Positions 1-64,000 of a stretch of 64,000 nt of DNA are shown one piece after another (the stretch's first letter is position 1; each line of letters begins with the position of its first letter). The notes beneath the pieces are model-generated. The model was not told where the DNA came from. It searched no databases and saw only the letters and a list, made by a program, of their open reading frames with translations. Position numbers and translations under genes: made by a program. The DNA is from Phycisphaerae bacterium. Lineage in GTDB: Bacteria; Planctomycetota; Phycisphaerae; Sedimentisphaerales; Sedimentisphaeraceae. The stretch spans positions 29,984 through 93,983 of the forward strand of contig JALWYQ010000045.1 in the NCBI GenBank assembly GCA_027078365.1, given 5' to 3'.

Positions 1-52
1 TTTCTTGTGGTTAGTTAATCTTAAGATTAGTTTGGTTTGAGAGAGTTAAGGC

Positions 53-1144
53 ATGAATGAAAAAAAGATGACAATAGCTGTTGTTTTAGTGTTAGTGGTA
101 GTCTTTGCGCTGAGGATTTACTTTACGATTGCGCATGGTTGCGGCAGTATAAAATGTGACAATCAAAAATCCTCCCGTGATTTAATCACATTGCGTAGCG
201 GTGTACTGGAGAAAATGGGGACATTCGTCAGAATTACCGTTGTTGCAAAAAATAAAGAGACTGCGCAAAAATCTATCTTGGCAGCATCTAATGAGATTGA
301 TAGATTACAGAAAATTTTTGACTGGCGTATCGAGGATTCTGAGCTCTCTAGAATCAATAAACAGGCCTATTCTAAAGAGTTGGCAATAAGCGATGAAATG
401 TTTGAAGTGTTATCTTTTTCCTTGCAGATTAGTGCAAAAAGTGAAGGGCTCTTTGATGTCACTGTTGGGCCTATCATTGATTTGTGGAAAGAGGCTGCGC
501 AAAGCGGTATAAAACCGACCCAAGAGCAGATTAAAGCGGCAAAAGATAAAACTGGCTATAGGAAAGTTGTTCTTAATGATAAAAATAAAACAGTCAAATT
601 ATTGACAGATGGTATGCGACTAGATCTTGGCGCAGTTGCTAAGGGATATAGTATTGATAAGGCAATCGAAGCTATAAGAAAGCAAGGTGCAATTGGGGCA
701 TTGGTTGATATTGGAGGAGATATGAGATGCTTTGGAAAGGCACCAGATAACAAGAAAAGGTGGCTCATTGGATTGCAAGACCCAAGAAATATGGATGCGC
801 AAAGCCAAGAAGGAAATATCTTAATGAAGTTGGATTTATCTGACAAAGCCATTGCTACAAGCGGCGATTATCGCCGCTATTTGGTTATTGACGGAGAGCA
901 TTATAGCCATATCGTAAATCCAAAAGCAGGTTCATCTGCGCATGGATTGTCAAGTGTTAGCGTTATCTCTGAGAGTGCGATGCAATCTGATGCGTTATCA
1001 ACCGCCGTTACAGTAATGGGTTTTAAAAAGGGATTAGAGCTTATAGAGTCGATTGATAATGTTGAGTGTATTTTAATATCTGACGAGCCAGAATTTAAGC
1101 TTGTTAAGAGTAGTGGTCTTGACAGGCTTGTTCTAAGGAAATGA
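53..1144 (+). CDS. apbE: FAD:protein FMN transferase (ApbE family)
   Basis: 363-aa ORF; N-terminal membrane segment; ApbE-like motifs (LDLGAVAKGYSIDKA, GGDMRCFG, IATSGDYRRY, HIVNPKAG); convergent with the rnf operon whose RnfG/RnfD are ApbE substrates. Confidence 0.93.
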   Translation: MNEKKMTIAVVLVLVVVFALRIYFTIAHGCGSIKCDNQKSSRDLITLRSGVLEKMGTFVRITVVAKNKETAQKSILAASNEIDRLQKIFDWRIEDSELSRINKQAYSKELAISDEMFEVLSFSLQISAKSEGLFDVTVGPIIDLWKEAAQSGIKPTQEQIKAAKDKTGYRKVVLNDKNKTVKLLTDGMRLDLGAVAKGYSIDKAIEAIRKQGAIGALVDIGGDMRCFGKAPDNKKRWLIGLQDPRNMDAQSQEGNILMKLDLSDKAIATSGDYRRYLVIDGEHYSHIVNPKAGSSAHGLSSVSVISESAMQSDALSTAVTVMGFKKGLELIESIDNVECILISDEPEFKLVKSSGLDRLVLRK

Positions 1145-1163
1145 TGAAAATGTTTACGTAAAA

Positions 1164-1198
1164 AAAAGCCTCCAGAATTTGGAGGCTTTTGTTTTTTG
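1164..1198 (+). terminator. Rho-independent terminator of apbE
   Basis: AAAAGCCTCCA-gaatt-TGGAGGCTTTTGTTTTTT. Confidence 0.85.
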
Positions 1199-1248
1199 TA
1201 AGTCTTTAGGACAGTTCTAATAATTGCTTTTGAGCAGCAAATAGAGAA

Positions 1249-1329
1249 TTTTTGTTGTCCGGCAAGGAAGACAAATCAGCCTTATTTGTAAATAAGGTGG
1301 TTTTGTCTGACGTAGTCCGGCGACAAAAA
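1249..1329. repeat. Long nested imperfect inverted repeat in the apbE/rnfB convergent intergenic region
   Basis: Paired segments TTTTTGT/ACAAAAA, CCGG/CCGG, AGACAAA/TTTGTCT, CCTTATTT/AAATAAGG, nested. Confidence 0.55.
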
Positions 1330-1356
1330 GGTTCGCTTGTCTGCCAAAATGAATTG

Positions 1357-2217
1357 TTAGAGGTGTCCTTTAAGTGCGGCATCAGGATTTTTGCCTCTAA
1401 ACACGATTACTTTAGGTGGGCATTTTTCCATTGCTGCTAGGGCAGACTCATCAGCTTTGTATTTATCGTAATCAATCTGAGCGAGGTTACCATTCATCTC
1501 AAACATATCGCTTTTCTTAGTACACATCTTACATGCGATACAGCCGCTATTGCACATTCCTCTTGTGTCTTTTCCAAGTTCCTGACTCTTACACGCTACG
1601 GTTAGCATGTTTTCTTGAGAAAATGGAACTAGCTCTATTATAGCTCTTGGACATGCTTTTACACACGCGGTACAACCAGTACACTTATCGTAATCAATGA
1701 CAGCTAAGCCATCAATGATTTGAAGAGCACCGAATTGACAGGCATCGACACAGTCGCCAAAGCCAAGGCAACCATATTTACATGCCTTAACATTTGGAAG
1801 GGCGTTAGCTGAAGTACAGCTTGTGATACCAGCGTATCTAGCGTGAAATTTAGAGTCTTCAGTGTGAGAGTTACACTTAACCACTGGTAAGAGTTTGGCA
1901 CCTGAGCCACTAACTTGCAAGTTAAGTATCTCTGCAATTTTATCGCACACATCTGAGCCACCAGGGGCACATTTTCCTATCAATTCTGGATTTTCAGAAA
2001 CAGCCTTTGCATAAGAGCTGCAACCAGCAAAACCGCAGGCACCGCAATCAATTCCTGGTAGTGATTCTGTGATTGCTTCGACCTTTGGGTCTACTTCAAC
2101 CTTTAACTTTATGCTGGCAATAAGTAGAACTATCGCGAAAACCAGAGCGATTCCCACCATTGCCAAACCTGCAGGTAGTGCGTCTGTGATTGTTTGTATT
2201 ATACTTGCTAGGATCAT
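1357..2217 (-). CDS. rnfB: Electron transport complex subunit RnfB
   Basis: N-terminal TM; GIDCGACGFAGC Fe-S motif; multiple CxxCxxCxxxCP ferredoxin motifs; rnf operon context. Confidence 0.95.
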   Translation of the reverse strand: MILASIIQTITDALPAGLAMVGIALVFAIVLLIASIKLKVEVDPKVEAITESLPGIDCGACGFAGCSSYAKAVSENPELIGKCAPGGSDVCDKIAEILNLQVSGSGAKLLPVVKCNSHTEDSKFHARYAGITSCTSANALPNVKACKYGCLGFGDCVDACQFGALQIIDGLAVIDYDKCTGCTACVKACPRAIIELVPFSQENMLTVACKSQELGKDTRGMCNSGCIACKMCTKKSDMFEMNGNLAQIDYDKYKADESALAAMEKCPPKVIVFRGKNPDAALKGHL

Positions 2218-2251
2218 ATTATTCCTTTTTAGTTTATTCTATACATAATTG

Positions 2252-2842
2252 TTATTTAATCATTCCTGCAAAACCCATAAACGCCATAGACAAAAGCCCA
2301 GCGGTTATGAGAGTTATTGGTGCTCCCTTTAGTGCTTCTGGAACATTTGCAAGCTGAAGATTCTCGCGAATACCAGCCATAATGCATATTGCCATAGTAA
2401 AGCCAATTCCTGCACCAAAGCTTAGAACAACAGCTTCGACTATGTTATCAACCTTCCAAAGATTTAAGAAGAGACACATTCCAAGGATTGCGCAGTTTGT
2501 TGTGATAAGTGCAAGGAAGATTCCAAAGCTCTCGTAGAGAGCAGGGAAGAATTTTCTAACGTACATCTCAACAAGCTGAACGGCACCTGCGATAACTAAG
2601 ATAAAGCAGACGTATCGCAATATATCGAGGTTGTTTGGAATAAGTAGGGCATGGTCAATAAGCCATGTTAGTGTTCCACTTAGCGTCACCACAAATGTTA
2701 CAGCTAGTCCCATACCAAACGCCATATCAATCCTACCAGAGACGCCAAGGTAAGGACAGATTCCCAAGAACTTCGAGAAGACTAAGTTGTTAACAATAAC
2801 AATTGAGAGGAAACCCAATACTAAAGTTGTTAATGTATCCAT
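2252..2842 (-). CDS. rnfA: Electron transport complex subunit RnfA
   Basis: 196-aa membrane protein; NNLVFSKFLGICPYLGVS and ITTNCAILG motifs. Confidence 0.95.
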   Translation of the reverse strand: MDTLTTLVLGFLSIVIVNNLVFSKFLGICPYLGVSGRIDMAFGMGLAVTFVVTLSGTLTWLIDHALLIPNNLDILRYVCFILVIAGAVQLVEMYVRKFFPALYESFGIFLALITTNCAILGMCLFLNLWKVDNIVEAVVLSFGAGIGFTMAICIMAGIRENLQLANVPEALKGAPITLITAGLLSMAFMGFAGMIK

Positions 2843-2872
2843 ATCATTTTCCTGTTTTTAAAAGACAGCTAC

Positions 2873-3523
2873 TTAAGCTGTTTTCTTGTTAATCATATTT
2901 ACCAGACCAAGTATCAAGCCCAACGTCACAAATGCTCCAACCGGTAGAGCGAATGCAAACATTGGGATAAAACCATTAGGCATTCCACCAGTTAGGTACC
3001 AGTTCTCAGAGATTACAGGAAGAACTTGCTTGCCAAATACAGCACCTGTTGCAAGAATCTCTCTAATTGCTCCGAGCATGCATAGGGTTACGGTAAAGCC
3101 AAGCCCCATTCCGATAGCATCGATTATTGATATAAACAGACCATTCTTACTTGCGCATGCTTCTGCTCGGCATATGATGATACAGTTAACGATGATAAGT
3201 GGGATATATGGGCCAAGCTTATCGCTCATAGCTGGCAAGAAGGCTTTTAAGTAAAGGTCAGCAATTGTAACAAATGTCGCTATTGTTAGAGTGAACATCA
3301 AGATTCGCAAGTGGGGCTTGAGTAGGTTTCTCATCAAGCTTACAACGATATTTGAACAGAGAAGCACAAACGATGTGCTAAGTCCCATTGTCAATGCACT
3401 TTTAACATCAGCTGTTACTGCCAATGTTGGACACATTCCAAGCAATAACGCTAGAACTGGATTTTCTTTCCAGAGACCGGCTAAAAGAGTTTGTAGGGCT
3501 TTTGGAGAATTAGAATTTGCCAT
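2873..3523 (-). CDS. rnfE: Electron transport complex subunit RnfE
   Basis: 216-aa membrane protein; KENPVLALLLGMCPTLAV and IIVNCIIICRAEACASKN motifs. Confidence 0.95.
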   Translation of the reverse strand: MANSNSPKALQTLLAGLWKENPVLALLLGMCPTLAVTADVKSALTMGLSTSFVLLCSNIVVSLMRNLLKPHLRILMFTLTIATFVTIADLYLKAFLPAMSDKLGPYIPLIIVNCIIICRAEACASKNGLFISIIDAIGMGLGFTVTLCMLGAIREILATGAVFGKQVLPVISENWYLTGGMPNGFIPMFAFALPVGAFVTLGLILGLVNMINKKTA

Positions 3524-4146
3524 TATTTCAAAAGTCCTTTCTGTGTCATTAGATCTTTCACTTTATCAACGTATTTATTGAATATGTCTATCACGGCAGT
3601 ACTGCTTATTGTTGCGCCGCTTATTGCTATAATTTCGTCGTCTATTTTCTTGGCGTTACCTACTTTCTTTAGAGTTAGTTTCTTTGCAGGTGCACCAATG
3701 TATTGGTCTCTGTAGAAAGGTTCCTTAATTTTACTACCAAAGCCAGCTGTTTCATTACTGAAGATAACTTTGTAACCAAGAAATTTCTTAAAGCTAGGAT
3801 CTACTGCAATCATCAAATCAATCTTGTCCGCATATCCAGCCCCAGAAGCGGTAAAGGCAAAGCCAACTAGTTTGTTGTTTTTGTCTAGTGCTTTATATAT
3901 AGAAATCTTTGCTGTGTCTTTATCGCCAAGCTGAATTGGCTGATTGTCTATTGCAACCTGCGAGTTTGCGGTCGCTGGAATTAGGGCAACAATAGCATCC
4001 TGTATTTTGTTCTCTTTATTGATAGCTACTTTAGGACTCCAAGCGGCGTTTATGCCAGCTAGCAATAAACCAAAGATAAACGCACTAACCAAGAGCAACC
4101 AGCTCTCTTTAATGAATAATATTATTGGGTTTGTTTTATGCTGCAT
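3523..4146 (-). CDS. rnfG: Electron transport complex subunit RnfG (covalent FMN)
   Basis: FMN-binding domain with SGAT flavinylation motif (AISGATISS); start chosen at MQHKTNP, giving an 11-nt overlap with rnfD. Confidence 0.92.
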   Translation of the reverse strand: MQHKTNPIILFIKESWLLLVSAFIFGLLLAGINAAWSPKVAINKENKIQDAIVALIPATANSQVAIDNQPIQLGDKDTAKISIYKALDKNNKLVGFAFTASGAGYADKIDLMIAVDPSFKKFLGYKVIFSNETAGFGSKIKEPFYRDQYIGAPAKKLTLKKVGNAKKIDDEIIAISGATISSTAVIDIFNKYVDKVKDLMTQKGLLK

Positions 4147-5206
4147 TTGGAACTCCTCCAATTGGTGTTTTCTTACAGAGTCTATCAAGTAGTGGAGTAA
4201 AGGCATTCATAATTAGAACAGCATACATTACTCCCTCTGGGTAGGCTCCAACAGTTCTGATAAGCATTATTAAAACCCCAACGCCAATTCCAAATAACGC
4301 CTGCGCTTTGGTTGTCATAGGGTTTGTTACTGGATCTGTTGCAATGAAGAAAGCACAGATTAGTAGTCCACCTGAGAAGATTTGGAATAGAGGGTTTACA
4401 TACACTTCCGGTTTGAAGAAGTGGAAGATCTCAGCGAATATGAATGCACTAGCCAGAACAGATACAGGGATAACCCAAGTTATGGTTCGTCTTAGAAGCA
4501 TGTAGATGCCACCAAGCATTAGCGCAAGAGAGCTGGTTTCTCCAAGGCAACCGCCAGTGTACCCAATTAATACAGCTTTTAGCTGTGAGTGGCCAAAGTT
4601 CTCTTTTATTATTGTTTCGGCTTGCTCAAGAGTCTTTGCCTTGATAGCGTTTTTTGTCCAAGCCAGTGGAGTCGCTTCTGTTATTCCCTCAAGACCTTGA
4701 TCTTGGTACTTCTCGGCGATTGTTGCGCCCTTTGGCCCAATCTGTGGAAGTTCAGGGTTGATATTTGCCGGCACTGTCCAGGTTGTCATTGCCATACCAA
4801 AACATGCAGTCAAAAAAGCCCTTCCAAGCATAGCTGGATTAAATGGATTGTTACCAAGACCACCAAAGACCATCTTTCCAATTGCTATCGAAAAAACGCT
4901 ACCGATAATTAGGTATGCAACAGGCAACATCGGCGGAACGGAAAAAGCAAGTATTATTGCTGTCAAAACAGCGCTCAAATCGCCGATACTAGATGGCTGT
5001 TTCCTAACTTTACAAATAATCCACTCTGTAACAACGCAGCTTATCACACATGTAGCGACAACAATAACAGCTCTTAGTCTGAAAAAATAAGCCGCTGCCA
5101 AGAGGGCAGGCAAAAGGGCAATAATCACATCAAGCATTACCATACGTGTGCTGATTGGTTTGCTGATATGTGGCCCTGGCGATACAAATAGTTTATCTTT
5201 GGACAT
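4136..5206 (-). CDS. rnfD: Electron transport complex subunit RnfD
   Basis: MSKDKLFVSPGPHISKPIST; NPFNPAMLGRAF; EATPLA segment corresponding to the RnfD flavinylation site. Confidence 0.94.
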   Translation of the reverse strand: MSKDKLFVSPGPHISKPISTRMVMLDVIIALLPALLAAAYFFRLRAVIVVATCVISCVVTEWIICKVRKQPSSIGDLSAVLTAIILAFSVPPMLPVAYLIIGSVFSIAIGKMVFGGLGNNPFNPAMLGRAFLTACFGMAMTTWTVPANINPELPQIGPKGATIAEKYQDQGLEGITEATPLAWTKNAIKAKTLEQAETIIKENFGHSQLKAVLIGYTGGCLGETSSLALMLGGIYMLLRRTITWVIPVSVLASAFIFAEIFHFFKPEVYVNPLFQIFSGGLLICAFFIATDPVTNPMTTKAQALFGIGVGVLIMLIRTVGAYPEGVMYAVLIMNAFTPLLDRLCKKTPIGGVPNAA

Positions 5207-5226
5207 TTACACTCAATCCTAAAAAA

Positions 5227-6579
5227 TTATTTTCTGTTATTTCTGGCGTTCAAGATCTTACCAGTTTTGATAAGGCCTGTTATCTCAATATTGGCTGGGC
5301 AAACATAACTGCAACAACCGCATTCCATACAGGCACTCATATTGAATCTGTTTGCTCTGTCTAGATCTCTGACTTTAACCGAACTAGCTATTTCGCAAGG
5401 AATCAGGTTTTCAGGGCAAACTCCAACACAGCGACCGCATTTGATACAGTTTGTCTGTTGACCTAGATAATTTGCTTTGCCTATTTCCTTTTTAGTCAAG
5501 ACTAAGATAGACCCGCTAGTCTTAGTTGTTGGTGTTTCCAAATCGGCAATTGAGAATCCCATCATAGGCCCGCCGAGAACTACCTTTACGGCATCGTCAG
5601 TTAAGCCACCACAGTGGTCTATCAAATCAGATACGCTAGTTCCGATTGGGCAATAGAAATTGCCAGGATTCTTGATTCCCTTGCCGCTAACAGTGACTGC
5701 GCGATGCGTTAGGGCTTGTCCTAACACTACTGCCTCGGCTGTTGCAGCTGCAGTTGCAACATTGCAAACAAGCAAACCAATCATTGGAGGAATAACGCCA
5801 GTTGGAACAACCTTACCCATTACAGCGTTGATTAATTGCCTCTCACCGCCCTGAGGATATTTTGTCTTTAGAGTTACAACATCTATACTCTCAGAATCAG
5901 ATGTGTTCGCTAGGACTTCCTTGATTGCGGCGATTGCTTTTGGCTTGTTGTTTTCTATGCCAATGTGAACCTCTTTGCAGCCAGAAGCCTTTTGTATGAG
6001 CTTAACTCCGGCAATGAATTGCTTGGTCCACTCTAGCATAACGCGATAGTCGCAAGTGATGTAAGGCTCGCATTCACAAGCGTTTACAATCATTGTATGT
6101 TTTGGCATCTTTTCGTTTGGAGCAACCTTAACACTTGTTGGGAAGCCTGCACCACCCATACCAACAATTCCAGCCTCAGAGATTGCATTCAAGATTTGTT
6201 CTTGCGAGTAATCTTGAAGGTTAAAGTTCTCAAAGCTCTCTGGTGTTGGTAGTTTTGCAGTGTTATCTTCGCTGACGTCGATAATTACCGCTAGCTCACG
6301 ACCAAGAACTGGATGTGAGCGGTTGGCAATATCCTTAACGACGCCATCGACTGGAGAGTGTATTTTAGCAGATACAAAAGCATCGCTATCTCCAATGACA
6401 TCACCGGCTTTTACTTCTTGTCTCTTGGCGACAGTAGGTTTACATGGCGCACCAATGTGTTGGCTCATTATAACCGCTAACTGTTTTGACGCTGGTCCTG
6501 GCTGTATAGAGATGTTCTCTGTAAGCTCTTTTCCCTCTGGGGGATGGACGCCGCCTTTAAATGTGAAGAGTCCTTTAAT
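5227..6579 (-). CDS. rnfC: Electron transport complex subunit RnfC (proposed ATT start; the ORF track begins at an internal ATG, 6468)
   Basis: Two CxxCxxCxxxCP ferredoxin motifs; the in-frame sequence upstream of 6468 encodes the conserved RnfC N-terminus KGLFTFKGGVHPPEGKELTEN but has no ATG/GTG/TTG before the upstream stop; ATT at 6579-6577 is preceded by GGAAGG. Confidence 0.85.
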   Translation of the reverse strand: MKGLFTFKGGVHPPEGKELTENISIQPGPASKQLAVIMSQHIGAPCKPTVAKRQEVKAGDVIGDSDAFVSAKIHSPVDGVVKDIANRSHPVLGRELAVIIDVSEDNTAKLPTPESFENFNLQDYSQEQILNAISEAGIVGMGGAGFPTSVKVAPNEKMPKHTMIVNACECEPYITCDYRVMLEWTKQFIAGVKLIQKASGCKEVHIGIENNKPKAIAAIKEVLANTSDSESIDVVTLKTKYPQGGERQLINAVMGKVVPTGVIPPMIGLLVCNVATAAATAEAVVLGQALTHRAVTVSGKGIKNPGNFYCPIGTSVSDLIDHCGGLTDDAVKVVLGGPMMGFSIADLETPTTKTSGSILVLTKKEIGKANYLGQQTNCIKCGRCVGVCPENLIPCEIASSVKVRDLDRANRFNMSACMECGCCSYVCPANIEITGLIKTGKILNARNNRK

Positions 6580-6892
6580 TTTTACGTCCTTCCAATTTTG
6601 GGTCTTTATTACAAAAATTGTATATCGTCTTTGCCGTCATCGCGCAAACGAAGGCAATGACAGCCGAAATTAGCAGATTTACTACATCCTTTAGAGCGCC
6701 TAGGTTGGTGTTTTTCTCGAGTATGCCATTAAAAAAAGCCATAGACGCAACAAAAATGGATAAAGGTAGCAAGAATGCTATTGTTACTCTAGCAGTTACT
6801 GAAGCATCTTTGCTTTTTGTAATGCTCTCGTACACCGCTTTACAGTCGTGATTGTGTACGCATTTTTCACATCTTTTATCCATCTGAGACAT
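6575..6892 (-). CDS. Small RseC-like membrane protein with N-terminal Cys cluster, first gene of the rnf operon
   Basis: 105 aa; CEKCVHNHDC plus two predicted TM helices; its stop overlaps the proposed rnfC start. Confidence 0.7.
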   Translation of the reverse strand: MSQMDKRCEKCVHNHDCKAVYESITKSKDASVTARVTIAFLLPLSIFVASMAFFNGILEKNTNLGALKDVVNLLISAVIAFVCAMTAKTIYNFCNKDPKLEGRKN

Positions 6893-7160
6893 TCAAGTAC
6901 CTGTTTCTTATAGCATTGTGACTAACAATAAACTCTCAAGGCAAAAAAGCCCTAGCCATTATTATAAGTGTCAAATAAACATAACCTTATAAGTGATTAG
7001 GTGAGTATTTTCAATGTTTTTTTCTGCACTGTTGGCGCAATTTGCTAGGAACATTAAGTGCGACTTCTGCCGCTATTATAGAATAGTCTCATTTAGAATC
7101 ATCCGATTCAATTCTCAATATTATAGATGCTTAGAAGGGAGGGTATAATTTAGACCTACT

Positions 7161-8231
7161 CTACCAGATAGGTTTTGATTCTATGGCTGCAATCTTGGAT
7201 ATTTTCTCAGGTGCTTCTGGCATTAGAGTTCTAAAAGAGAGGTAAGACGCTTCTATCATTGCGGCTGTCTGTAAAGCTAAGTCTTTCCTCAGTAAGTAGT
7301 TATGTTCTTTAGTTTGTGTTGATATCACATCTGCTAAATCGTTTAGCAACAGGATTGTAAGTGTCTTAGAGTCGCTCGGGCCAGAATTTTCTTGGATTAT
7401 GTTGCCGTTAGAATCTGATATAGTAAATTTCGCTTTTGTTGCTGTGATGCATTTGCCCGGACAGTAAATTTTCAGATATTCATTTGCGGGGCTTGTTACC
7501 CTAGAAGCCTCAAGGGTTCCTATTAATCTATTGGAAAATTTCAGGCTTAAAACGGCAGCATCTTCGGTGAGGCTCATTCTTTGTCTATTGTCTGGCGCAA
7601 GATTGGTTGTTAAGGCGTAAACCTGCTCTGGTAGCGAGAAAAATCGTATCAGTTCTTGGAGAACTTCGTAAGAATTGTGCATCAAAACACCACCGCAAGA
7701 GAGCTCTGGGTCGCTTAACCAACGATTTTCCTTAAGTTGCATGTCAGTTGGATACGCACCGTATATACTCAAAAGGTAGATATCTTTTGGTGAGTCCTCA
7801 CTCGCTAGATAATTGCGCATCGCAGTAAAGCCTGTGCTATAAGCTAGAGTGTTGGCGATGGTGTAGATTGTTCCATTTTTCTCAGAGGCTCTAACTATCT
7901 CCAGAAGATCTTCAAAGATTGGGCCGGCATGTGAGAGTTTGAGGATATTAATCTTGTTTTTTATAGCCAAAAGGGCTATTTCTGTCGTAACCTGATTGTT
8001 AGTTGCATCTATGAGCAACTCGATTTCGCTGTTCAAGATTAACTGTCTTTGATCGTCGAAGCATTCACAATCGTACTTTTTCGAGAGTCTCTGACACAGC
8101 TGGATATCTAAATCGTATATTGCAGCTATAGAGTATATGTCGCTCTGAGATATCACATCAAGGTACTCAATTGCCTGATTAGACAAACCTAACAGGCCAA
8201 CTTTTATCTCAACTTTCTCTCTCAATTGCAC
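7161..8231 (-). CDS. Gfo/Idh/MocA-family oxidoreductase-like protein
   Basis: N-terminal Rossmann-like VGLLGLSNQAIEYL; C-terminal CGGVLMHNSYEVL and overall organisation. Confidence 0.65.
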   Translation of the reverse strand: MQLREKVEIKVGLLGLSNQAIEYLDVISQSDIYSIAAIYDLDIQLCQRLSKKYDCECFDDQRQLILNSEIELLIDATNNQVTTEIALLAIKNKINILKLSHAGPIFEDLLEIVRASEKNGTIYTIANTLAYSTGFTAMRNYLASEDSPKDIYLLSIYGAYPTDMQLKENRWLSDPELSCGGVLMHNSYEVLQELIRFFSLPEQVYALTTNLAPDNRQRMSLTEDAAVLSLKFSNRLIGTLEASRVTSPANEYLKIYCPGKCITATKAKFTISDSNGNIIQENSGPSDSKTLTILLLNDLADVISTQTKEHNYLLRKDLALQTAAMIEASYLSFRTLMPEAPEKISKIAAIESKPIW

Positions 8232-8310
8232 CGTCCTTGAATCTTAACCTATTTTACTTAGCTCTTGCGATGGGAATTAAGTCTGTATTGTTATGAGTAG
8301 CTAAATAAGA

Positions 8311-8721
8311 TTAGATAGTAATATCCTTATTATCGTCTTCCGTCTTTTGCGCCATTGAGTAGTTATTGTCTTGGCGTGAGTGGTTTACGCCAAGCTTTTG
8401 CTCGTAGAGATTAACTACATCGTCAGGGTCTAGACCTAGGCATTGAGCAAGGCTAATCCAGAAGAAAAGCATGTCGATAACTTCAACCCTAGCATTTTGA
8501 AGGTCGTTTATCATAAAACGTTTGCCTTCTTTAGCTTCTTTGCACCAGTGTTTCCAGAATGTGCAATCTCTGAGTTCTTCTAATTCGTTACTCATTGCGG
8601 CGATGTAGTTATTTAGCCACTCACCAGCATATTGCGGGTCGAAATTTTCTCTTAGTGCCTTAGCGTCAAAACCTGTTCTTAAATTAAGCTCTGCCTGTTT
8701 TTCGAAAAGTTTTTTTAGCAT
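8311..8721 (-). CDS. Dimeric dUTPase (all-alpha NTP-PPase superfamily)
   Basis: SNELEELRDCTFWKHW and NARVEVIDMLFFWISLA acidic helix motifs typical of the dUTPase_2 family. Confidence 0.8.
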   Translation of the reverse strand: MLKKLFEKQAELNLRTGFDAKALRENFDPQYAGEWLNNYIAAMSNELEELRDCTFWKHWCKEAKEGKRFMINDLQNARVEVIDMLFFWISLAQCLGLDPDDVVNLYEQKLGVNHSRQDNNYSMAQKTEDDNKDITI

Positions 8722-8747
8722 CGTTTTATCGTTATCCCCAAAAAGAT

Positions 8748-10007
8748 TTAGTTGTCAAGATTAACAAAACGCTCTGGCAGTGGGAATGCCGAGCAGAGCT
8801 CTTTGACTTCATTAGCCACTTTTTCGATTGCTTGCGCATCATCTACATTGTTGGCAATGTCGTTAAAGAACTTAGCAATCACATCCATCTGCTCTTCCTT
8901 CATGCCTCTAGTGGTAACTGCAGGTGTTCCGATTCTGACACCACTAGGGTTAAATGGTGAAGCTGGGTCGTTTGGTATTGTGTTGCAGTTTGATATGATA
9001 TTTGCCATATCAAGGGCCTTGCTCATCTGCTTACCCTTGATGCCTTTGTTTCTCATATCAATTAAAATCAAGTGATTATCTGTGCCACCTGAAACTAAAT
9101 CAAAACCATATTCCATAAGTTTTTCTGCTAGTCTCTTAGCGTTTTTAACTATCTGTTTTGCGTAATCAGCAAAATCATTAGTAGCGGCCTCTGCCATAGC
9201 TACTGCGATTCCTGAGATTGTGTGCATGTGAGGGCCACCTTGCATACCAGGGAATACTGATTTATCTACTGCAGATGCGAGAGCTTCTTTGCACATAAGC
9301 ATTCCACCGCGTGGACCACGCAGTGTTTTGTGTGTTGTTGTTGATACGATATCTGCATACGGAACTGGACTCATATGAACTCCACCAGCGACAAGACCAG
9401 CGATATGTGCGATATCGCTGACTAGATAAGCGCCAACGCTATCGGCTATTTCTCTAAATGCTTTGAAGTCTATCTCTCTTGGATAGGCAGTTGCGCCTGA
9501 GATTATAACCTTTGGCTTGTGTTTCTTTGCAAGATCGGCAATCTCATCGTAGTCAAACATTCCGGTATCGTCGTTAACTTTGTACTGAACAGAGTTGAAT
9601 ACTTTACCAGTTGCGCTAACCTTCCAACCGTGTGTTAGGTGTCCGCCTTCTGGAAGAGAAAGTCCCATTATGGTATCGCCTGGTTGGCAGATTGCCATGT
9701 ATGCTGCCATGTTCGCAACAGAGCCAGAATACGGCTGGACATTTACGTGGTCCGCAGAGAAGACTTTCTTTGCTCTCTCAATTGCTAGAGTCTCAATTTG
9801 GTCTGTAATGCGCTGACCTTCATAATATCTTCTGCCAGGGTACCCCTCAGCATATTTGTTTGTCAAACAGCTTCCAGTGGCATTCATGACTGCTTGTGAG
9901 ACATAATTCTCTGAAGGTATGAGCCTGATTGCGCCATCTTGACGCAATTTTTCTTCTTTAATCAATTCTGCTATTTTAGGGTCTTGTTGCTCTAGAGCAC
10001 TCAACAT
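8748..10007 (-). CDS. glyA: Serine hydroxymethyltransferase
   Basis: IRLIPSENYVSQAV, STTTHKTLRGPRGG PLP-lysine motif, PEGGHLTHG. Confidence 0.97.
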   Translation of the reverse strand: MLSALEQQDPKIAELIKEEKLRQDGAIRLIPSENYVSQAVMNATGSCLTNKYAEGYPGRRYYEGQRITDQIETLAIERAKKVFSADHVNVQPYSGSVANMAAYMAICQPGDTIMGLSLPEGGHLTHGWKVSATGKVFNSVQYKVNDDTGMFDYDEIADLAKKHKPKVIISGATAYPREIDFKAFREIADSVGAYLVSDIAHIAGLVAGGVHMSPVPYADIVSTTTHKTLRGPRGGMLMCKEALASAVDKSVFPGMQGGPHMHTISGIAVAMAEAATNDFADYAKQIVKNAKRLAEKLMEYGFDLVSGGTDNHLILIDMRNKGIKGKQMSKALDMANIISNCNTIPNDPASPFNPSGVRIGTPAVTTRGMKEEQMDVIAKFFNDIANNVDDAQAIEKVANEVKELCSAFPLPERFVNLDN

Positions 10008-10281
10008 TGTACTTTCTCCGAAGATTTAATTATATTGGCAGTTGCAAAACCACCTAATCAAAAATTTCTAAAAACTCATTCCTTTTTAGGATTCCCACAG
10101 AGGAGAGACCTAACAACGAACCGAGCCCAACAAACGTGTCTTTATATCATAGAATTAGCCGTGCAACAAGTTTATTTAATTGACATTAAAGCATTTAATA
10201 GCTAGGATAATCCGCAAATAACATGGGGTGTTTCTATCGCTGCGCATTGATTGTGCAGCAAATGAACTTGAGTGAGTATTT

Positions 10282-11679
10282 ATGAACGAACATGACATTG
10301 AAGTATCAACCCAAAAGGCGTTAGCGTTTTTTGACCGCGGGGAACAAGTTGCCTCTACCGATAATTTCGACTATGCAATCGAAATGTATCTTGAGGGAAT
10401 AAAGCGTGCGCCTGATGAGCTAGAGCTAGGCCATATTCCCCTTAGGCGGGTTGCGTTGATACGTCAGGGCAAAGGTGGAAAAAAACCATCGATGCTTGAG
10501 AGGCTCAAGAAGAGAAACGCCAAGGATCCGCTTGAAGAACTAATCAACGCCGAAGGATTACTCGCTAAAGACCCCGATAATCTAGGTTATGCGCAGGATA
10601 TGTTGAGGGCAGCGATTAAAGGCGGTTGGCATAGAACTGCTGGTTGGTTAGCAGATTTAATATTTAGCGCAATTAGAAATCAAGACAAGCCAAACGTTGC
10701 AGAACTGCAATTCCTTAAAGATTGTTACGAGAAATTGCAAAAATACGACTTGGCCGTTGCAGCTGCAATGCTTGCCGCTGCTACAGACCCCGATAATGGG
10801 ACCTTGGCAGATGAGGTTAAGAACGTAAGTGCAAGGGCGACGATGTTTAAGGGGAAATACGACCAGGGCAAGGACTTTAGCGATTCGATAAAGAACAAAG
10901 AGTCTCAAGAGCTCTTGCATGCCCAAGATGCTGTGGTTAAGAGCGATGATTACAAGGCTAAAGCGGTGACAGCTGCTCGTCAAAAGCTTGAAAATGAACC
11001 TAACTCGTATGTTAATAGGGTTAAGCTTTGCGATGCTCTTGTTGAACTAGGCGATAGAGAAAGCTACAATGAAGCGGTTGCTTTGCTGGATAAATATTAC
11101 AGAGAAACCAAAGATTTTGCATATAGAAGACATCTTGGTGAGATTGAGATTAAGCACCTTAGAAAAAAACTTGAAACAGCTCGACGAAATTATTCTAAAA
11201 ATACAGGTGATAAAAATCTTGAGAATGAAGTGCGCAGGCTAACTGCTGAGCTAAACAAGTTAGAATTTGATCATTTCGAACTTTGCGTCAAGAATTACCC
11301 GACAGAGTTAAAGTATAAATACGAGCTTGCTATACGGTATCTTCTCAGGAGAGATTTTGACCATGCTATTCCTTTATTTCAGGAAGTACGCAAGGAGCCA
11401 AGACTGAAATTTTTTGCAATGAACAAACTTGGTATTTGCTTCTTTCACAAAGCTTGGTATGATGACGCAATTGATATATTTAAGGAAGCTATTGACAGTT
11501 ACGAAATTAATGACGATGATATAGCGAAAGAGCTTAGATATAATCTTGCCCGTTCGTTGGAAGAGTCAGAAAAGTATGAAGAAGCTCTCGAAGTCTTTAG
11601 AAAGTTGGCACAGATTGATTTTGCATACAAAGACGTTAGTCAACGAATTGATGCTTTGAGAAAAAAGCAAGGGCAATAA
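10282..11679 (+). CDS. Tetratricopeptide-repeat protein
   Basis: 465 aa with repeated TPR-like helices (FDYAIEMYLEGIKRAPDE, WYDDAIDIFKEAIDSYE, YEEALEVFRKLAQ). Confidence 0.8.
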   Translation: MNEHDIEVSTQKALAFFDRGEQVASTDNFDYAIEMYLEGIKRAPDELELGHIPLRRVALIRQGKGGKKPSMLERLKKRNAKDPLEELINAEGLLAKDPDNLGYAQDMLRAAIKGGWHRTAGWLADLIFSAIRNQDKPNVAELQFLKDCYEKLQKYDLAVAAAMLAAATDPDNGTLADEVKNVSARATMFKGKYDQGKDFSDSIKNKESQELLHAQDAVVKSDDYKAKAVTAARQKLENEPNSYVNRVKLCDALVELGDRESYNEAVALLDKYYRETKDFAYRRHLGEIEIKHLRKKLETARRNYSKNTGDKNLENEVRRLTAELNKLEFDHFELCVKNYPTELKYKYELAIRYLLRRDFDHAIPLFQEVRKEPRLKFFAMNKLGICFFHKAWYDDAIDIFKEAIDSYEINDDDIAKELRYNLARSLEESEKYEEALEVFRKLAQIDFAYKDVSQRIDALRKKQGQ

Positions 11680-11739
11680 AATATGATAACCTCTCAGTCA
11701 AAAGAGATTAAATAGTAGTTAGAAAATCAGGAGAAAAAG

Positions 11740-12015
11740 GTGGCACATTCTTTATCAGCCAAAAAAAGAGTAAGACAGAACCAAAAGGCTAGAGCGATTA
11801 ATAGAGTTCGCAAGAGTCAGGTTAAAACTGCGATTAAGAAATTTGAACTTGCGCTCAAATCTGGTGATGTTGCTGTCGCAAAAGAGCAGTTCCGTTTAAC
11901 TGTAAAGAAGATTGATCAAGTTGCGGACACAAGCACAATGCATAAAGGTACTGCTTCTCGCAAGAAATCTCGTCTTGCTAGAAGATTAAATGCAATGATT
12001 GCAAAGAGTAAGTAA
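11740..12015 (+). CDS. rpsT: 30S ribosomal protein S20 (GTG start)
   Basis: AHSLSAKKRVRQNQKARAINRVRKSQVKTAIKKFE and DTSTMHKGTASRKKSRLARRLN; AGGAG upstream of GTG. Confidence 0.96.
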   Translation: MAHSLSAKKRVRQNQKARAINRVRKSQVKTAIKKFELALKSGDVAVAKEQFRLTVKKIDQVADTSTMHKGTASRKKSRLARRLNAMIAKSK

Positions 12016-12040
12016 TTACTCTTTAATTATCTTGTTGCCA

Positions 12041-12077
12041 AAAAAGCGTCCAACCGCTTAACGATTGGACGCTTTTT
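12041..12077 (+). terminator. Rho-independent terminator of rpsT
   Basis: AAAAAGCGTCCAA...TTGGACGCTTTTT. Confidence 0.9.
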
Positions 12078-12110
12078 ATTATGCGAAGATTTAGGTAATA
12101 TAAAATCTAA

Positions 12111-13511
12111 CTACCACGTTGTATTCACTTGGTAGCTAATTGATGCTGCGGAGTCGGCATCTATCTTTACTTTGAATCTTGCAGTATAGGCATCAATCAT
12201 TTCATATTCTATCGATGCTTCTTTGATTGTTAGGTTTTGATTCCTGCCCACCTTTTCATCAACATAAACAGTAACTGCGCTGTCCTTGCGATTTTTAAGT
12301 GTTATTTCTCTGGTTAGTCTGTTGTAGTTGTTGCCGTGCTTGGCTTTTGTTATTTTCATTTCTGGGACAATATCAAAAGCGTTGCCTATGTAGAGAGAGA
12401 TCTTTTCTTTCCTAGCGGTATGGTCAATAAAATCTTCGCCAACAAATTCAAGCCCGCCATCGGCGTCGTCTCTTTTGAATACTCGAATCTTTCCTTTTGG
12501 AAGCGCAATTCCAAGTGAGTTTTCCTTTGTATTTTCAAATTCCAATTTAGTTTTTACTTTATCACCTTTGGCAGGGTAGGAATACTGTGAAAGCTCATAG
12601 ACATATATCTTTTTGGTTGCTATAGAAGGTGTTGGTTTGATAAATTGTATCTGTTTGATTTGGTTGTTTTCGATAGTTGACTCTCTATCTAGGGTGTACA
12701 TGTGGTATTCCATAAACGCCTTTTCTTGGAAGCCGCTTTCTTTGAATGAATCCATGGCGAGAACCATGCTTTCTCTTTGTTTATAGTTGGCAGATTTAAC
12801 CCTGCGCACATCGCCAGCTATGAGTTTTATTTTAGCATCTTTGTAGCTAGCGCCGCTTTTATTGTTTATCGTTACCCAGCCGCTAAGTTCGATTGAATCT
12901 TCATTAGCATTTAATATTGCCAAATAATCACTTTTCCAACCTATTCCTTCGGTTGTGTATGTCGTCTGGCAAAGCTCATTTGATGTTGTGTTTGAGTTGA
13001 CTAGCCATAGCAATGTTGGTTTTGTTACGAGATTTCCGGGTAAATTTTTAAGCATGATATTGGCAACATTAGAGCGGTTTGTAACATTCAGTCCATCGTC
13101 GGTTTCTATTACCAATTCATTTCCAATAAAGGAAAGGAGTCTGCCCTCAATAATTGAACCAGAGTCCGAACCACTGCCTTTAGTGTATATGGTTACATCT
13201 TGATTTACATAGCGTTTCAGAAGGGCATTAAAACTAACTAAATCGTAATTGTAATTTTGCTCAAGGATAGTTATTTCACCGCTACTGTTTACTGTATTAA
13301 ATATTACGCTGGTCGGGTCAATCAACGCAGCAACATCGGAAAAGCAAACCTTATTCTTTCCCTGTTTAAATTCTATAAGGCGAGTGTCTTTTACTACGGC
13401 AAAGTTATTGTTGTAGATAGTTATAGCAATTGACTCATCTTTCTGTGATTGTGCAAAAAGATTTTGGGACACAACTGCTAATGCTAGTAGGATTGTGATT
13501 GTTTTTTTCAT
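12111..13511 (-). CDS. DUF4139 domain-containing secreted protein
   Basis: Signal peptide MKKTITILLALAVVSQNLFA; IYNNNFAVVKDTR...V.F.DVAALIDPTSV; YTTEGIGWKSDYLA; start reassigned to ATG 13511 behind GGAG. Confidence 0.85.
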   Translation of the reverse strand: MKKTITILLALAVVSQNLFAQSQKDESIAITIYNNNFAVVKDTRLIEFKQGKNKVCFSDVAALIDPTSVIFNTVNSSGEITILEQNYNYDLVSFNALLKRYVNQDVTIYTKGSGSDSGSIIEGRLLSFIGNELVIETDDGLNVTNRSNVANIMLKNLPGNLVTKPTLLWLVNSNTTSNELCQTTYTTEGIGWKSDYLAILNANEDSIELSGWVTINNKSGASYKDAKIKLIAGDVRRVKSANYKQRESMVLAMDSFKESGFQEKAFMEYHMYTLDRESTIENNQIKQIQFIKPTPSIATKKIYVYELSQYSYPAKGDKVKTKLEFENTKENSLGIALPKGKIRVFKRDDADGGLEFVGEDFIDHTARKEKISLYIGNAFDIVPEMKITKAKHGNNYNRLTREITLKNRKDSAVTVYVDEKVGRNQNLTIKEASIEYEMIDAYTARFKVKIDADSAASISYQVNTTW

Positions 13512-13662
13512 GATTTTTCTCCGTAATAAAAAGTGTGCGAGTTTCAAGGGTAATCACTTTTCTCCTAGAATGCAAATTTAAGTTTCAAAGACCGTCTTTT
13601 TGACTATAATGGGCTTACATACTTAGACCTCTTAGAGGAAGGAAAGTTCCGGAGAAAATTAT

Positions 13663-15861
13663 ATGAAGATAGCCTACTCTATTGTTCGAATTGCTACTGT
13701 ATTATTGTTGCGTCTTACCACCCGAATGAGAATTTTTGGAAAGGAGAATCTCTCAGCTCATAGTGGGCAGTTGATTGTGAGTAATCATAGATCTTTCTTA
13801 GACGGCATTCTTTTGGCAATTGCGAGTGGTAGAAAAATTCGATTCTTTGTCGATAGCTATTACTACAGCAAGAAACCTACATATTTTATAGCCCGCGCAT
13901 TTGGAGCGATACCAATAGATTTTTCACAAGACAGAGAAACTCTAGAGTCTTCAATGCAAGTGGCAGTTGATGCTATAAATGATTCGGAGACGGTTTGTTT
14001 CTTTGCGGAATCCGATGTTACCAAGATAGGTTTTTTACGTAGGTTTAAAGATGAGTTCACTTATATTTCTAAAAAGACAAACACAGAAATTATTCCAGCA
14101 TACATAGATGGCAGTGAGCTGATTGGAAATATTGGATTCAATGCTAGACGTCTATCAGTTGGCAGATTCTCTCGTTACAGAGTTGCTATTCATTTTGGAA
14201 AAGCCCTTTCTAGTAACGCAACAGCTAAAGAAGTTTATCAAAAGGTTAGTCTTCTTGGATGTGATTATTTTGAGAAACTCAAGAGAGAGAGAAAATCTCT
14301 TGGATATCGTTTCATAGCAACGGCAAGACGCAATCTGTTGCGCACAAGTATTAGCGATTCTATGGGCGCAAAACTATCTTATGCAAAATTATTGATGGCT
14401 TCTGTTGTTTTTGCAGAGAAGGTAAAACGCTCATCTAGAAATGAGGAATGTGTAGGAGTGCTTTTGCCAAGTAGTTGCCCGGCAGTTATTGTTAATCTAG
14501 CAATAGCGATTACGGGTAAAGTAATTGTTAATTTAAATTATACTGCATCTAAAGCTGCAAGGGATCTCGCTGTCCAAGAATGTGATTTGCAAAGTATTTA
14601 CACTTCGAGAAAATTTCTAAAAAAACTACCCGACATTGAAGAAAGACCAGAATACATATATCTTGAAGATTTTGTCAAAGAGATAACCAAATTAGATAGA
14701 ATTGTTGCATTCTTTAAGGCCATACTTTTTCCTAAGAGAGTACTGTGTAGTCAGGATGGTTTCACCGCAGATTCAATTGCGACGATAATTTATTCTTCTG
14801 GCAGTAGCGGCAGGGCAAAGGGGGTAATGCTGAGTCATCATAACATTATCTCCAATGTTGAGGCTGCGCAGATGGTATTCAATATTAAACGCGAGGATTC
14901 GTTGTGTGGAGTATTGCCATTTTTTCACAGCTTTGGATTTACATGTACAATATGGCTTCCACTCTTAAGTGGGGCATCGGCTAGCTATATTCCAAACCCT
15001 TTAGAGGCTCTAACTGTAGCAAAGGTGGCTCGTGAAAATAAGAGTAGCATTCTACTTGCAACTCCAACATTCATCTCAAACTACACCCGTAGGATTAATA
15101 GTGAAGATTTTGCATCTTTGCGTATAGTCCTTGTCGGAGCAGAAAAACTCAAAAAGAAGGTTGCTGATGCTTTTACCGCTAAATTTGGAAAGGAACTTCT
15201 AGAGGGCTACGGCGCGACAGAGTTGTCTCCTGTTACCACTCTCAATATGACTAACATAGAAACTCACAATGGCATACAGATAGCAAATAAAGCATGCACG
15301 GTTGGCATGGCAGTTCCAGGTGTTGCGCTTAAGGTTGTTGATGTTGATACTTGTAAAAATCTTGGTTTTGACAAGCAAGGGCTTCTCAGCGTTAAGGGGC
15401 CTAACGTTATGATTGGCTACAAAAATATGCAACGAGAAACGCAAGATGTTCTTCAAGATGGCTGGTATTGTACAGGTGATATTGCAAAGATTGATGAAGA
15501 TGGTTTTGTAAGTATTGTAGATAGGCTCAGCCGCTTTAGTAAGATAGGTGGTGAGATGGTTGCGCACGTTGTAGTCGAAGAGTTCTTTATGAATCTTGGT
15601 GATTGGGACCATCAGGTGGTAGCTATCAGCAGCGTTCCTGACGATAGAAAAGGTGAGCAACTTGTTGTGTTGTATCTTGAAGAAATTGAAGACTACATTG
15701 ATGATTTTCATGAGAAGATTACAGCGAGCGACTTAGCAAATATCTATAAACCGAAAAGAAGCAATTATTTTGCAGTTGAGAGTTTCCCAATTCTTGGTTC
15801 TGGAAAATTAGATATTCTTGGATTGCGCAGACTTGCTCTAGATGCAAAGTTAAGGGAATAA
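13663..15861 (+). CDS. Fused PlsC-type acyltransferase / AMP-dependent acyl-ACP or acyl-CoA synthetase (Aas-like)
   Basis: N-terminal SNHRSFLDG (HX4D) acyltransferase motif; C-terminal IIYSSGSSGRAKGVMLSH, YGATELSP, GWYCTGDIAKIDEDGFVSIVDR motifs. Confidence 0.9.
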   Translation: MKIAYSIVRIATVLLLRLTTRMRIFGKENLSAHSGQLIVSNHRSFLDGILLAIASGRKIRFFVDSYYYSKKPTYFIARAFGAIPIDFSQDRETLESSMQVAVDAINDSETVCFFAESDVTKIGFLRRFKDEFTYISKKTNTEIIPAYIDGSELIGNIGFNARRLSVGRFSRYRVAIHFGKALSSNATAKEVYQKVSLLGCDYFEKLKRERKSLGYRFIATARRNLLRTSISDSMGAKLSYAKLLMASVVFAEKVKRSSRNEECVGVLLPSSCPAVIVNLAIAITGKVIVNLNYTASKAARDLAVQECDLQSIYTSRKFLKKLPDIEERPEYIYLEDFVKEITKLDRIVAFFKAILFPKRVLCSQDGFTADSIATIIYSSGSSGRAKGVMLSHHNIISNVEAAQMVFNIKREDSLCGVLPFFHSFGFTCTIWLPLLSGASASYIPNPLEALTVAKVARENKSSILLATPTFISNYTRRINSEDFASLRIVLVGAEKLKKKVADAFTAKFGKELLEGYGATELSPVTTLNMTNIETHNGIQIANKACTVGMAVPGVALKVVDVDTCKNLGFDKQGLLSVKGPNVMIGYKNMQRETQDVLQDGWYCTGDIAKIDEDGFVSIVDRLSRFSKIGGEMVAHVVVEEFFMNLGDWDHQVVAISSVPDDRKGEQLVVLYLEEIEDYIDDFHEKITASDLANIYKPKRSNYFAVESFPILGSGKLDILGLRRLALDAKLRE

Positions 15862-16012
15862 ATTCTAATAGCTATAAAAACATCAAGTCTCAGTTTTTCT
15901 TACGCCTTTAGCGTCATTTGCATCAGTTGCGTTAAAAAAGAGCGAGCGTAGCTTTCAAACGCTAATAGATACTGCTTTAGCTTCCAAATCAATAGTTGCC
16001 TTCATGGTAAAA

Positions 16013-16050
16013 AAAGAGCCGAGTTTAGGAGTCTAAACCCGGCTTTTCTT
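16013..16050 (-). terminator. Rho-independent terminator downstream of the lrp-like gene (possibly bidirectional)
   Basis: AAAAGAGCCGaGTTTAG-gagt-CTAAACcCGGCTTTTCTTTT. Confidence 0.75.
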
Positions 16051-16485
16051 TTATACCCACTTGTTAAAACTCTTGAGAGTTAGAAATGTTTCAGTTTTTG
16101 AGATGCCATCAATATTCGAGAGTTGCTCGGTCAAAAACTTGATTAAGCCCTTGTTCGAATCGACTAAAACCTCAATCATAATATCATAGTGTCCAGATAA
16201 GATTGATACAGAGATTACATTTTCTAGTTTAAGAATTTCTTTTGCCTTTGCTTCCAAGAGCTTCGATTCTGAGATAACAACAGTTACAATTGCAAGCTGT
16301 TGGTTTTCTAGAATCTCTGGGTTCCTAAGCGCCCGTATCTTGATAATGCCAGCATCTTGAAGTTTTTTTATTCTTTGACGGATAGTTCCTTCTGAAACTC
16401 CAAGTTCATTCGCTATGGCAGTATTAGATTTATGCTCATTTGAGAGAAGGTCTATAATCTGCCAATCAGTTTTATCTGGTTGCAT
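16051..16485 (-). CDS. Lrp/AsnC family transcriptional regulator
   Basis: DWQIIDLLSNEHKSNTAIANELGVSEGTIRQRIKKLQDAGII HTH plus RAM-like C-terminal domain; adjacent to ald. Confidence 0.93.
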   Translation of the reverse strand: MQPDKTDWQIIDLLSNEHKSNTAIANELGVSEGTIRQRIKKLQDAGIIKIRALRNPEILENQQLAIVTVVISESKLLEAKAKEILKLENVISVSILSGHYDIMIEVLVDSNKGLIKFLTEQLSNIDGISKTETFLTLKSFNKWV

Positions 16486-16491
16486 CTGTAT

Positions 16492-17607
16492 TTACTCCAA
16501 AACTAACTCTGGAGCAGTATAGTCTATACCTAGACTTTTAGCAACACCTTCATAGACGCATTTGCCATTGTATATGTTGAGTCCGTTGAGTACACTTTTG
16601 CTCATCTTGCAAGCCTTCTCTAGTCCATTGTCTGCTATTAACAGGCCATATTCTAGAGTCGTGCTTGTTAGGGCAATTGTTGATGTTAGTGCAACTGCTC
16701 CAGGCATATTTGCCACACAATAGTGAACTACATCATCAATTGTAAAAATTGGGTTATCGTGAGTTGTTGGCTTTGTAGTCTCAAAACATCCACCTTGGTC
16801 CACTGCGACATCAACAACAACCGCTCCTTTTTTCATGTCCTTTAGGTGTTCACGTTTAATTAGCTTTGGAGCTTTTCTTCCTGGCAAGAGTACTGCGCCA
16901 ATAACTAGGTCTGCATCAACGATAGAGTTGTAAATGTTTGCGTCTGTACTGTAGAGCGTGTTAACACGTGAGCCGAAGATGTCGTCGAAATATTCAAGCC
17001 TTTTTGAGCTTATGTCCAGAATGGTAACATTTGCACCGCAACCAATCGCCATCTTGCAGGCGTTTATTCCAACTACACCACCACCAATAATGACGATATT
17101 ACCGCGTTTAACGCCCGGAACACCTCCAAGAAGTACGCCTCTGCCACCAAATGGCTTTTCAAGGTATTTCGCGCCTTCTTGAACAGAAAGACGCCCAGCA
17201 ATCTCGCTCATTGGCTTCAAGCATGGGAGTTGGTTGTCGGCGTTGGTTATTGTCTCGTATGCGACAGCCTTGACGTTGTTTTTCATCAGAGATTCTGTCA
17301 ATGGCATATCCGCAGCAAGGTGCAGGTATGTGTATAGGATTTGTCCTTCATGGAAAAGGTCATATTCCTGAGCTATTGGCTCTTTTACCTTAATTATCAT
17401 GTCGCATGCATCGGTGATTTCCCTTGGTGTCGAAGCTATTGTCGCGCCGGCAGCGATATATTCACTGTCTTGAAATCCAGCATGCTCTCCGGCTTGAGTT
17501 TCCACCATCACTTCGTGGCCATGTGCAACATATGCTGCCACGCAAGAAGGTGTGAGGCCAACTCTGTATTCATGTGTTTTGATTTCTTTAATAGTTCCAA
17601 TTTTCAT
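16492..17607 (-). CDS. ald: Alanine dehydrogenase
   Basis: MKIGTIKEIKTHEYRVGLTP; GGVPGVKRGNIVIIGGGVVGINA; VVVDVAVDQGGCFETTKPTTH. Confidence 0.97.
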   Translation of the reverse strand: MKIGTIKEIKTHEYRVGLTPSCVAAYVAHGHEVMVETQAGEHAGFQDSEYIAAGATIASTPREITDACDMIIKVKEPIAQEYDLFHEGQILYTYLHLAADMPLTESLMKNNVKAVAYETITNADNQLPCLKPMSEIAGRLSVQEGAKYLEKPFGGRGVLLGGVPGVKRGNIVIIGGGVVGINACKMAIGCGANVTILDISSKRLEYFDDIFGSRVNTLYSTDANIYNSIVDADLVIGAVLLPGRKAPKLIKREHLKDMKKGAVVVDVAVDQGGCFETTKPTTHDNPIFTIDDVVHYCVANMPGAVALTSTIALTSTTLEYGLLIADNGLEKACKMSKSVLNGLNIYNGKCVYEGVAKSLGIDYTAPELVLE

Positions 17608-17847
17608 ATTGACTCCTAGTTCGAATTTTTCGTTAATCGTATTAAAAATGCAATATACTACGAAAAACGTAGAAAGTCAACGGTTGTTGCTATTTTTTAG
17701 AAAATAAATCTTGTCGTAACTCTACGCTAGGGTTATTTGCATCCAAGAAGCTCTCTTTTTATCATAACTCTTTAGTTGTGCCGATATTACCAATAGTGTT
17801 TAAAGTTGGAAATTCCAATTAATCTTTCTTAGAGTCAAAGGATTACG

Positions 17848-20070
17848 ATGAAAGAAGTCTTTAAAAAATTAATAATGCGATTTATATCAAACAAGAGCTA
17901 TGTAGGCTCAAGTAAGAGCCGTTTGGCAAAAGATATGGGAATTTCCAGTGAAGACAATGCTGCATTTAGTGCCGCTTTTGATGAATTGAGAAATGACAAC
18001 CAAATCCGTATCAAGCGAGGCCTGATAGGGTTGCCCAAGATGCCAAGTACTGTTACAGGGGTATTTCGGAGCACCAAAAAGGGTTTTGGTTTTGTAGTTC
18101 CTGATAAGCTTAATTCGAGCGGTGATTTGTTTATCCCTGCAGAACATACTCTAAACGCTATGGATGGTGATATTGTCGTTGCAAAAACTAGAAGACGTAG
18201 CGTTCGTGGTGGGATTAATCGCGCATCTGGAGAGATTCTAAAGATTCTTGAAAGGGCAAAAGACACATTTACTGGAACGCTAAAAAAGGAAAAAGGGCTT
18301 TGGATAATAGAACCAGATGGCAAAGATTTTAAATCTTACGTTATCGTAGATGATATAACGGCTAAAGGTGCCAAGGTTGATGATAAGGTCGCATTTGACA
18401 TTATTGAATATCCTAGCGAGCGATATCCAGCAAGAGGCGTAATTACAGAAGTTCTTGGTAAAAGTGGCCAGTATGATGCAGAATTGAAAGCGATTGTGCG
18501 CAGCTATTCTTTAGCAGGAGACTTTAGTAGTGAATGTATTGCGCAGGCGAGGCAAGCAAGCAAAGATTTTGCAAACGCTCAGTCACAGGGCGAATACGAA
18601 GATATAACTGATGAATTATTGATTACAATCGACCCTCCCGACGCTAAAGATTTTGATGATGCTATAAGCCTATCAAAAGATGACGACGGCAATTATGTTC
18701 TTGGTGTCCATATTGCAGACGTATCTCGATTTATACCTCTAGACTCACCGCTAGATATTGAGGCAAGAAAACGAGGCAACAGCGTCTATTTGCCAGGCAA
18801 GGTAATACCGATGTTGCCAGAAATACTTAGTAACGGAATCTGTTCTCTCCAACCAGACCAACCTCGATACGCCAAGAGTGTTTACATAACCTATGACACT
18901 GAAGGCAAGGTTATTGCCACATCATTTGCTAATAGTCTTATCAAGAGCAAGGCTCGTCTTAGCTACTTACAGGCTGATGCAGCAATAAAGGGCGAAGCTG
19001 GTGAGCTCAGCGCAGAAGTAGTTGCTCTTTTAAAAGAGATGGACACTCTTGCAAGAGTCATTGAAGATAAACGCACGAAAGAGGGAATGCTTCACCTCGA
19101 TTTACACGAAACAGAATTGATAATGGATGATGATGGTAAGGTTATTGACGCGCAGCCGGCGGAGAACTGTTACCCGCATACAATAATCGAGATGTTTATG
19201 GTTGAAGCAAACGTTGCCGTTGCGCAGATGTTGAACAATTATGACATTGCATTTATCCGGCGAGTACATCCAGACCCTGATCCATTCAGTGTTAATGCGG
19301 TATCTAGTTTTGCTACGATTTCAGGGTTGCGCGTGCCAAAGAGTATGGATAGAAGAGATATTCAGGCATTGCTAGATAAAGTGCGCGGGAGCGAGCTTGA
19401 ATATCCAATCAATAAGTTTATATTGCGTAGCTTTGAAAAAGCCCATTATTCTCCATTGAATATGGGCCATTACGCATTGGCTTCAAGGCATTACTGCCAC
19501 TTTACCAGCCCGATTAGACGCTATGCCGACTTAACGATTCATAGACTTTTCCAGTGTTATATTGATGGAAAATTAGATAAGCCTAATGTTGATGAGGTCC
19601 TTTCGGAAGCTAAGCTTATTGAGATTGGACGAAACATTAGCGATTGTGAAGTCAAGGCCGCTGATGCTGAAAGGGAGCTGAAAAAGGTCTTAATCCTTGA
19701 GATGCTAAGTGAAAAGATTGGAGACACGATGAGTACTGTTGTCTCTGGTGTTACGAAGTTTGGGGTTTTTGTTCAATGCTTAAAATTTGGCATTGAAGGG
19801 CTTATTTCACTTGAGGCACTTGGCAACGACCAATGGCAGTACCAAGAAAACTCTCAATCGGTTGTTGGCAAACTATCAGGTAAAAAGATTTCCCTTGGTA
19901 TGGCGATAGAAGTTCGTATTGTAAGCGTTAATGTCGCTGGAAGGCATTTAGATGTTGCTCCCGTTGAGCCAATTGTCTCTCGAGATGACATTCTCAAGAA
20001 GAAAAAGAAAAAATCTAAAAAGCTAAAACGTAAGCTAACAAAGAAATTTAGAAAAAAGAGCAAAAGGTAG
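17848..20070 (+). CDS. rnr: Ribonuclease R
   Basis: 740 aa; TIDPPDAKDFDDAISL RNB motif; FTSPIRRYADLTIHR; C-terminal S1 domain and Lys-rich tail. Confidence 0.97.
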   Translation: MKEVFKKLIMRFISNKSYVGSSKSRLAKDMGISSEDNAAFSAAFDELRNDNQIRIKRGLIGLPKMPSTVTGVFRSTKKGFGFVVPDKLNSSGDLFIPAEHTLNAMDGDIVVAKTRRRSVRGGINRASGEILKILERAKDTFTGTLKKEKGLWIIEPDGKDFKSYVIVDDITAKGAKVDDKVAFDIIEYPSERYPARGVITEVLGKSGQYDAELKAIVRSYSLAGDFSSECIAQARQASKDFANAQSQGEYEDITDELLITIDPPDAKDFDDAISLSKDDDGNYVLGVHIADVSRFIPLDSPLDIEARKRGNSVYLPGKVIPMLPEILSNGICSLQPDQPRYAKSVYITYDTEGKVIATSFANSLIKSKARLSYLQADAAIKGEAGELSAEVVALLKEMDTLARVIEDKRTKEGMLHLDLHETELIMDDDGKVIDAQPAENCYPHTIIEMFMVEANVAVAQMLNNYDIAFIRRVHPDPDPFSVNAVSSFATISGLRVPKSMDRRDIQALLDKVRGSELEYPINKFILRSFEKAHYSPLNMGHYALASRHYCHFTSPIRRYADLTIHRLFQCYIDGKLDKPNVDEVLSEAKLIEIGRNISDCEVKAADAERELKKVLILEMLSEKIGDTMSTVVSGVTKFGVFVQCLKFGIEGLISLEALGNDQWQYQENSQSVVGKLSGKKISLGMAIEVRIVSVNVAGRHLDVAPVEPIVSRDDILKKKKKKSKKLKRKLTKKFRKKSKR

Positions 20071-20100
20071 GCTTTGGGTGGATAACATATCATCAGATAA

Positions 20101-20132
20101 AAAAAGAGGCGAATCTTTTGATTCGTCTCTTT
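20101..20132. terminator. Bidirectional terminator between rnr and PEP-CTERM gene 1
   Basis: AAAGAGGCGAATC-tttt-GATTCGTCTCTTT. Confidence 0.85.
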
Positions 20133-20157
20133 AATTGCTTTTAATGCTTTATAGAAC

Positions 20158-21006
20158 TTATGCACGTCGTCTGCGCAGTACAAGAGAGCCAATGCCCAAA
20201 AGAGTCAATGTAATTGGTTCAGGGACTTCGCTAATTTCGTATGTGTCAACTTCAAAATCCGTTGAAGCGCCGCTGTCCATACCAAAGTAGGTGTAGGGTG
20301 CGCCGTTATTGTAGTCGTGATAATTCGCCCAAGTACCATCTATCGCAACGCTACTCATATTGTCAATGTATAGATGAGCATCGCGAATACCGTCTGCGTT
20401 TGAGGCACTCAGATCCAAAACGATATTATGCCAAACCCCAAGAGAGAAAGGAACGCTAACACTTTGGCCAAAGAGTGTAATCTCGAGATAATCATCCGGA
20501 TCAGAGGCTGTAGCAAAACCATTGCCGTTACCATCTCTAGCCATTATATCGATAGCACGCAAGCCAGCCTTGAAAGTTGGATTACTAGATTTGCCTTCAA
20601 GGAGAAAGGCTCTAAAAACTCTGGTATTAGCGTTGGCGGTATAGTCGTTAATCTTAATCTTTGTTCGTAATTGATATGAAATGCTTCCATCTGCAGTGTC
20701 AAAACCAAGCTCTGTTACTTGATGATGGGTAGATGGGTCATGTTCACCAGTAAAATAAACCCTGCTGTAACAATTTGTGCTTGAGATAGGAGTAGCCATA
20801 TCAACAACCCAAGAGTCACTTGTTTGGCTAATAGCGGCACCAGCGTTGTTGTAAACCCAGAATTCTGAGCCATTGCCTTCATCAACGATAGAGCCTATGT
20901 CATCAGGTAGACCCGCCGCTGCGCTTCCAGCATTGTAAAACATACCCGCATCAACAGTATTAACTACCAGCAATAAAACTAACAATTGAATTGCCTTCTT
21001 CACCAC
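20158..21006 (-). CDS. PEP-CTERM sorting domain protein (paralogue 1)
   Basis: Signal peptide; C-terminal VPEPITLTLLGIGSLVLRRRRA; paralogous to the next three genes. Confidence 0.88.
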   Translation of the reverse strand: MVKKAIQLLVLLLVVNTVDAGMFYNAGSAAAGLPDDIGSIVDEGNGSEFWVYNNAGAAISQTSDSWVVDMATPISSTNCYSRVYFTGEHDPSTHHQVTELGFDTADGSISYQLRTKIKINDYTANANTRVFRAFLLEGKSSNPTFKAGLRAIDIMARDGNGNGFATASDPDDYLEITLFGQSVSVPFSLGVWHNIVLDLSASNADGIRDAHLYIDNMSSVAIDGTWANYHDYNNGAPYTYFGMDSGASTDFEVDTYEISEVPEPITLTLLGIGSLVLRRRRA

Positions 21007-21100
21007 TTTTGCTCCTTGAAAAAACTGAACATTAAATGTTTAAAGCGAACCTGTTAGTATTTCGGTAGTTGCCCCTAGTTTGTTTATATCTAATAAAAAA

Positions 21101-21130
21101 AAAGAGACGAATCTCTCGATTCGTCTCTTT
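21101..21130. terminator. Terminator downstream of PEP-CTERM paralogue 2
   Basis: AAAGAGACGAATC-tctc-GATTCGTCTCTTT. Confidence 0.85.
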
Positions 21131-21155
21131 AATTGCTTTTCAGTGCTTCTTAGAA

Positions 21156-21989
21156 TTATGCACGACGTCTGCGAAGTAGAAGACCGCCAAGACCAAGAAT
21201 AGCAAGTGTAGCTGGTTCAGGAACTACTTCAATGTAGTCGATTGAGTATGTAGTACCTACGTCTGGATTTTGAACACCATAGCTCATCATAGCTTCTGCT
21301 CCATTGTAGTTCCAGTAGTTAGCCCATGTGATATCTTGAACTTCTTGACCATCAAGGAATACTTTTCTGTTGCGGGCTACACCAGTTGTAGCGTCAAGAG
21401 TTAGAGTAATGTCATGCCACTCGCCCAATGTGAATACTGTGTCGTATAGTTTTAGAGGGTTTGAAGCGTTGTCTGCCATTCCTGCAGCATCTGCTTTGAT
21501 TCCGATAGAAGCGATACCTTGGACAAAGCCTTGACCGCTGTCTTCGCCAACGCCTTCTCTCCAGTACATGCTGAATACACGTCTTGCAGGGTTGCCAATA
21601 AGAGCGTTATCAATTTTAACTCTCCAAGTTACTGAGTATGCAACTGATGGATCGTGAATGTTGAATCCAAGATCTGCCACTGGGTGAGTACCACCTGCAT
21701 CGTTTGTGCCCTCAAAGAAAACGCGGCTGTAGGCATTGTTGAGTGTCCAATCACTAGTAATTGGCTGTGTAACAGTGTAAGAATCAGCTTGAAGACTACT
21801 TGTAGCGTCAAGTCCACCATCATAGAACCAGAATTCAGATGCGCCAGGACCAGTAGCGTCTGTAATGCTACCTGGAGTGTCTGAATAGCCACCCTTACCA
21901 GCATCAGAACCAGCATCAAAGAACATGCCAGCATTAGCTACACTAACCAATGCCAACAACACTAACAATAATTTTACTCTCTTCATCAT
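21156..21989 (-). CDS. PEP-CTERM sorting domain protein (paralogue 2)
   Basis: Start MMKRVKLLLVLLALVSVANA behind AAGGAGTAAC; C-terminal VPEPATLAILGLGGLLLRRRRA. Confidence 0.9.
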   Translation of the reverse strand: MMKRVKLLLVLLALVSVANAGMFFDAGSDAGKGGYSDTPGSITDATGPGASEFWFYDGGLDATSSLQADSYTVTQPITSDWTLNNAYSRVFFEGTNDAGGTHPVADLGFNIHDPSVAYSVTWRVKIDNALIGNPARRVFSMYWREGVGEDSGQGFVQGIASIGIKADAAGMADNASNPLKLYDTVFTLGEWHDITLTLDATTGVARNRKVFLDGQEVQDITWANYWNYNGAEAMMSYGVQNPDVGTTYSIDYIEVVPEPATLAILGLGGLLLRRRRA

Positions 21990-22220
21990 GTTACTCCTTA
22001 AAAAATAATAAAATTTCATCACCAAACGATCTTAAGCGATATTTTCACTATCGCGAACAACCACATAAACCCTCACAAATTGAATTGCCTCCATCCATTG
22101 CAGTGTTAAGTTACAACCACCTACACCAGTGATTATACATATTTTGAGAATTTAATGCAAGGATATTATAGGTCTTTATTGCGAAATATTCGATTGCCAA
22201 GCCAAATAAGTACGACTGAA

Positions 22221-22252
22221 AAAAAGGGACGAATCTCTCGATTCGCCCCTTA
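22221..22252. terminator. Terminator downstream of PEP-CTERM paralogue 3
   Basis: AAAAGGGACGAATC-tctc-GATTCGCCCCTT, homologous to the terminators at 20101, 21101 and 23383. Confidence 0.75.
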
Positions 22253-22278
22253 AATTGCTTTTTTAGTGCTTCTTAGAA

Positions 22279-23127
22279 TTATGCACGACGTCTGCGAAGT
22301 AGAAGTCCACCAAGACCAAGAATAGCAAGTGTAGCTGGCTCAGGTACTGCCGCTACCTCTATGTAGTCGATTGAGTATGTAGTACCTACGTCTGGATTTT
22401 CAACACCAAAGCTCATATCAGCTTCTGCACCATTATAGTTCCAGTAAGCATCCCATGTGATATCTAGAACTTCTTGACCGTCAAGGAATACTTTTCTGCC
22501 GCGAGCACTACTTGTTGTAGCAGCATACTCAATTGTGATATCGTGCCAGTCACCCAATGTGAATACTGCACCACTATCATTACCCATGTTGTATAGTGTT
22601 AGTGGGTTTGAAGTATTGTCTGCCATACCTGGGTTAGCAGCTTTAAGTGAGATAGATGCGATACCTTGTTTGAAGCCAACACCGTAGATGTCATTACCTG
22701 TTCCTTCTCTGAAGTAGAGAGTGAACGCGCTTCTAGTTGCGTTACCGATAAGAGCACTGTCAATTTTAACTCTTGCTGTAACTGAGTAAGCAACTGATGG
22801 ATCGTGAATATCGAATCCAAGGTCTGCTACTGGGTGACTACCACCTGAATTTTGTGTGCCCTCAAAGTAAACCACGCTGTATGCATTATTTTTTGTCCAA
22901 TCGCTAGTAATTGGCTGTGTAACAGTGTAAGAATCAGCTTCAAGACTAGTTGTAGCGTCAAGCCCACCATCATAGAAGAAGAATTCAGAACCGCTACCAG
23001 CATCTACAATAGAACCTGGAGTGTCTGAGTATCCACTCTTATCAGAACCAGCGTCAAAGAACATACCAGCATTAGCTACGCTAACCAATGCCAACAAAAC
23101 TAACAATAATTTTACTCTCTTCATCAT
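22279..23127 (-). CDS. PEP-CTERM sorting domain protein (paralogue 3)
   Basis: Start MMKRVKLLLV behind AAGGAG; C-terminal VPEPATLAILGLGGLLLRRRRA. Confidence 0.9.
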   Translation of the reverse strand: MMKRVKLLLVLLALVSVANAGMFFDAGSDKSGYSDTPGSIVDAGSGSEFFFYDGGLDATTSLEADSYTVTQPITSDWTKNNAYSVVYFEGTQNSGGSHPVADLGFDIHDPSVAYSVTARVKIDSALIGNATRSAFTLYFREGTGNDIYGVGFKQGIASISLKAANPGMADNTSNPLTLYNMGNDSGAVFTLGDWHDITIEYAATTSSARGRKVFLDGQEVLDITWDAYWNYNGAEADMSFGVENPDVGTTYSIDYIEVAAVPEPATLAILGLGGLLLRRRRA

Positions 23128-23382
23128 GTTACTCCTTAAAAAATTAATAATTTTCATAACTCAAAAACTAAGACGACTCTAATAGCCGCAAACGAGCTAA
23201 GTTGGAGAGATACATCTCCTTATCGAAGCGACCCTCCACCGTCACAGATTCGATTATACGCTTTTATGGGACGTGTTGCAATAAAAAAATTACAGAAGAG
23301 TTCTATAGAAGAAGAGTTTGTTTTGTAAAATCTGCTCTGCTATGCGTGTAAATAGCTATAGTCAAAAGAGAACGAATTAAAA

Positions 23383-23414
23383 AAAGAGACGAATTTTTCA
23401 ATCCGTCTCTTTTT
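23383..23414. terminator. Terminator downstream of PEP-CTERM paralogue 4
   Basis: AGAGACGaaTTtttcAAtcCGTCTCTTTTTTTTT. Confidence 0.8.
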
Positions 23415-23435
23415 TTTTAATTATTCTTGCTGAAA

Positions 23436-24263
23436 TTATGCACGACGCTTGCGAAGTAGAAGACCGCCAAGACCAAGAATAGCAAGTGTAGCTGGCTCAG
23501 GAACTACTTCAATGTAGTCGATTGAGTATGTAGTACCTACATCTGGATTTTGAACACCATAGCTCATCATAGCTTCTGCTCCATTGTAGTTCCAGTAGTT
23601 AGCCCATGTGATGTCTTGAACTTCAACACCATCAAGGAATACTTTTCTACTACGAGCTACACCAGTTGTAGCGTCAAGAGTTAGAGTGATATCGTGCCAC
23701 TCGCCCATTGTGAATACTGTGTCGTATAGTTTTAGAGGGTTTGAGGCATTGTCTGCCATTCCTGGAGCATCCGCTTTGATTCCGAAAGAAGCGATACCTT
23801 GCTTGAAGCCTTGACCGCTGTCTTCGCCAGTTCCTTCTCTGAAGTACATAGAGAATACGCTTCTAGATGTGCTGCCGATAAGAGCGCTATCAATCTTAAC
23901 TCTCCAAGTTACTGAGTATGCAACTGATGGATCGTGAATGTTGAATCCAAGGTTTGCTACAGGGTGGGTACCACCTGCATCGTTTGTGCCCTCAAAGAAA
24001 ACGCGGCTGTAGGCATTATTTTTTGTCCAATCACTAGTAATTGGCTGTGTAACAGTGTAAGAGTCAGCCTCAAGACTAGTTGTAGCGTCATCCCCACCGT
24101 CATAGAACCAGAATTCAGATGCGCCAGAGCCAGTAGCGTCTGTAATAGAACCTGGAGTGTCTGAGTATCCACCCTTATCAGAACCGGCATCAAAGAACAT
24201 ACCAGCATTAGCTACACTAACCAATGCCAACAACACCAACAGTAGTTTTACTCTCTTCATCAT
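23436..24263 (-). CDS. PEP-CTERM sorting domain protein (paralogue 4)
   Basis: MMKRVKLLLVLLALVSVANA; C-terminal VPEPATLAILGLGGLLLRKRRA. Confidence 0.9.
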   Translation of the reverse strand: MMKRVKLLLVLLALVSVANAGMFFDAGSDKGGYSDTPGSITDATGSGASEFWFYDGGDDATTSLEADSYTVTQPITSDWTKNNAYSRVFFEGTNDAGGTHPVANLGFNIHDPSVAYSVTWRVKIDSALIGSTSRSVFSMYFREGTGEDSGQGFKQGIASFGIKADAPGMADNASNPLKLYDTVFTMGEWHDITLTLDATTGVARSRKVFLDGVEVQDITWANYWNYNGAEAMMSYGVQNPDVGTTYSIDYIEVVPEPATLAILGLGGLLLRKRRA

Positions 24264-24704
24264 GTTACTCCTTAAAAAAATAATAGAAATTCATCACCTC
24301 ACGTTTTGAAGAATAAAGCTGCGAAATAGTCATAGTTGTGTAATCTGCCTTATCCTCTCCAGACAATAAACTACTCTATTTAGGGTACGCAAATCAATTA
24401 AAAAAGTAATAAAGACCACAATTTATTGCTGCCTAGGGCCTGCCGTACTGCAATCTTCGATATTCTCGGACGTAGGGCTCGAGTTTTACTATGCGCATTC
24501 CAAGATTATGGTTTCGATAGTCATTGTTTCCTGATTAATTGAGTCTGCTACTTGAGAGCAATTGTCATGATAGAAGAAATTAATTTGGTTTGACATAGTC
24601 TATGCTGTTGCTATCTTAGTGGCAGTTGGTTTTAAGGGGAGGTTAGTGAGATTTTTTTAGGGCCAAGCTGATTTGTTAAATGATAATGGAAGGGAGTTTT
24701 GGTA

Positions 24705-26339
24705 ATGAAGTTTTGTTTTGGGCTGACTAAATCTATTGCATTTGTCGCAGTCATACTAATTCTAAGCGGCGCCGTTTTGGCTATGTCTAATAGCAAGTCG
24801 GTTCACAAATCAAAGAAACAATTACAAAATTCAGATACTAGTGAGGCCATTCGTTCTATATGGCTTGACAAAGATAAAGGCGATAACATCTTAAGGGCTG
24901 CCCAAGAATTAAACTTTAATTCGGTGGTTGTTCATTGGAATAAAGAGACGACTCCAGATTTCATTAAAAGAGCTAAATCTTTTGGGTTTGATACCTACGT
25001 TTGGGTTTATCCAACGTTTCCACAGGAGGATAAAGATAAATATTCTCAGGTGATGTCCAAGCAGGAAGAGGCAATTTGGGAGAAAGAGATAAAGCTTGCT
25101 CGTGAGAATAAGCTTTTTACCAGCGATTACCAAGGCGGTGGCGAGCCGCTAGATGGCAATAAAGAGGTTTTGATTTACGATGTGCCATGCTTTCACCACA
25201 GAGAGGTGGTAGAGGATGTTGAGAGAAGGGTTAAAGATATACTGGAGAGTGCGCCAGATCTTGCTGGCATAGCCTTGGATATGTTTGGTTATAAGAATTA
25301 TCACTGTTGCTATTGTGATACTTCTAAAGAGCTGTTTGAGCAATACTACAAAAAGCACCAAGATATGGATAGGGATAGTGCTTGGGAAAAGTTTAACCTT
25401 GAGACATTGGTTGACTTCCAAAACGAGATTTGCAACTATGCAAGATCTATCAGGCCAGATGTAAAAATAACAAACCATGTTTGGCCTACTTATCTTCCAA
25501 ACCCAACATACGGAAATATGCTTGATTTAGATTATTGTGCACAGACAGCCGCTTGGTTCTTTAAGCCGTATTGGAGCGATGAGAAGATTAGTAGATATAC
25601 AAAGCTCTTCGTTAACCAAGCAAAGAAATATCACAAGCGTTCACAAGGTGTGCCGTTTATTGGTTACTACAATAGAGAAGGCTACAACGTTAAGTCTCCA
25701 GAAAGATTAGCCCACGAGGTTGATGTTATCTTATCAAGTTCTAACAGCAAGAATCTTGCGATTCATTGCTTTGGAGATATTGTCAAGACCCCCGCAGCTT
25801 TTAATGCTTTGAAAGAGGTGCTTATTAAGCACGGTATTGTAGATGTAGCGGCAACTAAAAAAAAGATAGAAGTAAAGACTATTGAACATTCATCAAAATC
25901 CACGTCTCTAGCTAGTGTTGAGATAGTTAGTTTAACTGCAGAAAACGTAGTTGTTTTGCCGCCGACTAAGAAGATATGGGATGCGGCGCATGAGGTAATC
26001 TCGATTTCGCCAACCTCAAAAGCTTGGCATGCAAAATGGAGAGTCTTTGATTCTCTGGCTATTGGGGAGTATAAAGTCCGCGCATTTCTAAAGTTAAAGG
26101 GGCAAAAAGAAGGCTATGGAATTAGATTTGGTATTTATAGCCCTAAGGCTAATAAAGAAGTGTTTAGTAAAGTTATTCGAGCTGATAAGATTCCTCAATC
26201 GGATGCTTATCAATGGGTGGACCTTGGCAAAGCTAATATAACAGATGATGCAGGAGCATATTTCTTTGCTACTAGTGGTGGTGATAATTCGTTTGATACC
26301 TTCTTTTTAAGCGAAGTTGAATTTGTTCGTGTCAAATAA
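24705..26339 (+). CDS. Secreted glycoside-hydrolase-like protein (GHL/TIM-barrel type, function unassigned)
   Basis: Signal peptide; IRSIWLDKDKGDNILRAAQELNFNSVVVHW, FDTYVWVYPTF, LAGIALDMFGYKNYHCCYCD; C-terminal beta-rich region; AGGGAG 8 nt upstream of ATG 24705. Confidence 0.6.
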   Translation: MKFCFGLTKSIAFVAVILILSGAVLAMSNSKSVHKSKKQLQNSDTSEAIRSIWLDKDKGDNILRAAQELNFNSVVVHWNKETTPDFIKRAKSFGFDTYVWVYPTFPQEDKDKYSQVMSKQEEAIWEKEIKLARENKLFTSDYQGGGEPLDGNKEVLIYDVPCFHHREVVEDVERRVKDILESAPDLAGIALDMFGYKNYHCCYCDTSKELFEQYYKKHQDMDRDSAWEKFNLETLVDFQNEICNYARSIRPDVKITNHVWPTYLPNPTYGNMLDLDYCAQTAAWFFKPYWSDEKISRYTKLFVNQAKKYHKRSQGVPFIGYYNREGYNVKSPERLAHEVDVILSSSNSKNLAIHCFGDIVKTPAAFNALKEVLIKHGIVDVAATKKKIEVKTIEHSSKSTSLASVEIVSLTAENVVVLPPTKKIWDAAHEVISISPTSKAWHAKWRVFDSLAIGEYKVRAFLKLKGQKEGYGIRFGIYSPKANKEVFSKVIRADKIPQSDAYQWVDLGKANITDDAGAYFFATSGGDNSFDTFFLSEVEFVRVK

Positions 26340-26363
26340 GACTTATGGTCTGTTACATAGAAG

Positions 26364-26394
26364 ACGAGTCGAGTCGTTACTGACTCGACTCGTT
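26364..26394. terminator. Bidirectional terminator, overlapping the 3' end of the DHH gene
   Basis: ACGAGTCGAGTC-gttact-GACTCGACTCGTTTTTT. Confidence 0.85.
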
Positions 26395-27459
26395 TTTTAA
26401 TAGTTTCTCTGGTGTCGTTAATTCTTTATCGTATTGAATTAGCGGGCATCCTTTGGCGCCTGGTTCGTTGATAGCGGAGAGAAATTTTTCAACAATTACC
26501 TTCTCCAGCATTTTTCTTTCTTTCTTGGTATGCTTCTTAAGAGGGATTTGGCCTCCGGCATAGCTTGGGTGTCCTCCTCCAGTTCCGCGTCTTGCTACTA
26601 TCTTTTTTATGACCTTTTCGGCCGAGATTTTGTCTTGGCTTGTGCGCAGAGAGATTGATACATAATCCCTTGTAAATCCATACACTAGCGAGAAGCATGT
26701 GCTTTCGTCCCTTAGTAGTAAGTCGCTTGCTTCTGCAATCATATCTGGAGATTCTAGGTAGCCTAGCGAGGATACAATTGCATTTGGATATGCCTTTGCA
26801 TTTCCAAGTACATTGCAGAGCATCTGAAAATACTCTCTTTTAACAAGACCTCTTTGGATGTTGCTGAGCATGCGCAGATTTGCAAGTTTGTATAAATCAT
26901 GCAGTGCATCAAAATCTGCCTGTCTAGCATCACGACCAAGGTCTTGAGTGTCACTTTTTATGCCGTATAGGAGGGCAGTGGCTAGTTTAGGCTCAATGTC
27001 GATACCGCTAATCTTGAGATATTCATACATCATGGTAGAGGTTGCGCCGTACTTACTTCTTATATCAGTAAATTTGCATTTGCGGGTGGTTTTGGTGATT
27101 GAGTGATGATCTATAACGATAGTCGGAACGACGCCCAACGGCAATGGATTGTTTCCCGTGCCGGGTTGAGTGTCCACCATTGCAGTGATATCGTACTTGG
27201 TTATATCTAGGTTGTAGTGGTTTCTTAGGCTCAAGCCAAGATAATCTGCCAACATCCTATTCTCTGCTCTATCTATGGAACCACCTATAATCGAACACTG
27301 CAAACCGCCGCGGATATTTGCTAGTTTTTTTAACGCGTAGGCGCTAGCAATCGCATCTGGGTCCGGATTGCTTTGCATAACAATCAATAGTGTAGAACAA
27401 CCTTTAAATGTCTCAGTAAGCTTTTTAAGTTTATCTTTTTTTATTTTTAGATGTCTCAA
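26377..27459 (-). CDS. DHH-family phosphoesterase (NrnA/RecJ-like)
   Basis: SNPDPDAIASAYAL, MVDTQPG, IVIDHHS and GTGGGHPSYAGG motifs. Confidence 0.9.
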   Translation of the reverse strand: MRHLKIKKDKLKKLTETFKGCSTLLIVMQSNPDPDAIASAYALKKLANIRGGLQCSIIGGSIDRAENRMLADYLGLSLRNHYNLDITKYDITAMVDTQPGTGNNPLPLGVVPTIVIDHHSITKTTRKCKFTDIRSKYGATSTMMYEYLKISGIDIEPKLATALLYGIKSDTQDLGRDARQADFDALHDLYKLANLRMLSNIQRGLVKREYFQMLCNVLGNAKAYPNAIVSSLGYLESPDMIAEASDLLLRDESTCFSLVYGFTRDYVSISLRTSQDKISAEKVIKKIVARRGTGGGHPSYAGGQIPLKKHTKKERKMLEKVIVEKFLSAINEPGAKGCPLIQYDKELTTPEKLLKNESSQ

Positions 27460-27543
27460 GCTACGTTCCTATCAAAATAGCTATTGCTTAGAGGTTCCCT
27501 GGAGTTTAGTCGTCAGATACTAGATTGTGTTTAAGTAATAATT

Positions 27544-28287
27544 CTATATATTTATGTCTTTAGGTTCATATATGGTAATTGTTGAGTCAATAATTTCTAT
27601 ATAGTTGTTGGAATGCTTTAGTAATTCTTGTGCGTCCATAATATGCGAGCTGGTTGATGAGGATAAGCCAATTCCAGATTTACAAATCTTTGATATATGC
27701 TCAAGCATCAAAAACGCAAGATTGACTGTTTCGCCACAGATGTCTTTTGAGCAATAATCTGGATGACCAATCGTTCCAAGGTAAATCGGGCCACTGTTTA
27801 GGGCAATCTTTAATTTGTCGTCTTGGATAATCCTTTTTGCGTAGATTGCGGCTTCATAAGCTCGTTGCGCGTGGTCGGTTCCTGAAAAGAAACACAAAAA
27901 GCCATCTCCTAGATATTTAACAGGAATAGCATCGTATTTGAGTACCGCATCTGTTAGGTGGTGAAATATTATGTTGGCATATTCTGCGATCTCCGGCGAT
28001 TTCATAGAAATAGACTTTTGCGCATATTCGGATAGGGCTGTGGAAAAAACAGTTGCTTCGAATATGCCTTGCCCAAGGTCGTTTGCACCAAGTAGAAAGT
28101 CGGTGCTGACGTCTAGAATCTTTGCGAGTTCAACCAAGATTGTAATATCTGGATAGGTTTCACCCCTCTCCCACTTTGATACTGCTTGAGGGCTTATGGT
28201 CAGAGCCCGGGCAAGGTCTATTTGTTTGAGATTAAGTTTCTCCCTGCGCAATCTTATTCGTTTGCCTATATCCATATCTTCATCCAC
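27544..28287 (-). CDS. XRE-family HTH protein fused to a class III nucleotidyl cyclase homology domain
   Basis: HTH IGKRIRLRREKLNLKQIDLARALTISPQAVSKWERGETYPDI; C-terminal KYLGDGFLCFFSG and GPIYLGTIGHPDY...GETVNLAFLM cyclase-like motifs. Confidence 0.8.
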   Translation of the reverse strand: MDEDMDIGKRIRLRREKLNLKQIDLARALTISPQAVSKWERGETYPDITILVELAKILDVSTDFLLGANDLGQGIFEATVFSTALSEYAQKSISMKSPEIAEYANIIFHHLTDAVLKYDAIPVKYLGDGFLCFFSGTDHAQRAYEAAIYAKRIIQDDKLKIALNSGPIYLGTIGHPDYCSKDICGETVNLAFLMLEHISKICKSGIGLSSSTSSHIMDAQELLKHSNNYIEIIDSTITIYEPKDINI

Positions 28288-28453
28288 TTCTTCTAATGAA
28301 CATCTAGAGAAGTATTCTAAGCTAAAACATTGAGAGTTTAAAGACTTAATTAACAGCTTGGTAAAGTTATGCGAGTTTTTTAAACGGTTTGTATTGAGTA
28401 ATTTAACCTTTTTAATTAAGATACTCTTCTACTTCAAAAAGATAGGATAAAAG

Positions 28454-29689
28454 ATGGATAAACAAACAGAGCTATTAGCACCAGCAGGCACGCTTGAGAA
28501 GTTAAAGTGGGCAGTTGCTTATGGAGCCGATGCGGTATATTTTGGAGCAGGTTATAGCTTACGCAGCTTTGCTGGCAATTTCTCTATTGATGAAATTCAA
28601 GACGGGATTGACTATCTCCACACGCACGGCAAGAAGGGCTATATCACATTAAATAGCTACCCATTTTCTGATGAGTACGATGGGATTGTCTCTCTTGCCA
28701 AGCAGGTTGATGACATGGGAGCTGACGCTCTAATCATCGCTGACATGGGCGTTTTTTATGAGCTTAAAAAGTTGGGGCTCAAAGCTAAATTGCACATAAG
28801 TACACAGGCAAACACAATGAGTGCGCAGGCAGTGCTTGCATACCAACAGATGGGGGCATCAAGAGCTAATCTTGCTAGAGAGCTTTCTCTTGAGAAAATT
28901 GTTGACTTACAAAAGCGTATCTTGGGCTCTGGTATGGAGACGGAGGTCTTTGTTCACGGTGCGGTTTGTTTCTCATATTCAGGACGATGCGCGATTAGTG
29001 ATTATATGACGGGTCGAAGAGCAAATCATGGAGAGTGTACTCATCCTTGTAGATGGAAATACCATCTTATGGAAGAGCAGAGAGATGGTGAGTATTATCC
29101 TGTCTTTGAAGACGACCATGGTCTTTACTTTTATAACAGTAAGGACTTGGCCCTTTTTGAATATATTCCAGCATTGGTTGAAGCCGGCGTGAATTCATTT
29201 AAGATTGAAGGGCGTATGAAGAGTATTCACTATATTGCTTCAGTTGTATCGCTTTATCGAAGAATATTGGATGGAGAGGAAATCTCTTATGACTACGGAA
29301 TGGCGCTTCTAAGTAGGGTGAAAAATCGTGGTTACTCACAAGGTTTCATGAAGGGAAATATAACCGTTGATGATTATCAGCTTGGAGATAATCACTCAGA
29401 CAGTGCTGCAACTTTTGTTGGAAATGTTCTTGGTGATGATGAGTTAGTCGATGGGAAAAAACTCTTCCGAGTTCGCAATAAAGTGCATGCAGCAGAAACA
29501 CTTGAGGTGTTAACTCCAGATGGAAAGTTAACTAGCCTAACCCTTAGCAATCCATTGGTTAATAGTAGAGGTGAACAGCTGGAATTTGCAAATAATGAAG
29601 AGAAAATTGTAATCGAGAACAACCTCCCAGAGTTTACAATAATCAGACGATATGACGCTAATAAAATTATTGGAGCCAAAAATGGATGA
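28454..29689 (+). CDS. Peptidase U32 family protein
   Basis: ELLAPAGTLEKLKWAVAYGADAVYFG; VHGAVCFSYSGRCAISDYMTGRRANHGECTHPCRWKY; FKIEGRMKS. Confidence 0.95.
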   Translation: MDKQTELLAPAGTLEKLKWAVAYGADAVYFGAGYSLRSFAGNFSIDEIQDGIDYLHTHGKKGYITLNSYPFSDEYDGIVSLAKQVDDMGADALIIADMGVFYELKKLGLKAKLHISTQANTMSAQAVLAYQQMGASRANLARELSLEKIVDLQKRILGSGMETEVFVHGAVCFSYSGRCAISDYMTGRRANHGECTHPCRWKYHLMEEQRDGEYYPVFEDDHGLYFYNSKDLALFEYIPALVEAGVNSFKIEGRMKSIHYIASVVSLYRRILDGEEISYDYGMALLSRVKNRGYSQGFMKGNITVDDYQLGDNHSDSAATFVGNVLGDDELVDGKKLFRVRNKVHAAETLEVLTPDGKLTSLTLSNPLVNSRGEQLEFANNEEKIVIENNLPEFTIIRRYDANKIIGAKNG

Positions 29690-31169
29690 TGTTAAAGAGT
29701 TTGAAAAGGTACTCAGTGATTCTGACAAATGTGTGCGCATTGTTACTCTTGAAGAAGATTATGCCCTTGAGGTTGTTCAGGAAGCAGCGATGAATCTCTC
29801 TAAGCAATCATTTGTTTGGACCTTGGCGAGTGGGGTGCGTGAAGGTTTGCTTGAGGGTGAAATTGCAGAGTTTGCTGCACAGAGTCCAGTAGATGCAATC
29901 TCTTATATGTTGAAAAGACCATACGGTAGCGTTTGTATCTTTTTAGACTTGGCCGAACATCTCAAGAATGGAATTGCTCTTAGATTGCTCAGAGATTCTA
30001 TCGCTACAATGAAGAAAAATAATATTACATTTGTGTTGATAGATAGCAATGACAATATTCCAATCTCCATCAAAAGCAATAGTAGATTATTTGAATTGTC
30101 ACTCCCAGATGCAGATGAAATTAGTTCTATAGTGAAAAATACACTGCGCATGATTAATTCTAATTCTCCTATTGAAATTGGGGTTACCAAACGAGGGATG
30201 GATATTATCATACGCAACCTTCAAGGATTAACCCGCAAACAGATACGCAAAATTGTAGAAGATACAGTTGCTGAAGATCACCGATTTGATGATGACGATA
30301 TCAATGTAGTTCTCTCAAGTAAGCGGCGGCTGATGAACTCAAGCAGTTATCTTGAATATGTTCAGACCCCTCTAACAATTGATGAAATTGGAGGAATGAG
30401 AGTCCTTAAAAGTTGGCTCAAAAAGAGGCGGGGCGTTTTTTCTAAACGAGCTAAAGACTTTGGTCTAGTAGCGCCAAAAGGAGTTTTGTTACTTGGAGTT
30501 CAGGGAGCAGGAAAGAGTCTTTGCGCAAAAGCCTTGGCGACTGGTTGGAAGCAGCCACTACTAAAATTAGATGTTTCTGCGTTATACAATAGTTACATTG
30601 GTGAAACAGAACGAAACTTACGAAACGCCTTTAAACAGATTGAGATGATGGCTCCAGCGATATTGTGGATTGATGAAATTGAAAAGGCTTTCGCAGGAGC
30701 TGCAGCACAGAGTTCTGACGGAGGTCTTTCAAAGCGTATGTTTGGCTCGCTATTAACATGGATGCAAGACCATGAGTCACCTGTGTTTGTCGTTGCTACT
30801 GCAAATGATATTGCAGCCCTGCCGCCAGAGCTTCTTCGTAAGGGAAGATTCGATGAGATATTTTTTGTTGATTTGCCAAAAGAAGATGTGCGTGAGCAGA
30901 TTTTTAAGATTCATCTAGAAAAGAGAGGTAGAGACCCAAAGAAGTTTGACCTGAAAGAACTTGCTAAAGCGAGCGCAGGTTTTAGTGGCGCAGAGATTGA
31001 GCAGGCTGTCATTAATTCAATGTTTGATGCGTTTACAGATGATGTAGAACTAAGCAATAGCCATATTATCAATACATTGAAAACTTCACCGCCTATCTCG
31101 GTTACAATGTCAGAGAAGATTAGTGAGTTGCGCCGCTGGGCAGAGGGAAGATGTACTGTGGCCGACTAA
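29682..31169 (+). CDS. AAA ATPase (Ycf46/FtsH-like AAA module)
   Basis: GVLLLGVQGAGKSLCAKA Walker A, APAILWIDEIEK Walker B, ELLRKGRFDEIFFVDLP; start reassigned to ATG 29682, overlapping the U32 gene end. Confidence 0.9.
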   Translation: MDDVKEFEKVLSDSDKCVRIVTLEEDYALEVVQEAAMNLSKQSFVWTLASGVREGLLEGEIAEFAAQSPVDAISYMLKRPYGSVCIFLDLAEHLKNGIALRLLRDSIATMKKNNITFVLIDSNDNIPISIKSNSRLFELSLPDADEISSIVKNTLRMINSNSPIEIGVTKRGMDIIIRNLQGLTRKQIRKIVEDTVAEDHRFDDDDINVVLSSKRRLMNSSSYLEYVQTPLTIDEIGGMRVLKSWLKKRRGVFSKRAKDFGLVAPKGVLLLGVQGAGKSLCAKALATGWKQPLLKLDVSALYNSYIGETERNLRNAFKQIEMMAPAILWIDEIEKAFAGAAAQSSDGGLSKRMFGSLLTWMQDHESPVFVVATANDIAALPPELLRKGRFDEIFFVDLPKEDVREQIFKIHLEKRGRDPKKFDLKELAKASAGFSGAEIEQAVINSMFDAFTDDVELSNSHIINTLKTSPPISVTMSEKISELRRWAEGRCTVAD

Positions 31170-31182
31170 CTTGCAATCGGGT

Positions 31183-33540
31183 TTAGTACGTCCTTAATTC
31201 GATATTGCCCAGATCGTTAATTTCATCAGTTTTTATGCCTTGTATTTCTGTTGCCTTGCTTGCTATAGAACTTTCAATATAGAGTTCGATTGGCAAGCCC
31301 AATGGAACGCCTTCAAGACTGAATGAACCATCTTGTCTATCGTAATTTTTTAGCCATAGATCCCAAGGTGATGTTATTATATCATTATAGGGTGTTTTAA
31401 AGATTATACGAAATCGAGCGTCTTCGATGGCGTTGCCGTTTGAATCTACGACGCGTCCTGATAATCTAATGCCGTCTCTTAAGATTATTTCAATCCCATC
31501 GCTGTTGATAATATCTTCATCACGTAGGACAAATGAGGCTCCTACCTTTTTGTCCGTATCATATGCGAAGCCTGCTATTATCTTGGCGCTATCAAAATCG
31601 ATTTTGAGATGACCGTGGTGATCGCTTTTGATTGTTTCTGAATCTCCAAGTTTTACAAAGCCAGTTACTTCTGTGCCATATGTGTCCACAAGGTAGCATT
31701 GTATTTGGCTCTCTTCTTCTAGAGTTACACTGATATGAGTCACCGGCCCAGATATTTTCTGGTTAAAGCTTTGGTCTTTATATCCTGTGCATTGCAATTG
31801 AATATTTAAGTTACAGCCATCAGGCAAATTTAAAACATCAAAAGTGCCATCGTCTTGGGTGTAGTTGCATATTCCAATTGCATCGATAAGTGTTGATGGT
31901 AATGTTTCATTACCGACTACAACTTGAATAGACATGTTTGCATTGACTATCTGGTTGTCGTATTGATCGACGATATCGCATACAAACTCTGAGCTAGGGG
32001 GAAGTTTTACGAGTATGTTAGGGGAGTCTTTAGGGTTGATTCTCTTGTAGAAGAATCCATAAGAAGGATGTATTACTAGCAATACGATGTTTGCATCTTT
32101 GAGGTCAGAGAGTGAATCTATTTCAAATGCGCCTTCTTTGTGTGAGTATGTAGTTGCTGTGAGTGTGTAATTATTTGCACTATTTTTTTTGTTGTGAGTG
32201 AAGATTAAGACTTTAGCATCTTCAATAGCATTGCCGTGCGAGTCTGTAACTATTCCTTTGATTGTAGAGGCGTGGCTGGTTCTTTTATCAGAAATATCTT
32301 TTGTATTTGGCTGCGCATTGAAACGAGTTGGTTTAATTCTATTGTTTATCCTTTCTATGGCGGTTTTGAATATATTAGTGTCTTCTTTACCTGTCCATCT
32401 TACGCTTTCTCTTTTAAGTGGTTCTATTGCTGATGCGTCACCAACTGTTGCCAAGAAACCGGCAGCTATCATTTTATCTACCATTATACCTGTATTGAGA
32501 ATCTCGATTAGCCCGTCGATGTCATTGTTTTGAGCTAGCTCAGAAATCCTAGCAAAAGATTCTTTGATTTCTACATCCTGCTGGTTTGTTCTTGCCTGTT
32601 TAGATTGTATTTTGCTATGTTTAGTATCTTCTGGTTTGTTGATATTCTCATTCTTCTTGGAGCTGTTACTAGTTCGTTTTAGAATGTCTAGGTTTTGAGA
32701 TTTGCTCTTACTGGTTTTGTTGGTCATAAATACAAGAGTTATCGCTAGGATGACAACAAGTATCACCAGTATGGAGATTTTAGAAGTTTTCTCTAATGTG
32801 ATATTGAAATGATTACTGTCTGTTTTCTTGTTTAATTCCTGTAGAGATGATTCTAGTAATTTTTCAATATTTAAATCTTCTTGACGAGCATCATTTGGCT
32901 TGAGAAGTTTTATCAATAACGTCAATACATCTAGAGAGCCATTTTGGCTATAGGTTGGAATTATCTCAATATCTGTTAGATTCTTAAACTCTATATAGAA
33001 ATTCTTAATAGATACTTCTTGAGCTTTTCTTAGCTCTTCACTGTGAAGATATACTTCTTTAGATAGATGTCTTGTTGTCATTGCATCTAGAAATCTACCA
33101 AGCAAGATTGATTGTTGCCTAGAATCTAGAGATGAAATAACAAATCTGATTATTTGCGCAAGACTTTCTGTATTTGTAGGATTTACTTGCTCTAGAGGCT
33201 TAAAGCTCGATATCTTATCCTTGTCTGGAAAGAGTTCTTGTATTGCTCTAGTTACTTTTGTCTGGTAGATATCCTTTTTGTATTCCTTTTTTATCTGCTC
33301 TGTTGCAATCTTCCACAGAAAGCACCACAGAGAGTCATTTGGTTTGAGTCTATTTATATTTCTTGCAGCCTGAATGAAAACTTCACGTGTAATTCTGTTT
33401 GTAACGCCGTTGTTAGCGAAAAAGACCCCTATCCTCTGATTGAGTTTGCTAGAGTATGCATCTACCAACACAACCCACGCATCACTGCGTTTTTGCTTGA
33501 TTTCAGCTATAATTTCTTTTTCTTGGAGTCTCTCTAGCAT
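31183..33540 (-). CDS. Sigma-70/ECF-like protein with TM helix and carboxypeptidase-regulatory-like extracytoplasmic domains
   Basis: N-terminal sigma2-like (AWVVLVDAYSSKLNQRIG...TREVFIQAARNI...CFLWKIATEQIKKEYKK), sigma4-like region, TM ISILVILVVILAITLVF, then repeated KGIVTDSHGNAIEDAKV / LSGRVVDSNGNAIEDARF beta-sandwich units. Confidence 0.75.
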   Translation of the reverse strand: MLERLQEKEIIAEIKQKRSDAWVVLVDAYSSKLNQRIGVFFANNGVTNRITREVFIQAARNINRLKPNDSLWCFLWKIATEQIKKEYKKDIYQTKVTRAIQELFPDKDKISSFKPLEQVNPTNTESLAQIIRFVISSLDSRQQSILLGRFLDAMTTRHLSKEVYLHSEELRKAQEVSIKNFYIEFKNLTDIEIIPTYSQNGSLDVLTLLIKLLKPNDARQEDLNIEKLLESSLQELNKKTDSNHFNITLEKTSKISILVILVVILAITLVFMTNKTSKSKSQNLDILKRTSNSSKKNENINKPEDTKHSKIQSKQARTNQQDVEIKESFARISELAQNNDIDGLIEILNTGIMVDKMIAAGFLATVGDASAIEPLKRESVRWTGKEDTNIFKTAIERINNRIKPTRFNAQPNTKDISDKRTSHASTIKGIVTDSHGNAIEDAKVLIFTHNKKNSANNYTLTATTYSHKEGAFEIDSLSDLKDANIVLLVIHPSYGFFYKRINPKDSPNILVKLPPSSEFVCDIVDQYDNQIVNANMSIQVVVGNETLPSTLIDAIGICNYTQDDGTFDVLNLPDGCNLNIQLQCTGYKDQSFNQKISGPVTHISVTLEEESQIQCYLVDTYGTEVTGFVKLGDSETIKSDHHGHLKIDFDSAKIIAGFAYDTDKKVGASFVLRDEDIINSDGIEIILRDGIRLSGRVVDSNGNAIEDARFRIIFKTPYNDIITSPWDLWLKNYDRQDGSFSLEGVPLGLPIELYIESSIASKATEIQGIKTDEINDLGNIELRTY

Positions 33541-33550
33541 CGTTCTCTCG

Positions 33551-34654
33551 TTACAATTTTATTAGCATTTCTGCGATTTTTTGAGCTGCATCCGGAGTTT
33601 GCAATCTTTTTGCAGCCTCTTTCATATCGTCTATTTTGGAGCTATCTATTAAGAGAGGCTCTAATACAGCCCATAGATTTTTCGTTGTAAGTTCTGGCTT
33701 TTGGTAGCTATCATCTACTATTATCGCAGCATTAGCTTTTGCCATTATCTGGGCATTTAAGTATTGATGGTTATCTTTGTGGTATGGATACGGTAGGCAT
33801 ATAGCTGGAGTTTGAGTGTTTATGTATTCGCTGACGCTAACTGCGCCACTTCTACCAATAACAATATCGGCTAGAGCTAATAGATCTTGCATTCTGTCGT
33901 AATAATCAATTGCAACCGCTTTTATTTTGGATTTTTGGTAGAGGCTTCTCAGATTCTTGCCCTTGCCGCGACCTGTTAGGTGGATAATTTGCCAATTTTT
34001 GGCATATCTATCCAAGCTAGGTATTAGATTCTCAATAGCATCATTTATATTCTTTGCTCCACTAGAAGCGCCGGTTACTAGTAGGGTTTTCTTGTTGGCA
34101 TCTAGGTTAAATTCTTTTATTACAGATTCACTATCGCTGTTATCGAAGGCCATACGTAATGGGCAACCCGTGGCTATAACGTTTTTTGACTTAAAGTATT
34201 TTTTTGTTTCGTCAAATTGAACGTAAATCTCTTTTGCTAGCGACGCCATTAACCTGTTTGCTTTACCTGGAATTACATCTACATTTATAAAGCCAATAGG
34301 TTTGTTACAGAGTCTTGCAGCTAAGACTACTGGCCCAGATACAAATCCTCCACAGCCAATAACGGTTGCATTGTCTGCGGATTTGAGTTTTTCTTTAGCA
34401 ATGCGCAGGCTTTTGTAAAATTTGGCTAAAAACCTAAAAGATGCTATATTCCTAGCTTGAGGTGGTATCACAGGTAGAGCGGTGTAACTGAAGTCACTTT
34501 TGCCGAGTATCATAGAGTCTATCTCTCTCTGGCTGGAGAAAAAATGTATGCTACTTTGAGGCTCTAAGCTTTTGAGTCTTTCTGCTACAGCCAAGGCAGG
34601 GTATATATGCCCGCCGGTTCCACCGCCTGCAAAGAAGTATGTTTTCTTACTCAA
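33551..34654 (-). CDS. murG: UDP-N-acetylglucosamine--N-acetylmuramyl-(pentapeptide) pyrophosphoryl-undecaprenol N-acetylglucosamine transferase
   Basis: FFAGGGTGGHIYPALAVAERL; IGCGGFVSGPVVLAA; ADIVIGRSGAVSVSE. Confidence 0.96.
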   Translation of the reverse strand: MSKKTYFFAGGGTGGHIYPALAVAERLKSLEPQSSIHFFSSQREIDSMILGKSDFSYTALPVIPPQARNIASFRFLAKFYKSLRIAKEKLKSADNATVIGCGGFVSGPVVLAARLCNKPIGFINVDVIPGKANRLMASLAKEIYVQFDETKKYFKSKNVIATGCPLRMAFDNSDSESVIKEFNLDANKKTLLVTGASSGAKNINDAIENLIPSLDRYAKNWQIIHLTGRGKGKNLRSLYQKSKIKAVAIDYYDRMQDLLALADIVIGRSGAVSVSEYINTQTPAICLPYPYHKDNHQYLNAQIMAKANAAIIVDDSYQKPELTTKNLWAVLEPLLIDSSKIDDMKEAAKRLQTPDAAQKIAEMLIKL

Positions 34655-35787
34655 TAGAGCGTCTCCTTTGCATTTTCCTTTGAACTACTGCGTGCTATAT
34701 TTATCAAGACTCCCACCACAGCAGATGAGACAAGCAAACTTGTGCCTCCTGAGCTGATAAATGGTAGTGGAATTCCCTTGGTTGGTAAAACAACTGTGAC
34801 AACACCAATATTTATAGCGGCTTGTAGAGATATTGCCATAACTATTGTCGCGGCCAATAGTTTGCCAAATAAATCTTTGCATCTTAGTACAACCATCATT
34901 CCAAGAATTGTGAAGGTAACAAACAACACAATTACAGTCAGAGAGCCTATAAACCCGAGTTCTTCTGAGATGATAGCAAAGATAAAGTCGGTAGTATCTT
35001 CGGGAAGGTGGCCCCATTTACAAATTCCTCTACCAAGCCCCTTGCCGGTGAGGCCGCCGGTGCTTACAGCGATTAGTGACTGTCTTGCATGATATAGAGC
35101 CGCATTGTCACTGGCCTCTGGATGCATAAATGCGGTAATTCTTGCAAGCCTGTTTGGCGATTTTAAGATTACGTAAATAAACGTAGGAATTATAAATGGC
35201 AATGGAGTCAAAAAGTGCCATATTTTTGCGCCGCCAAATAGAAGCATCAACGCTGTTATAAGAGATATAAATGCTGCCGTTCCCAAGTCTTGAGTTACGA
35301 TTAAAATAACCACAACCCCCGCTATTGCACAGATGGGAACAAAGCCAGTCCAGAAGTTTGCGATTCGGTCTTGGTGCTTGACGATATATCCAGAGAGAAA
35401 GAAAATCAGTGACCATTTTGCGACCTCGGACGGCTGAAACCTCATATGCAAGCCAGGTATTTCTAGCCATCGGGTTGCATTGTTGACTCTAGCACCAAAC
35501 TTTGTAAATAGAACAACGCATAACGCTACTATCGAAAATGCCAGCATCCAAAAACTTATAGACCTCAGTAGCGACTTGTGAGATAGATTAAACCATTGAT
35601 ATGGGATAAGAGAACTACCTAGCATTACTGAAATTGCAATAGGGAAAAAGATAAGTTTTCTAAGGTCGTTATTGCTATTGAGGCTTGCTGATGCAGAGCA
35701 AATAAAAACTGTACCGATAGCTATGAGTGATATTACTGTCATAGCGATATATTGATCTAGATAGCTACGTCTATTGATACTTGCCAT
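34651..35787 (-). CDS. ftsW: Peptidoglycan glycosyltransferase FtsW (SEDS family)
   Basis: ATRWLEIPGLHMRFQPSEVAKWSLI; DFIFAIISEELGFIG; GIPLPFISSGGTSLL; start reassigned to MASINRRS. Confidence 0.95.
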   Translation of the reverse strand: MASINRRSYLDQYIAMTVISLIAIGTVFICSASASLNSNNDLRKLIFFPIAISVMLGSSLIPYQWFNLSHKSLLRSISFWMLAFSIVALCVVLFTKFGARVNNATRWLEIPGLHMRFQPSEVAKWSLIFFLSGYIVKHQDRIANFWTGFVPICAIAGVVVILIVTQDLGTAAFISLITALMLLFGGAKIWHFLTPLPFIIPTFIYVILKSPNRLARITAFMHPEASDNAALYHARQSLIAVSTGGLTGKGLGRGICKWGHLPEDTTDFIFAIISEELGFIGSLTVIVLFVTFTILGMMVVLRCKDLFGKLLAATIVMAISLQAAINIGVVTVVLPTKGIPLPFISSGGTSLLVSSAVVGVLINIARSSSKENAKETLY

Positions 35788-36017
35788 TGTATTGCAGAAT
35801 TTCCAGTAGAGTAAGAAAATAAAATAACTCCTCTTATATCGGCATGAGGCGGGTTTTGGCACAAAAAAACAACTGTAGTATTTTGTTGATAGATATTGGT
35901 GTTGCAACCTCATTTAAGGACCAATGCTTCTAATTGTACAATTTTGTAGTCTCAAATTGGTGGTTGTGGTATAATCTCCGCGCATTGTAGTAATGATTAT
36001 ATCAAGTGGATTTAGTG

Positions 36018-36713
36018 ATGACTCAAAAAAAGAAAGCAGTTGTATTACTAAGTGGCGGACTCGATTCGGGAACTGTTCTATCTATTGTTAGCAATAGCGA
36101 TTATGAATGTTATTGCCTTAGCTTTAGATACGGTCAAAGGCATAGTATTGAGCTTGAAAAGGCGGCGCAGATTGCCAAATATTGTGGTGCAAAGCAGCAT
36201 CGTATAATAGAAATTGATATTGCCCAGCTTGGGGGTTCATCCCTTACCGACCGTAGCATGGAGGTTCCTAAATCACGTGGAAATCTTGATGAAGTCAATG
36301 AGATTCCAAACACATATGTACCAGTCCGTAATCTGATATTTTTGAGTTATGCGGTAGCCTGGGCAGAAGTGCTGGACTGTAAAGATATATTCATAGGTGT
36401 AAACTGCTACGATTACAGCGGTTACCCTGATTGTAGGCCTGAGTTTATAGAGTCTTTTCAAAGATGCGCAAACCTTGCATCAGCCAATGCAGTAACAGGC
36501 AAGGGCGAGATTGCAATTCACGCTCCAATAATAAAGATGACTAAGGCTGAGATTATCAAAAAAGGTAGCGAGCTTGGTTTTGATTATGCGCTTACTCATA
36601 GCTGTTACGACCCGATTAATGCTAAGCCGTGCGGTAAATGTGATAGTTGTCAGCTTCGACTAAAGGGTTTTCGCGAGGCGGGGCTTATAGACCCTGTTGA
36701 ATATGCAGATTAG
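36018..36713 (+). CDS. queC: 7-cyano-7-deazaguanine synthase
   Basis: AVVLLSGGLDSGTVLSI; CYDPINAKPCGKCDSCQLRLKGF. Confidence 0.97.
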   Translation: MTQKKKAVVLLSGGLDSGTVLSIVSNSDYECYCLSFRYGQRHSIELEKAAQIAKYCGAKQHRIIEIDIAQLGGSSLTDRSMEVPKSRGNLDEVNEIPNTYVPVRNLIFLSYAVAWAEVLDCKDIFIGVNCYDYSGYPDCRPEFIESFQRCANLASANAVTGKGEIAIHAPIIKMTKAEIIKKGSELGFDYALTHSCYDPINAKPCGKCDSCQLRLKGFREAGLIDPVEYAD

Positions 36714-37383
36714 AGTTAGTGAAGTCTTCTATTCTATCCAAGGGGAGGGCACTTTGAGTGGGACTCCAAGCGTCTTCGTGCGTCTGCCTGGTTGCCCACT
36801 TCGATGCCGATGGTGTGATAGTGCCTATGCTTGGGAATATGACAATGGCGAGAAGTTCAAAATCGACGAACTTTCTAAAAAATGCTCTAGCTACAACTGT
36901 TCCCACCTGGTAATAACTGGCGGAGAACCCTTTACTAATCCAGATTTTTTATTTGTATTGGAGCGGCTGCGCGGAGTATTTGAACATATCACAGTAGAGA
37001 CTGCTGGAATTGAGTATATTTCTAACTTGCCAATAGATTTACTTAGTATAAGTCCCAAACTCTCCAATTCTTTGCCGCAGAACACTCAAAGAGATATTGA
37101 GCCTAAGCATATAGTCGATGCGCAATTGCTTAGAAGATTGATTAATTCTTACAATTACCAACTCAAATTTGTGGTCAAAGACCAAGCCGACATGCCAGAA
37201 GTTGTCTCTCTAGTAAAGCAGTTGCAGTCGCCAGCCTCTAGAGTTATGTTAATGCCTGAATCTAGAGATACTGACGAGTATATGAGAGCCTTCAAAACTG
37301 TTGTAGAACTTTGCATTGAATATGGTTACAGATTTTCTCCTCGTCTGCATATTCAATTATGGGGCAACAGAAGGGGAGTTTAA
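36703..37383 (+). CDS. queE: 7-carboxy-7-deazaguanine synthase (radical SAM)
   Basis: VSEVFYSIQGEGTLSGTPSVFVRLPGCPLRCRWCDSAYAWE; overlaps queC by 11 nt. Confidence 0.96.
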   Translation: MQIRVSEVFYSIQGEGTLSGTPSVFVRLPGCPLRCRWCDSAYAWEYDNGEKFKIDELSKKCSSYNCSHLVITGGEPFTNPDFLFVLERLRGVFEHITVETAGIEYISNLPIDLLSISPKLSNSLPQNTQRDIEPKHIVDAQLLRRLINSYNYQLKFVVKDQADMPEVVSLVKQLQSPASRVMLMPESRDTDEYMRAFKTVVELCIEYGYRFSPRLHIQLWGNRRGV

Positions 37384-37393
37384 GGCACTCGCT

Positions 37394-38443
37394 CTACTGC
37401 ATCAAGCTTAGAATCTCATCAATCGTTGTGGTTGCACCGCAAGTTGTTTCATCGGATGCTCCGTAGTATATAGTTATCTTGCCGTCACTATCACTTATAC
37501 ATCCACACGGAAAGACTACATTGCCAAAGAAACCATGCAATTCATATTCTGCCTCTGGTTTCATGATAGGTTCCTTGCTATAGGCTAGAACTTTTGACGG
37601 GTCCTGTAAGTCCAATAGGGCTGCACCTAGGCAATAGCGATGGGCTTCGTCTGCACCATGATATATCTCCAGCCAGCCATGCTTGGTTTTGATTGGAACG
37701 CAGCTTGCGCCGACGCGTGCACTATCATACTCACCAGCTCTTGGTGTAATTATTGCCTTATGGTCGCCCCATTCTTTTAAATTAGAACTTGATGCTAGCC
37801 AGATTGAGAGCGGTCCAATATTTTTAGGAACAGGTCGTGTTAATGCGTAGTATTTTGAATTAATCATTTCTGGGAATAGAACAACATCAAGATTTTCAGG
37901 GCAGAAGATAATTCCCATCCTCTCAAAATTCTCAAAATCGCTAGTTTTAATCAATCCTGTACATATTCCGAGTTCACTCACCGCTTTGTATGTTATGAAA
38001 TAATCTGCGCCAATCTGTGTTATACGTGGGTCTTCTAATCCAAATGTTTCATACTTATTCTCTGGAGAAATCGTAGGAGTTTTGGAGATAGTAAAATTAA
38101 CGCCGTCACTACTAGTAGCAAGGCGCAGATGTGATATGCTTGTTATGTATGTCTGTTCTGTATGGGTAAAAATTCTTGGATCGCTAGCATCTAATATATT
38201 AGGGTCATCCTTTGCGAATTTATATATATCATTGCGATTAGTATCTGGATTGTACACTGGCGCAACAAGTAAATCGTCGGTGGTATTAATAGGGCGTTCT
38301 GCTACTCTGATTAATAGGATTGTGTTGCCTTGATAAGTCGCAGTGCCGGCATTAAATGCTCCTATGACTTCATAGCCGTCCTGAGAAGCTGGTATATCGG
38401 ATGGTTTTATGATTGGGTTTTGTGCAAATCTTTCAACCTTCAT
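37394..38443 (-). CDS. Glycoside hydrolase family 130-like protein (beta-mannoside phosphorylase type)
   Basis: FNAGTATYQGNTILLIRVAERP; GLEDPRIT; RVGASCVPIKTKHGWLEIYHGAD; IYYGASDETTC; start reassigned to MKVERF. Confidence 0.85.
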   Translation of the reverse strand: MKVERFAQNPIIKPSDIPASQDGYEVIGAFNAGTATYQGNTILLIRVAERPINTTDDLLVAPVYNPDTNRNDIYKFAKDDPNILDASDPRIFTHTEQTYITSISHLRLATSSDGVNFTISKTPTISPENKYETFGLEDPRITQIGADYFITYKAVSELGICTGLIKTSDFENFERMGIIFCPENLDVVLFPEMINSKYYALTRPVPKNIGPLSIWLASSSNLKEWGDHKAIITPRAGEYDSARVGASCVPIKTKHGWLEIYHGADEAHRYCLGAALLDLQDPSKVLAYSKEPIMKPEAEYELHGFFGNVVFPCGCISDSDGKITIYYGASDETTCGATTTIDEILSLMQ

Positions 38444-38501
38444 TCTGGAGTCTCCATTCGAATTCCACATATCAATCGCTGAGATTTTCTTTGTTATTGC
38501 G

Positions 38502-38540
38502 AAAAAAGCCCACACCTATTTAGATGTGGGCTTTTATTTT
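38502..38540 (-). terminator. Terminator between the Wzc-like kinase and GH130 genes
   Basis: AAAAGCCCACA-cctatttaga-TGTGGGCTTTTATTTTT. Confidence 0.75.
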
Positions 38541-38552
38541 TCAAGATGACTC

Positions 38553-40805
38553 TTATTGTATCTGTTGTTTGAGCTCGGCTCTTTGATAATTTTGGTAGAT
38601 TTCAATATTGTCATGCATGTATCCACCCTTCAAGGTGCGAACAGCCACAAGAACTGAACCGATAACAGGAGCATTGATCTGAGCTAGCTCGCGTAGAGTT
38701 CTCTGTGCTGCACCTTTCTTAGTAGATGTTGCATTAAATATTACCACCACGGCGTCACTCATAGATGCGATTGTTGCCGCATCACTTATTAGCATTGGTG
38801 GTCCGTCTAGTATTACATAGTCATATATCTCATTAACCTTATCTAGGAAGAGTCGCATTGTAGTAGAACCCAATAGCTCTGCTGGATTAGCTGGTAGTGG
38901 ACCACTATCAACAATATCAAAATTCTCTATCATGCATTGTCTTATTGCTTGATCTACTTCGCATTGGCCCATTAGTAGGTTGCTTAGACCGTAATCGCTA
39001 TGTTCAACAGAAGAACCATTCTCCGCTGCTTTTGGGAATAGCTTAGCAGAAGTTGGCCTGCGGAAGTTTGCATCTACAAAAAGAACCTTCTTACCTTCAG
39101 CTACTAGAGTTGAAGCTAAGTTGACAGCAACGGTTGTTTTACCTTCGCCCGGAGCACCACTTGCAAATGTAATAGTCTTATGGGTGCCAGTGCTAGAGAG
39201 CTTAAAATTAGTCTTAAGTTGTCTATAACATTCACTCGTTATGGAGAATGGAGCTTGCCTGATAACTTGATAAGGATCAATGCCTTGTAAGTCTTCATCA
39301 TTATCACTGTGGCAAATCATACCAAGAAGAGGAGTTCTTAGCGTACGCATAACCTCTTGTGGAGTTCTTATGGTATCATTTGAAAGCTCAATTAGGAATG
39401 CTAGACCAATACCAATCATAGCGCCAAGCATAAAACCACCTGGAGCATATAGAATTAGTTTTGGAGAAGACATCTCAAGAGGTAATGGAGCCTTACCGGT
39501 ACTGACTACTTTTGAAATCTCAGGATCGTCAATAACGAGTCTGAGGTTTCTAATGTGCTTTGCTAGTTCATCAAGCGAGTTGAGTCTCTTTTCCCTTATC
39601 GTGTTATAAGTGCTGTAATTTGCACGAAGTTCATCAAGAGTTTTCTGCTCTATTTGCGCTTCTTGTAATTGTTTGTTGTATGTCTCAAGTTGATTTGTTA
39701 GAACGGCCTGCGCATCCTTAGCATTTTGGAGATCCGCTTGTCTAGCTAGTTCTGCGATAAAGTTTTGTCTATCAGATAGTTCTTTCTCTGCTTGCTTGAG
39801 CTCGCTTCTGATTTGACGTACAGATCTGTGGTTCTCACCAAGCTTTGCGATTTTTCTTGCCAATTCTGGGCGTAGCGCCAATATCCTTTCGCGAGCTTGC
39901 ACTGCAATAGGATCCTTTTCTGTTTGCTCCCTGACGACTTCATCAAATGAGCCGGTAGCACGTCTAGCCAATGTCTGAATTTGTGTTTTTATTTGAGCGA
40001 TTTGTTGCTCTAAATCAGCCTGCTTTACTTCTAGGCTATCCCTTCTAACTTTAATACTATGCCTTACATCTGATTCTTGGCTTGCTGTATCAAATTCAGC
40101 GATGTCAGGGTTTGCTTTTCTAATCTGTGCTAGTGAAGCTTCTGCCGCTCTGAGATCAGCTCTGAGGGCCTCATCTTGTTTTAGAGCGACGGCAAGCTTT
40201 TGACTCTCATCTGCAGTTGCCTGCGCCCTCATTGTTGATAGATACAAATCTAGCATTTCGTTAACAATAGTCTGAGCATCTTTAGCGCTCTTGCACTTCA
40301 TTGAGAGCCTAATAAATGCTGTTTCACGGTCGGCAACAGCACCTAATTTCTTTTGAAGTGCTTTCACAGCCTTAGCTTGATCTAGAGTTCCGTCGCTAGA
40401 GACAAACTGTTTGAACCAATTTGTTTCGCGCACCTTGTCTCTGAGAAGCAATTCTTGAAGCATCGTCTGTTGTTTAATGGCAGCTGCTTTTGTTTGTCTA
40501 AATAGGTAGTAGGTATCTTTATTGGTGCTACCCGTTGCAAGGCTCATAGGGTCGCTAGTCTCAGGAGGTAAAACCTTAATAGCTGTTTCTGCAGTATATT
40601 GTGGATTAAATATACGCATAGCTACATAGCCAGAAATACCAATAAACAGACCTGCAAAAGTACAAACAACAATAAGAACTAGATGTCTTCTGATTATAGC
40701 GAGTATTTCTTTTGGGGTAAGTCCCATGTCTGGTTGCGCTGCCCTTGGACGGACAACTTGTGGATTAATCCCAGAAGAAGGACGTTTTCCTGGAGTATCT
40801 GCCAT
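38553..40805 (-). CDS. Polysaccharide biosynthesis tyrosine autokinase (Wzc/CpsD-like)
   Basis: N-terminal Wzz domain; coiled-coil; FASGAPGEGKTTVAVNLASTLVAEGKKVLFVDANFRRP; YDYVILDGPPMLISDA. Confidence 0.93.
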   Translation of the reverse strand: MADTPGKRPSSGINPQVVRPRAAQPDMGLTPKEILAIIRRHLVLIVVCTFAGLFIGISGYVAMRIFNPQYTAETAIKVLPPETSDPMSLATGSTNKDTYYLFRQTKAAAIKQQTMLQELLLRDKVRETNWFKQFVSSDGTLDQAKAVKALQKKLGAVADRETAFIRLSMKCKSAKDAQTIVNEMLDLYLSTMRAQATADESQKLAVALKQDEALRADLRAAEASLAQIRKANPDIAEFDTASQESDVRHSIKVRRDSLEVKQADLEQQIAQIKTQIQTLARRATGSFDEVVREQTEKDPIAVQARERILALRPELARKIAKLGENHRSVRQIRSELKQAEKELSDRQNFIAELARQADLQNAKDAQAVLTNQLETYNKQLQEAQIEQKTLDELRANYSTYNTIREKRLNSLDELAKHIRNLRLVIDDPEISKVVSTGKAPLPLEMSSPKLILYAPGGFMLGAMIGIGLAFLIELSNDTIRTPQEVMRTLRTPLLGMICHSDNDEDLQGIDPYQVIRQAPFSITSECYRQLKTNFKLSSTGTHKTITFASGAPGEGKTTVAVNLASTLVAEGKKVLFVDANFRRPTSAKLFPKAAENGSSVEHSDYGLSNLLMGQCEVDQAIRQCMIENFDIVDSGPLPANPAELLGSTTMRLFLDKVNEIYDYVILDGPPMLISDAATIASMSDAVVVIFNATSTKKGAAQRTLRELAQINAPVIGSVLVAVRTLKGGYMHDNIEIYQNYQRAELKQQIQ

Positions 40806-41062
40806 TCTTTATGCTCCCATTAATTAATCTATCACTTCAATGTCAATATTTAGCTTGTCTATCGGATAAGAATATTTAGATAGACTCCCTCACATGGTAT
40901 CGGTAAGTTTAGCTATAATTCTTAATCCAATGTTTATAGTCACCGAACGAACTCTTTATAATCTACTGTCAAGTATCACAATAAGATACCAATTTTAACG
41001 ATTAAGACAAGTAGATAATAATATATGTAGCTATGCGTTTTGAGTATTCAAATTCGCAAGAT

Positions 41063-44000
41063 TTACTTGCTTAACCTTTCAATAGCATCATTAATCTCTT
41101 TCTTTACAGATTCTGAAGGTATATTAGCTTTCAATGCTAGCTCATAAGCAGCTAGTGCCTCTTTTGGTTTATTTAGCATCTCATTAGCTTTACCAAGGTG
41201 GATGTAAACATCCGCTGGAGCTGAGATTTCGCTAAGTTCAAAGAGTTGAACGGCCTGCAATAATAACTCTAATGCTTTCTGTGGCTCATTGTTTTGTAAC
41301 AATGCAAAGGCATATGTATCTAGAATAGTTCCATTTCCTGGAGCAAGAGCATATGCCTCTTGAGCATATGAGATTGCTTTATCTAATTGCGTATTATTTG
41401 ATGCCAACATATACGACAGATTGTTTAGTACTGCAATGTCGTTTGGAGATTCACTAAGTAACTTGCTGTAGAGTGCAATTGCTTCATTTAAGTATTTTTT
41501 GTCTGGCATCTTGTAGTAGGCTAACTGCAGAGTGTCCGCCTTACTAGAGATAAGCATCTTCTTGGTAGCGTTATCTTTTGTGAGTCCAATACAGGTATCA
41601 ATGTAAGATAGAGCCTTATTGTATTGCTTCTGGTCATTAAAGAATATATATGCACACATATTTTCTTTAAGAGACTTACTACTCTTTGCTAATAATCTCT
41701 CACTAATGATATCCTTGACAGCGTCGCTACCTAAAGACTCTGTTGCTAGAGCTAAGCTAAGGGTAATACTTCTTCTATTTAAGCCCGAATTATCAAGAGC
41801 TTTATTGAAGTATTCTTTTGCTGCTTGCGTATCTCCGAGAGCTGCTTTTGCTTGAGCCATAGCAGAATAAATCATAGGTGAGAATTTAGAATTAGTATAT
41901 TCACTCGCAAAGCTGATTAGTTTAGAATAATCTTTCAATTCATACAAAGTGCCAAGATACGACTGCAGAGCCACTAAGTCTGTATGTTTGCTTTTGTTCC
42001 AGTTATCTAAGTACAGCTTGCTAGCTGCATCTAGTTTTCCATTGCTTGCTAAGAATGCTGCCTTGCGATTTCTCCAGTAGTTACTCTCTGGGTATTTTGA
42101 AATCATATTGTCGTAGAACTTTGAGAGATTATTCTTGTTATCAGCATCAATATAGAATTTCTCAAGCAAACTCAACGCACTTAAAGGAACCTTGTCTTCG
42201 TCAATGGCAACTTTAAGTTCTGTGATTGCTTGTTGAATATTTCCAGTTCTAGCATATGTTTTTGCTAGCTCTATAAATAACTCTGGATCATCGCTTAAGC
42301 TTGTAGCCTTTACGAGATCTCTGAGTGCGGCTTCATACTTACCACTGAGATTGTTTACTTGGGCACGTAATCTAAGAGCTACCGCATCTGTTTGATTTTT
42401 TGTTAAGAGTTTATCAATCGCTTTCCTTGCGTCTTCAAGTTGTCCTTTTCTGATAAACAAAGATGCTTCAAGCAATTGTACTCTTTCATCGTTTGGATAA
42501 AGAGAAGTTATCTGTTTTATGGATTTTACTGCATCATCAAGTAAGCCTAGCTCTAAAAACGCTTGAGCTTGAGCTAGTCTGTTATCAACGGTGTCTTCTA
42601 GTTCTATGAGTTTGTTGGTGTATTTAATAACATTTTCTTTATTTGCTGTTCTTTGCGCAACTAAGGTAAGCCCCTTTACCAGCTCTACATTGCTAGGGTC
42701 TTTCTTGTAGAGTTTCTTTAGCAGGGCGTTGGCCTTGTCATATTTAGAACTTCTAAGATAAGCTTTCCAGAGGATATCATCTTTACCTGCTAGCATTGCC
42801 TCTGCCTTATCTTCCTCCCCCGTAAGACGCAAGAACTCTGAGTAGGCATTCAATACATTGCTGTCATTTGGAGCAAGTCTAAGTGCTTCTTCGTATGATT
42901 GTCTAGCAATCTTCAACATTGCTTCCTGATTTTTTGCAACTGATTGTTCTTTAGCCAATCTCACTGCCATATTTGCTAGTAAAAGTGCATTTTCTGCAGT
43001 AGGATTATTTTTCTGTACCGATTGACGTATAGCCAAAGCTCTACGTGGGTCTGTGGTATAGGTATATTCAGCATAGATGTTAGTTAGGTTACTATCAGTT
43101 GGGTTGAGTCTTATCGCTAGAGTCAGAGCCCTCTCTAGTTCTGTATTTTGCGCAGCTGTTACATTCTTTCCTAACTCTTTGTTGCGTTTATAGTACAGTA
43201 TAGCCCTTTGTCTAGCAATTGTTGCATCTGTTGGGTTTTGTTCGAAAGCGGTGTCTATATTATCTATAGCAAGATTTTCTTTCTTCATTGCGTCGTATGC
43301 TCGTGAAATAGTAGCATAGGCGGCAGGGAAGATTGGTTGCATCTTTAGACACTCTTGGCATCTTTGAATAGCCTCCTTATAGTTCTGCTTAGCGATAGCT
43401 AGCTTTGCTGCAAAGAAGTTTCCTTCGCAGTTGTCAAGGTTTAGCTTCTTTGCTTTCTCTTTCATCTCAAGAGCTAAATCAAAGTCTTCTTTGAGCAAGG
43501 CAATATCAAAGATGTTTGTAATTGCAGTGTCTTTGTAATCTGAATCATCTAGCAATGGCTTTAGCAATTCTAGAGCCTTGTCATATTCATCCATACTCTT
43601 GTAGAATTGCGCTAGTCTTATTGCTTTTAGTTTAGGGTCTGCAATATTACTTAATACGTTGCGATTAATTTCTCTTATCTTTTCGATAGAGACATTCTTA
43701 GGGTCTTTGAGTTTAAGTCTTTGAGCTAGAGATAGCATGTAAATATCTTTAGGGTTCTTAGATACGTACAAGTCAACAAGCTCTCTTGCCTTATTGAGTT
43801 TGTCTGAATTCATAAAGTAGTTTGATACTGCTGCCACATATGAAGGTTCAACTATAGCAGAGTCGTCTTTGATTAGCTTTTCCAATAGAGAATAGACTTT
43901 GTTGAAATTGCTATCAACCTTTGATTTATAATCTTGATTTTCTCCCTGTTGCGCTTGTAATTGACGATATTGCTTGACTTGGCTAAGCAATAGTTCAACG

Positions 44001-45739
44001 GTCAATTCATCTTTTATACTAGAGCCATCTTTAAAGAAATCTAGTCTAGAAGAGGCTTCATCAAATGAATTGATAGAAAGATACGATCTTATCAGGATGG
44101 TGCTTGATGTCTCTGATTTCCCAAAAATCTTCTCATAGCTTTCTACTAACTGTATTGCGTTATTGTAATAAGAGAGCTTTTCGAATATTCCAGCTAACTC
44201 TAGTGCTGCTTCAGGATGGCCCTGTTGTACGATTCCTCCCTGTAGAGCGCTTTCTAAGAACTTCTCTCTAGCGCCTAGGTAATTAGTGCCTTTATATATT
44301 TGAGCTAGAGTGTAAGAAAGGTCTGCATCGTGATTGTCTGTGCTTTGATATTTTTGGTAGGCGTTGTAGAGTTCAGTTATAGCTTTATCTTTGTTGCCTT
44401 TTGCATAATCTAGCAAGCCTTTCCACTTTAGAACCATCCTATTCTCAGCTACACCAATAATTTGCTCAATAGCATGTACGCTATCTTGCGCCTTTGCAAT
44501 TAGAGCATCCTTTTTCGCTTTATCTGGTTCTTGAGTAGCTTTTTCGATGTAATATTTTGCCAGCATGCTGTTAAAGATAAGCTTGTTGCTTTTGTTGCGT
44601 TGTTGATTTGGTCCGGTGGTGTCCTGCGCATCTGGTAGTGTTAGAGCCTTTTGTGATATCTCAATAGCAGTGTCTATTGCTTCTGGCTTCTTATCAATCA
44701 TGCCATGTCTGTAAAGTATGCTTGAGGCAATCTTGTAGTAATCGATATTTGTTGGATCGAGCTCTATAGAACGTATAGCGTATTCGGCCGCTTTATCCAG
44801 AGTGTTCATGTCAAGCTGGAAGAACCCTGCACATGCATAGCAAACCTTTGCGTTATTTGGAAATTTCTTATCTAGAGCGGTAAATTCAGGTGCAAGGGTA
44901 GTAATATCTTCTTTGTTGTCTTGCAATGAAATTTTCTTCAGAGAGAGCATGTTAATGTATGCTTCTGGGTTATCAGGATAGAGATCGATAGCCTCTTGAG
45001 CGATTTCTGTAGCTTTCTTAATAGAATTTGCTATCGCATTTATCTTTCCGGCCTTATCATCAACCTGACCTTGCGTTATTTCTGTAGTAATCAAATCCAT
45101 ATAGATTTGCATATTCTCAGGGTCTAGTTTTTTTGCCATATTGAGATACTTTCTTGCAGAAGCAAGTGCAGCGTCAATATCTGTTGTAGATCCAGCCTTT
45201 GCCTTCTCAAGGGAAGCTTTACCCTTAGCGAGAAGAACCTTAGCTGATGGCTCTATATTCTTCTTTTCGTATATCTTGAGCATTTTATCAGCAGTTTGTT
45301 CAACCTGATTCCATGCCTTTAGAGAGCCATTCTTGGCGATAGTGTAGTAGAAATCTAGAATCTTGTCATAAGCTTTGAGGTTTGACGTATCTATACTAAC
45401 GATTTTTTTCCAGCAACCACGAGCTCTTGTCCAGTTCGCTTCTTTTGGCTCTCTCTCTTGGCTTGCATCACCAGGATCTTCGATTAGAGCTAGATCTGCC
45501 ATAGCAAATAGAATGTCTATCTTGGCATCAATAGACTTCTTTGTGTATTTGTAAGCATTGTCGTAAGCAATTTTTGCAGTCTTAAAATCTTTCTGTTTGA
45601 TCGCTGCTTGAGCATCCATCATGAACTTAGCAGGATCGCGTTCTTTGAAAAATATAAAACCAATTATGATTAAAACAATAATTGCAAAAGTTATCAGAGT
45701 AAGTAATGCTACTTTCTTGTTAAGTTTTTTTCTTGCCAT
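41063..45739 (-). CDS. Very large membrane-anchored TPR-repeat protein of the exosortase/EPS locus
   Basis: 1558 aa; N-terminal TM (VALLTLITFAIIVLIIIGFIFF); many TPR units (DYKDTAITNIFDIALLKEDFDLALEMKEKAKKL...). Confidence 0.85.
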   Translation of the reverse strand: MARKKLNKKVALLTLITFAIIVLIIIGFIFFKERDPAKFMMDAQAAIKQKDFKTAKIAYDNAYKYTKKSIDAKIDILFAMADLALIEDPGDASQEREPKEANWTRARGCWKKIVSIDTSNLKAYDKILDFYYTIAKNGSLKAWNQVEQTADKMLKIYEKKNIEPSAKVLLAKGKASLEKAKAGSTTDIDAALASARKYLNMAKKLDPENMQIYMDLITTEITQGQVDDKAGKINAIANSIKKATEIAQEAIDLYPDNPEAYINMLSLKKISLQDNKEDITTLAPEFTALDKKFPNNAKVCYACAGFFQLDMNTLDKAAEYAIRSIELDPTNIDYYKIASSILYRHGMIDKKPEAIDTAIEISQKALTLPDAQDTTGPNQQRNKSNKLIFNSMLAKYYIEKATQEPDKAKKDALIAKAQDSVHAIEQIIGVAENRMVLKWKGLLDYAKGNKDKAITELYNAYQKYQSTDNHDADLSYTLAQIYKGTNYLGAREKFLESALQGGIVQQGHPEAALELAGIFEKLSYYNNAIQLVESYEKIFGKSETSSTILIRSYLSINSFDEASSRLDFFKDGSSIKDELTVELLLSQVKQYRQLQAQQGENQDYKSKVDSNFNKVYSLLEKLIKDDSAIVEPSYVAAVSNYFMNSDKLNKARELVDLYVSKNPKDIYMLSLAQRLKLKDPKNVSIEKIREINRNVLSNIADPKLKAIRLAQFYKSMDEYDKALELLKPLLDDSDYKDTAITNIFDIALLKEDFDLALEMKEKAKKLNLDNCEGNFFAAKLAIAKQNYKEAIQRCQECLKMQPIFPAAYATISRAYDAMKKENLAIDNIDTAFEQNPTDATIARQRAILYYKRNKELGKNVTAAQNTELERALTLAIRLNPTDSNLTNIYAEYTYTTDPRRALAIRQSVQKNNPTAENALLLANMAVRLAKEQSVAKNQEAMLKIARQSYEEALRLAPNDSNVLNAYSEFLRLTGEEDKAEAMLAGKDDILWKAYLRSSKYDKANALLKKLYKKDPSNVELVKGLTLVAQRTANKENVIKYTNKLIELEDTVDNRLAQAQAFLELGLLDDAVKSIKQITSLYPNDERVQLLEASLFIRKGQLEDARKAIDKLLTKNQTDAVALRLRAQVNNLSGKYEAALRDLVKATSLSDDPELFIELAKTYARTGNIQQAITELKVAIDEDKVPLSALSLLEKFYIDADNKNNLSKFYDNMISKYPESNYWRNRKAAFLASNGKLDAASKLYLDNWNKSKHTDLVALQSYLGTLYELKDYSKLISFASEYTNSKFSPMIYSAMAQAKAALGDTQAAKEYFNKALDNSGLNRRSITLSLALATESLGSDAVKDIISERLLAKSSKSLKENMCAYIFFNDQKQYNKALSYIDTCIGLTKDNATKKMLISSKADTLQLAYYKMPDKKYLNEAIALYSKLLSESPNDIAVLNNLSYMLASNNTQLDKAISYAQEAYALAPGNGTILDTYAFALLQNNEPQKALELLLQAVQLFELSEISAPADVYIHLGKANEMLNKPKEALAAYELALKANIPSESVKKEINDAIERLSK

Positions 45740-45985
45740 AACCGTTGCTTACCTTTCTAAATCACGACTATTTATAGTGTTTGCTTCTAATATCCATTGT
45801 TTAAGTCTCTCTCTCTATTAAAAAAGAGACATAAGAAAAAATCTAAGACTTTCTCTAGATTCGACTTTCCTGCTACAGATAAATTCTTGTCAGTAAAGGG
45901 CAGAGAACCCGGACTTGCTACTTAAATGTAATTGTTCGGGTTACTTTTATGTTGCCACAATTTTGCCATTTTATTAAAACGTATA

Positions 45986-46029
45986 AACCAAGCCATCATG
46001 AAACCGTTAGGCGTCATGATGGCTTGGTT
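45986..46029 (-). terminator. 16-bp perfect stem hairpin between epsI and the TPR gene
   Basis: AACCAAGCCATCATGA-12nt-TCATGATGGCTTGGTT. Confidence 0.7.
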
Positions 46030-46072
46030 GAGTATTTAATTTTTTAGAGATTTCCTCTAATCTCAATAAGAA

Positions 46073-46861
46073 TCAAGAGCTCTTTGCAGCCTCTTCGGCT
46101 GCCTTTATGTCAGGCCAATGATCCTTTATTAGCACAGGCAATATAACCTCTAGCATTTTAACGCTAGCTTTTTTTACCTCATCAATATTTGGGTAGCCTG
46201 AATTGCCGTAGAACCTCCATTCAACCTTAGAGAAGAATGAGTAGGTGCCAAGTACGTTTTTACCCATTGTTGCTCGTGCTTGAGTTCGGTTACCAGCGAA
46301 TTCGCCGTTGACGTTAAGAAAATAGACAACGGGAAATTCTTCACTATCCAGTAGGGGGTCGGCATTCTTTTTCGAAAAGACCAAGAGTCTGACTGGAACC
46401 TCTGCAATGCCATTTTTACTATAGTAGTAGTTAGGGCATTTAACCTTAAGAGTTATATCCTCTAGGTCATCTCTCGTGTTACCGCCACCAAAATAGCATT
46501 CTTCCGGAACGTGTGGAATCCTATCGTTTATGCCCGTGTAATATGTTAGAAACAATGAGCAGTATCTAGTAGGACTTTCCGCTGGTTCTCTTTGGTCTTC
46601 TAATACCCATTGAATATAGTCTTCAGTGCCAAGGCTCTCTAAGATAGCGGGGTTCTTAATTTTAGTTTTTTTAACTACCTTGTATGGATATATGGCATTT
46701 TCATCTATATCATCGAAGGGTTTTTGGAGATTGATAGGTTTTTTAACTAAAATGAGATTTAAAGAGCTTATCGTGTACTGCATTCCAGCAGCTGCAATAG
46801 CTAGGACTAATACGCACACGATGTATGGTGTAGAGATGTATTCTTTAATCACTTTATTCAT
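46073..46861 (-). CDS. EpsI-family exosortase-associated protein (DUF3485)
   Basis: N-terminal TM; RIPHVPEECYFGGG; directly downstream of exosortase. Confidence 0.85.
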   Translation of the reverse strand: MNKVIKEYISTPYIVCVLVLAIAAAGMQYTISSLNLILVKKPINLQKPFDDIDENAIYPYKVVKKTKIKNPAILESLGTEDYIQWVLEDQREPAESPTRYCSLFLTYYTGINDRIPHVPEECYFGGGNTRDDLEDITLKVKCPNYYYSKNGIAEVPVRLLVFSKKNADPLLDSEEFPVVYFLNVNGEFAGNRTQARATMGKNVLGTYSFFSKVEWRFYGNSGYPNIDEVKKASVKMLEVILPVLIKDHWPDIKAAEEAAKSS

Positions 46862-46873
46862 TTTAGATATCTA

Positions 46874-47836
46874 CTATTTCTTTCTCTTTATAATAATCTC
46901 TTCAACTTCTTCCTTCGCATCCTCTTCTACGAATAGAAGTTCCATGAAGGCTGCTAAGAGGTAGTACATAATAAATGCTAGGCCAATCATTAAGAGTCCA
47001 AGCCCGTCATGATAGATGCCCTTAGCATATTTTGGGTTACCAAATATGTAAATACTACCTGTGATTGTTACTCGTACAATATTGCATGCAATCGCAATAG
47101 GTACGGTACTTAAGAGAAGTATAAATCTTTGCCACATAGGTCTTTCGTGCAAATATGCCATTGCAACTCCAAGGGCAACGAAAGCCATTAAGAGCCTCAT
47201 TCCGCTACAGGCTTCAGCTACGTTCAGAGCGGATTCAATAGCTTTACCTTTGTAGAGAACGGTAATAACGATATTTGAAGCCGTTGCCTCTACATGTGGA
47301 ATTAGCGAAAGAATTGCAGCAGAGCTATAGGAAGCTAGAGTTCTAAGAGGGTATGTGAGTTCCCTATAGATTCTAGTTGGAATCGGTATTGCAAAGAAAA
47401 GATAGCATACAGGCATCCATAGATACTTTAGTCTTTTCCATCCATTGAAGAAGAGGACTATTGCTCCTAGAGATGCTAGCATTATAAGTGGTCCACCATA
47501 AGCAAACCTAAGTTGCACGGTATTGAAGATATATAAAAGTATGAAGAATATAAGCCCAAAGAGCGCAAAGTAGCTAGTTCTCGCAGGTATTGCAAAGATT
47601 TCGTTGCGCTTCTGGTGAATTAAATAAAGACTAAAGAGAGGTATCAAAAAACCGTGCGTCCAGCTTGGGTCTGTTTTCCAAGTGTGAACAAGCTCTTGTA
47701 ATTCATACCAATATATCGCGCAGAACAATGCTGCTATAATAAACATACGGATGTAGCAATGTACACCTAGCGAAGACCATTCGAAAGGTCTCTCCTTAGA
47801 TAAATCTAAAGCAGTCTCGTTCGTGTTATTTCCCAT
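46874..47836 (-). CDS. Exosortase (PEP-CTERM processing transpeptidase-like)
   Basis: Multi-TM; conserved EACSGMR (Cys), NIVRV (Arg), IYHDGLGLL (His). Confidence 0.93.
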   Translation of the reverse strand: MGNNTNETALDLSKERPFEWSSLGVHCYIRMFIIAALFCAIYWYELQELVHTWKTDPSWTHGFLIPLFSLYLIHQKRNEIFAIPARTSYFALFGLIFFILLYIFNTVQLRFAYGGPLIMLASLGAIVLFFNGWKRLKYLWMPVCYLFFAIPIPTRIYRELTYPLRTLASYSSAAILSLIPHVEATASNIVITVLYKGKAIESALNVAEACSGMRLLMAFVALGVAMAYLHERPMWQRFILLLSTVPIAIACNIVRVTITGSIYIFGNPKYAKGIYHDGLGLLMIGLAFIMYYLLAAFMELLFVEEDAKEEVEEIIIKRKK

Positions 47837-47848
47837 AGATGTTCTGAC

Positions 47849-49444
47849 CTAGAAGCTAAAAGGTCTTCCAGTTCCAATGTCTTGTACTCCGTAGTTTCTA
47901 TCATATACAAAGCCGAAACCATATGTAGCACGGAATGAGTTCCTAAGAACAGCCTTCCACATAGCAGTAGCGTTGGTTCCAACATTGATAGTATCGTCTT
48001 TCTTGATGAAGAAGTCAGGTTGCAAGCCCTCTGCAATCTTCTGCAAGTTGACCTGTACAATCTCTTCTCTTTTTCTTCCTATGCGCCTACGCACTTCGAC
48101 ATTCTCAGGTGCAGCTAGCGGTCCAAGACCACCTGCGGCTGCGATTGCCTGCATTAATGTCATAGGGCGACCTGTTAGTGGAATATAGCCTTGTGCATTT
48201 ACGTTACCCATGATAACACATTCGCCAATCATATCCACTGGCACAGAGATTGTGTCACCTTCTTTTATTATGATGTTGTATCTTGGATCGCCACCAACAA
48301 GTTTGTCGTATTCAATCTTAATGACTCTAGTTTGTTTCTTGATAGCTTCCTCTTCGTTGCTGTACTTTGCTATCTCTTCATTATTGGTTTTGAACTCTTG
48401 AGGCATCTTCTTAGCAGAAGCTTCTTGAGCTGCTTTTTCAGGGGCAATGTTAACAGGAACCCATTTGCCGTCTTTGAATATCCATTCAATCTTAGCAGAG
48501 TCATCATTGTCGTCATCTACTGCCACCTGCTCGTCGTTATCTGTTTCAGTGTCTATTTTGCTAGCTTTGTTGTCTTGATCAGGTGCGGCTAAAGCTTCTA
48601 GTTGTTTTTCTGTTGTAAGATCGGCTGAAGCTATGATTGGTTCACTAACACCATCGCAAGGGGCTATCATATTGAGCAACTCGTCTTTATTTGTCTTGTT
48701 GTCATCAGCTTTAGGCGCTGTTGTCTCTGGCTTTGATTGTTTATTCTCAGTCTTGAGCTCTTTTGTTGCCTCAGTGCTAGCTTCTTTACTTGCGTTGAGT
48801 TCTTTAGCGATTTCTTCTGGAGCTACTTCTCTTGTTACGTAAATATAGCTCACATTGAATTCAGATATACCACCTGCTTGGGCAATAGCTTCAGCTAGTC
48901 TGAAGTTGTACCTTGGGATTGAGTATCTACCAGGGCTACCGAGTAGGCCTTGACCGTAGATAGAAAATGCTCTTTTCTCTGAGCTTTGAAGTATAACCGT
49001 AACAGCAGGGTTTTTGAGGATGTTTGGCATGAGAATGTTACGTATCTCGTCCTCAAGTTGCTTTTCTGTGAGTCCGCCAGCTTGAACTGTGCCAACCTCA
49101 GGAATTGATATCTGACCACTCTCAGTTACGATAAAGTCGTTGATGAATGGTTGATTCTCTTCAAGCAACTCGTAGATAGATATTCTTACAACATCACCAG
49201 GGCTAAAACGAGTGTCTTGTTCTTGCGGTAGGATATCTTTCGGTTTTGGTTCCTCGGCACCCTCATAAACAGGAGACTTCTCTTCAGCGACACCGAGAGA
49301 GTCTAATATGACGTGCTGAACAGGAACAGCTCTAAAACGCCCAATTTGCGTCGGATCCCAGAACTTATTACTACAACCTACTGAACTAATGGCCAATATT
49401 GCAAGTGTTACAGCCGCTAAGAGTTTCTTCTTCATCGTCATCAT
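47849..49444 (-). CDS. Polysaccharide biosynthesis/export lipoprotein (Wza-like, SLBB domains)
   Basis: Lipobox AISSVGC; FSPGDVVRISIYELLEENQPFINDFIVTESGQISIPEVGTVQAGGLTEKQLEDEI; NIIIKEGDTISVPV; terminal SLBB domain. Confidence 0.92.
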   Translation of the reverse strand: MMTMKKKLLAAVTLAILAISSVGCSNKFWDPTQIGRFRAVPVQHVILDSLGVAEEKSPVYEGAEEPKPKDILPQEQDTRFSPGDVVRISIYELLEENQPFINDFIVTESGQISIPEVGTVQAGGLTEKQLEDEIRNILMPNILKNPAVTVILQSSEKRAFSIYGQGLLGSPGRYSIPRYNFRLAEAIAQAGGISEFNVSYIYVTREVAPEEIAKELNASKEASTEATKELKTENKQSKPETTAPKADDNKTNKDELLNMIAPCDGVSEPIIASADLTTEKQLEALAAPDQDNKASKIDTETDNDEQVAVDDDNDDSAKIEWIFKDGKWVPVNIAPEKAAQEASAKKMPQEFKTNNEEIAKYSNEEEAIKKQTRVIKIEYDKLVGGDPRYNIIIKEGDTISVPVDMIGECVIMGNVNAQGYIPLTGRPMTLMQAIAAAGGLGPLAAPENVEVRRRIGRKREEIVQVNLQKIAEGLQPDFFIKKDDTINVGTNATAMWKAVLRNSFRATYGFGFVYDRNYGVQDIGTGRPFSF

Positions 49445-49586
49445 ATTGGAAACTTCAAAATTACAATGGTAGTCTAGTTATATGCGTATAAACGCCCAAA
49501 TCCCTCTTTACCTTGTCGGCCCAGAATAACCCTCGCTTAATGTAATTAAAGGGTCTCCTAGAATAGCCCACAATTATGTAACATAT

Positions 49587-49635
49587 CGGTTTGTTTGTCA
49601 AAAAATATCCAAAATTGTTGCAAAAAAACAAACCG
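49587..49635. promoter_or_regulatory. 10-bp inverted repeat upstream of the wza-exosortase-epsI operon
   Basis: CGGTTTGTTT...29 nt...AAACAAACCG, in the intergenic region between the Wza-like gene and the lipoprotein gene. Confidence 0.4.
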
Positions 49636-49729
49636 CAGTCTTGACCCGATAAAACATTGCAATCTGTAGCGGAACATCTTCTTCTTTACAGCTCTATCCT
49701 TTTTAGGGTAGGCTATTGCGAGGTGCGGA

Positions 49730-50383
49730 TTAATTGCTTAAAACTTTGAAATTAAGAAACTCAAATTCTTTTATCTTGACCTTGTCGAAATTTGCAGCAC
49801 TGCCAGAGAATATGTCAATCTTTGTAGCGAATGAGGTTGGAGAATTGTCCACATATGTGAAATCGTAACATAGCGATGAAATAATCTCACCAGTACGTTC
49901 GTTCTCAATTTCTAGCCTATCAACTAAGAGATTGTCTAGTTGGCAATAGAATCGTATTTTTGCCTTTTCTTTGCCGTTAATTTTAACAGTTTCTTCGATA
50001 ACAGCGTAATTTTTATCGTCTATGGTTAGTTTCTTACCTTGTTGAACTGTCTCGTATGGGAAGCTATTTGTTCTAGAGCTGTAAAGTATTGAGTAGCTAA
50101 GTAATGTTCTAAGTTCATCCGTTAGAGAAGCGTCTGTTTTGAGCTCTAGGTGATTGTTGGTGATTTTAAATATGCATTGCTGCGGTTTGATTTGGACGGT
50201 AGATGCTTGAGTGTATTGCTTGAGCAAACAGTCCACTTTGATGGAAATATTCTGAGTCTTTGTAAAAGAAACGTTGGTTGCCCTTGATGGGCAACCAACG
50301 TTCTTAGACTCACTATTGCAACCGCTAGTGGCAAAAATAATAGCCACAAGCAGAATTGTTACTTTAGTGAAACAACTATTCAT
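49730..50383 (-). CDS. Hypothetical lipoprotein
   Basis: Signal/lipobox ILLVAIIFATSGC; no recognised domain. Confidence 0.65.
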   Translation of the reverse strand: MNSCFTKVTILLVAIIFATSGCNSESKNVGCPSRATNVSFTKTQNISIKVDCLLKQYTQASTVQIKPQQCIFKITNNHLELKTDASLTDELRTLLSYSILYSSRTNSFPYETVQQGKKLTIDDKNYAVIEETVKINGKEKAKIRFYCQLDNLLVDRLEIENERTGEIISSLCYDFTYVDNSPTSFATKIDIFSGSAANFDKVKIKEFEFLNFKVLSN

Positions 50384-50400
50384 GATCTTAAACCTTGAGT

Positions 50401-53400
50401 TTAGCTTTTATCAGTTGAGAGCTCAGAGAGTTTCTTGACAAGGCAGAATCTCTCTGTCGTGTCTTTCTTTGCTTTCTCCATTAATTTAGCTGCCACTTCT
50501 GGTTGTGACAATTTCAAGGTTCTATACCTGTTCTCACCGTAAGCGTATTCCTCGAAGTCCATTGTTGGCTCTTTAGAGTCAAGTTGTAGAGGATTCTTGC
50601 CTTGTGCGGCTAGATCAGGATTGTACCTGTATAGAGGCCAGTGACCACAATCAACAGCCTTTTGTTGCTCTCTTAGACCAGTAGTCATGTTGATACCGTG
50701 AGCGATACAGTGTGAGTAAGCCAAGATAATACTTGGGCCATTGTAAGCTTCAGCCTCAACGAATGCCTTAACAACTTGGTTAGGATTTGCACCCATTGCA
50801 ACCTTAGCAACATAAATGCCACCGTATGTCATAGAAATCATACCAAGGTCTTTCTTAGGCATTTCCTTACCACCCGCAGCGAACTTAGCAACAGCAGCTG
50901 TTGGAGTTGATTTTGACATCTGTCCACCGGTGTTAGAGTAAACTTCTGTGTCAAGAACGAGAATGTTTACGTTCTTACCGCTAGCTAGAACGTGGTCTAG
51001 TCCACCGTATCCGATGTCGTATGCCCAACCGTCGCCACCAACAATCCAAACGCTCTTCTTAACAAGATAGTCAGCAACGCTTAGGAGCTCTTTAGCTACT
51101 TCGCCGTCACATTTCTCACATACTTCTTTGAGTTTTGCAACTCTCTGTCTTTGAGTTTCAATCTCAGCTTGCTCGTTTGCCTCAACGTTTGCCTTGATTT
51201 CGTTGGCAAGTTCAGCATCTACACAGCCTTTCTCAGCCACAACGTCAAGCAATTCAATAGCCTGTTGTTGGAACTTATCAACGGCAAGTCTCATACCGAA
51301 ACCAAACTCGGCATTATCTTCGAATAGAGAGTTACTCCAAGCAGGACCGCGTCCATCTGCTCTCTGCGCATATGGAGTTGTTGGTAGGTTACCACCGTAG
51401 ATTGAAGAACAACCAGTAGCGTTTGCGATTAATGCACGATCGCCGAATAGCTGTGTGAGAAGTTTAACATAAGCAGTCTCACCGCAACCAGCACAAGCGC
51501 CAGAGAACTCAAACAATGGCTTAACGAATTGGCTACCCTTGATAGTTGCAATCTTGAACTTATCAGGGTCTGTCTCTGGTAGTGAAAGGAAGAAATCCCA
51601 GTTAGCAGCTTCGCTCTTACGCAGAGGAGCTTGCTCTACCATATTAATAGCCTTCTTACCTTCTACTTGCTTATTCTTAGCAGGGCAGTTGTCAACACAA
51701 GCGCCGCAACCTGTACAGTCTTCAGGTGCAACTTGCACTGTGAATTTAAGTCCGCTTAGAGCTTTTGTTTTAGCATCTACAGACTTGAATGTCTCAGGAG
51801 CATTTGCTAGAGCGGATTCATCATAAGCCTTCATACGGATAGCAGCATGTGGGCATATCAACGAACACTGACCGCACTGAATACATACTTCAGGGTCCCA
51901 CTCTGGGATTTGTACAGCGATATTACGTTTTTCGTAACGAGTTGTTGCAGTCGGGAATTTACCATCAACAGGCATCTTGCTAACAGGTAAATCGTCACCG
52001 CTACCAGCAAGAATTGTAGCAGTTACCTCTTTGACGAAATCAGGTGCATCAGCAGGAACAATTTCTGCCATTCCAATTGTGCTTGTTACTGTCTCTGGCA
52101 CCTTAACCTCTTCTACGCGTTCAAGAGCAACATCAACAGCATCGATATTCATCTTGACGACTTTCTCGCCTTTCTTGCCGTATGTTTTCTTGATAGCATC
52201 TTTAATCGCTGCAATAGCTGTATCTGTCTCAATTATGCCGCTGATTTTAAAGAATGCAGTTTGCATGATGACGTTAATTCTTGCACCAAGACCGAGCTCA
52301 CTTGCAATCTTAATAGCATCAATGCAGTAGAATTTGAGTTTCTTGTCGATGATTTGTTTTTGAACTTCAGCAGGGAGTGTATCCCAAACCTTATCAGCTG
52401 GAGCAGAACTTGTAAGGAGGAATGTTGCGCCATCTTTTGCGTTCTTGAGCATGTCATATTTCTCAAGGAAGCTTGGGTTGTGGCAGGCAACAAAGTCTGC
52501 TTCAGAGATTAAATAGCTACTCTTAATCTTGCTCTTACCAAAGCGAAGGTGTGAAACTGTGATAGCACCAGCCTTTTTAGAGTCATATACGAAATAACCT
52601 TGAGCGTAGTTGTCTGTTAGCGAACCGATAATCTTGATTGTGTTCTTATTAGCACCAACAGTACCGTCAGAGCCAAGTCCATAGAACATAGCGCTGTGAG
52701 AATCAGTTTGTGTTGAGAAGCTTGGATCGTAATCAATGCTAAGATTAGTTACGTCGTCTTTGATTCCAACAACGAAGTTATTCTTCGGAGAAGCTGCGTC
52801 TAGATTATCAAACACACCCTTAACCATCGCAGGGGTAAACTCTTTAGAACCAAGACCGTAGCGACCACCAACGATAGTTGGGTAGCTATCAAAAGATAGG
52901 CTTCCATCTGCCATGCCTTCGCCAATAGCAGTACGAACGTCAAGATAAAGTGGCTCGCCGATAGAACCAGGCTCTTTTGTCCTATCAAGAACAGCAATCT
53001 TCTTAACAGTCTTTGGAAGGGCAGCAATAAAGTGTTTAATGCTAAACGGTCTGTAAAGGCGTACTTTGAGAAGACCAACTTTCTCGCCATTCTTGGTTAG
53101 CTCATCAACAGTCTCGTGGGCTGTATCAGCACCAGAGCCCATCATAACAATAATCTTTTCAGCATCAGCTGCGCCGACATAATCGAAGAGGTTGTAGCTA
53201 CGTCCGGTTAGCTTTGCGAATTTCTCCATAGCCTTTTCTACAATCGCAGGAGTTGCATTGTAGAACTTGTTGACAGTTTCTCTTCCTTGGAAGTAAACGT
53301 CAGGGTTTTGTGCAGTACCGCTGATTTCAGGATGATCTGGAGAGAGAGCTCTTGCTTTGTGGGCCCTTACGAGATCATTGTCGATCATTGCTCTCATATC

Positions 53401-53967
53401 GTCGAAAGTTAGCTCTTCAACCTTTTGAATCTCGTGGCTAGTGCGGAAACCATCAAAGAAGTGAAGGAATGGAACCCTTGCTTCAAGTGTTGACGCCTGA
53501 GCAATAAGAGCGAAGTCCATTACTTCTTGCACTGAGTTTGAACAAAGCATTGCAAAGCCAGTCTGACGGCAGCTCATAACATCTGAGTGGTCGCCAAAGA
53601 TACTCAACGCCTGACAGGCGATTGAGCGAGCTGAAACATGGAAAACTGTCGGTGTAAGCTCACCAGCAATTTTGTACATGTTTGGGATCATAAGTAAAAG
53701 ACCCTGAGACGCTGTAAATGTTGTAGTTAGTGCTCCAGCAGCGAGTGCACCGTGAACAGCACCAGAAGCTCCACCCTCACTCTGCATCTCAGTAACAGAT
53801 GGAGTTGAGTTCCAGATATTCTTTTCGTGCCTTGCTGTTTTTGCATCTGAGTGTTCACCCATTGGAGATGATGGGGTGATTGGGTATATAGCAATCACCT
53901 CATTGGTCGCATGAGCGACATGTGCCGCCGCCATGTTACCGTCAATTGTCACCATTTTCCGCTTCAT
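50401..53967 (-). CDS. nifJ: Pyruvate:ferredoxin (flavodoxin) oxidoreductase
   Basis: 1188 aa; MVTIDGNMAAAHVAHATNEVIAIYPITPSSPMGE; two 4Fe-4S motifs; FSGACAGCGETAYVKLLTQLFGDR; TPP-domain VWIVGGDGWAYDIGYGGLDHVLASG. Confidence 0.97.
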   Translation of the reverse strand: MKRKMVTIDGNMAAAHVAHATNEVIAIYPITPSSPMGEHSDAKTARHEKNIWNSTPSVTEMQSEGGASGAVHGALAAGALTTTFTASQGLLLMIPNMYKIAGELTPTVFHVSARSIACQALSIFGDHSDVMSCRQTGFAMLCSNSVQEVMDFALIAQASTLEARVPFLHFFDGFRTSHEIQKVEELTFDDMRAMIDNDLVRAHKARALSPDHPEISGTAQNPDVYFQGRETVNKFYNATPAIVEKAMEKFAKLTGRSYNLFDYVGAADAEKIIVMMGSGADTAHETVDELTKNGEKVGLLKVRLYRPFSIKHFIAALPKTVKKIAVLDRTKEPGSIGEPLYLDVRTAIGEGMADGSLSFDSYPTIVGGRYGLGSKEFTPAMVKGVFDNLDAASPKNNFVVGIKDDVTNLSIDYDPSFSTQTDSHSAMFYGLGSDGTVGANKNTIKIIGSLTDNYAQGYFVYDSKKAGAITVSHLRFGKSKIKSSYLISEADFVACHNPSFLEKYDMLKNAKDGATFLLTSSAPADKVWDTLPAEVQKQIIDKKLKFYCIDAIKIASELGLGARINVIMQTAFFKISGIIETDTAIAAIKDAIKKTYGKKGEKVVKMNIDAVDVALERVEEVKVPETVTSTIGMAEIVPADAPDFVKEVTATILAGSGDDLPVSKMPVDGKFPTATTRYEKRNIAVQIPEWDPEVCIQCGQCSLICPHAAIRMKAYDESALANAPETFKSVDAKTKALSGLKFTVQVAPEDCTGCGACVDNCPAKNKQVEGKKAINMVEQAPLRKSEAANWDFFLSLPETDPDKFKIATIKGSQFVKPLFEFSGACAGCGETAYVKLLTQLFGDRALIANATGCSSIYGGNLPTTPYAQRADGRGPAWSNSLFEDNAEFGFGMRLAVDKFQQQAIELLDVVAEKGCVDAELANEIKANVEANEQAEIETQRQRVAKLKEVCEKCDGEVAKELLSVADYLVKKSVWIVGGDGWAYDIGYGGLDHVLASGKNVNILVLDTEVYSNTGGQMSKSTPTAAVAKFAAGGKEMPKKDLGMISMTYGGIYVAKVAMGANPNQVVKAFVEAEAYNGPSIILAYSHCIAHGINMTTGLREQQKAVDCGHWPLYRYNPDLAAQGKNPLQLDSKEPTMDFEEYAYGENRYRTLKLSQPEVAAKLMEKAKKDTTERFCLVKKLSELSTDKS

Positions 53968-54241
53968 AGTTACTCCAAAACATTAATAAATAGGTTATAA
54001 ATACCAATAGCGATTGTTGTATGTCGCGTAATTGGTTTGTCACTTCTTATCTGCGCAGATTGTGCGCAGCTATAAAACTGAGCTTATACACTGTATTAGC
54101 CTCTTAATCAACGCTTTTTTTAGATTATCAGCGATAAGAGTGCTAAGAGGAGGCAATACTTGCCTAAAAGGAGTTGTTGTTGGGTTAGTACTAGCGCAGC
54201 ATCTCCCGTATTCATTGCATATTCAAACTAGCAGCCAAAAG

Positions 54242-55444
54242 TTATAGTTTTTTTAGTATAGACTCTAACGTCTTGTTGAGTTCGTAGAGCCTTTTCCTAT
54301 CGACTTGAATCTCTGGATATTTCTCCGATAGCCCGATGGCATCATGGACTTCTTTAGACATTTTATTGAGCTGCGCGACGGTTTCTTTGTAGCTCATCTT
54401 TGCGTGGCTGTAGTTTGCGATTCTCTGTTCAATACGAACTATAGTGGTCTCAATCCTCTTTTTAGCCACCATTACTTCTTTTCTTGCTCTCACTGGAGTT
54501 CTATCTGTCGCTAATTTTGTTCCATATAAGCCAAGTTTATCGATTAGTGTGTATTTGGAATCCACAATGCCATCGCATATGCCAACCTTTAATGCATCGT
54601 TGGCTGTTAGAGTAATTAATTTGCCATCTTTGGACCAATTAATTCTCTGAGCATCTTTAGGTGGTTTCCAAGATAAGGTTTTGTCTTTATTGTAGTTTGT
54701 ATTTTCGGGCTTGGGGTCTATAATTCCGAGTTTTTCGCTCACAAAGACACTTTTATTGTCAAAGCGATATTCGGTAACATCAAAATTCATATCTACCATT
54801 GCCATTGCAATTAGTATAGGTTTACCGTTTTCATGGGCAAGAGCCCCGTAGAATTGACTGAAATTATGCCTGAAATCAGCATCTGCAGACCTTATTCCAT
54901 ATTTAGTTTTGATAAATGGAGTAGCTGCGCCTATTGTGGTTTTGGGCGACATATATATAGAAGGGCAGGCTAGGCAAACTCCTGCAGCGGCAGATATCGC
55001 GCCATTAATCTCACCGCTAGAAATATACGCCACTATAGGGCAGAGTTTCTTCATTTGCGATATGGTTTTGCACATTTTAACACAAAGAGAAACGTTTCCC
55101 CCTGGGGAATCTACGTCTATTATGATTAGTTTAACGCCTTTATTGACGGCCCTTTCAACTGAATCGCAAAAGGCATCGGTTTCAGCAGAGAATTCAACGC
55201 TATTGCGTAGTGGGATAACAATTACTAAATCTTTTCGACCTTTACTGTTTTGCGTTATGTCGTAATCTTCAAGATTAATTTTTATTGTCTTATTTCCACT
55301 AGTTCGAACTACGGTTAGCCCATCTACTCTTTTTGTGGTGGCGAAGCCGTCAAAAGACTCTTTCGTTTTTCTGTTTGTAAAAGTATCCGCTGGAGATAGC
55401 GAAGTTACTAAAACAATAATCAATAGTATTGTATTTCTAAGCAC
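54242..55444 (-). CDS. ClpP-class membrane-associated serine protease (SppA/NfeD-like)
   Basis: Signal peptide; LIIIDVDSPGGNVS; NGAISAAAGVCLACPSIYMSPKTTIGAATP. Confidence 0.75.
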   Translation of the reverse strand: MLRNTILLIIVLVTSLSPADTFTNRKTKESFDGFATTKRVDGLTVVRTSGNKTIKINLEDYDITQNSKGRKDLVIVIPLRNSVEFSAETDAFCDSVERAVNKGVKLIIIDVDSPGGNVSLCVKMCKTISQMKKLCPIVAYISSGEINGAISAAAGVCLACPSIYMSPKTTIGAATPFIKTKYGIRSADADFRHNFSQFYGALAHENGKPILIAMAMVDMNFDVTEYRFDNKSVFVSEKLGIIDPKPENTNYNKDKTLSWKPPKDAQRINWSKDGKLITLTANDALKVGICDGIVDSKYTLIDKLGLYGTKLATDRTPVRARKEVMVAKKRIETTIVRIEQRIANYSHAKMSYKETVAQLNKMSKEVHDAIGLSEKYPEIQVDRKRLYELNKTLESILKKL

Positions 55445-55624
55445 AGTTTATTTCCTACTAGATGGGGCAACTATTCATCTTCGGTATTCGTAGTTGAATG
55501 CGATAGCGTTAACAATTTGCATATCACTACTAAGATAATATTCCTGCCGAATATTTCACATCATAATCCTATATAAAATGTATCTTTGCAACTACAAAAA
55601 GAGTATATCATCGACCGTCTCTGA

Positions 55625-55660
55625 TAAAAAAAAGCGGCCAAAATATTGACCGCTTCTTTT
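55625..55660 (-). terminator. Terminator downstream of the UDP-sugar dehydrogenase at 55665
   Basis: AAAGCGGcCAaaatatTGaCCGCTTCTTTT. Confidence 0.75.
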
Positions 55661-55664
55661 CTTG

Positions 55665-56951
55665 TTACGCTTTAAATACTTTTTTCTTGCCTACCCTAAC
55701 ATTTTTGCAAGCATTTCTTGTATCTACTATTAACTGCGCGTTGGAGACTATAAACTTGTAGTCGTAATCGCTGTGATCTGTAGCGATTAAAACGCAGTCG
55801 TATTTCTTGAGCATCGCCGCTGTGAGCGGTTTGCTCTTCATTTTCAAGTCGTACTTGCGCATCTTGTGTGTAGCAGGGATGTATGGATCGTTGTAATCAA
55901 CCTTTGCTCCGCGCTCGATTAATAACTCTATAAGCTCTAGCGATGGAGATTCACGCACATCGTCGATATCCTTCTTGTAAGCCAAACCGAGAACTAGAAC
56001 TTTAGAGCCATTTAAGCTCTTCTTCTTTGTGTTCAAGGCTGCCATTGTTCTCTCAATTACGTAATGAGGCATATCCGTGTTAATCTCACCGGCAAGCTCG
56101 ATGAACTTCGTTGGCATTCCATACTGACGAGCTTTCCAGGTTAGATAAAACGGATCAATTGGAATACAGTGGCCGCCAAGACCAGGCCCCGGATAGAACG
56201 CTTGGAAACCAAAAGGTTTTGTGCTAGCTGCGCGGATAACTTCCCACACATCGATACCCATACGGTCAAATAGCTTCTTAAGCTCATTAACCATAGCAAT
56301 ATTTACGCATCGATAAGTGTTTTCTAAAATCTTAGCAGCCTCTGCAACCTCACACGAATCGACCGGTACAAGCTTATCTATAGCGTATTTATAAATCTCA
56401 AGAGCAGCATTGAGAGAAGCTTTATCAAAACCACCTACAACCTTTGCAATTGTTGATGTTTGGAAGTTCTTATTTCCCGGATCTTCGCGTTCTGGTGAGT
56501 AGGCAAGATAGAAATCTTTGCCAGCCTTCAAACCGCTCTTCTCTAGGATTGGAAGCATAAGTTCTTTTGTCGTTCCCGGGTAGGTAGTACTCTCAAGAAC
56601 AATTAGTTGCCCCTTGCGCATATATTTAGAGATTGTTTCGCAAGTCTGCACTACATAAGTCATATCTGGTTCGCGGCTCTCTGTTAGTGGAGTTGGCACA
56701 CATATCAAGATAGCATCTGGCTTTTTCATCTCGCGCATATTTGTGGTAGCCTTGAATTTTCCACTTTTAACCATCTCTTTGACTTGAGCGTTAGGAATGT
56801 GTTTTAGAGGGCTCTTTCCAGAGTTTATACGTTTTACATTCTTCTCATTAACGTCAAAACCCAGAACTTTTGCTCCGCCTTTACAGAATTCGCGAGCTAA
56901 CGGCAAACCAACATAACCAAGACCTACAATCCCAACCAATGGTGTTTTCAT
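55665..56951 (-). CDS. Nucleotide sugar dehydrogenase (UDP-N-acetylglucosamine 6-dehydrogenase type, WbpA-like)
   Basis: VGIVGLGYVGLPLAREFCKGG; ESTTYPGTTKE; YPGPGLGGHCIPIDPFYLTWKAR. Confidence 0.92.
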   Translation of the reverse strand: MKTPLVGIVGLGYVGLPLAREFCKGGAKVLGFDVNEKNVKRINSGKSPLKHIPNAQVKEMVKSGKFKATTNMREMKKPDAILICVPTPLTESREPDMTYVVQTCETISKYMRKGQLIVLESTTYPGTTKELMLPILEKSGLKAGKDFYLAYSPEREDPGNKNFQTSTIAKVVGGFDKASLNAALEIYKYAIDKLVPVDSCEVAEAAKILENTYRCVNIAMVNELKKLFDRMGIDVWEVIRAASTKPFGFQAFYPGPGLGGHCIPIDPFYLTWKARQYGMPTKFIELAGEINTDMPHYVIERTMAALNTKKKSLNGSKVLVLGLAYKKDIDDVRESPSLELIELLIERGAKVDYNDPYIPATHKMRKYDLKMKSKPLTAAMLKKYDCVLIATDHSDYDYKFIVSNAQLIVDTRNACKNVRVGKKKVFKA

Positions 56952-57172
56952 TTTTTCCCCACAGTTAAATTATTTCTCTTCTACATATTGCTAACAACAT
57001 TCTTCTTTTATCGGTTTTTTACGCGTCAATGTTTATTTTAATTGGAGGCGCCGAACCTCTAGCTAAGCTAGGCCGCCCTGATTAGGCTTGTTAATCGCTC
57101 AATCCTGAGTTATAGTAATAGCCGCTTATTGGTAAGTGACTATGCTTTTTTGAAGTGCTTTAAGGAATAAAA

Positions 57173-58483
57173 ATGAGAGTCTCGGTAGTTGGTGTTGGAT
57201 ATGTTGGACTAGTTGCGGCAGCCTGTTTGGCTGAAGGCGGCAATCACGTTATTTGTGTTGATAAAGACAAAAAAAAGATTGACGATCTCACAGAGGGCAG
57301 AATCCCAATCTACGAGCCAGGTCTCACAGAGATTGTCGAGCGCAATATCGCTGCTGGCCGTCTGAGCTTTACCACCGACTTGAAAGATGGAGTCGAAAAT
57401 TCTCTCGTAACATTTATAGGTGTTGGCACCCCAAGCGCCGCTGATGGGTCGGCTGATATTTCAGCCGTCTTAGCCGTTTCTAAATCAATCGCAGAAAATA
57501 TGAATGACTATCACATTGTAGTAACAAAAAGCACAGTCCCAGTTGGAACACACGAAAAGATTTCAGAGATAATATCCGCCAATACAGAGCATCCCTTCGA
57601 TTACGTTAGCAACCCAGAATTCTTAAAAGAAGGCTCAGCGGTCGAAGACTTCATGAAGCCAGACCGAGTAATAATCGGAACGACAAATCCAGCTGTCCGA
57701 GAAATCATGAAACAGCTCTACGCACCATTTATGCGCAAATCAAGCCGAATTCTATTTATGGACCCAGCCAGCGCAGAGATGACAAAATACGCTGCCAACG
57801 TTATGCTTGCTACAAGAATCTCGTTTATGAACGAATTGAGCGGCTTGTGCGAAAAGTTTGGCGCAGACATTGAAAATGTGCGCAGCGGTATCGGCAGCGA
57901 TTCAAGAATCGGCTCGGCATTTCTCTTTGCAGGCATCGGTTACGGTGGAAGCTGCTTCCCAAAAGATGTAAAAGCGCTTGCCTTTATGGGTGATGAGCAG
58001 GGCTGCGAGATGACAATCGCCAAAGCCGTTGAGCAGGCAAATCATGCGAAGCGCAAAAGGTTTGCTCAAAAAGTGTTAGACTACTTCAAAGGCAAAGAAT
58101 CAAGCGCAACCCTCGCTGTCTGGGGCTTGGCATTTAAAGCAAAAACAGACGACGTCAGAGAATCTGCGGCTGTTTACTGCGTCAAAAAATTCGTAGAAGC
58201 TGGAATTAAGATTAAAGCCTACGACCCAGAAGCAATCTCAAATGCCAAAAGAGAACTTGGAGACTCTATTGACTACGCAGAGAACAGCTACGATATGCTA
58301 GACGGTGCAGATGCGCTTGTAATAATGACAGACTGGCAAGAGTTTAGAACACCAGACTTCGAACTAATCAAAGAAAAACTCAGCCACCCAGTAATCTTCG
58401 ATGGCAGAAATCTATACGACACAAAATACGTCGCCAAGCAGGGCATCGAGTACCACAGCATCGGCAGAGCCGCTAAGCCATAA
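57173..58483 (+). CDS. ugd: UDP-glucose 6-dehydrogenase
   Basis: MRVSVVGVGYVGLVAAACLAEGG; STVPVGT; FAGIGYGGSCFPKDVKAL. Confidence 0.95.
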   Translation: MRVSVVGVGYVGLVAAACLAEGGNHVICVDKDKKKIDDLTEGRIPIYEPGLTEIVERNIAAGRLSFTTDLKDGVENSLVTFIGVGTPSAADGSADISAVLAVSKSIAENMNDYHIVVTKSTVPVGTHEKISEIISANTEHPFDYVSNPEFLKEGSAVEDFMKPDRVIIGTTNPAVREIMKQLYAPFMRKSSRILFMDPASAEMTKYAANVMLATRISFMNELSGLCEKFGADIENVRSGIGSDSRIGSAFLFAGIGYGGSCFPKDVKALAFMGDEQGCEMTIAKAVEQANHAKRKRFAQKVLDYFKGKESSATLAVWGLAFKAKTDDVRESAAVYCVKKFVEAGIKIKAYDPEAISNAKRELGDSIDYAENSYDMLDGADALVIMTDWQEFRTPDFELIKEKLSHPVIFDGRNLYDTKYVAKQGIEYHSIGRAAKP

Positions 58484-58530
58484 AAATCTCTGTCAGAAAG
58501 TTTTACTCGCTTTCCTTTTTATTGCTTTAG

Positions 58531-58700
58531 CGTAAAGGTCGCTAATGGCGCAAAGAAACAGAAATCCCGTGGGGATGGCAGCTTTGTAACTCCGGAGGAC
58601 GCAACCAGCTCTTCCTCCTAGCTCCGTTAGGAGCGGTAGCTCTGCAACTCCGAAGAACGCACCCCCTCTCCCAAGCTCCGTTAGGAGCGACACCTGAGAG
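58531..58700 (+). repeat. Composite hairpin repeat, copy A (contains an internal partial duplication)
   Basis: CGTAAAGGTCGCTAATGGCGCAAAGAAACAGAAATCCCGTGGGGATGGCAGCTTTGTAACTCCGGAGGACGCAACC (75/76 identical to 60884-60959), then two GCTCCGTTAGGAGC hairpins. Confidence 0.9.
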
Positions 58701-58802
58701 TGCGGAGCGCCAGCTTGCAGTTTTAACTATCTTAGTTCAATTCAGGGTAACAGCCATCTAAGCGGCAGGCGGCGTTGGGGACGCAGAGGAGGATTAGAGG
58801 GG

Positions 58803-58837
58803 CTTCTGCGCAGAAGCTTTGGCTGGTTGCAGGTATC
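58803..58837 (+). repeat. REP-like stem-loop element, copy 1
   Basis: CTTCTGCGCAGAAG followed by GGCTGGTTGCAGGTATC. Confidence 0.55.
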
Positions 58838-59159
58838 TCAGTTCCCAATGCGACCGATGCGAAAGTGCAAAATAGGGTACTTTTCTCCAAGTTAAATCCG
58901 AAAAAAAATGAGCGATTCAGAAAAAACTTTAAGATTTTTTCTATGCCAAAAATTCACGTATATAACTACATACTAGTAACTTAGGTCAATACTTGAAACT
59001 CTCGCCTATTCAAGGAATCAGTGAGAAACACAAATGTTGTTGACCTGAAATTTCCCATTTTGTAGTATTCCTATTTTCGTAAATACCGGGCTGCTGTAAG
59101 TATTAACACAGAGATCGGGTGATGTATCTTAGGTTTTTATTTAATGATGGGGGTTTAAA

Positions 59160-59435
59160 ATGAAAGCCAAATTAACCAAAAACGATAACATATGGAGGGC
59201 GATCAACGCAGAAAAAAAGGAGGATCTAGCCGAATGGTTAGCTGAGAGTTGGATAGAGAGCTGCGACTGCCGTGATATAGAATATTGTTACGGTTCAAGC
59301 GAATCCTATCGTATCAAAGATTCCGCGAGAAATATCGATTTCACAATCGAGTCACCGTCACAAGAAGAGCTAATAGAAAGGCTCTCCAGCCAAGACTGGG
59401 GCGAATACACTCTAGAAATCGAGCTTGATTCGTAA
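59160..59435 (+). CDS. Hypothetical 91-aa protein
   Basis: Acidic ORF MKAKLTKNDNIWRAINAEKKEDLAEWLAESW...; between repeat elements. Confidence 0.55.
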   Translation: MKAKLTKNDNIWRAINAEKKEDLAEWLAESWIESCDCRDIEYCYGSSESYRIKDSARNIDFTIESPSQEELIERLSSQDWGEYTLEIELDS

Positions 59436-59461
59436 GCTTTTATTCAACTCTAAGGGCAATA

Positions 59462-59502
59462 GGGATACCTACGTTCGGCCTGCGGCCGGTTGCAGGTGTC
59501 CC
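59462..59502 (+). repeat. REP-like stem-loop element, copy 2
   Basis: GGGATACCT-ACGTT-CGGCC-TGC-GGCCG-GTTGC-AGGTGTCCC: 9-bp outer stem (one G-U), 5-bp inner stem. Confidence 0.75.
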
Positions 59503-59575
59503 TGCTTTACGAAGTTCGCTATTTTCGAAGGAGCAAATCGCAAGAAGTGGTAAAAATTATTGCCAGTATCCCCGA

Positions 59576-59601
59576 CAAGTGGTAATGCATATTGCCACTT
59601 G
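59576..59601. promoter_or_regulatory. Dyad-symmetric operator-like element; a related half-matching dyad lies at 59545-59567
   Basis: CAAGTGGTAAT-GCAT-ATTGCCACTTG; upstream partner AAGTGGTAAAAATTATTGCCA. Confidence 0.5.
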
Positions 59602-59612
59602 GGCGATATTGT

Positions 59613-59753
59613 TATGGAGATCAGGTAATAATAGATATATTGAAAGAGATAATTCTGGATTCTCAGGAAGCTGAGTTTGAAACTGGCGTACCACGGCGGG
59701 GTGAGATCAGACCTGTTTCTAAAAAGGTGACTGTTTGCGGCAGAGCCGCGTAG
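59613..59753 (+). pseudogene. 5' remnant of a DUF4143-type AAA ATPase
   Basis: Frame reads YGDQVIIDILKEIILDSQEAEFETGVPRRGEIRPVSKKVTVCGRAA*, resembling the N-terminus that normally precedes Walker A (KATVCxGxRRxGKS); truncated before the P-loop. Confidence 0.6.
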
Positions 59754-59795
59754 GAAATGTATCTCTAAAAAGATTCTGCGAAGCAAGACCTCTAC

Positions 59796-59925
59796 AGAAT
59801 CCCGTAGGGATGGTAGCTTTGTAACCTCGGAGGACGCAAACCTCTCTTCCTCCCTAGCTCCGTTAGGAGCGGCAGCTTTGCATCAGAAAAGTGTCTGACA
59901 CCTTTAATTATTAAAAGGGCAATAG
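59796..59925 (+). repeat. Composite hairpin repeat, copy B
   Basis: AGAATCCCGTAGGGATGGTAGCTTTGTAACCTCGGAGGACGCAA...TAGCTCCGTTAGGAGCGGCAGCTTTGCATCAGAAAAGTGTCTGACACCTTTAATTATTA. Confidence 0.9.
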
Positions 59926-60003
59926 GTGGCGCAAGTGAGTCAGGTGTAGATTGCAATGGCTATAACCGTTTCCGAGCTTCCAAAATAATGCAAATGATTG
60001 ATG

Positions 60004-60411
60004 CTATTTTAAATCTTTGATATTTATATCTAGAATACAACAAACCCTATTGAAAAGCTTGGATGCGAAATCTAGCACTTCTTTTATTTCTTCTCTCTCT
60101 GGTAACGAACTATGGGGCACTGGGTACTTGCTATGTGAGTAATAATTTGTCGCAACATCAAGCAAGTCTATTTCAGACTCTTCAAATTGAATGAAATCTA
60201 TTGTTAATTTATAAACTTCAATCAAATCATGTGTCTTTTTTATTTTTCTATTCTCATTAGCAAGAATAGCTTTGAGACTTTTTTCCATGGCCTGCTGTAA
60301 AGTAATGCCAATTGTATCGGTAAAGTGATTGGCATCGTACAAAACCTTAGCTGAGCTTAGATCATGATATGCTTTTGTTAACCATTCCTTGGCAAGAGTT
60401 TTATTTGGCAT
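60004..60411 (-). CDS. HEPN domain protein (partner of MNT nucleotidyltransferase)
   Basis: LAKEWLTKAYHDLSSAKVLYDANHFTDTIGITLQQAMEKSLKAIL; NYYSHSKYPVP; 11-nt overlap with the MNT gene; start at MPNKT. Confidence 0.9.
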   Translation of the reverse strand: MPNKTLAKEWLTKAYHDLSSAKVLYDANHFTDTIGITLQQAMEKSLKAILANENRKIKKTHDLIEVYKLTIDFIQFEESEIDLLDVATNYYSHSKYPVPHSSLPEREEIKEVLDFASKLFNRVCCILDINIKDLK

Positions 60412-60724
60412 ATAACACCTTCCCATTGCTTAATAGATCTACTTTATAGAAATGGTCGTCCCTTGAATCCAAAAGCTCCTGTGAAGTAGCCAAAATGTCA
60501 AAACCTACGTTGTACTTGAAAATCAGATCTCTTATTCTCTTACGCGCATTCAACTCGTACTTAGTCAAATTATTTTTTTCTATATCCTTAATCAACAACA
60601 AATCTATATCGCTGTCCTCGGTTGGATTGCCATAGGCGTACGAACCAAAAAGAATCACCTTCTCGGGATCGAGTGGTTTTAAGCTTTCAATTATCTCAGT
60701 TTTAATCTTTTCAATATCAACCAT
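60401..60724 (-). CDS. MNT-type nucleotidyltransferase domain protein
   Basis: VILFGSYAYGNPTEDSDIDLLLI (GS-X10-DXD motif). Confidence 0.93.
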   Translation of the reverse strand: MVDIEKIKTEIIESLKPLDPEKVILFGSYAYGNPTEDSDIDLLLIKDIEKNNLTKYELNARKRIRDLIFKYNVGFDILATSQELLDSRDDHFYKVDLLSNGKVLYAK

Positions 60725-60883
60725 TGCTTTCTATCCATACATTCAAGATTGTCTATAATCTAAGCCCCGAGTGATAATCTACCACATATTCACAGAACCA
60801 CTGAAAAAAATTCTATCAGATTGGAAGAGAATTGTAAATTTATATATTTAGAGGAGAAAACTATTGCTTTACTTTTAACTTAA

Positions 60884-61032
60884 CGTAAAGGTCGCTAATG
60901 GCGCAAAGAAACAGAAATCCCGTGGGGATGGCAGCTTTGTAACTCCGGAGGATGCAACCCTCTCTTCTTCCTAGCTCCGTTAGGAGCGGCAGCTTTGCAT
61001 CAGAAAAGGTGTCTGACACCTTTAATTATTAT
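60884..61032 (+). repeat. Composite hairpin repeat, copy C (most complete)
   Basis: 9-nt-periodic leader, ATCCCGTGGGGAT, CTCCGGAG, GCTCCGTTAGGAGC, GGTGTCTGACACC in series. Confidence 0.92.
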
Positions 61033-61122
61033 CGCAATATCTTGCGAATTAATGGTTGATTTCTAATCTATATCGCCATATATTACGATATAACACTGGT
61101 GAGATTAAAAGCGAGTAATAAT

Positions 61123-61470
61123 ATGAAAATAGAAGCTCATAACAGTCCTCAAGTAATTATGGCTGAGCTTGGGTCGCGAATCGCTCATAGGCGTATTGAG
61201 ATGGGGTTCTCTCAGGCAGAGATTGCCAAGCAAGCCGGTATAGGGAAAAGAACTATCGAGCGGATTGAGTCTGGAAAGGATACGCAGCTTTCAACTCTCA
61301 TTCGACTTCTTCGTTGTCTTGAACTAACCGACCGCCTAGATTTGTTGATTCCAGAAGTGAAAGCCACTCCAATAGAGATGTTAAAACTCCAGCAACAGCC
61401 CCCGCGACAACGCGCTAGTTCCAAACGCAAAAAAGAAGTCCAAAAACCATGGAAGTGGGGAGATGAATAA
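61123..61470 (+). CDS. HipB-like XRE antitoxin
   Basis: LGSRIAHRRIEMGFSQAEIAKQAGIGKRTIERIESGKDTQLSTLIRLLRCL; overlaps hipA start (TAATG). Confidence 0.88.
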   Translation: MKIEAHNSPQVIMAELGSRIAHRRIEMGFSQAEIAKQAGIGKRTIERIESGKDTQLSTLIRLLRCLELTDRLDLLIPEVKATPIEMLKLQQQPPRQRASSKRKKEVQKPWKWGDE

Positions 61471-62777
61471 TGGCAACAATTGCAGAAGTAAAGATGTGGG
61501 GCACAACCATTGGCGCAGTCACTCTTGAGGAAGGAGAAAAAATAGCATCATTCCAATACGCACCAGATTTTGTTCAAAGCGGAATAGAGGTATCACCGCT
61601 GATGATGCCACTATCCAATAGAGTGTATTCATTTCCAAATCTAGCCCAAGCGAGTTTTCACGGTTTGCCCGGCCTCCTTTGCGATTCTCTACCCGACAAG
61701 TTTGGTAATGCCATTATCGATGCATGGCTCGCCAAACAGGGGCGCGAAAAAGAATCGTTCAATGCAGTTGAGCGTTTGTGTTACACAGGCTCGCGAGGCA
61801 TGGGAGCACTCGAATTCGTCCCAACAAAAGGCCCCGACCAGAGTAGTGATCATCTATTACATGTGGATCGATTAGTCAGCTTGGCAAGCGAAATACTAAC
61901 GCATCAAAACAGTCTAAAGACGAGTCTCTCAGAATCTGATGATGAAGCAATGAAAGACATTCTTCGCGTAGGCACATCCGCAGGAGGCGCCCGTGCGAAG
62001 GCCGTTATAGCATGGAATCCCAAAACCAACGAAGTTCGATCTGGCCACACTAAAGCCCCAGAAGGTTTCGAGTATTGGTTGCTCAAATTTGATGGAGTTA
62101 GCAATAATGGCGACAAAGAACTAGCAGACCCTACCGGCTACGGCGCTATTGAATACGCCTATTCTATGATGGCAACAGACTGTGGAATAGAGATGAGTGA
62201 ATGTCGATTATTCGAAGAAGGCAACCATCGCCACTTCATGACGCGCAGATTCGACCGCCTTGCCAATGGCGACAAACTCCACATGCAATCATTGGCAGCC
62301 ATCGCGCACCTAGATTTCAACCAAGCAGGCGTTCATAGTTACGAGCAGGCATTCGACATAATGCGACGACTAAACCTCTCCGCCGTCGATACTGCGCAGA
62401 TGTACCGAAGAATGGTATTCAATGTTATTGCGAGAAATCAAGACGATCACGTCAAAAATATCGCATTCTTAATGGACAGACGTGGAAATTGGTCCTTAGC
62501 GCCAGCATTCGATATAACGTATAGCTACCAACCGAGCGGAGAATGGACATCCAGCCACCAGATGAAAATAAATGGAAAACGTGACAACTTCACAATAGAT
62601 GATTTATTAGAGTCTGGCAAATCCGCCTTACTCAAGCGAACCCAAGCAAAAGAAATCCTCAATAAAATCAAAACCGTCGTATCCCAGTGGTGCGACTACG
62701 CAGACCAAGCAAAAGTAACCCCAGACCATCGAGACAAGATTCAAAAAAACCTTCGGCTAGAGTTTTGCGGCAACTGA
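61470..62777 (+). CDS. HipA-like serine/threonine kinase toxin
   Basis: VGTSAGGARAKAVIAWNP; NVIARNQDDHVKNIAFLMDRRGNWSLAPAFDITYSY. Confidence 0.93.
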   Translation: MATIAEVKMWGTTIGAVTLEEGEKIASFQYAPDFVQSGIEVSPLMMPLSNRVYSFPNLAQASFHGLPGLLCDSLPDKFGNAIIDAWLAKQGREKESFNAVERLCYTGSRGMGALEFVPTKGPDQSSDHLLHVDRLVSLASEILTHQNSLKTSLSESDDEAMKDILRVGTSAGGARAKAVIAWNPKTNEVRSGHTKAPEGFEYWLLKFDGVSNNGDKELADPTGYGAIEYAYSMMATDCGIEMSECRLFEEGNHRHFMTRRFDRLANGDKLHMQSLAAIAHLDFNQAGVHSYEQAFDIMRRLNLSAVDTAQMYRRMVFNVIARNQDDHVKNIAFLMDRRGNWSLAPAFDITYSYQPSGEWTSSHQMKINGKRDNFTIDDLLESGKSALLKRTQAKEILNKIKTVVSQWCDYADQAKVTPDHRDKIQKNLRLEFCGN

Positions 62778-62799
62778 TAAACTACGTTCAACCCAAAAA

Positions 62800-62865
62800 A
62801 ACTTGTACGTTGTGACTAATCGCGGTAGGGCTAACTTGTACGTCTTGACCAATCGCAGTAAAATT
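62800..62865. repeat. Two tandem imperfect 33-bp repeats downstream of hipA
   Basis: AACTTGTACGTTGTGACTAATCGCGGTAGGGCT / AACTTGTACGTCTTGACCAATCGCAGTAAAATT. Confidence 0.8.
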
Positions 62866-62866
62866 T

Positions 62867-62901
62867 GGTACACCTGCAACCGGCTTTCAGCCGAACATAC
62901 C
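62867..62901 (-). repeat. REP-like stem-loop element, copy 3 (inverted)
   Basis: Reverse complement GGTATGTTCGGCTGAAAGCCGGTTGCAGGTGTACC; inner stem CGGCT/AGCCG versus CGGCC/GGCCG in copy 2. Confidence 0.7.
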
Positions 62902-62940
62902 AGTCCCAATTTTACGGCACAACCAGTACACACGTTCTCC

Positions 62941-62980
62941 AACGCAAATGACGCAAAAGAAAAGGGTGGCAGCTTTCGGG
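62941..62980 (+). repeat. Degenerate/deleted fourth copy (D) of the composite repeat
   Basis: AACGCAAATGACGCAAAAGAAAAGGGTGGCAGCTTTCGGG keeps the 9-nt-periodic leader and the GGCAGCTTT linker. Confidence 0.5.
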
Positions 62981-63141
62981 CAATACCAGCAAAGATATCT
63001 AGCACCTTAAGTTATTTAAACTGGCAGATATCTTTTTCTTTTGAGGCTAGATTCTCGAAAAGTTAACTTGAATGTATTGGGGATTATGCTAGTATTGATT
63101 TAGTTGCTTTAATGAATAGACACAGGAGAGAATTAGGCAAA

Positions 63142-63978
63142 ATGGAACGACAGTTAATATATCAACTAACCAATAACTTTGAAGATTTCGCCCATAAAAC
63201 CGATGAGGGGGTAGAATTCTGGCTGGCAAGAGATTTACAAAAACTTCTTGATTACACCCAATGGCGGAACTTTGAACAGGTGATACAAAAAGCAAAAACC
63301 GCCTGCGAGAACTCTGGATTTAAAGTGCTAGACCATTTTGCTGACGCCAGCAAGATGGTCGGAATAGGTTCTGGTGCCTCCAAAGAGATAAGCGACATTA
63401 TGCTAACAAGGTACGCCTGCTATCTTATTGCTCAGAATGGAGACAGCAGAAAAGAGAGTATCGCCTTTGCCCAAACCTACTTTGCCATTCAAACCAGAAA
63501 AGCCGAGCTTATCGAACAAAAACTGCTAGAACAAGAAAGGGTTTTGGCACGGCACAAGTTAGCTCAAACCGAAAAAGAGCTTTCACAAGTAATTTACGAA
63601 CAAACAGGCGGTAATGATGATTTTGCCTTAATTAGAAGTAAAGGCGATCAAGCCTTGTTTAACCACACAACCGCACAGATGAAGATTAAGTGGAATATTA
63701 AAAATAAACCGCTGGCTGATTTTATGCCAACCATTCTTTTAAAAGCAAAAGACTTTGCTACTGAAATCACCATATTCAACGCCAAACAAAACGAAATGAC
63801 CACCGAGAATCAAATCTCAAATGAGCATATTACCAACAACAAAACAGTAAGGGAGACTCTTATCTCTCGTGGTATTACCCCTGAAAACTTACCACCAGAA
63901 GAAGATGTTAAAAAGGTGGAACGAAAGCTTCATTCTGATAAGAAAAAGAGCTTGAAGAAAAACAAGGGTTTTAAATAG
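63142..63978 (+). CDS. dinD: DinD-like DNA-damage-inducible protein
   Basis: GVEFWLARDLQKLLDYTQWRNFEQVIQKAKTACENSG; DIMLTRYACYLIAQNGDSRKESIAFAQTYFAIQTRKAE; CAGGAG upstream of ATG 63142. Confidence 0.9.
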   Translation: MERQLIYQLTNNFEDFAHKTDEGVEFWLARDLQKLLDYTQWRNFEQVIQKAKTACENSGFKVLDHFADASKMVGIGSGASKEISDIMLTRYACYLIAQNGDSRKESIAFAQTYFAIQTRKAELIEQKLLEQERVLARHKLAQTEKELSQVIYEQTGGNDDFALIRSKGDQALFNHTTAQMKIKWNIKNKPLADFMPTILLKAKDFATEITIFNAKQNEMTTENQISNEHITNNKTVRETLISRGITPENLPPEEDVKKVERKLHSDKKKSLKKNKGFK

Positions 63979-64000
63979 AACAGGTTCTTCTAATCCGTTT

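Follow-up and report, generated by a model that had tools for sequence, protein, structure and literature searches.

A single gene in the window (the whole stretch of 64,000 nucleotides that was analysed) encodes a protein that consists, in order, of an ECF-sigma-like domain, a junction, one transmembrane helix, a HEAT module and CarboxypepD_reg beta-sandwiches. The same pieces occur as two overlapping genes elsewhere in the order Sedimentisphaerales, and the window gene is therefore very likely an ECF sigma gene fused to the membrane-protein gene that normally lies behind it. Its product would be a single-chain transmembrane signalling protein with a cytoplasmic sigma-type domain, a single helix crossing the membrane, and a HEAT module and sandwiches facing outward, probably to bind or sense some component of the cell envelope. 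The sigma-type domain appears to have kept the ECF fold under selection while losing the acidic clamp motif and most basic promoter-contact residues; with key contact residues gone from this switch part, ordinary sigma activity is probably lost. An outside signal would probably be relayed through protein contacts of the sigma-like domain with a presumed output partner, possibly after release by site-2 proteolysis. The preferred reading, to which we assign a probability of about 0.6, is a membrane-held sensor whose sigma-derived domain serves as a signalling domain of another kind.

Gene neighbourhood and layout of the protein

The extent of the 785-aa open reading frame was given exactly in the earlier note on this DNA, which left its strand unstated; the plus strand of 31183-33540 is full of stops and the open frame is that of the minus strand (Table 1). 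The gene lies on contig C45 of genome G000 (2.29 Mb, 86% complete) downstream of murG (33551-34654), which in turn follows ftsW (34651-35913), and is probably read together with these two genes; a gene for an AAA ATPase (29652-31169, plus strand) lies tail to tail with it. Proximity to murG is no more than a hint of a link to the cell envelope. The same layout is found in genome G001 (WGDE01000192.1), whose protein is 65-66% identical to that of the window from end to end, and scans of genome contigs returned the G001 contig alone. A fused gene adjoins murG in G000, G001 and G002 (with a gap of 74 nt in the last), and no fused gene was observed after murG in G003 or G004. Since the murG-adjacent fused protein of G002 is without the CarboxypepD_reg part and the tree, which is weak, places its HEAT module apart from that of the window, orthology of the G002 gene rests on position. 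A frameshift or an assembly join of two genes is ruled out by the repetition of the layout in G001 and other fused relatives, a pseudogene by dN/dS, and a mobile element by a plasmid search without a match.

Table 1. Features of the fused gene and its product; positions are those of the window
Feature	Residues	Position	Strand	Basis
Whole gene, 785 aa, ATG start at 33540		31183..33540	-	ORF call; equal extent in G001/L215
Gap behind murG stop, 10 nt, with GAGAG ribosome-site-like motif, TAACGAGAGAACGATG		33541..33550	-	ORF map and sequence
sigma2-like domain	1-95	33256..33540	-	NCBIfam ECF models; Foldseek; conservation against G001
Site of the DAED clamp-contact motif, here VTNR	46-49	33394..33405	-	Alignment; motif role PMC8103513
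sigma4-like domain	130-190	32971..33153	-	Two-gene sigma profile aligned to residues 4-171; conservation against G001
-35 recognition helix equivalent, most basic contact residues replaced	167-189	32974..33042	-	Alignment
Junction segment	191-254	32779..32970	-	Position only; in fused relatives the partner's cytoplasmic (anti-sigma-like) part
Single transmembrane helix	255-274	32719..32778	-	Hydropathy; helix 255-274 in model
Lysine-rich linker, low conservation	275-325	32566..32718	-	45% identity to G001
HEAT-like module	329-402	32335..32556	-	Alignment; order and phylum surveys
First CarboxypepD_reg beta-sandwich	424-512	32005..32271	-	PF13620 above cut-off
Further divergent beta-sandwich units	513-785	31186..32004	-	Below-cut-off match and low-confidence model strands

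One chain does combine a sigma-type domain with a membrane tether and an outside region of beta-sandwiches, as the earlier note proposed. The transmembrane helix that it pointed out has a mean hydropathy of 3.09, and the segment that it called HEAT-like is a member of a family spread across the order. The several beta-sandwich units that it described correspond to a PF13620 (CarboxypepD_reg) match at residues 426-478 (E 2.4e-10, 41.1 bits against the Pfam gathering cut-off of 32.3), to a weak CarbopepD_reg_2 match at residues 559-611 (25.5 against a Pfam cut-off of 32.2), and to beta strands throughout the C-terminal half of a low-confidence model, the two-sequence models being too poor in this half. 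The window protein has no match to a receiver domain in Pfam or NCBIfam, and the zinc motif HxxxCxxC of zf-HC2/ZAS anti-sigma domains is absent ahead of its helix.

The HEAT and sandwich part is probably outside, to judge from the charge bias of the family and from L053, where the HEAT module stands behind an N-terminal hydrophobic, signal-peptide-like segment. Lys and Arg are commoner before than after the helix in 18 fused proteins against 3 with the opposite bias, and in 34 of the other proteins against 9; the window's own helix, with 2 charges before and 4 after, goes against this family trend. An M50 site-2 protease (a 750-aa frame) is present in the genome, which would permit proteolytic release.

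In a 247-aa protein of the window (27544-28287, minus strand) an Xre-type HTH (HTH_3, E 2e-16) is combined with a domain resembling class III nucleotide cyclases, which Guanylate_cyc matches at E 6e-4, slightly under the cut-off; the first metal-binding Asp of this domain seems by eye to be missing. A 546-aa frame (24699-26339, plus strand) has no Pfam match at E 1. Alongside its ordinary RpoD (L219:2156-4081) the genome encodes a 658-aa sigma70-family protein (L220:1220-3196, contig C24 of G000) with what seems to be an extra helix-turn-helix-like segment near the N-terminus.

Two-gene counterparts and probable origin by fusion

The HEAT module is widespread within the order, with matches at E 1e-3 in 128 of 161 genomes and about 85 places below E 1e-12; outside the order the phylum survey returned generic HEAT repeats at E 1e-8 or weaker, except for G221 (E 1e-14). 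In about 100 stretches from other genomes of the order, 90 HEAT-module proteins were classified. A separate gene for an ECF sigma, in most cases of about 165-285 aa, immediately precedes 54 of them, usually with an overlap of 4 nt; 25 are fused (23 with a sigma-profile match ahead of their own transmembrane helix, together with L048 and L055 of the same fused group); and 11 are without a sigma, several of these at a contig end. The classifying sigma profile included the window, and scoring was repeated with two-gene sigmas only.

The separate sigmas tested in Pfam score above the cut-offs for r2, r4 or both. Their partners have a short cytoplasmic part, one transmembrane helix, the HEAT module and, as a rule, CarboxypepD_reg domains; HxxxCxxC precedes the helix in 15 of 56 two-gene partners and in one fused relative, and zf-HC2 is above cut-off in the partners L051, L059 and L195. 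At the C-terminus of one partner, L033:3850-6837, the CarboxypepD_reg units are followed by an AhpC-TSA/redoxin-like domain (E 1e-5, slightly under the cut-off). In genomes with the fused form no separate intact sigma gene was found beside the fused gene, except at two or three loci, the flanks being limited for some.

The junctions of several fused relatives can be traced to two-gene partners. That of L187 has zf-HC2 above cut-off and is 48% identical to the partner L051 (E 1e-21), so that in L187:4911-6470 one 519-aa chain holds a sigma-like domain, a zf-HC2 anti-sigma finger, a transmembrane helix and the HEAT module. The junctions of L067, L213 and L061 match the partners L068 and L191 (E 1e-9 to 1e-5, within the fetched ORFs), and the junction profile of family f6 matches the partner L181 (E 1e-4). 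An anti-sigma part between sigma and helix is clear in L187 and L067. For the window protein a link of the junction to anti-sigma domains was attempted and no similarity to any was found; residues 191-254 are likewise without detectable similarity to the other junctions (hhalign probability 1.7%).

The window gene probably stems from one among several independent fusion events. Three junction types that differ from one another speak for repeated fusion, and the tree, built on only 82 columns, requires 6 changes, at least 4 of them forced by well-supported branches; a single fusion origin is not rejected by the AU test (p 0.25).

A sigma fold maintained with key contact residues lost

The sigma similarity of the window protein is real, yet under every curated cut-off. 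NCBIfam ECF models match over residues 8-174 at E 7.5e-7 to 3e-5, all below their cut-offs; on residues 1-190 the values are 7.5e-7 for SigC, 8e-7 for SigW and 2.8e-5 for TIGR02937 (28.4 bits against a cut-off of 42.9). A profile of 50 two-gene sigmas, from which the window was excluded, gives 47.6 bits (E 1e-13 for 1000 sequences). Of the Pfam models, Sigma70_r2 stays below its cut-off (E 0.26, 11.5 of 24 bits) and sigma region 4 has no match in the window protein. An AlphaFold2 model of residues 1-255, made from two sequences, has a mean pLDDT of 53, with about 70 in sigma2; the structure models are poor in general (mean pLDDT 53 and 42). In Foldseek searches of the PDB the best matches of this low-confidence model are E. 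coli sigmaE, SigW and AlgU (1or7, 5wur, 6in7; probability 1.00), which points to the ECF sigma fold at a model mean pLDDT of 53, and the sigma2 part fits E. coli sigmaE region 2 with a TM-score of 0.81-0.84 by target length, the whole-chain fit being poor. These independent models and fold matches rule out chance similarity, and the ECF-like sigma2 and sigma4 regions recognised in the earlier note find support, albeit below curated cut-offs.

The residues by which a sigma factor would make its contacts are another matter. DAED is an acidic contact with the RNA polymerase beta'-clamp and is essential for holoenzyme formation (PMC8103513). The corresponding site reads VTNR in the window, TTNR in G001 and LSRN in G002; it is net basic in the window and G001 and net acidic in 48 of 50 two-gene sigmas. 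The sigma4 recognition helix is ELRKAQEVSIKNF, against a TVRxRLxRA-type consensus in the two-gene sigmas, and in the alignment most basic residues of this -35 recognition helix are lost. The window keeps a fraction of 0.12 of the conserved polar positions against a two-gene mean of 0.59 and minimum of 0.35 (leave-one-out, 50 sigmas), and 0.83 of the conserved hydrophobic positions against a two-gene mean of 91%. The remark in the earlier note that the sigma regions look degenerate, and that a membrane-bound regulator may be a better description than a true sigma factor, gains support from these losses. That note had also named two results as telling against a sigma-factor-like protein: absence of a significant sigma match, which is contradicted by the matches above, and conserved loss of the residues for core RNA polymerase and -10 recognition, which applies in that residues for contact with core RNA polymerase and the promoter are gone in both sequences of the genus.

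The sigma domain is degenerate but maintained under purifying selection, at a dN/dS of about 0.15-0.21; because only two close sequences exist this estimate rests on one pair. Against G001, sigma4 is the most conserved part of the protein (84% identity, dN 0.089/dS 0.575, dN/dS 0.15), followed by sigma2 (77%, 0.142/0.675, 0.21); murG is comparable at 80%, 0.110/1.05 and 0.10, the first sandwich is at 50% identity and the linkers are at 24-45%. Other ECF sigmas, both in this genome and in its sister genomes, are intact, with acidic motifs kept and scores of 123-135 bits, which rules out genome-wide drift as the cause of degeneration. With sigma4 and sigma2 conserved and the other sigmas intact, the domain therefore appears to function without the ordinary sigma residues.

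Similar losses are seen in the fused relatives. Sixteen scored fused sigma domains keep 0.06-0.41 of the polar positions (mean 0.28 against 0.59 for the two-gene sigmas; Mann-Whitney p 3e-8, a test that ignores relatedness), and four fused proteins of family f2 are without sigma4 altogether. Two fused relatives, L067 and L213, still have the acidic motif (AED), and the two-gene sigma profile matches them at about 100 bits.

Alternative readings, known systems and meaning

The main rival is a working, divergent ECF sigma fused to its own membrane anti-sigma, in which a signal leads to proteolysis and the released sigma directs RNA polymerase; we consider this unlikely. Very divergent sigmas exist, and loss of residues is no proof of lost RNA polymerase binding. 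Purifying selection on the sigma domain, on sigma4 most of all, the site-2 protease in the genome, and the good sigma domains of L067 and L213 are what this rival would expect. So is the order of parts, which equals that of IutY of Pseudomonas putida (ECF243), where a cytosolic ECF domain, a membrane crossing and a periplasmic region form one chain (PMC5411451) and the active sigma is released by Prc and RseP (PMC5411451; PMC8999054). However, the clamp motif and the basic residues of the recognition helix are gone in both the window and G001, and the window protein falls under every sigma family cut-off.

A sigma mimic, whose sigma-like domain would occupy the anti-sigma of another ECF sigma and so free the latter as PhyR does, though from a position at the membrane, is improbable as a specific proposal; it is a special case of the preferred reading, and the two probabilities overlap. 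Retention of the hydrophobic fold positions and not of the polar ones is as expected of a mimic, and at two family-f2 loci an intact gene for an ECF sigma begins 113-152 nt after that of a fused sigma2-only protein. The window protein has no receiver domain, however, no anti-sigma target has been identified, and no intact sigma gene is near the window gene. The two f2 loci (L061:2251-4065 followed by 4179-4733, and L052:6831-8531 followed by 8684-9229) are possible pairs of a pseudo-sigma regulator and its target. It is very improbable that phosphorylation of Thr47 in VTNR/TTNR restores the charge of DAED, as in EcfP (STTA). Such ECFs regulated by Ser/Thr kinases, with DAED replaced by uncharged residues and the charge restored by phosphorylation, are a precedent (PMC8103513), Thr47 is common to the window and G001, and the genome has Ser/Thr kinases; but the neighbours (ftsW, murG and the AAA ATPase gene) include no kinase gene, such as lies beside the sigma gene in ECF43-like cases, the motif ends in Arg, which adds the wrong charge, and the described cases are not membrane fusions. 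The membrane-held sensor with a sigma-derived signalling domain remains the preferred reading.

This sensor shares with IutY the sigma-type domain, transmembrane helix and external region in one chain, the external side being placed by the charge bias of the family. IutY has a working sigma and an anti-sigma periplasmic domain of the iron-signalling type, whereas the window protein has HEAT plus CarboxypepD_reg and a degenerate sigma. The actinobacterial ECF48, ECF52 and ECF53, including SCO4117, are predicted fusions of an N-terminal sigma, an anti-sigma-like part, a transmembrane helix and an external domain (PMC8999054); they have a zinc anti-sigma finger, and SCO4117 a carbohydrate-binding domain, while the window protein is without the zinc motif and has another sensor. 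The two-gene pairs of the Sedimentisphaerales (L033, L037, L040, L051, L054 and others), the source of the fusion, hold the window's modules in equal order in overlapping genes, but their sigma is separate and intact and some partners carry zf-HC2. PhyR, a sigma mimic of Alphaproteobacteria, likewise has a sigma-type domain not used as a sigma factor; it has a receiver domain and no membrane part. Planctomycetes ECFs with C-terminal extensions are known, for example ECF57 with WD40-like repeats (PMC8999054).

Fused sigma/anti-sigma proteins are thus already known; they are rare, and IutY is, according to a 2022 review, the sole one with experimentally characterised activation (PMC8999054). What appears to be new is the sensor, made of HEAT plus CarboxypepD_reg, together with the sigma decay: a literature search of partial coverage found no paper on this sensor, on the two-gene form in one order, or on decay of fused sigmas. 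HEAT plus CarboxypepD_reg is a sensor type linked to ECF sigmas. As a tentative extension, pair fusions in the Sedimentisphaerales may repeatedly have led to membrane pseudo-sigma receptors, in which the sigma decayed but was kept for protein contacts and not for RNA polymerase. One order holds a natural series that comprises two-gene pairs, fusions whose sigma domain is good, others in which it is poor, and fusions that have lost sigma4, and this series makes testable how a membrane-tied transcription factor becomes something else.
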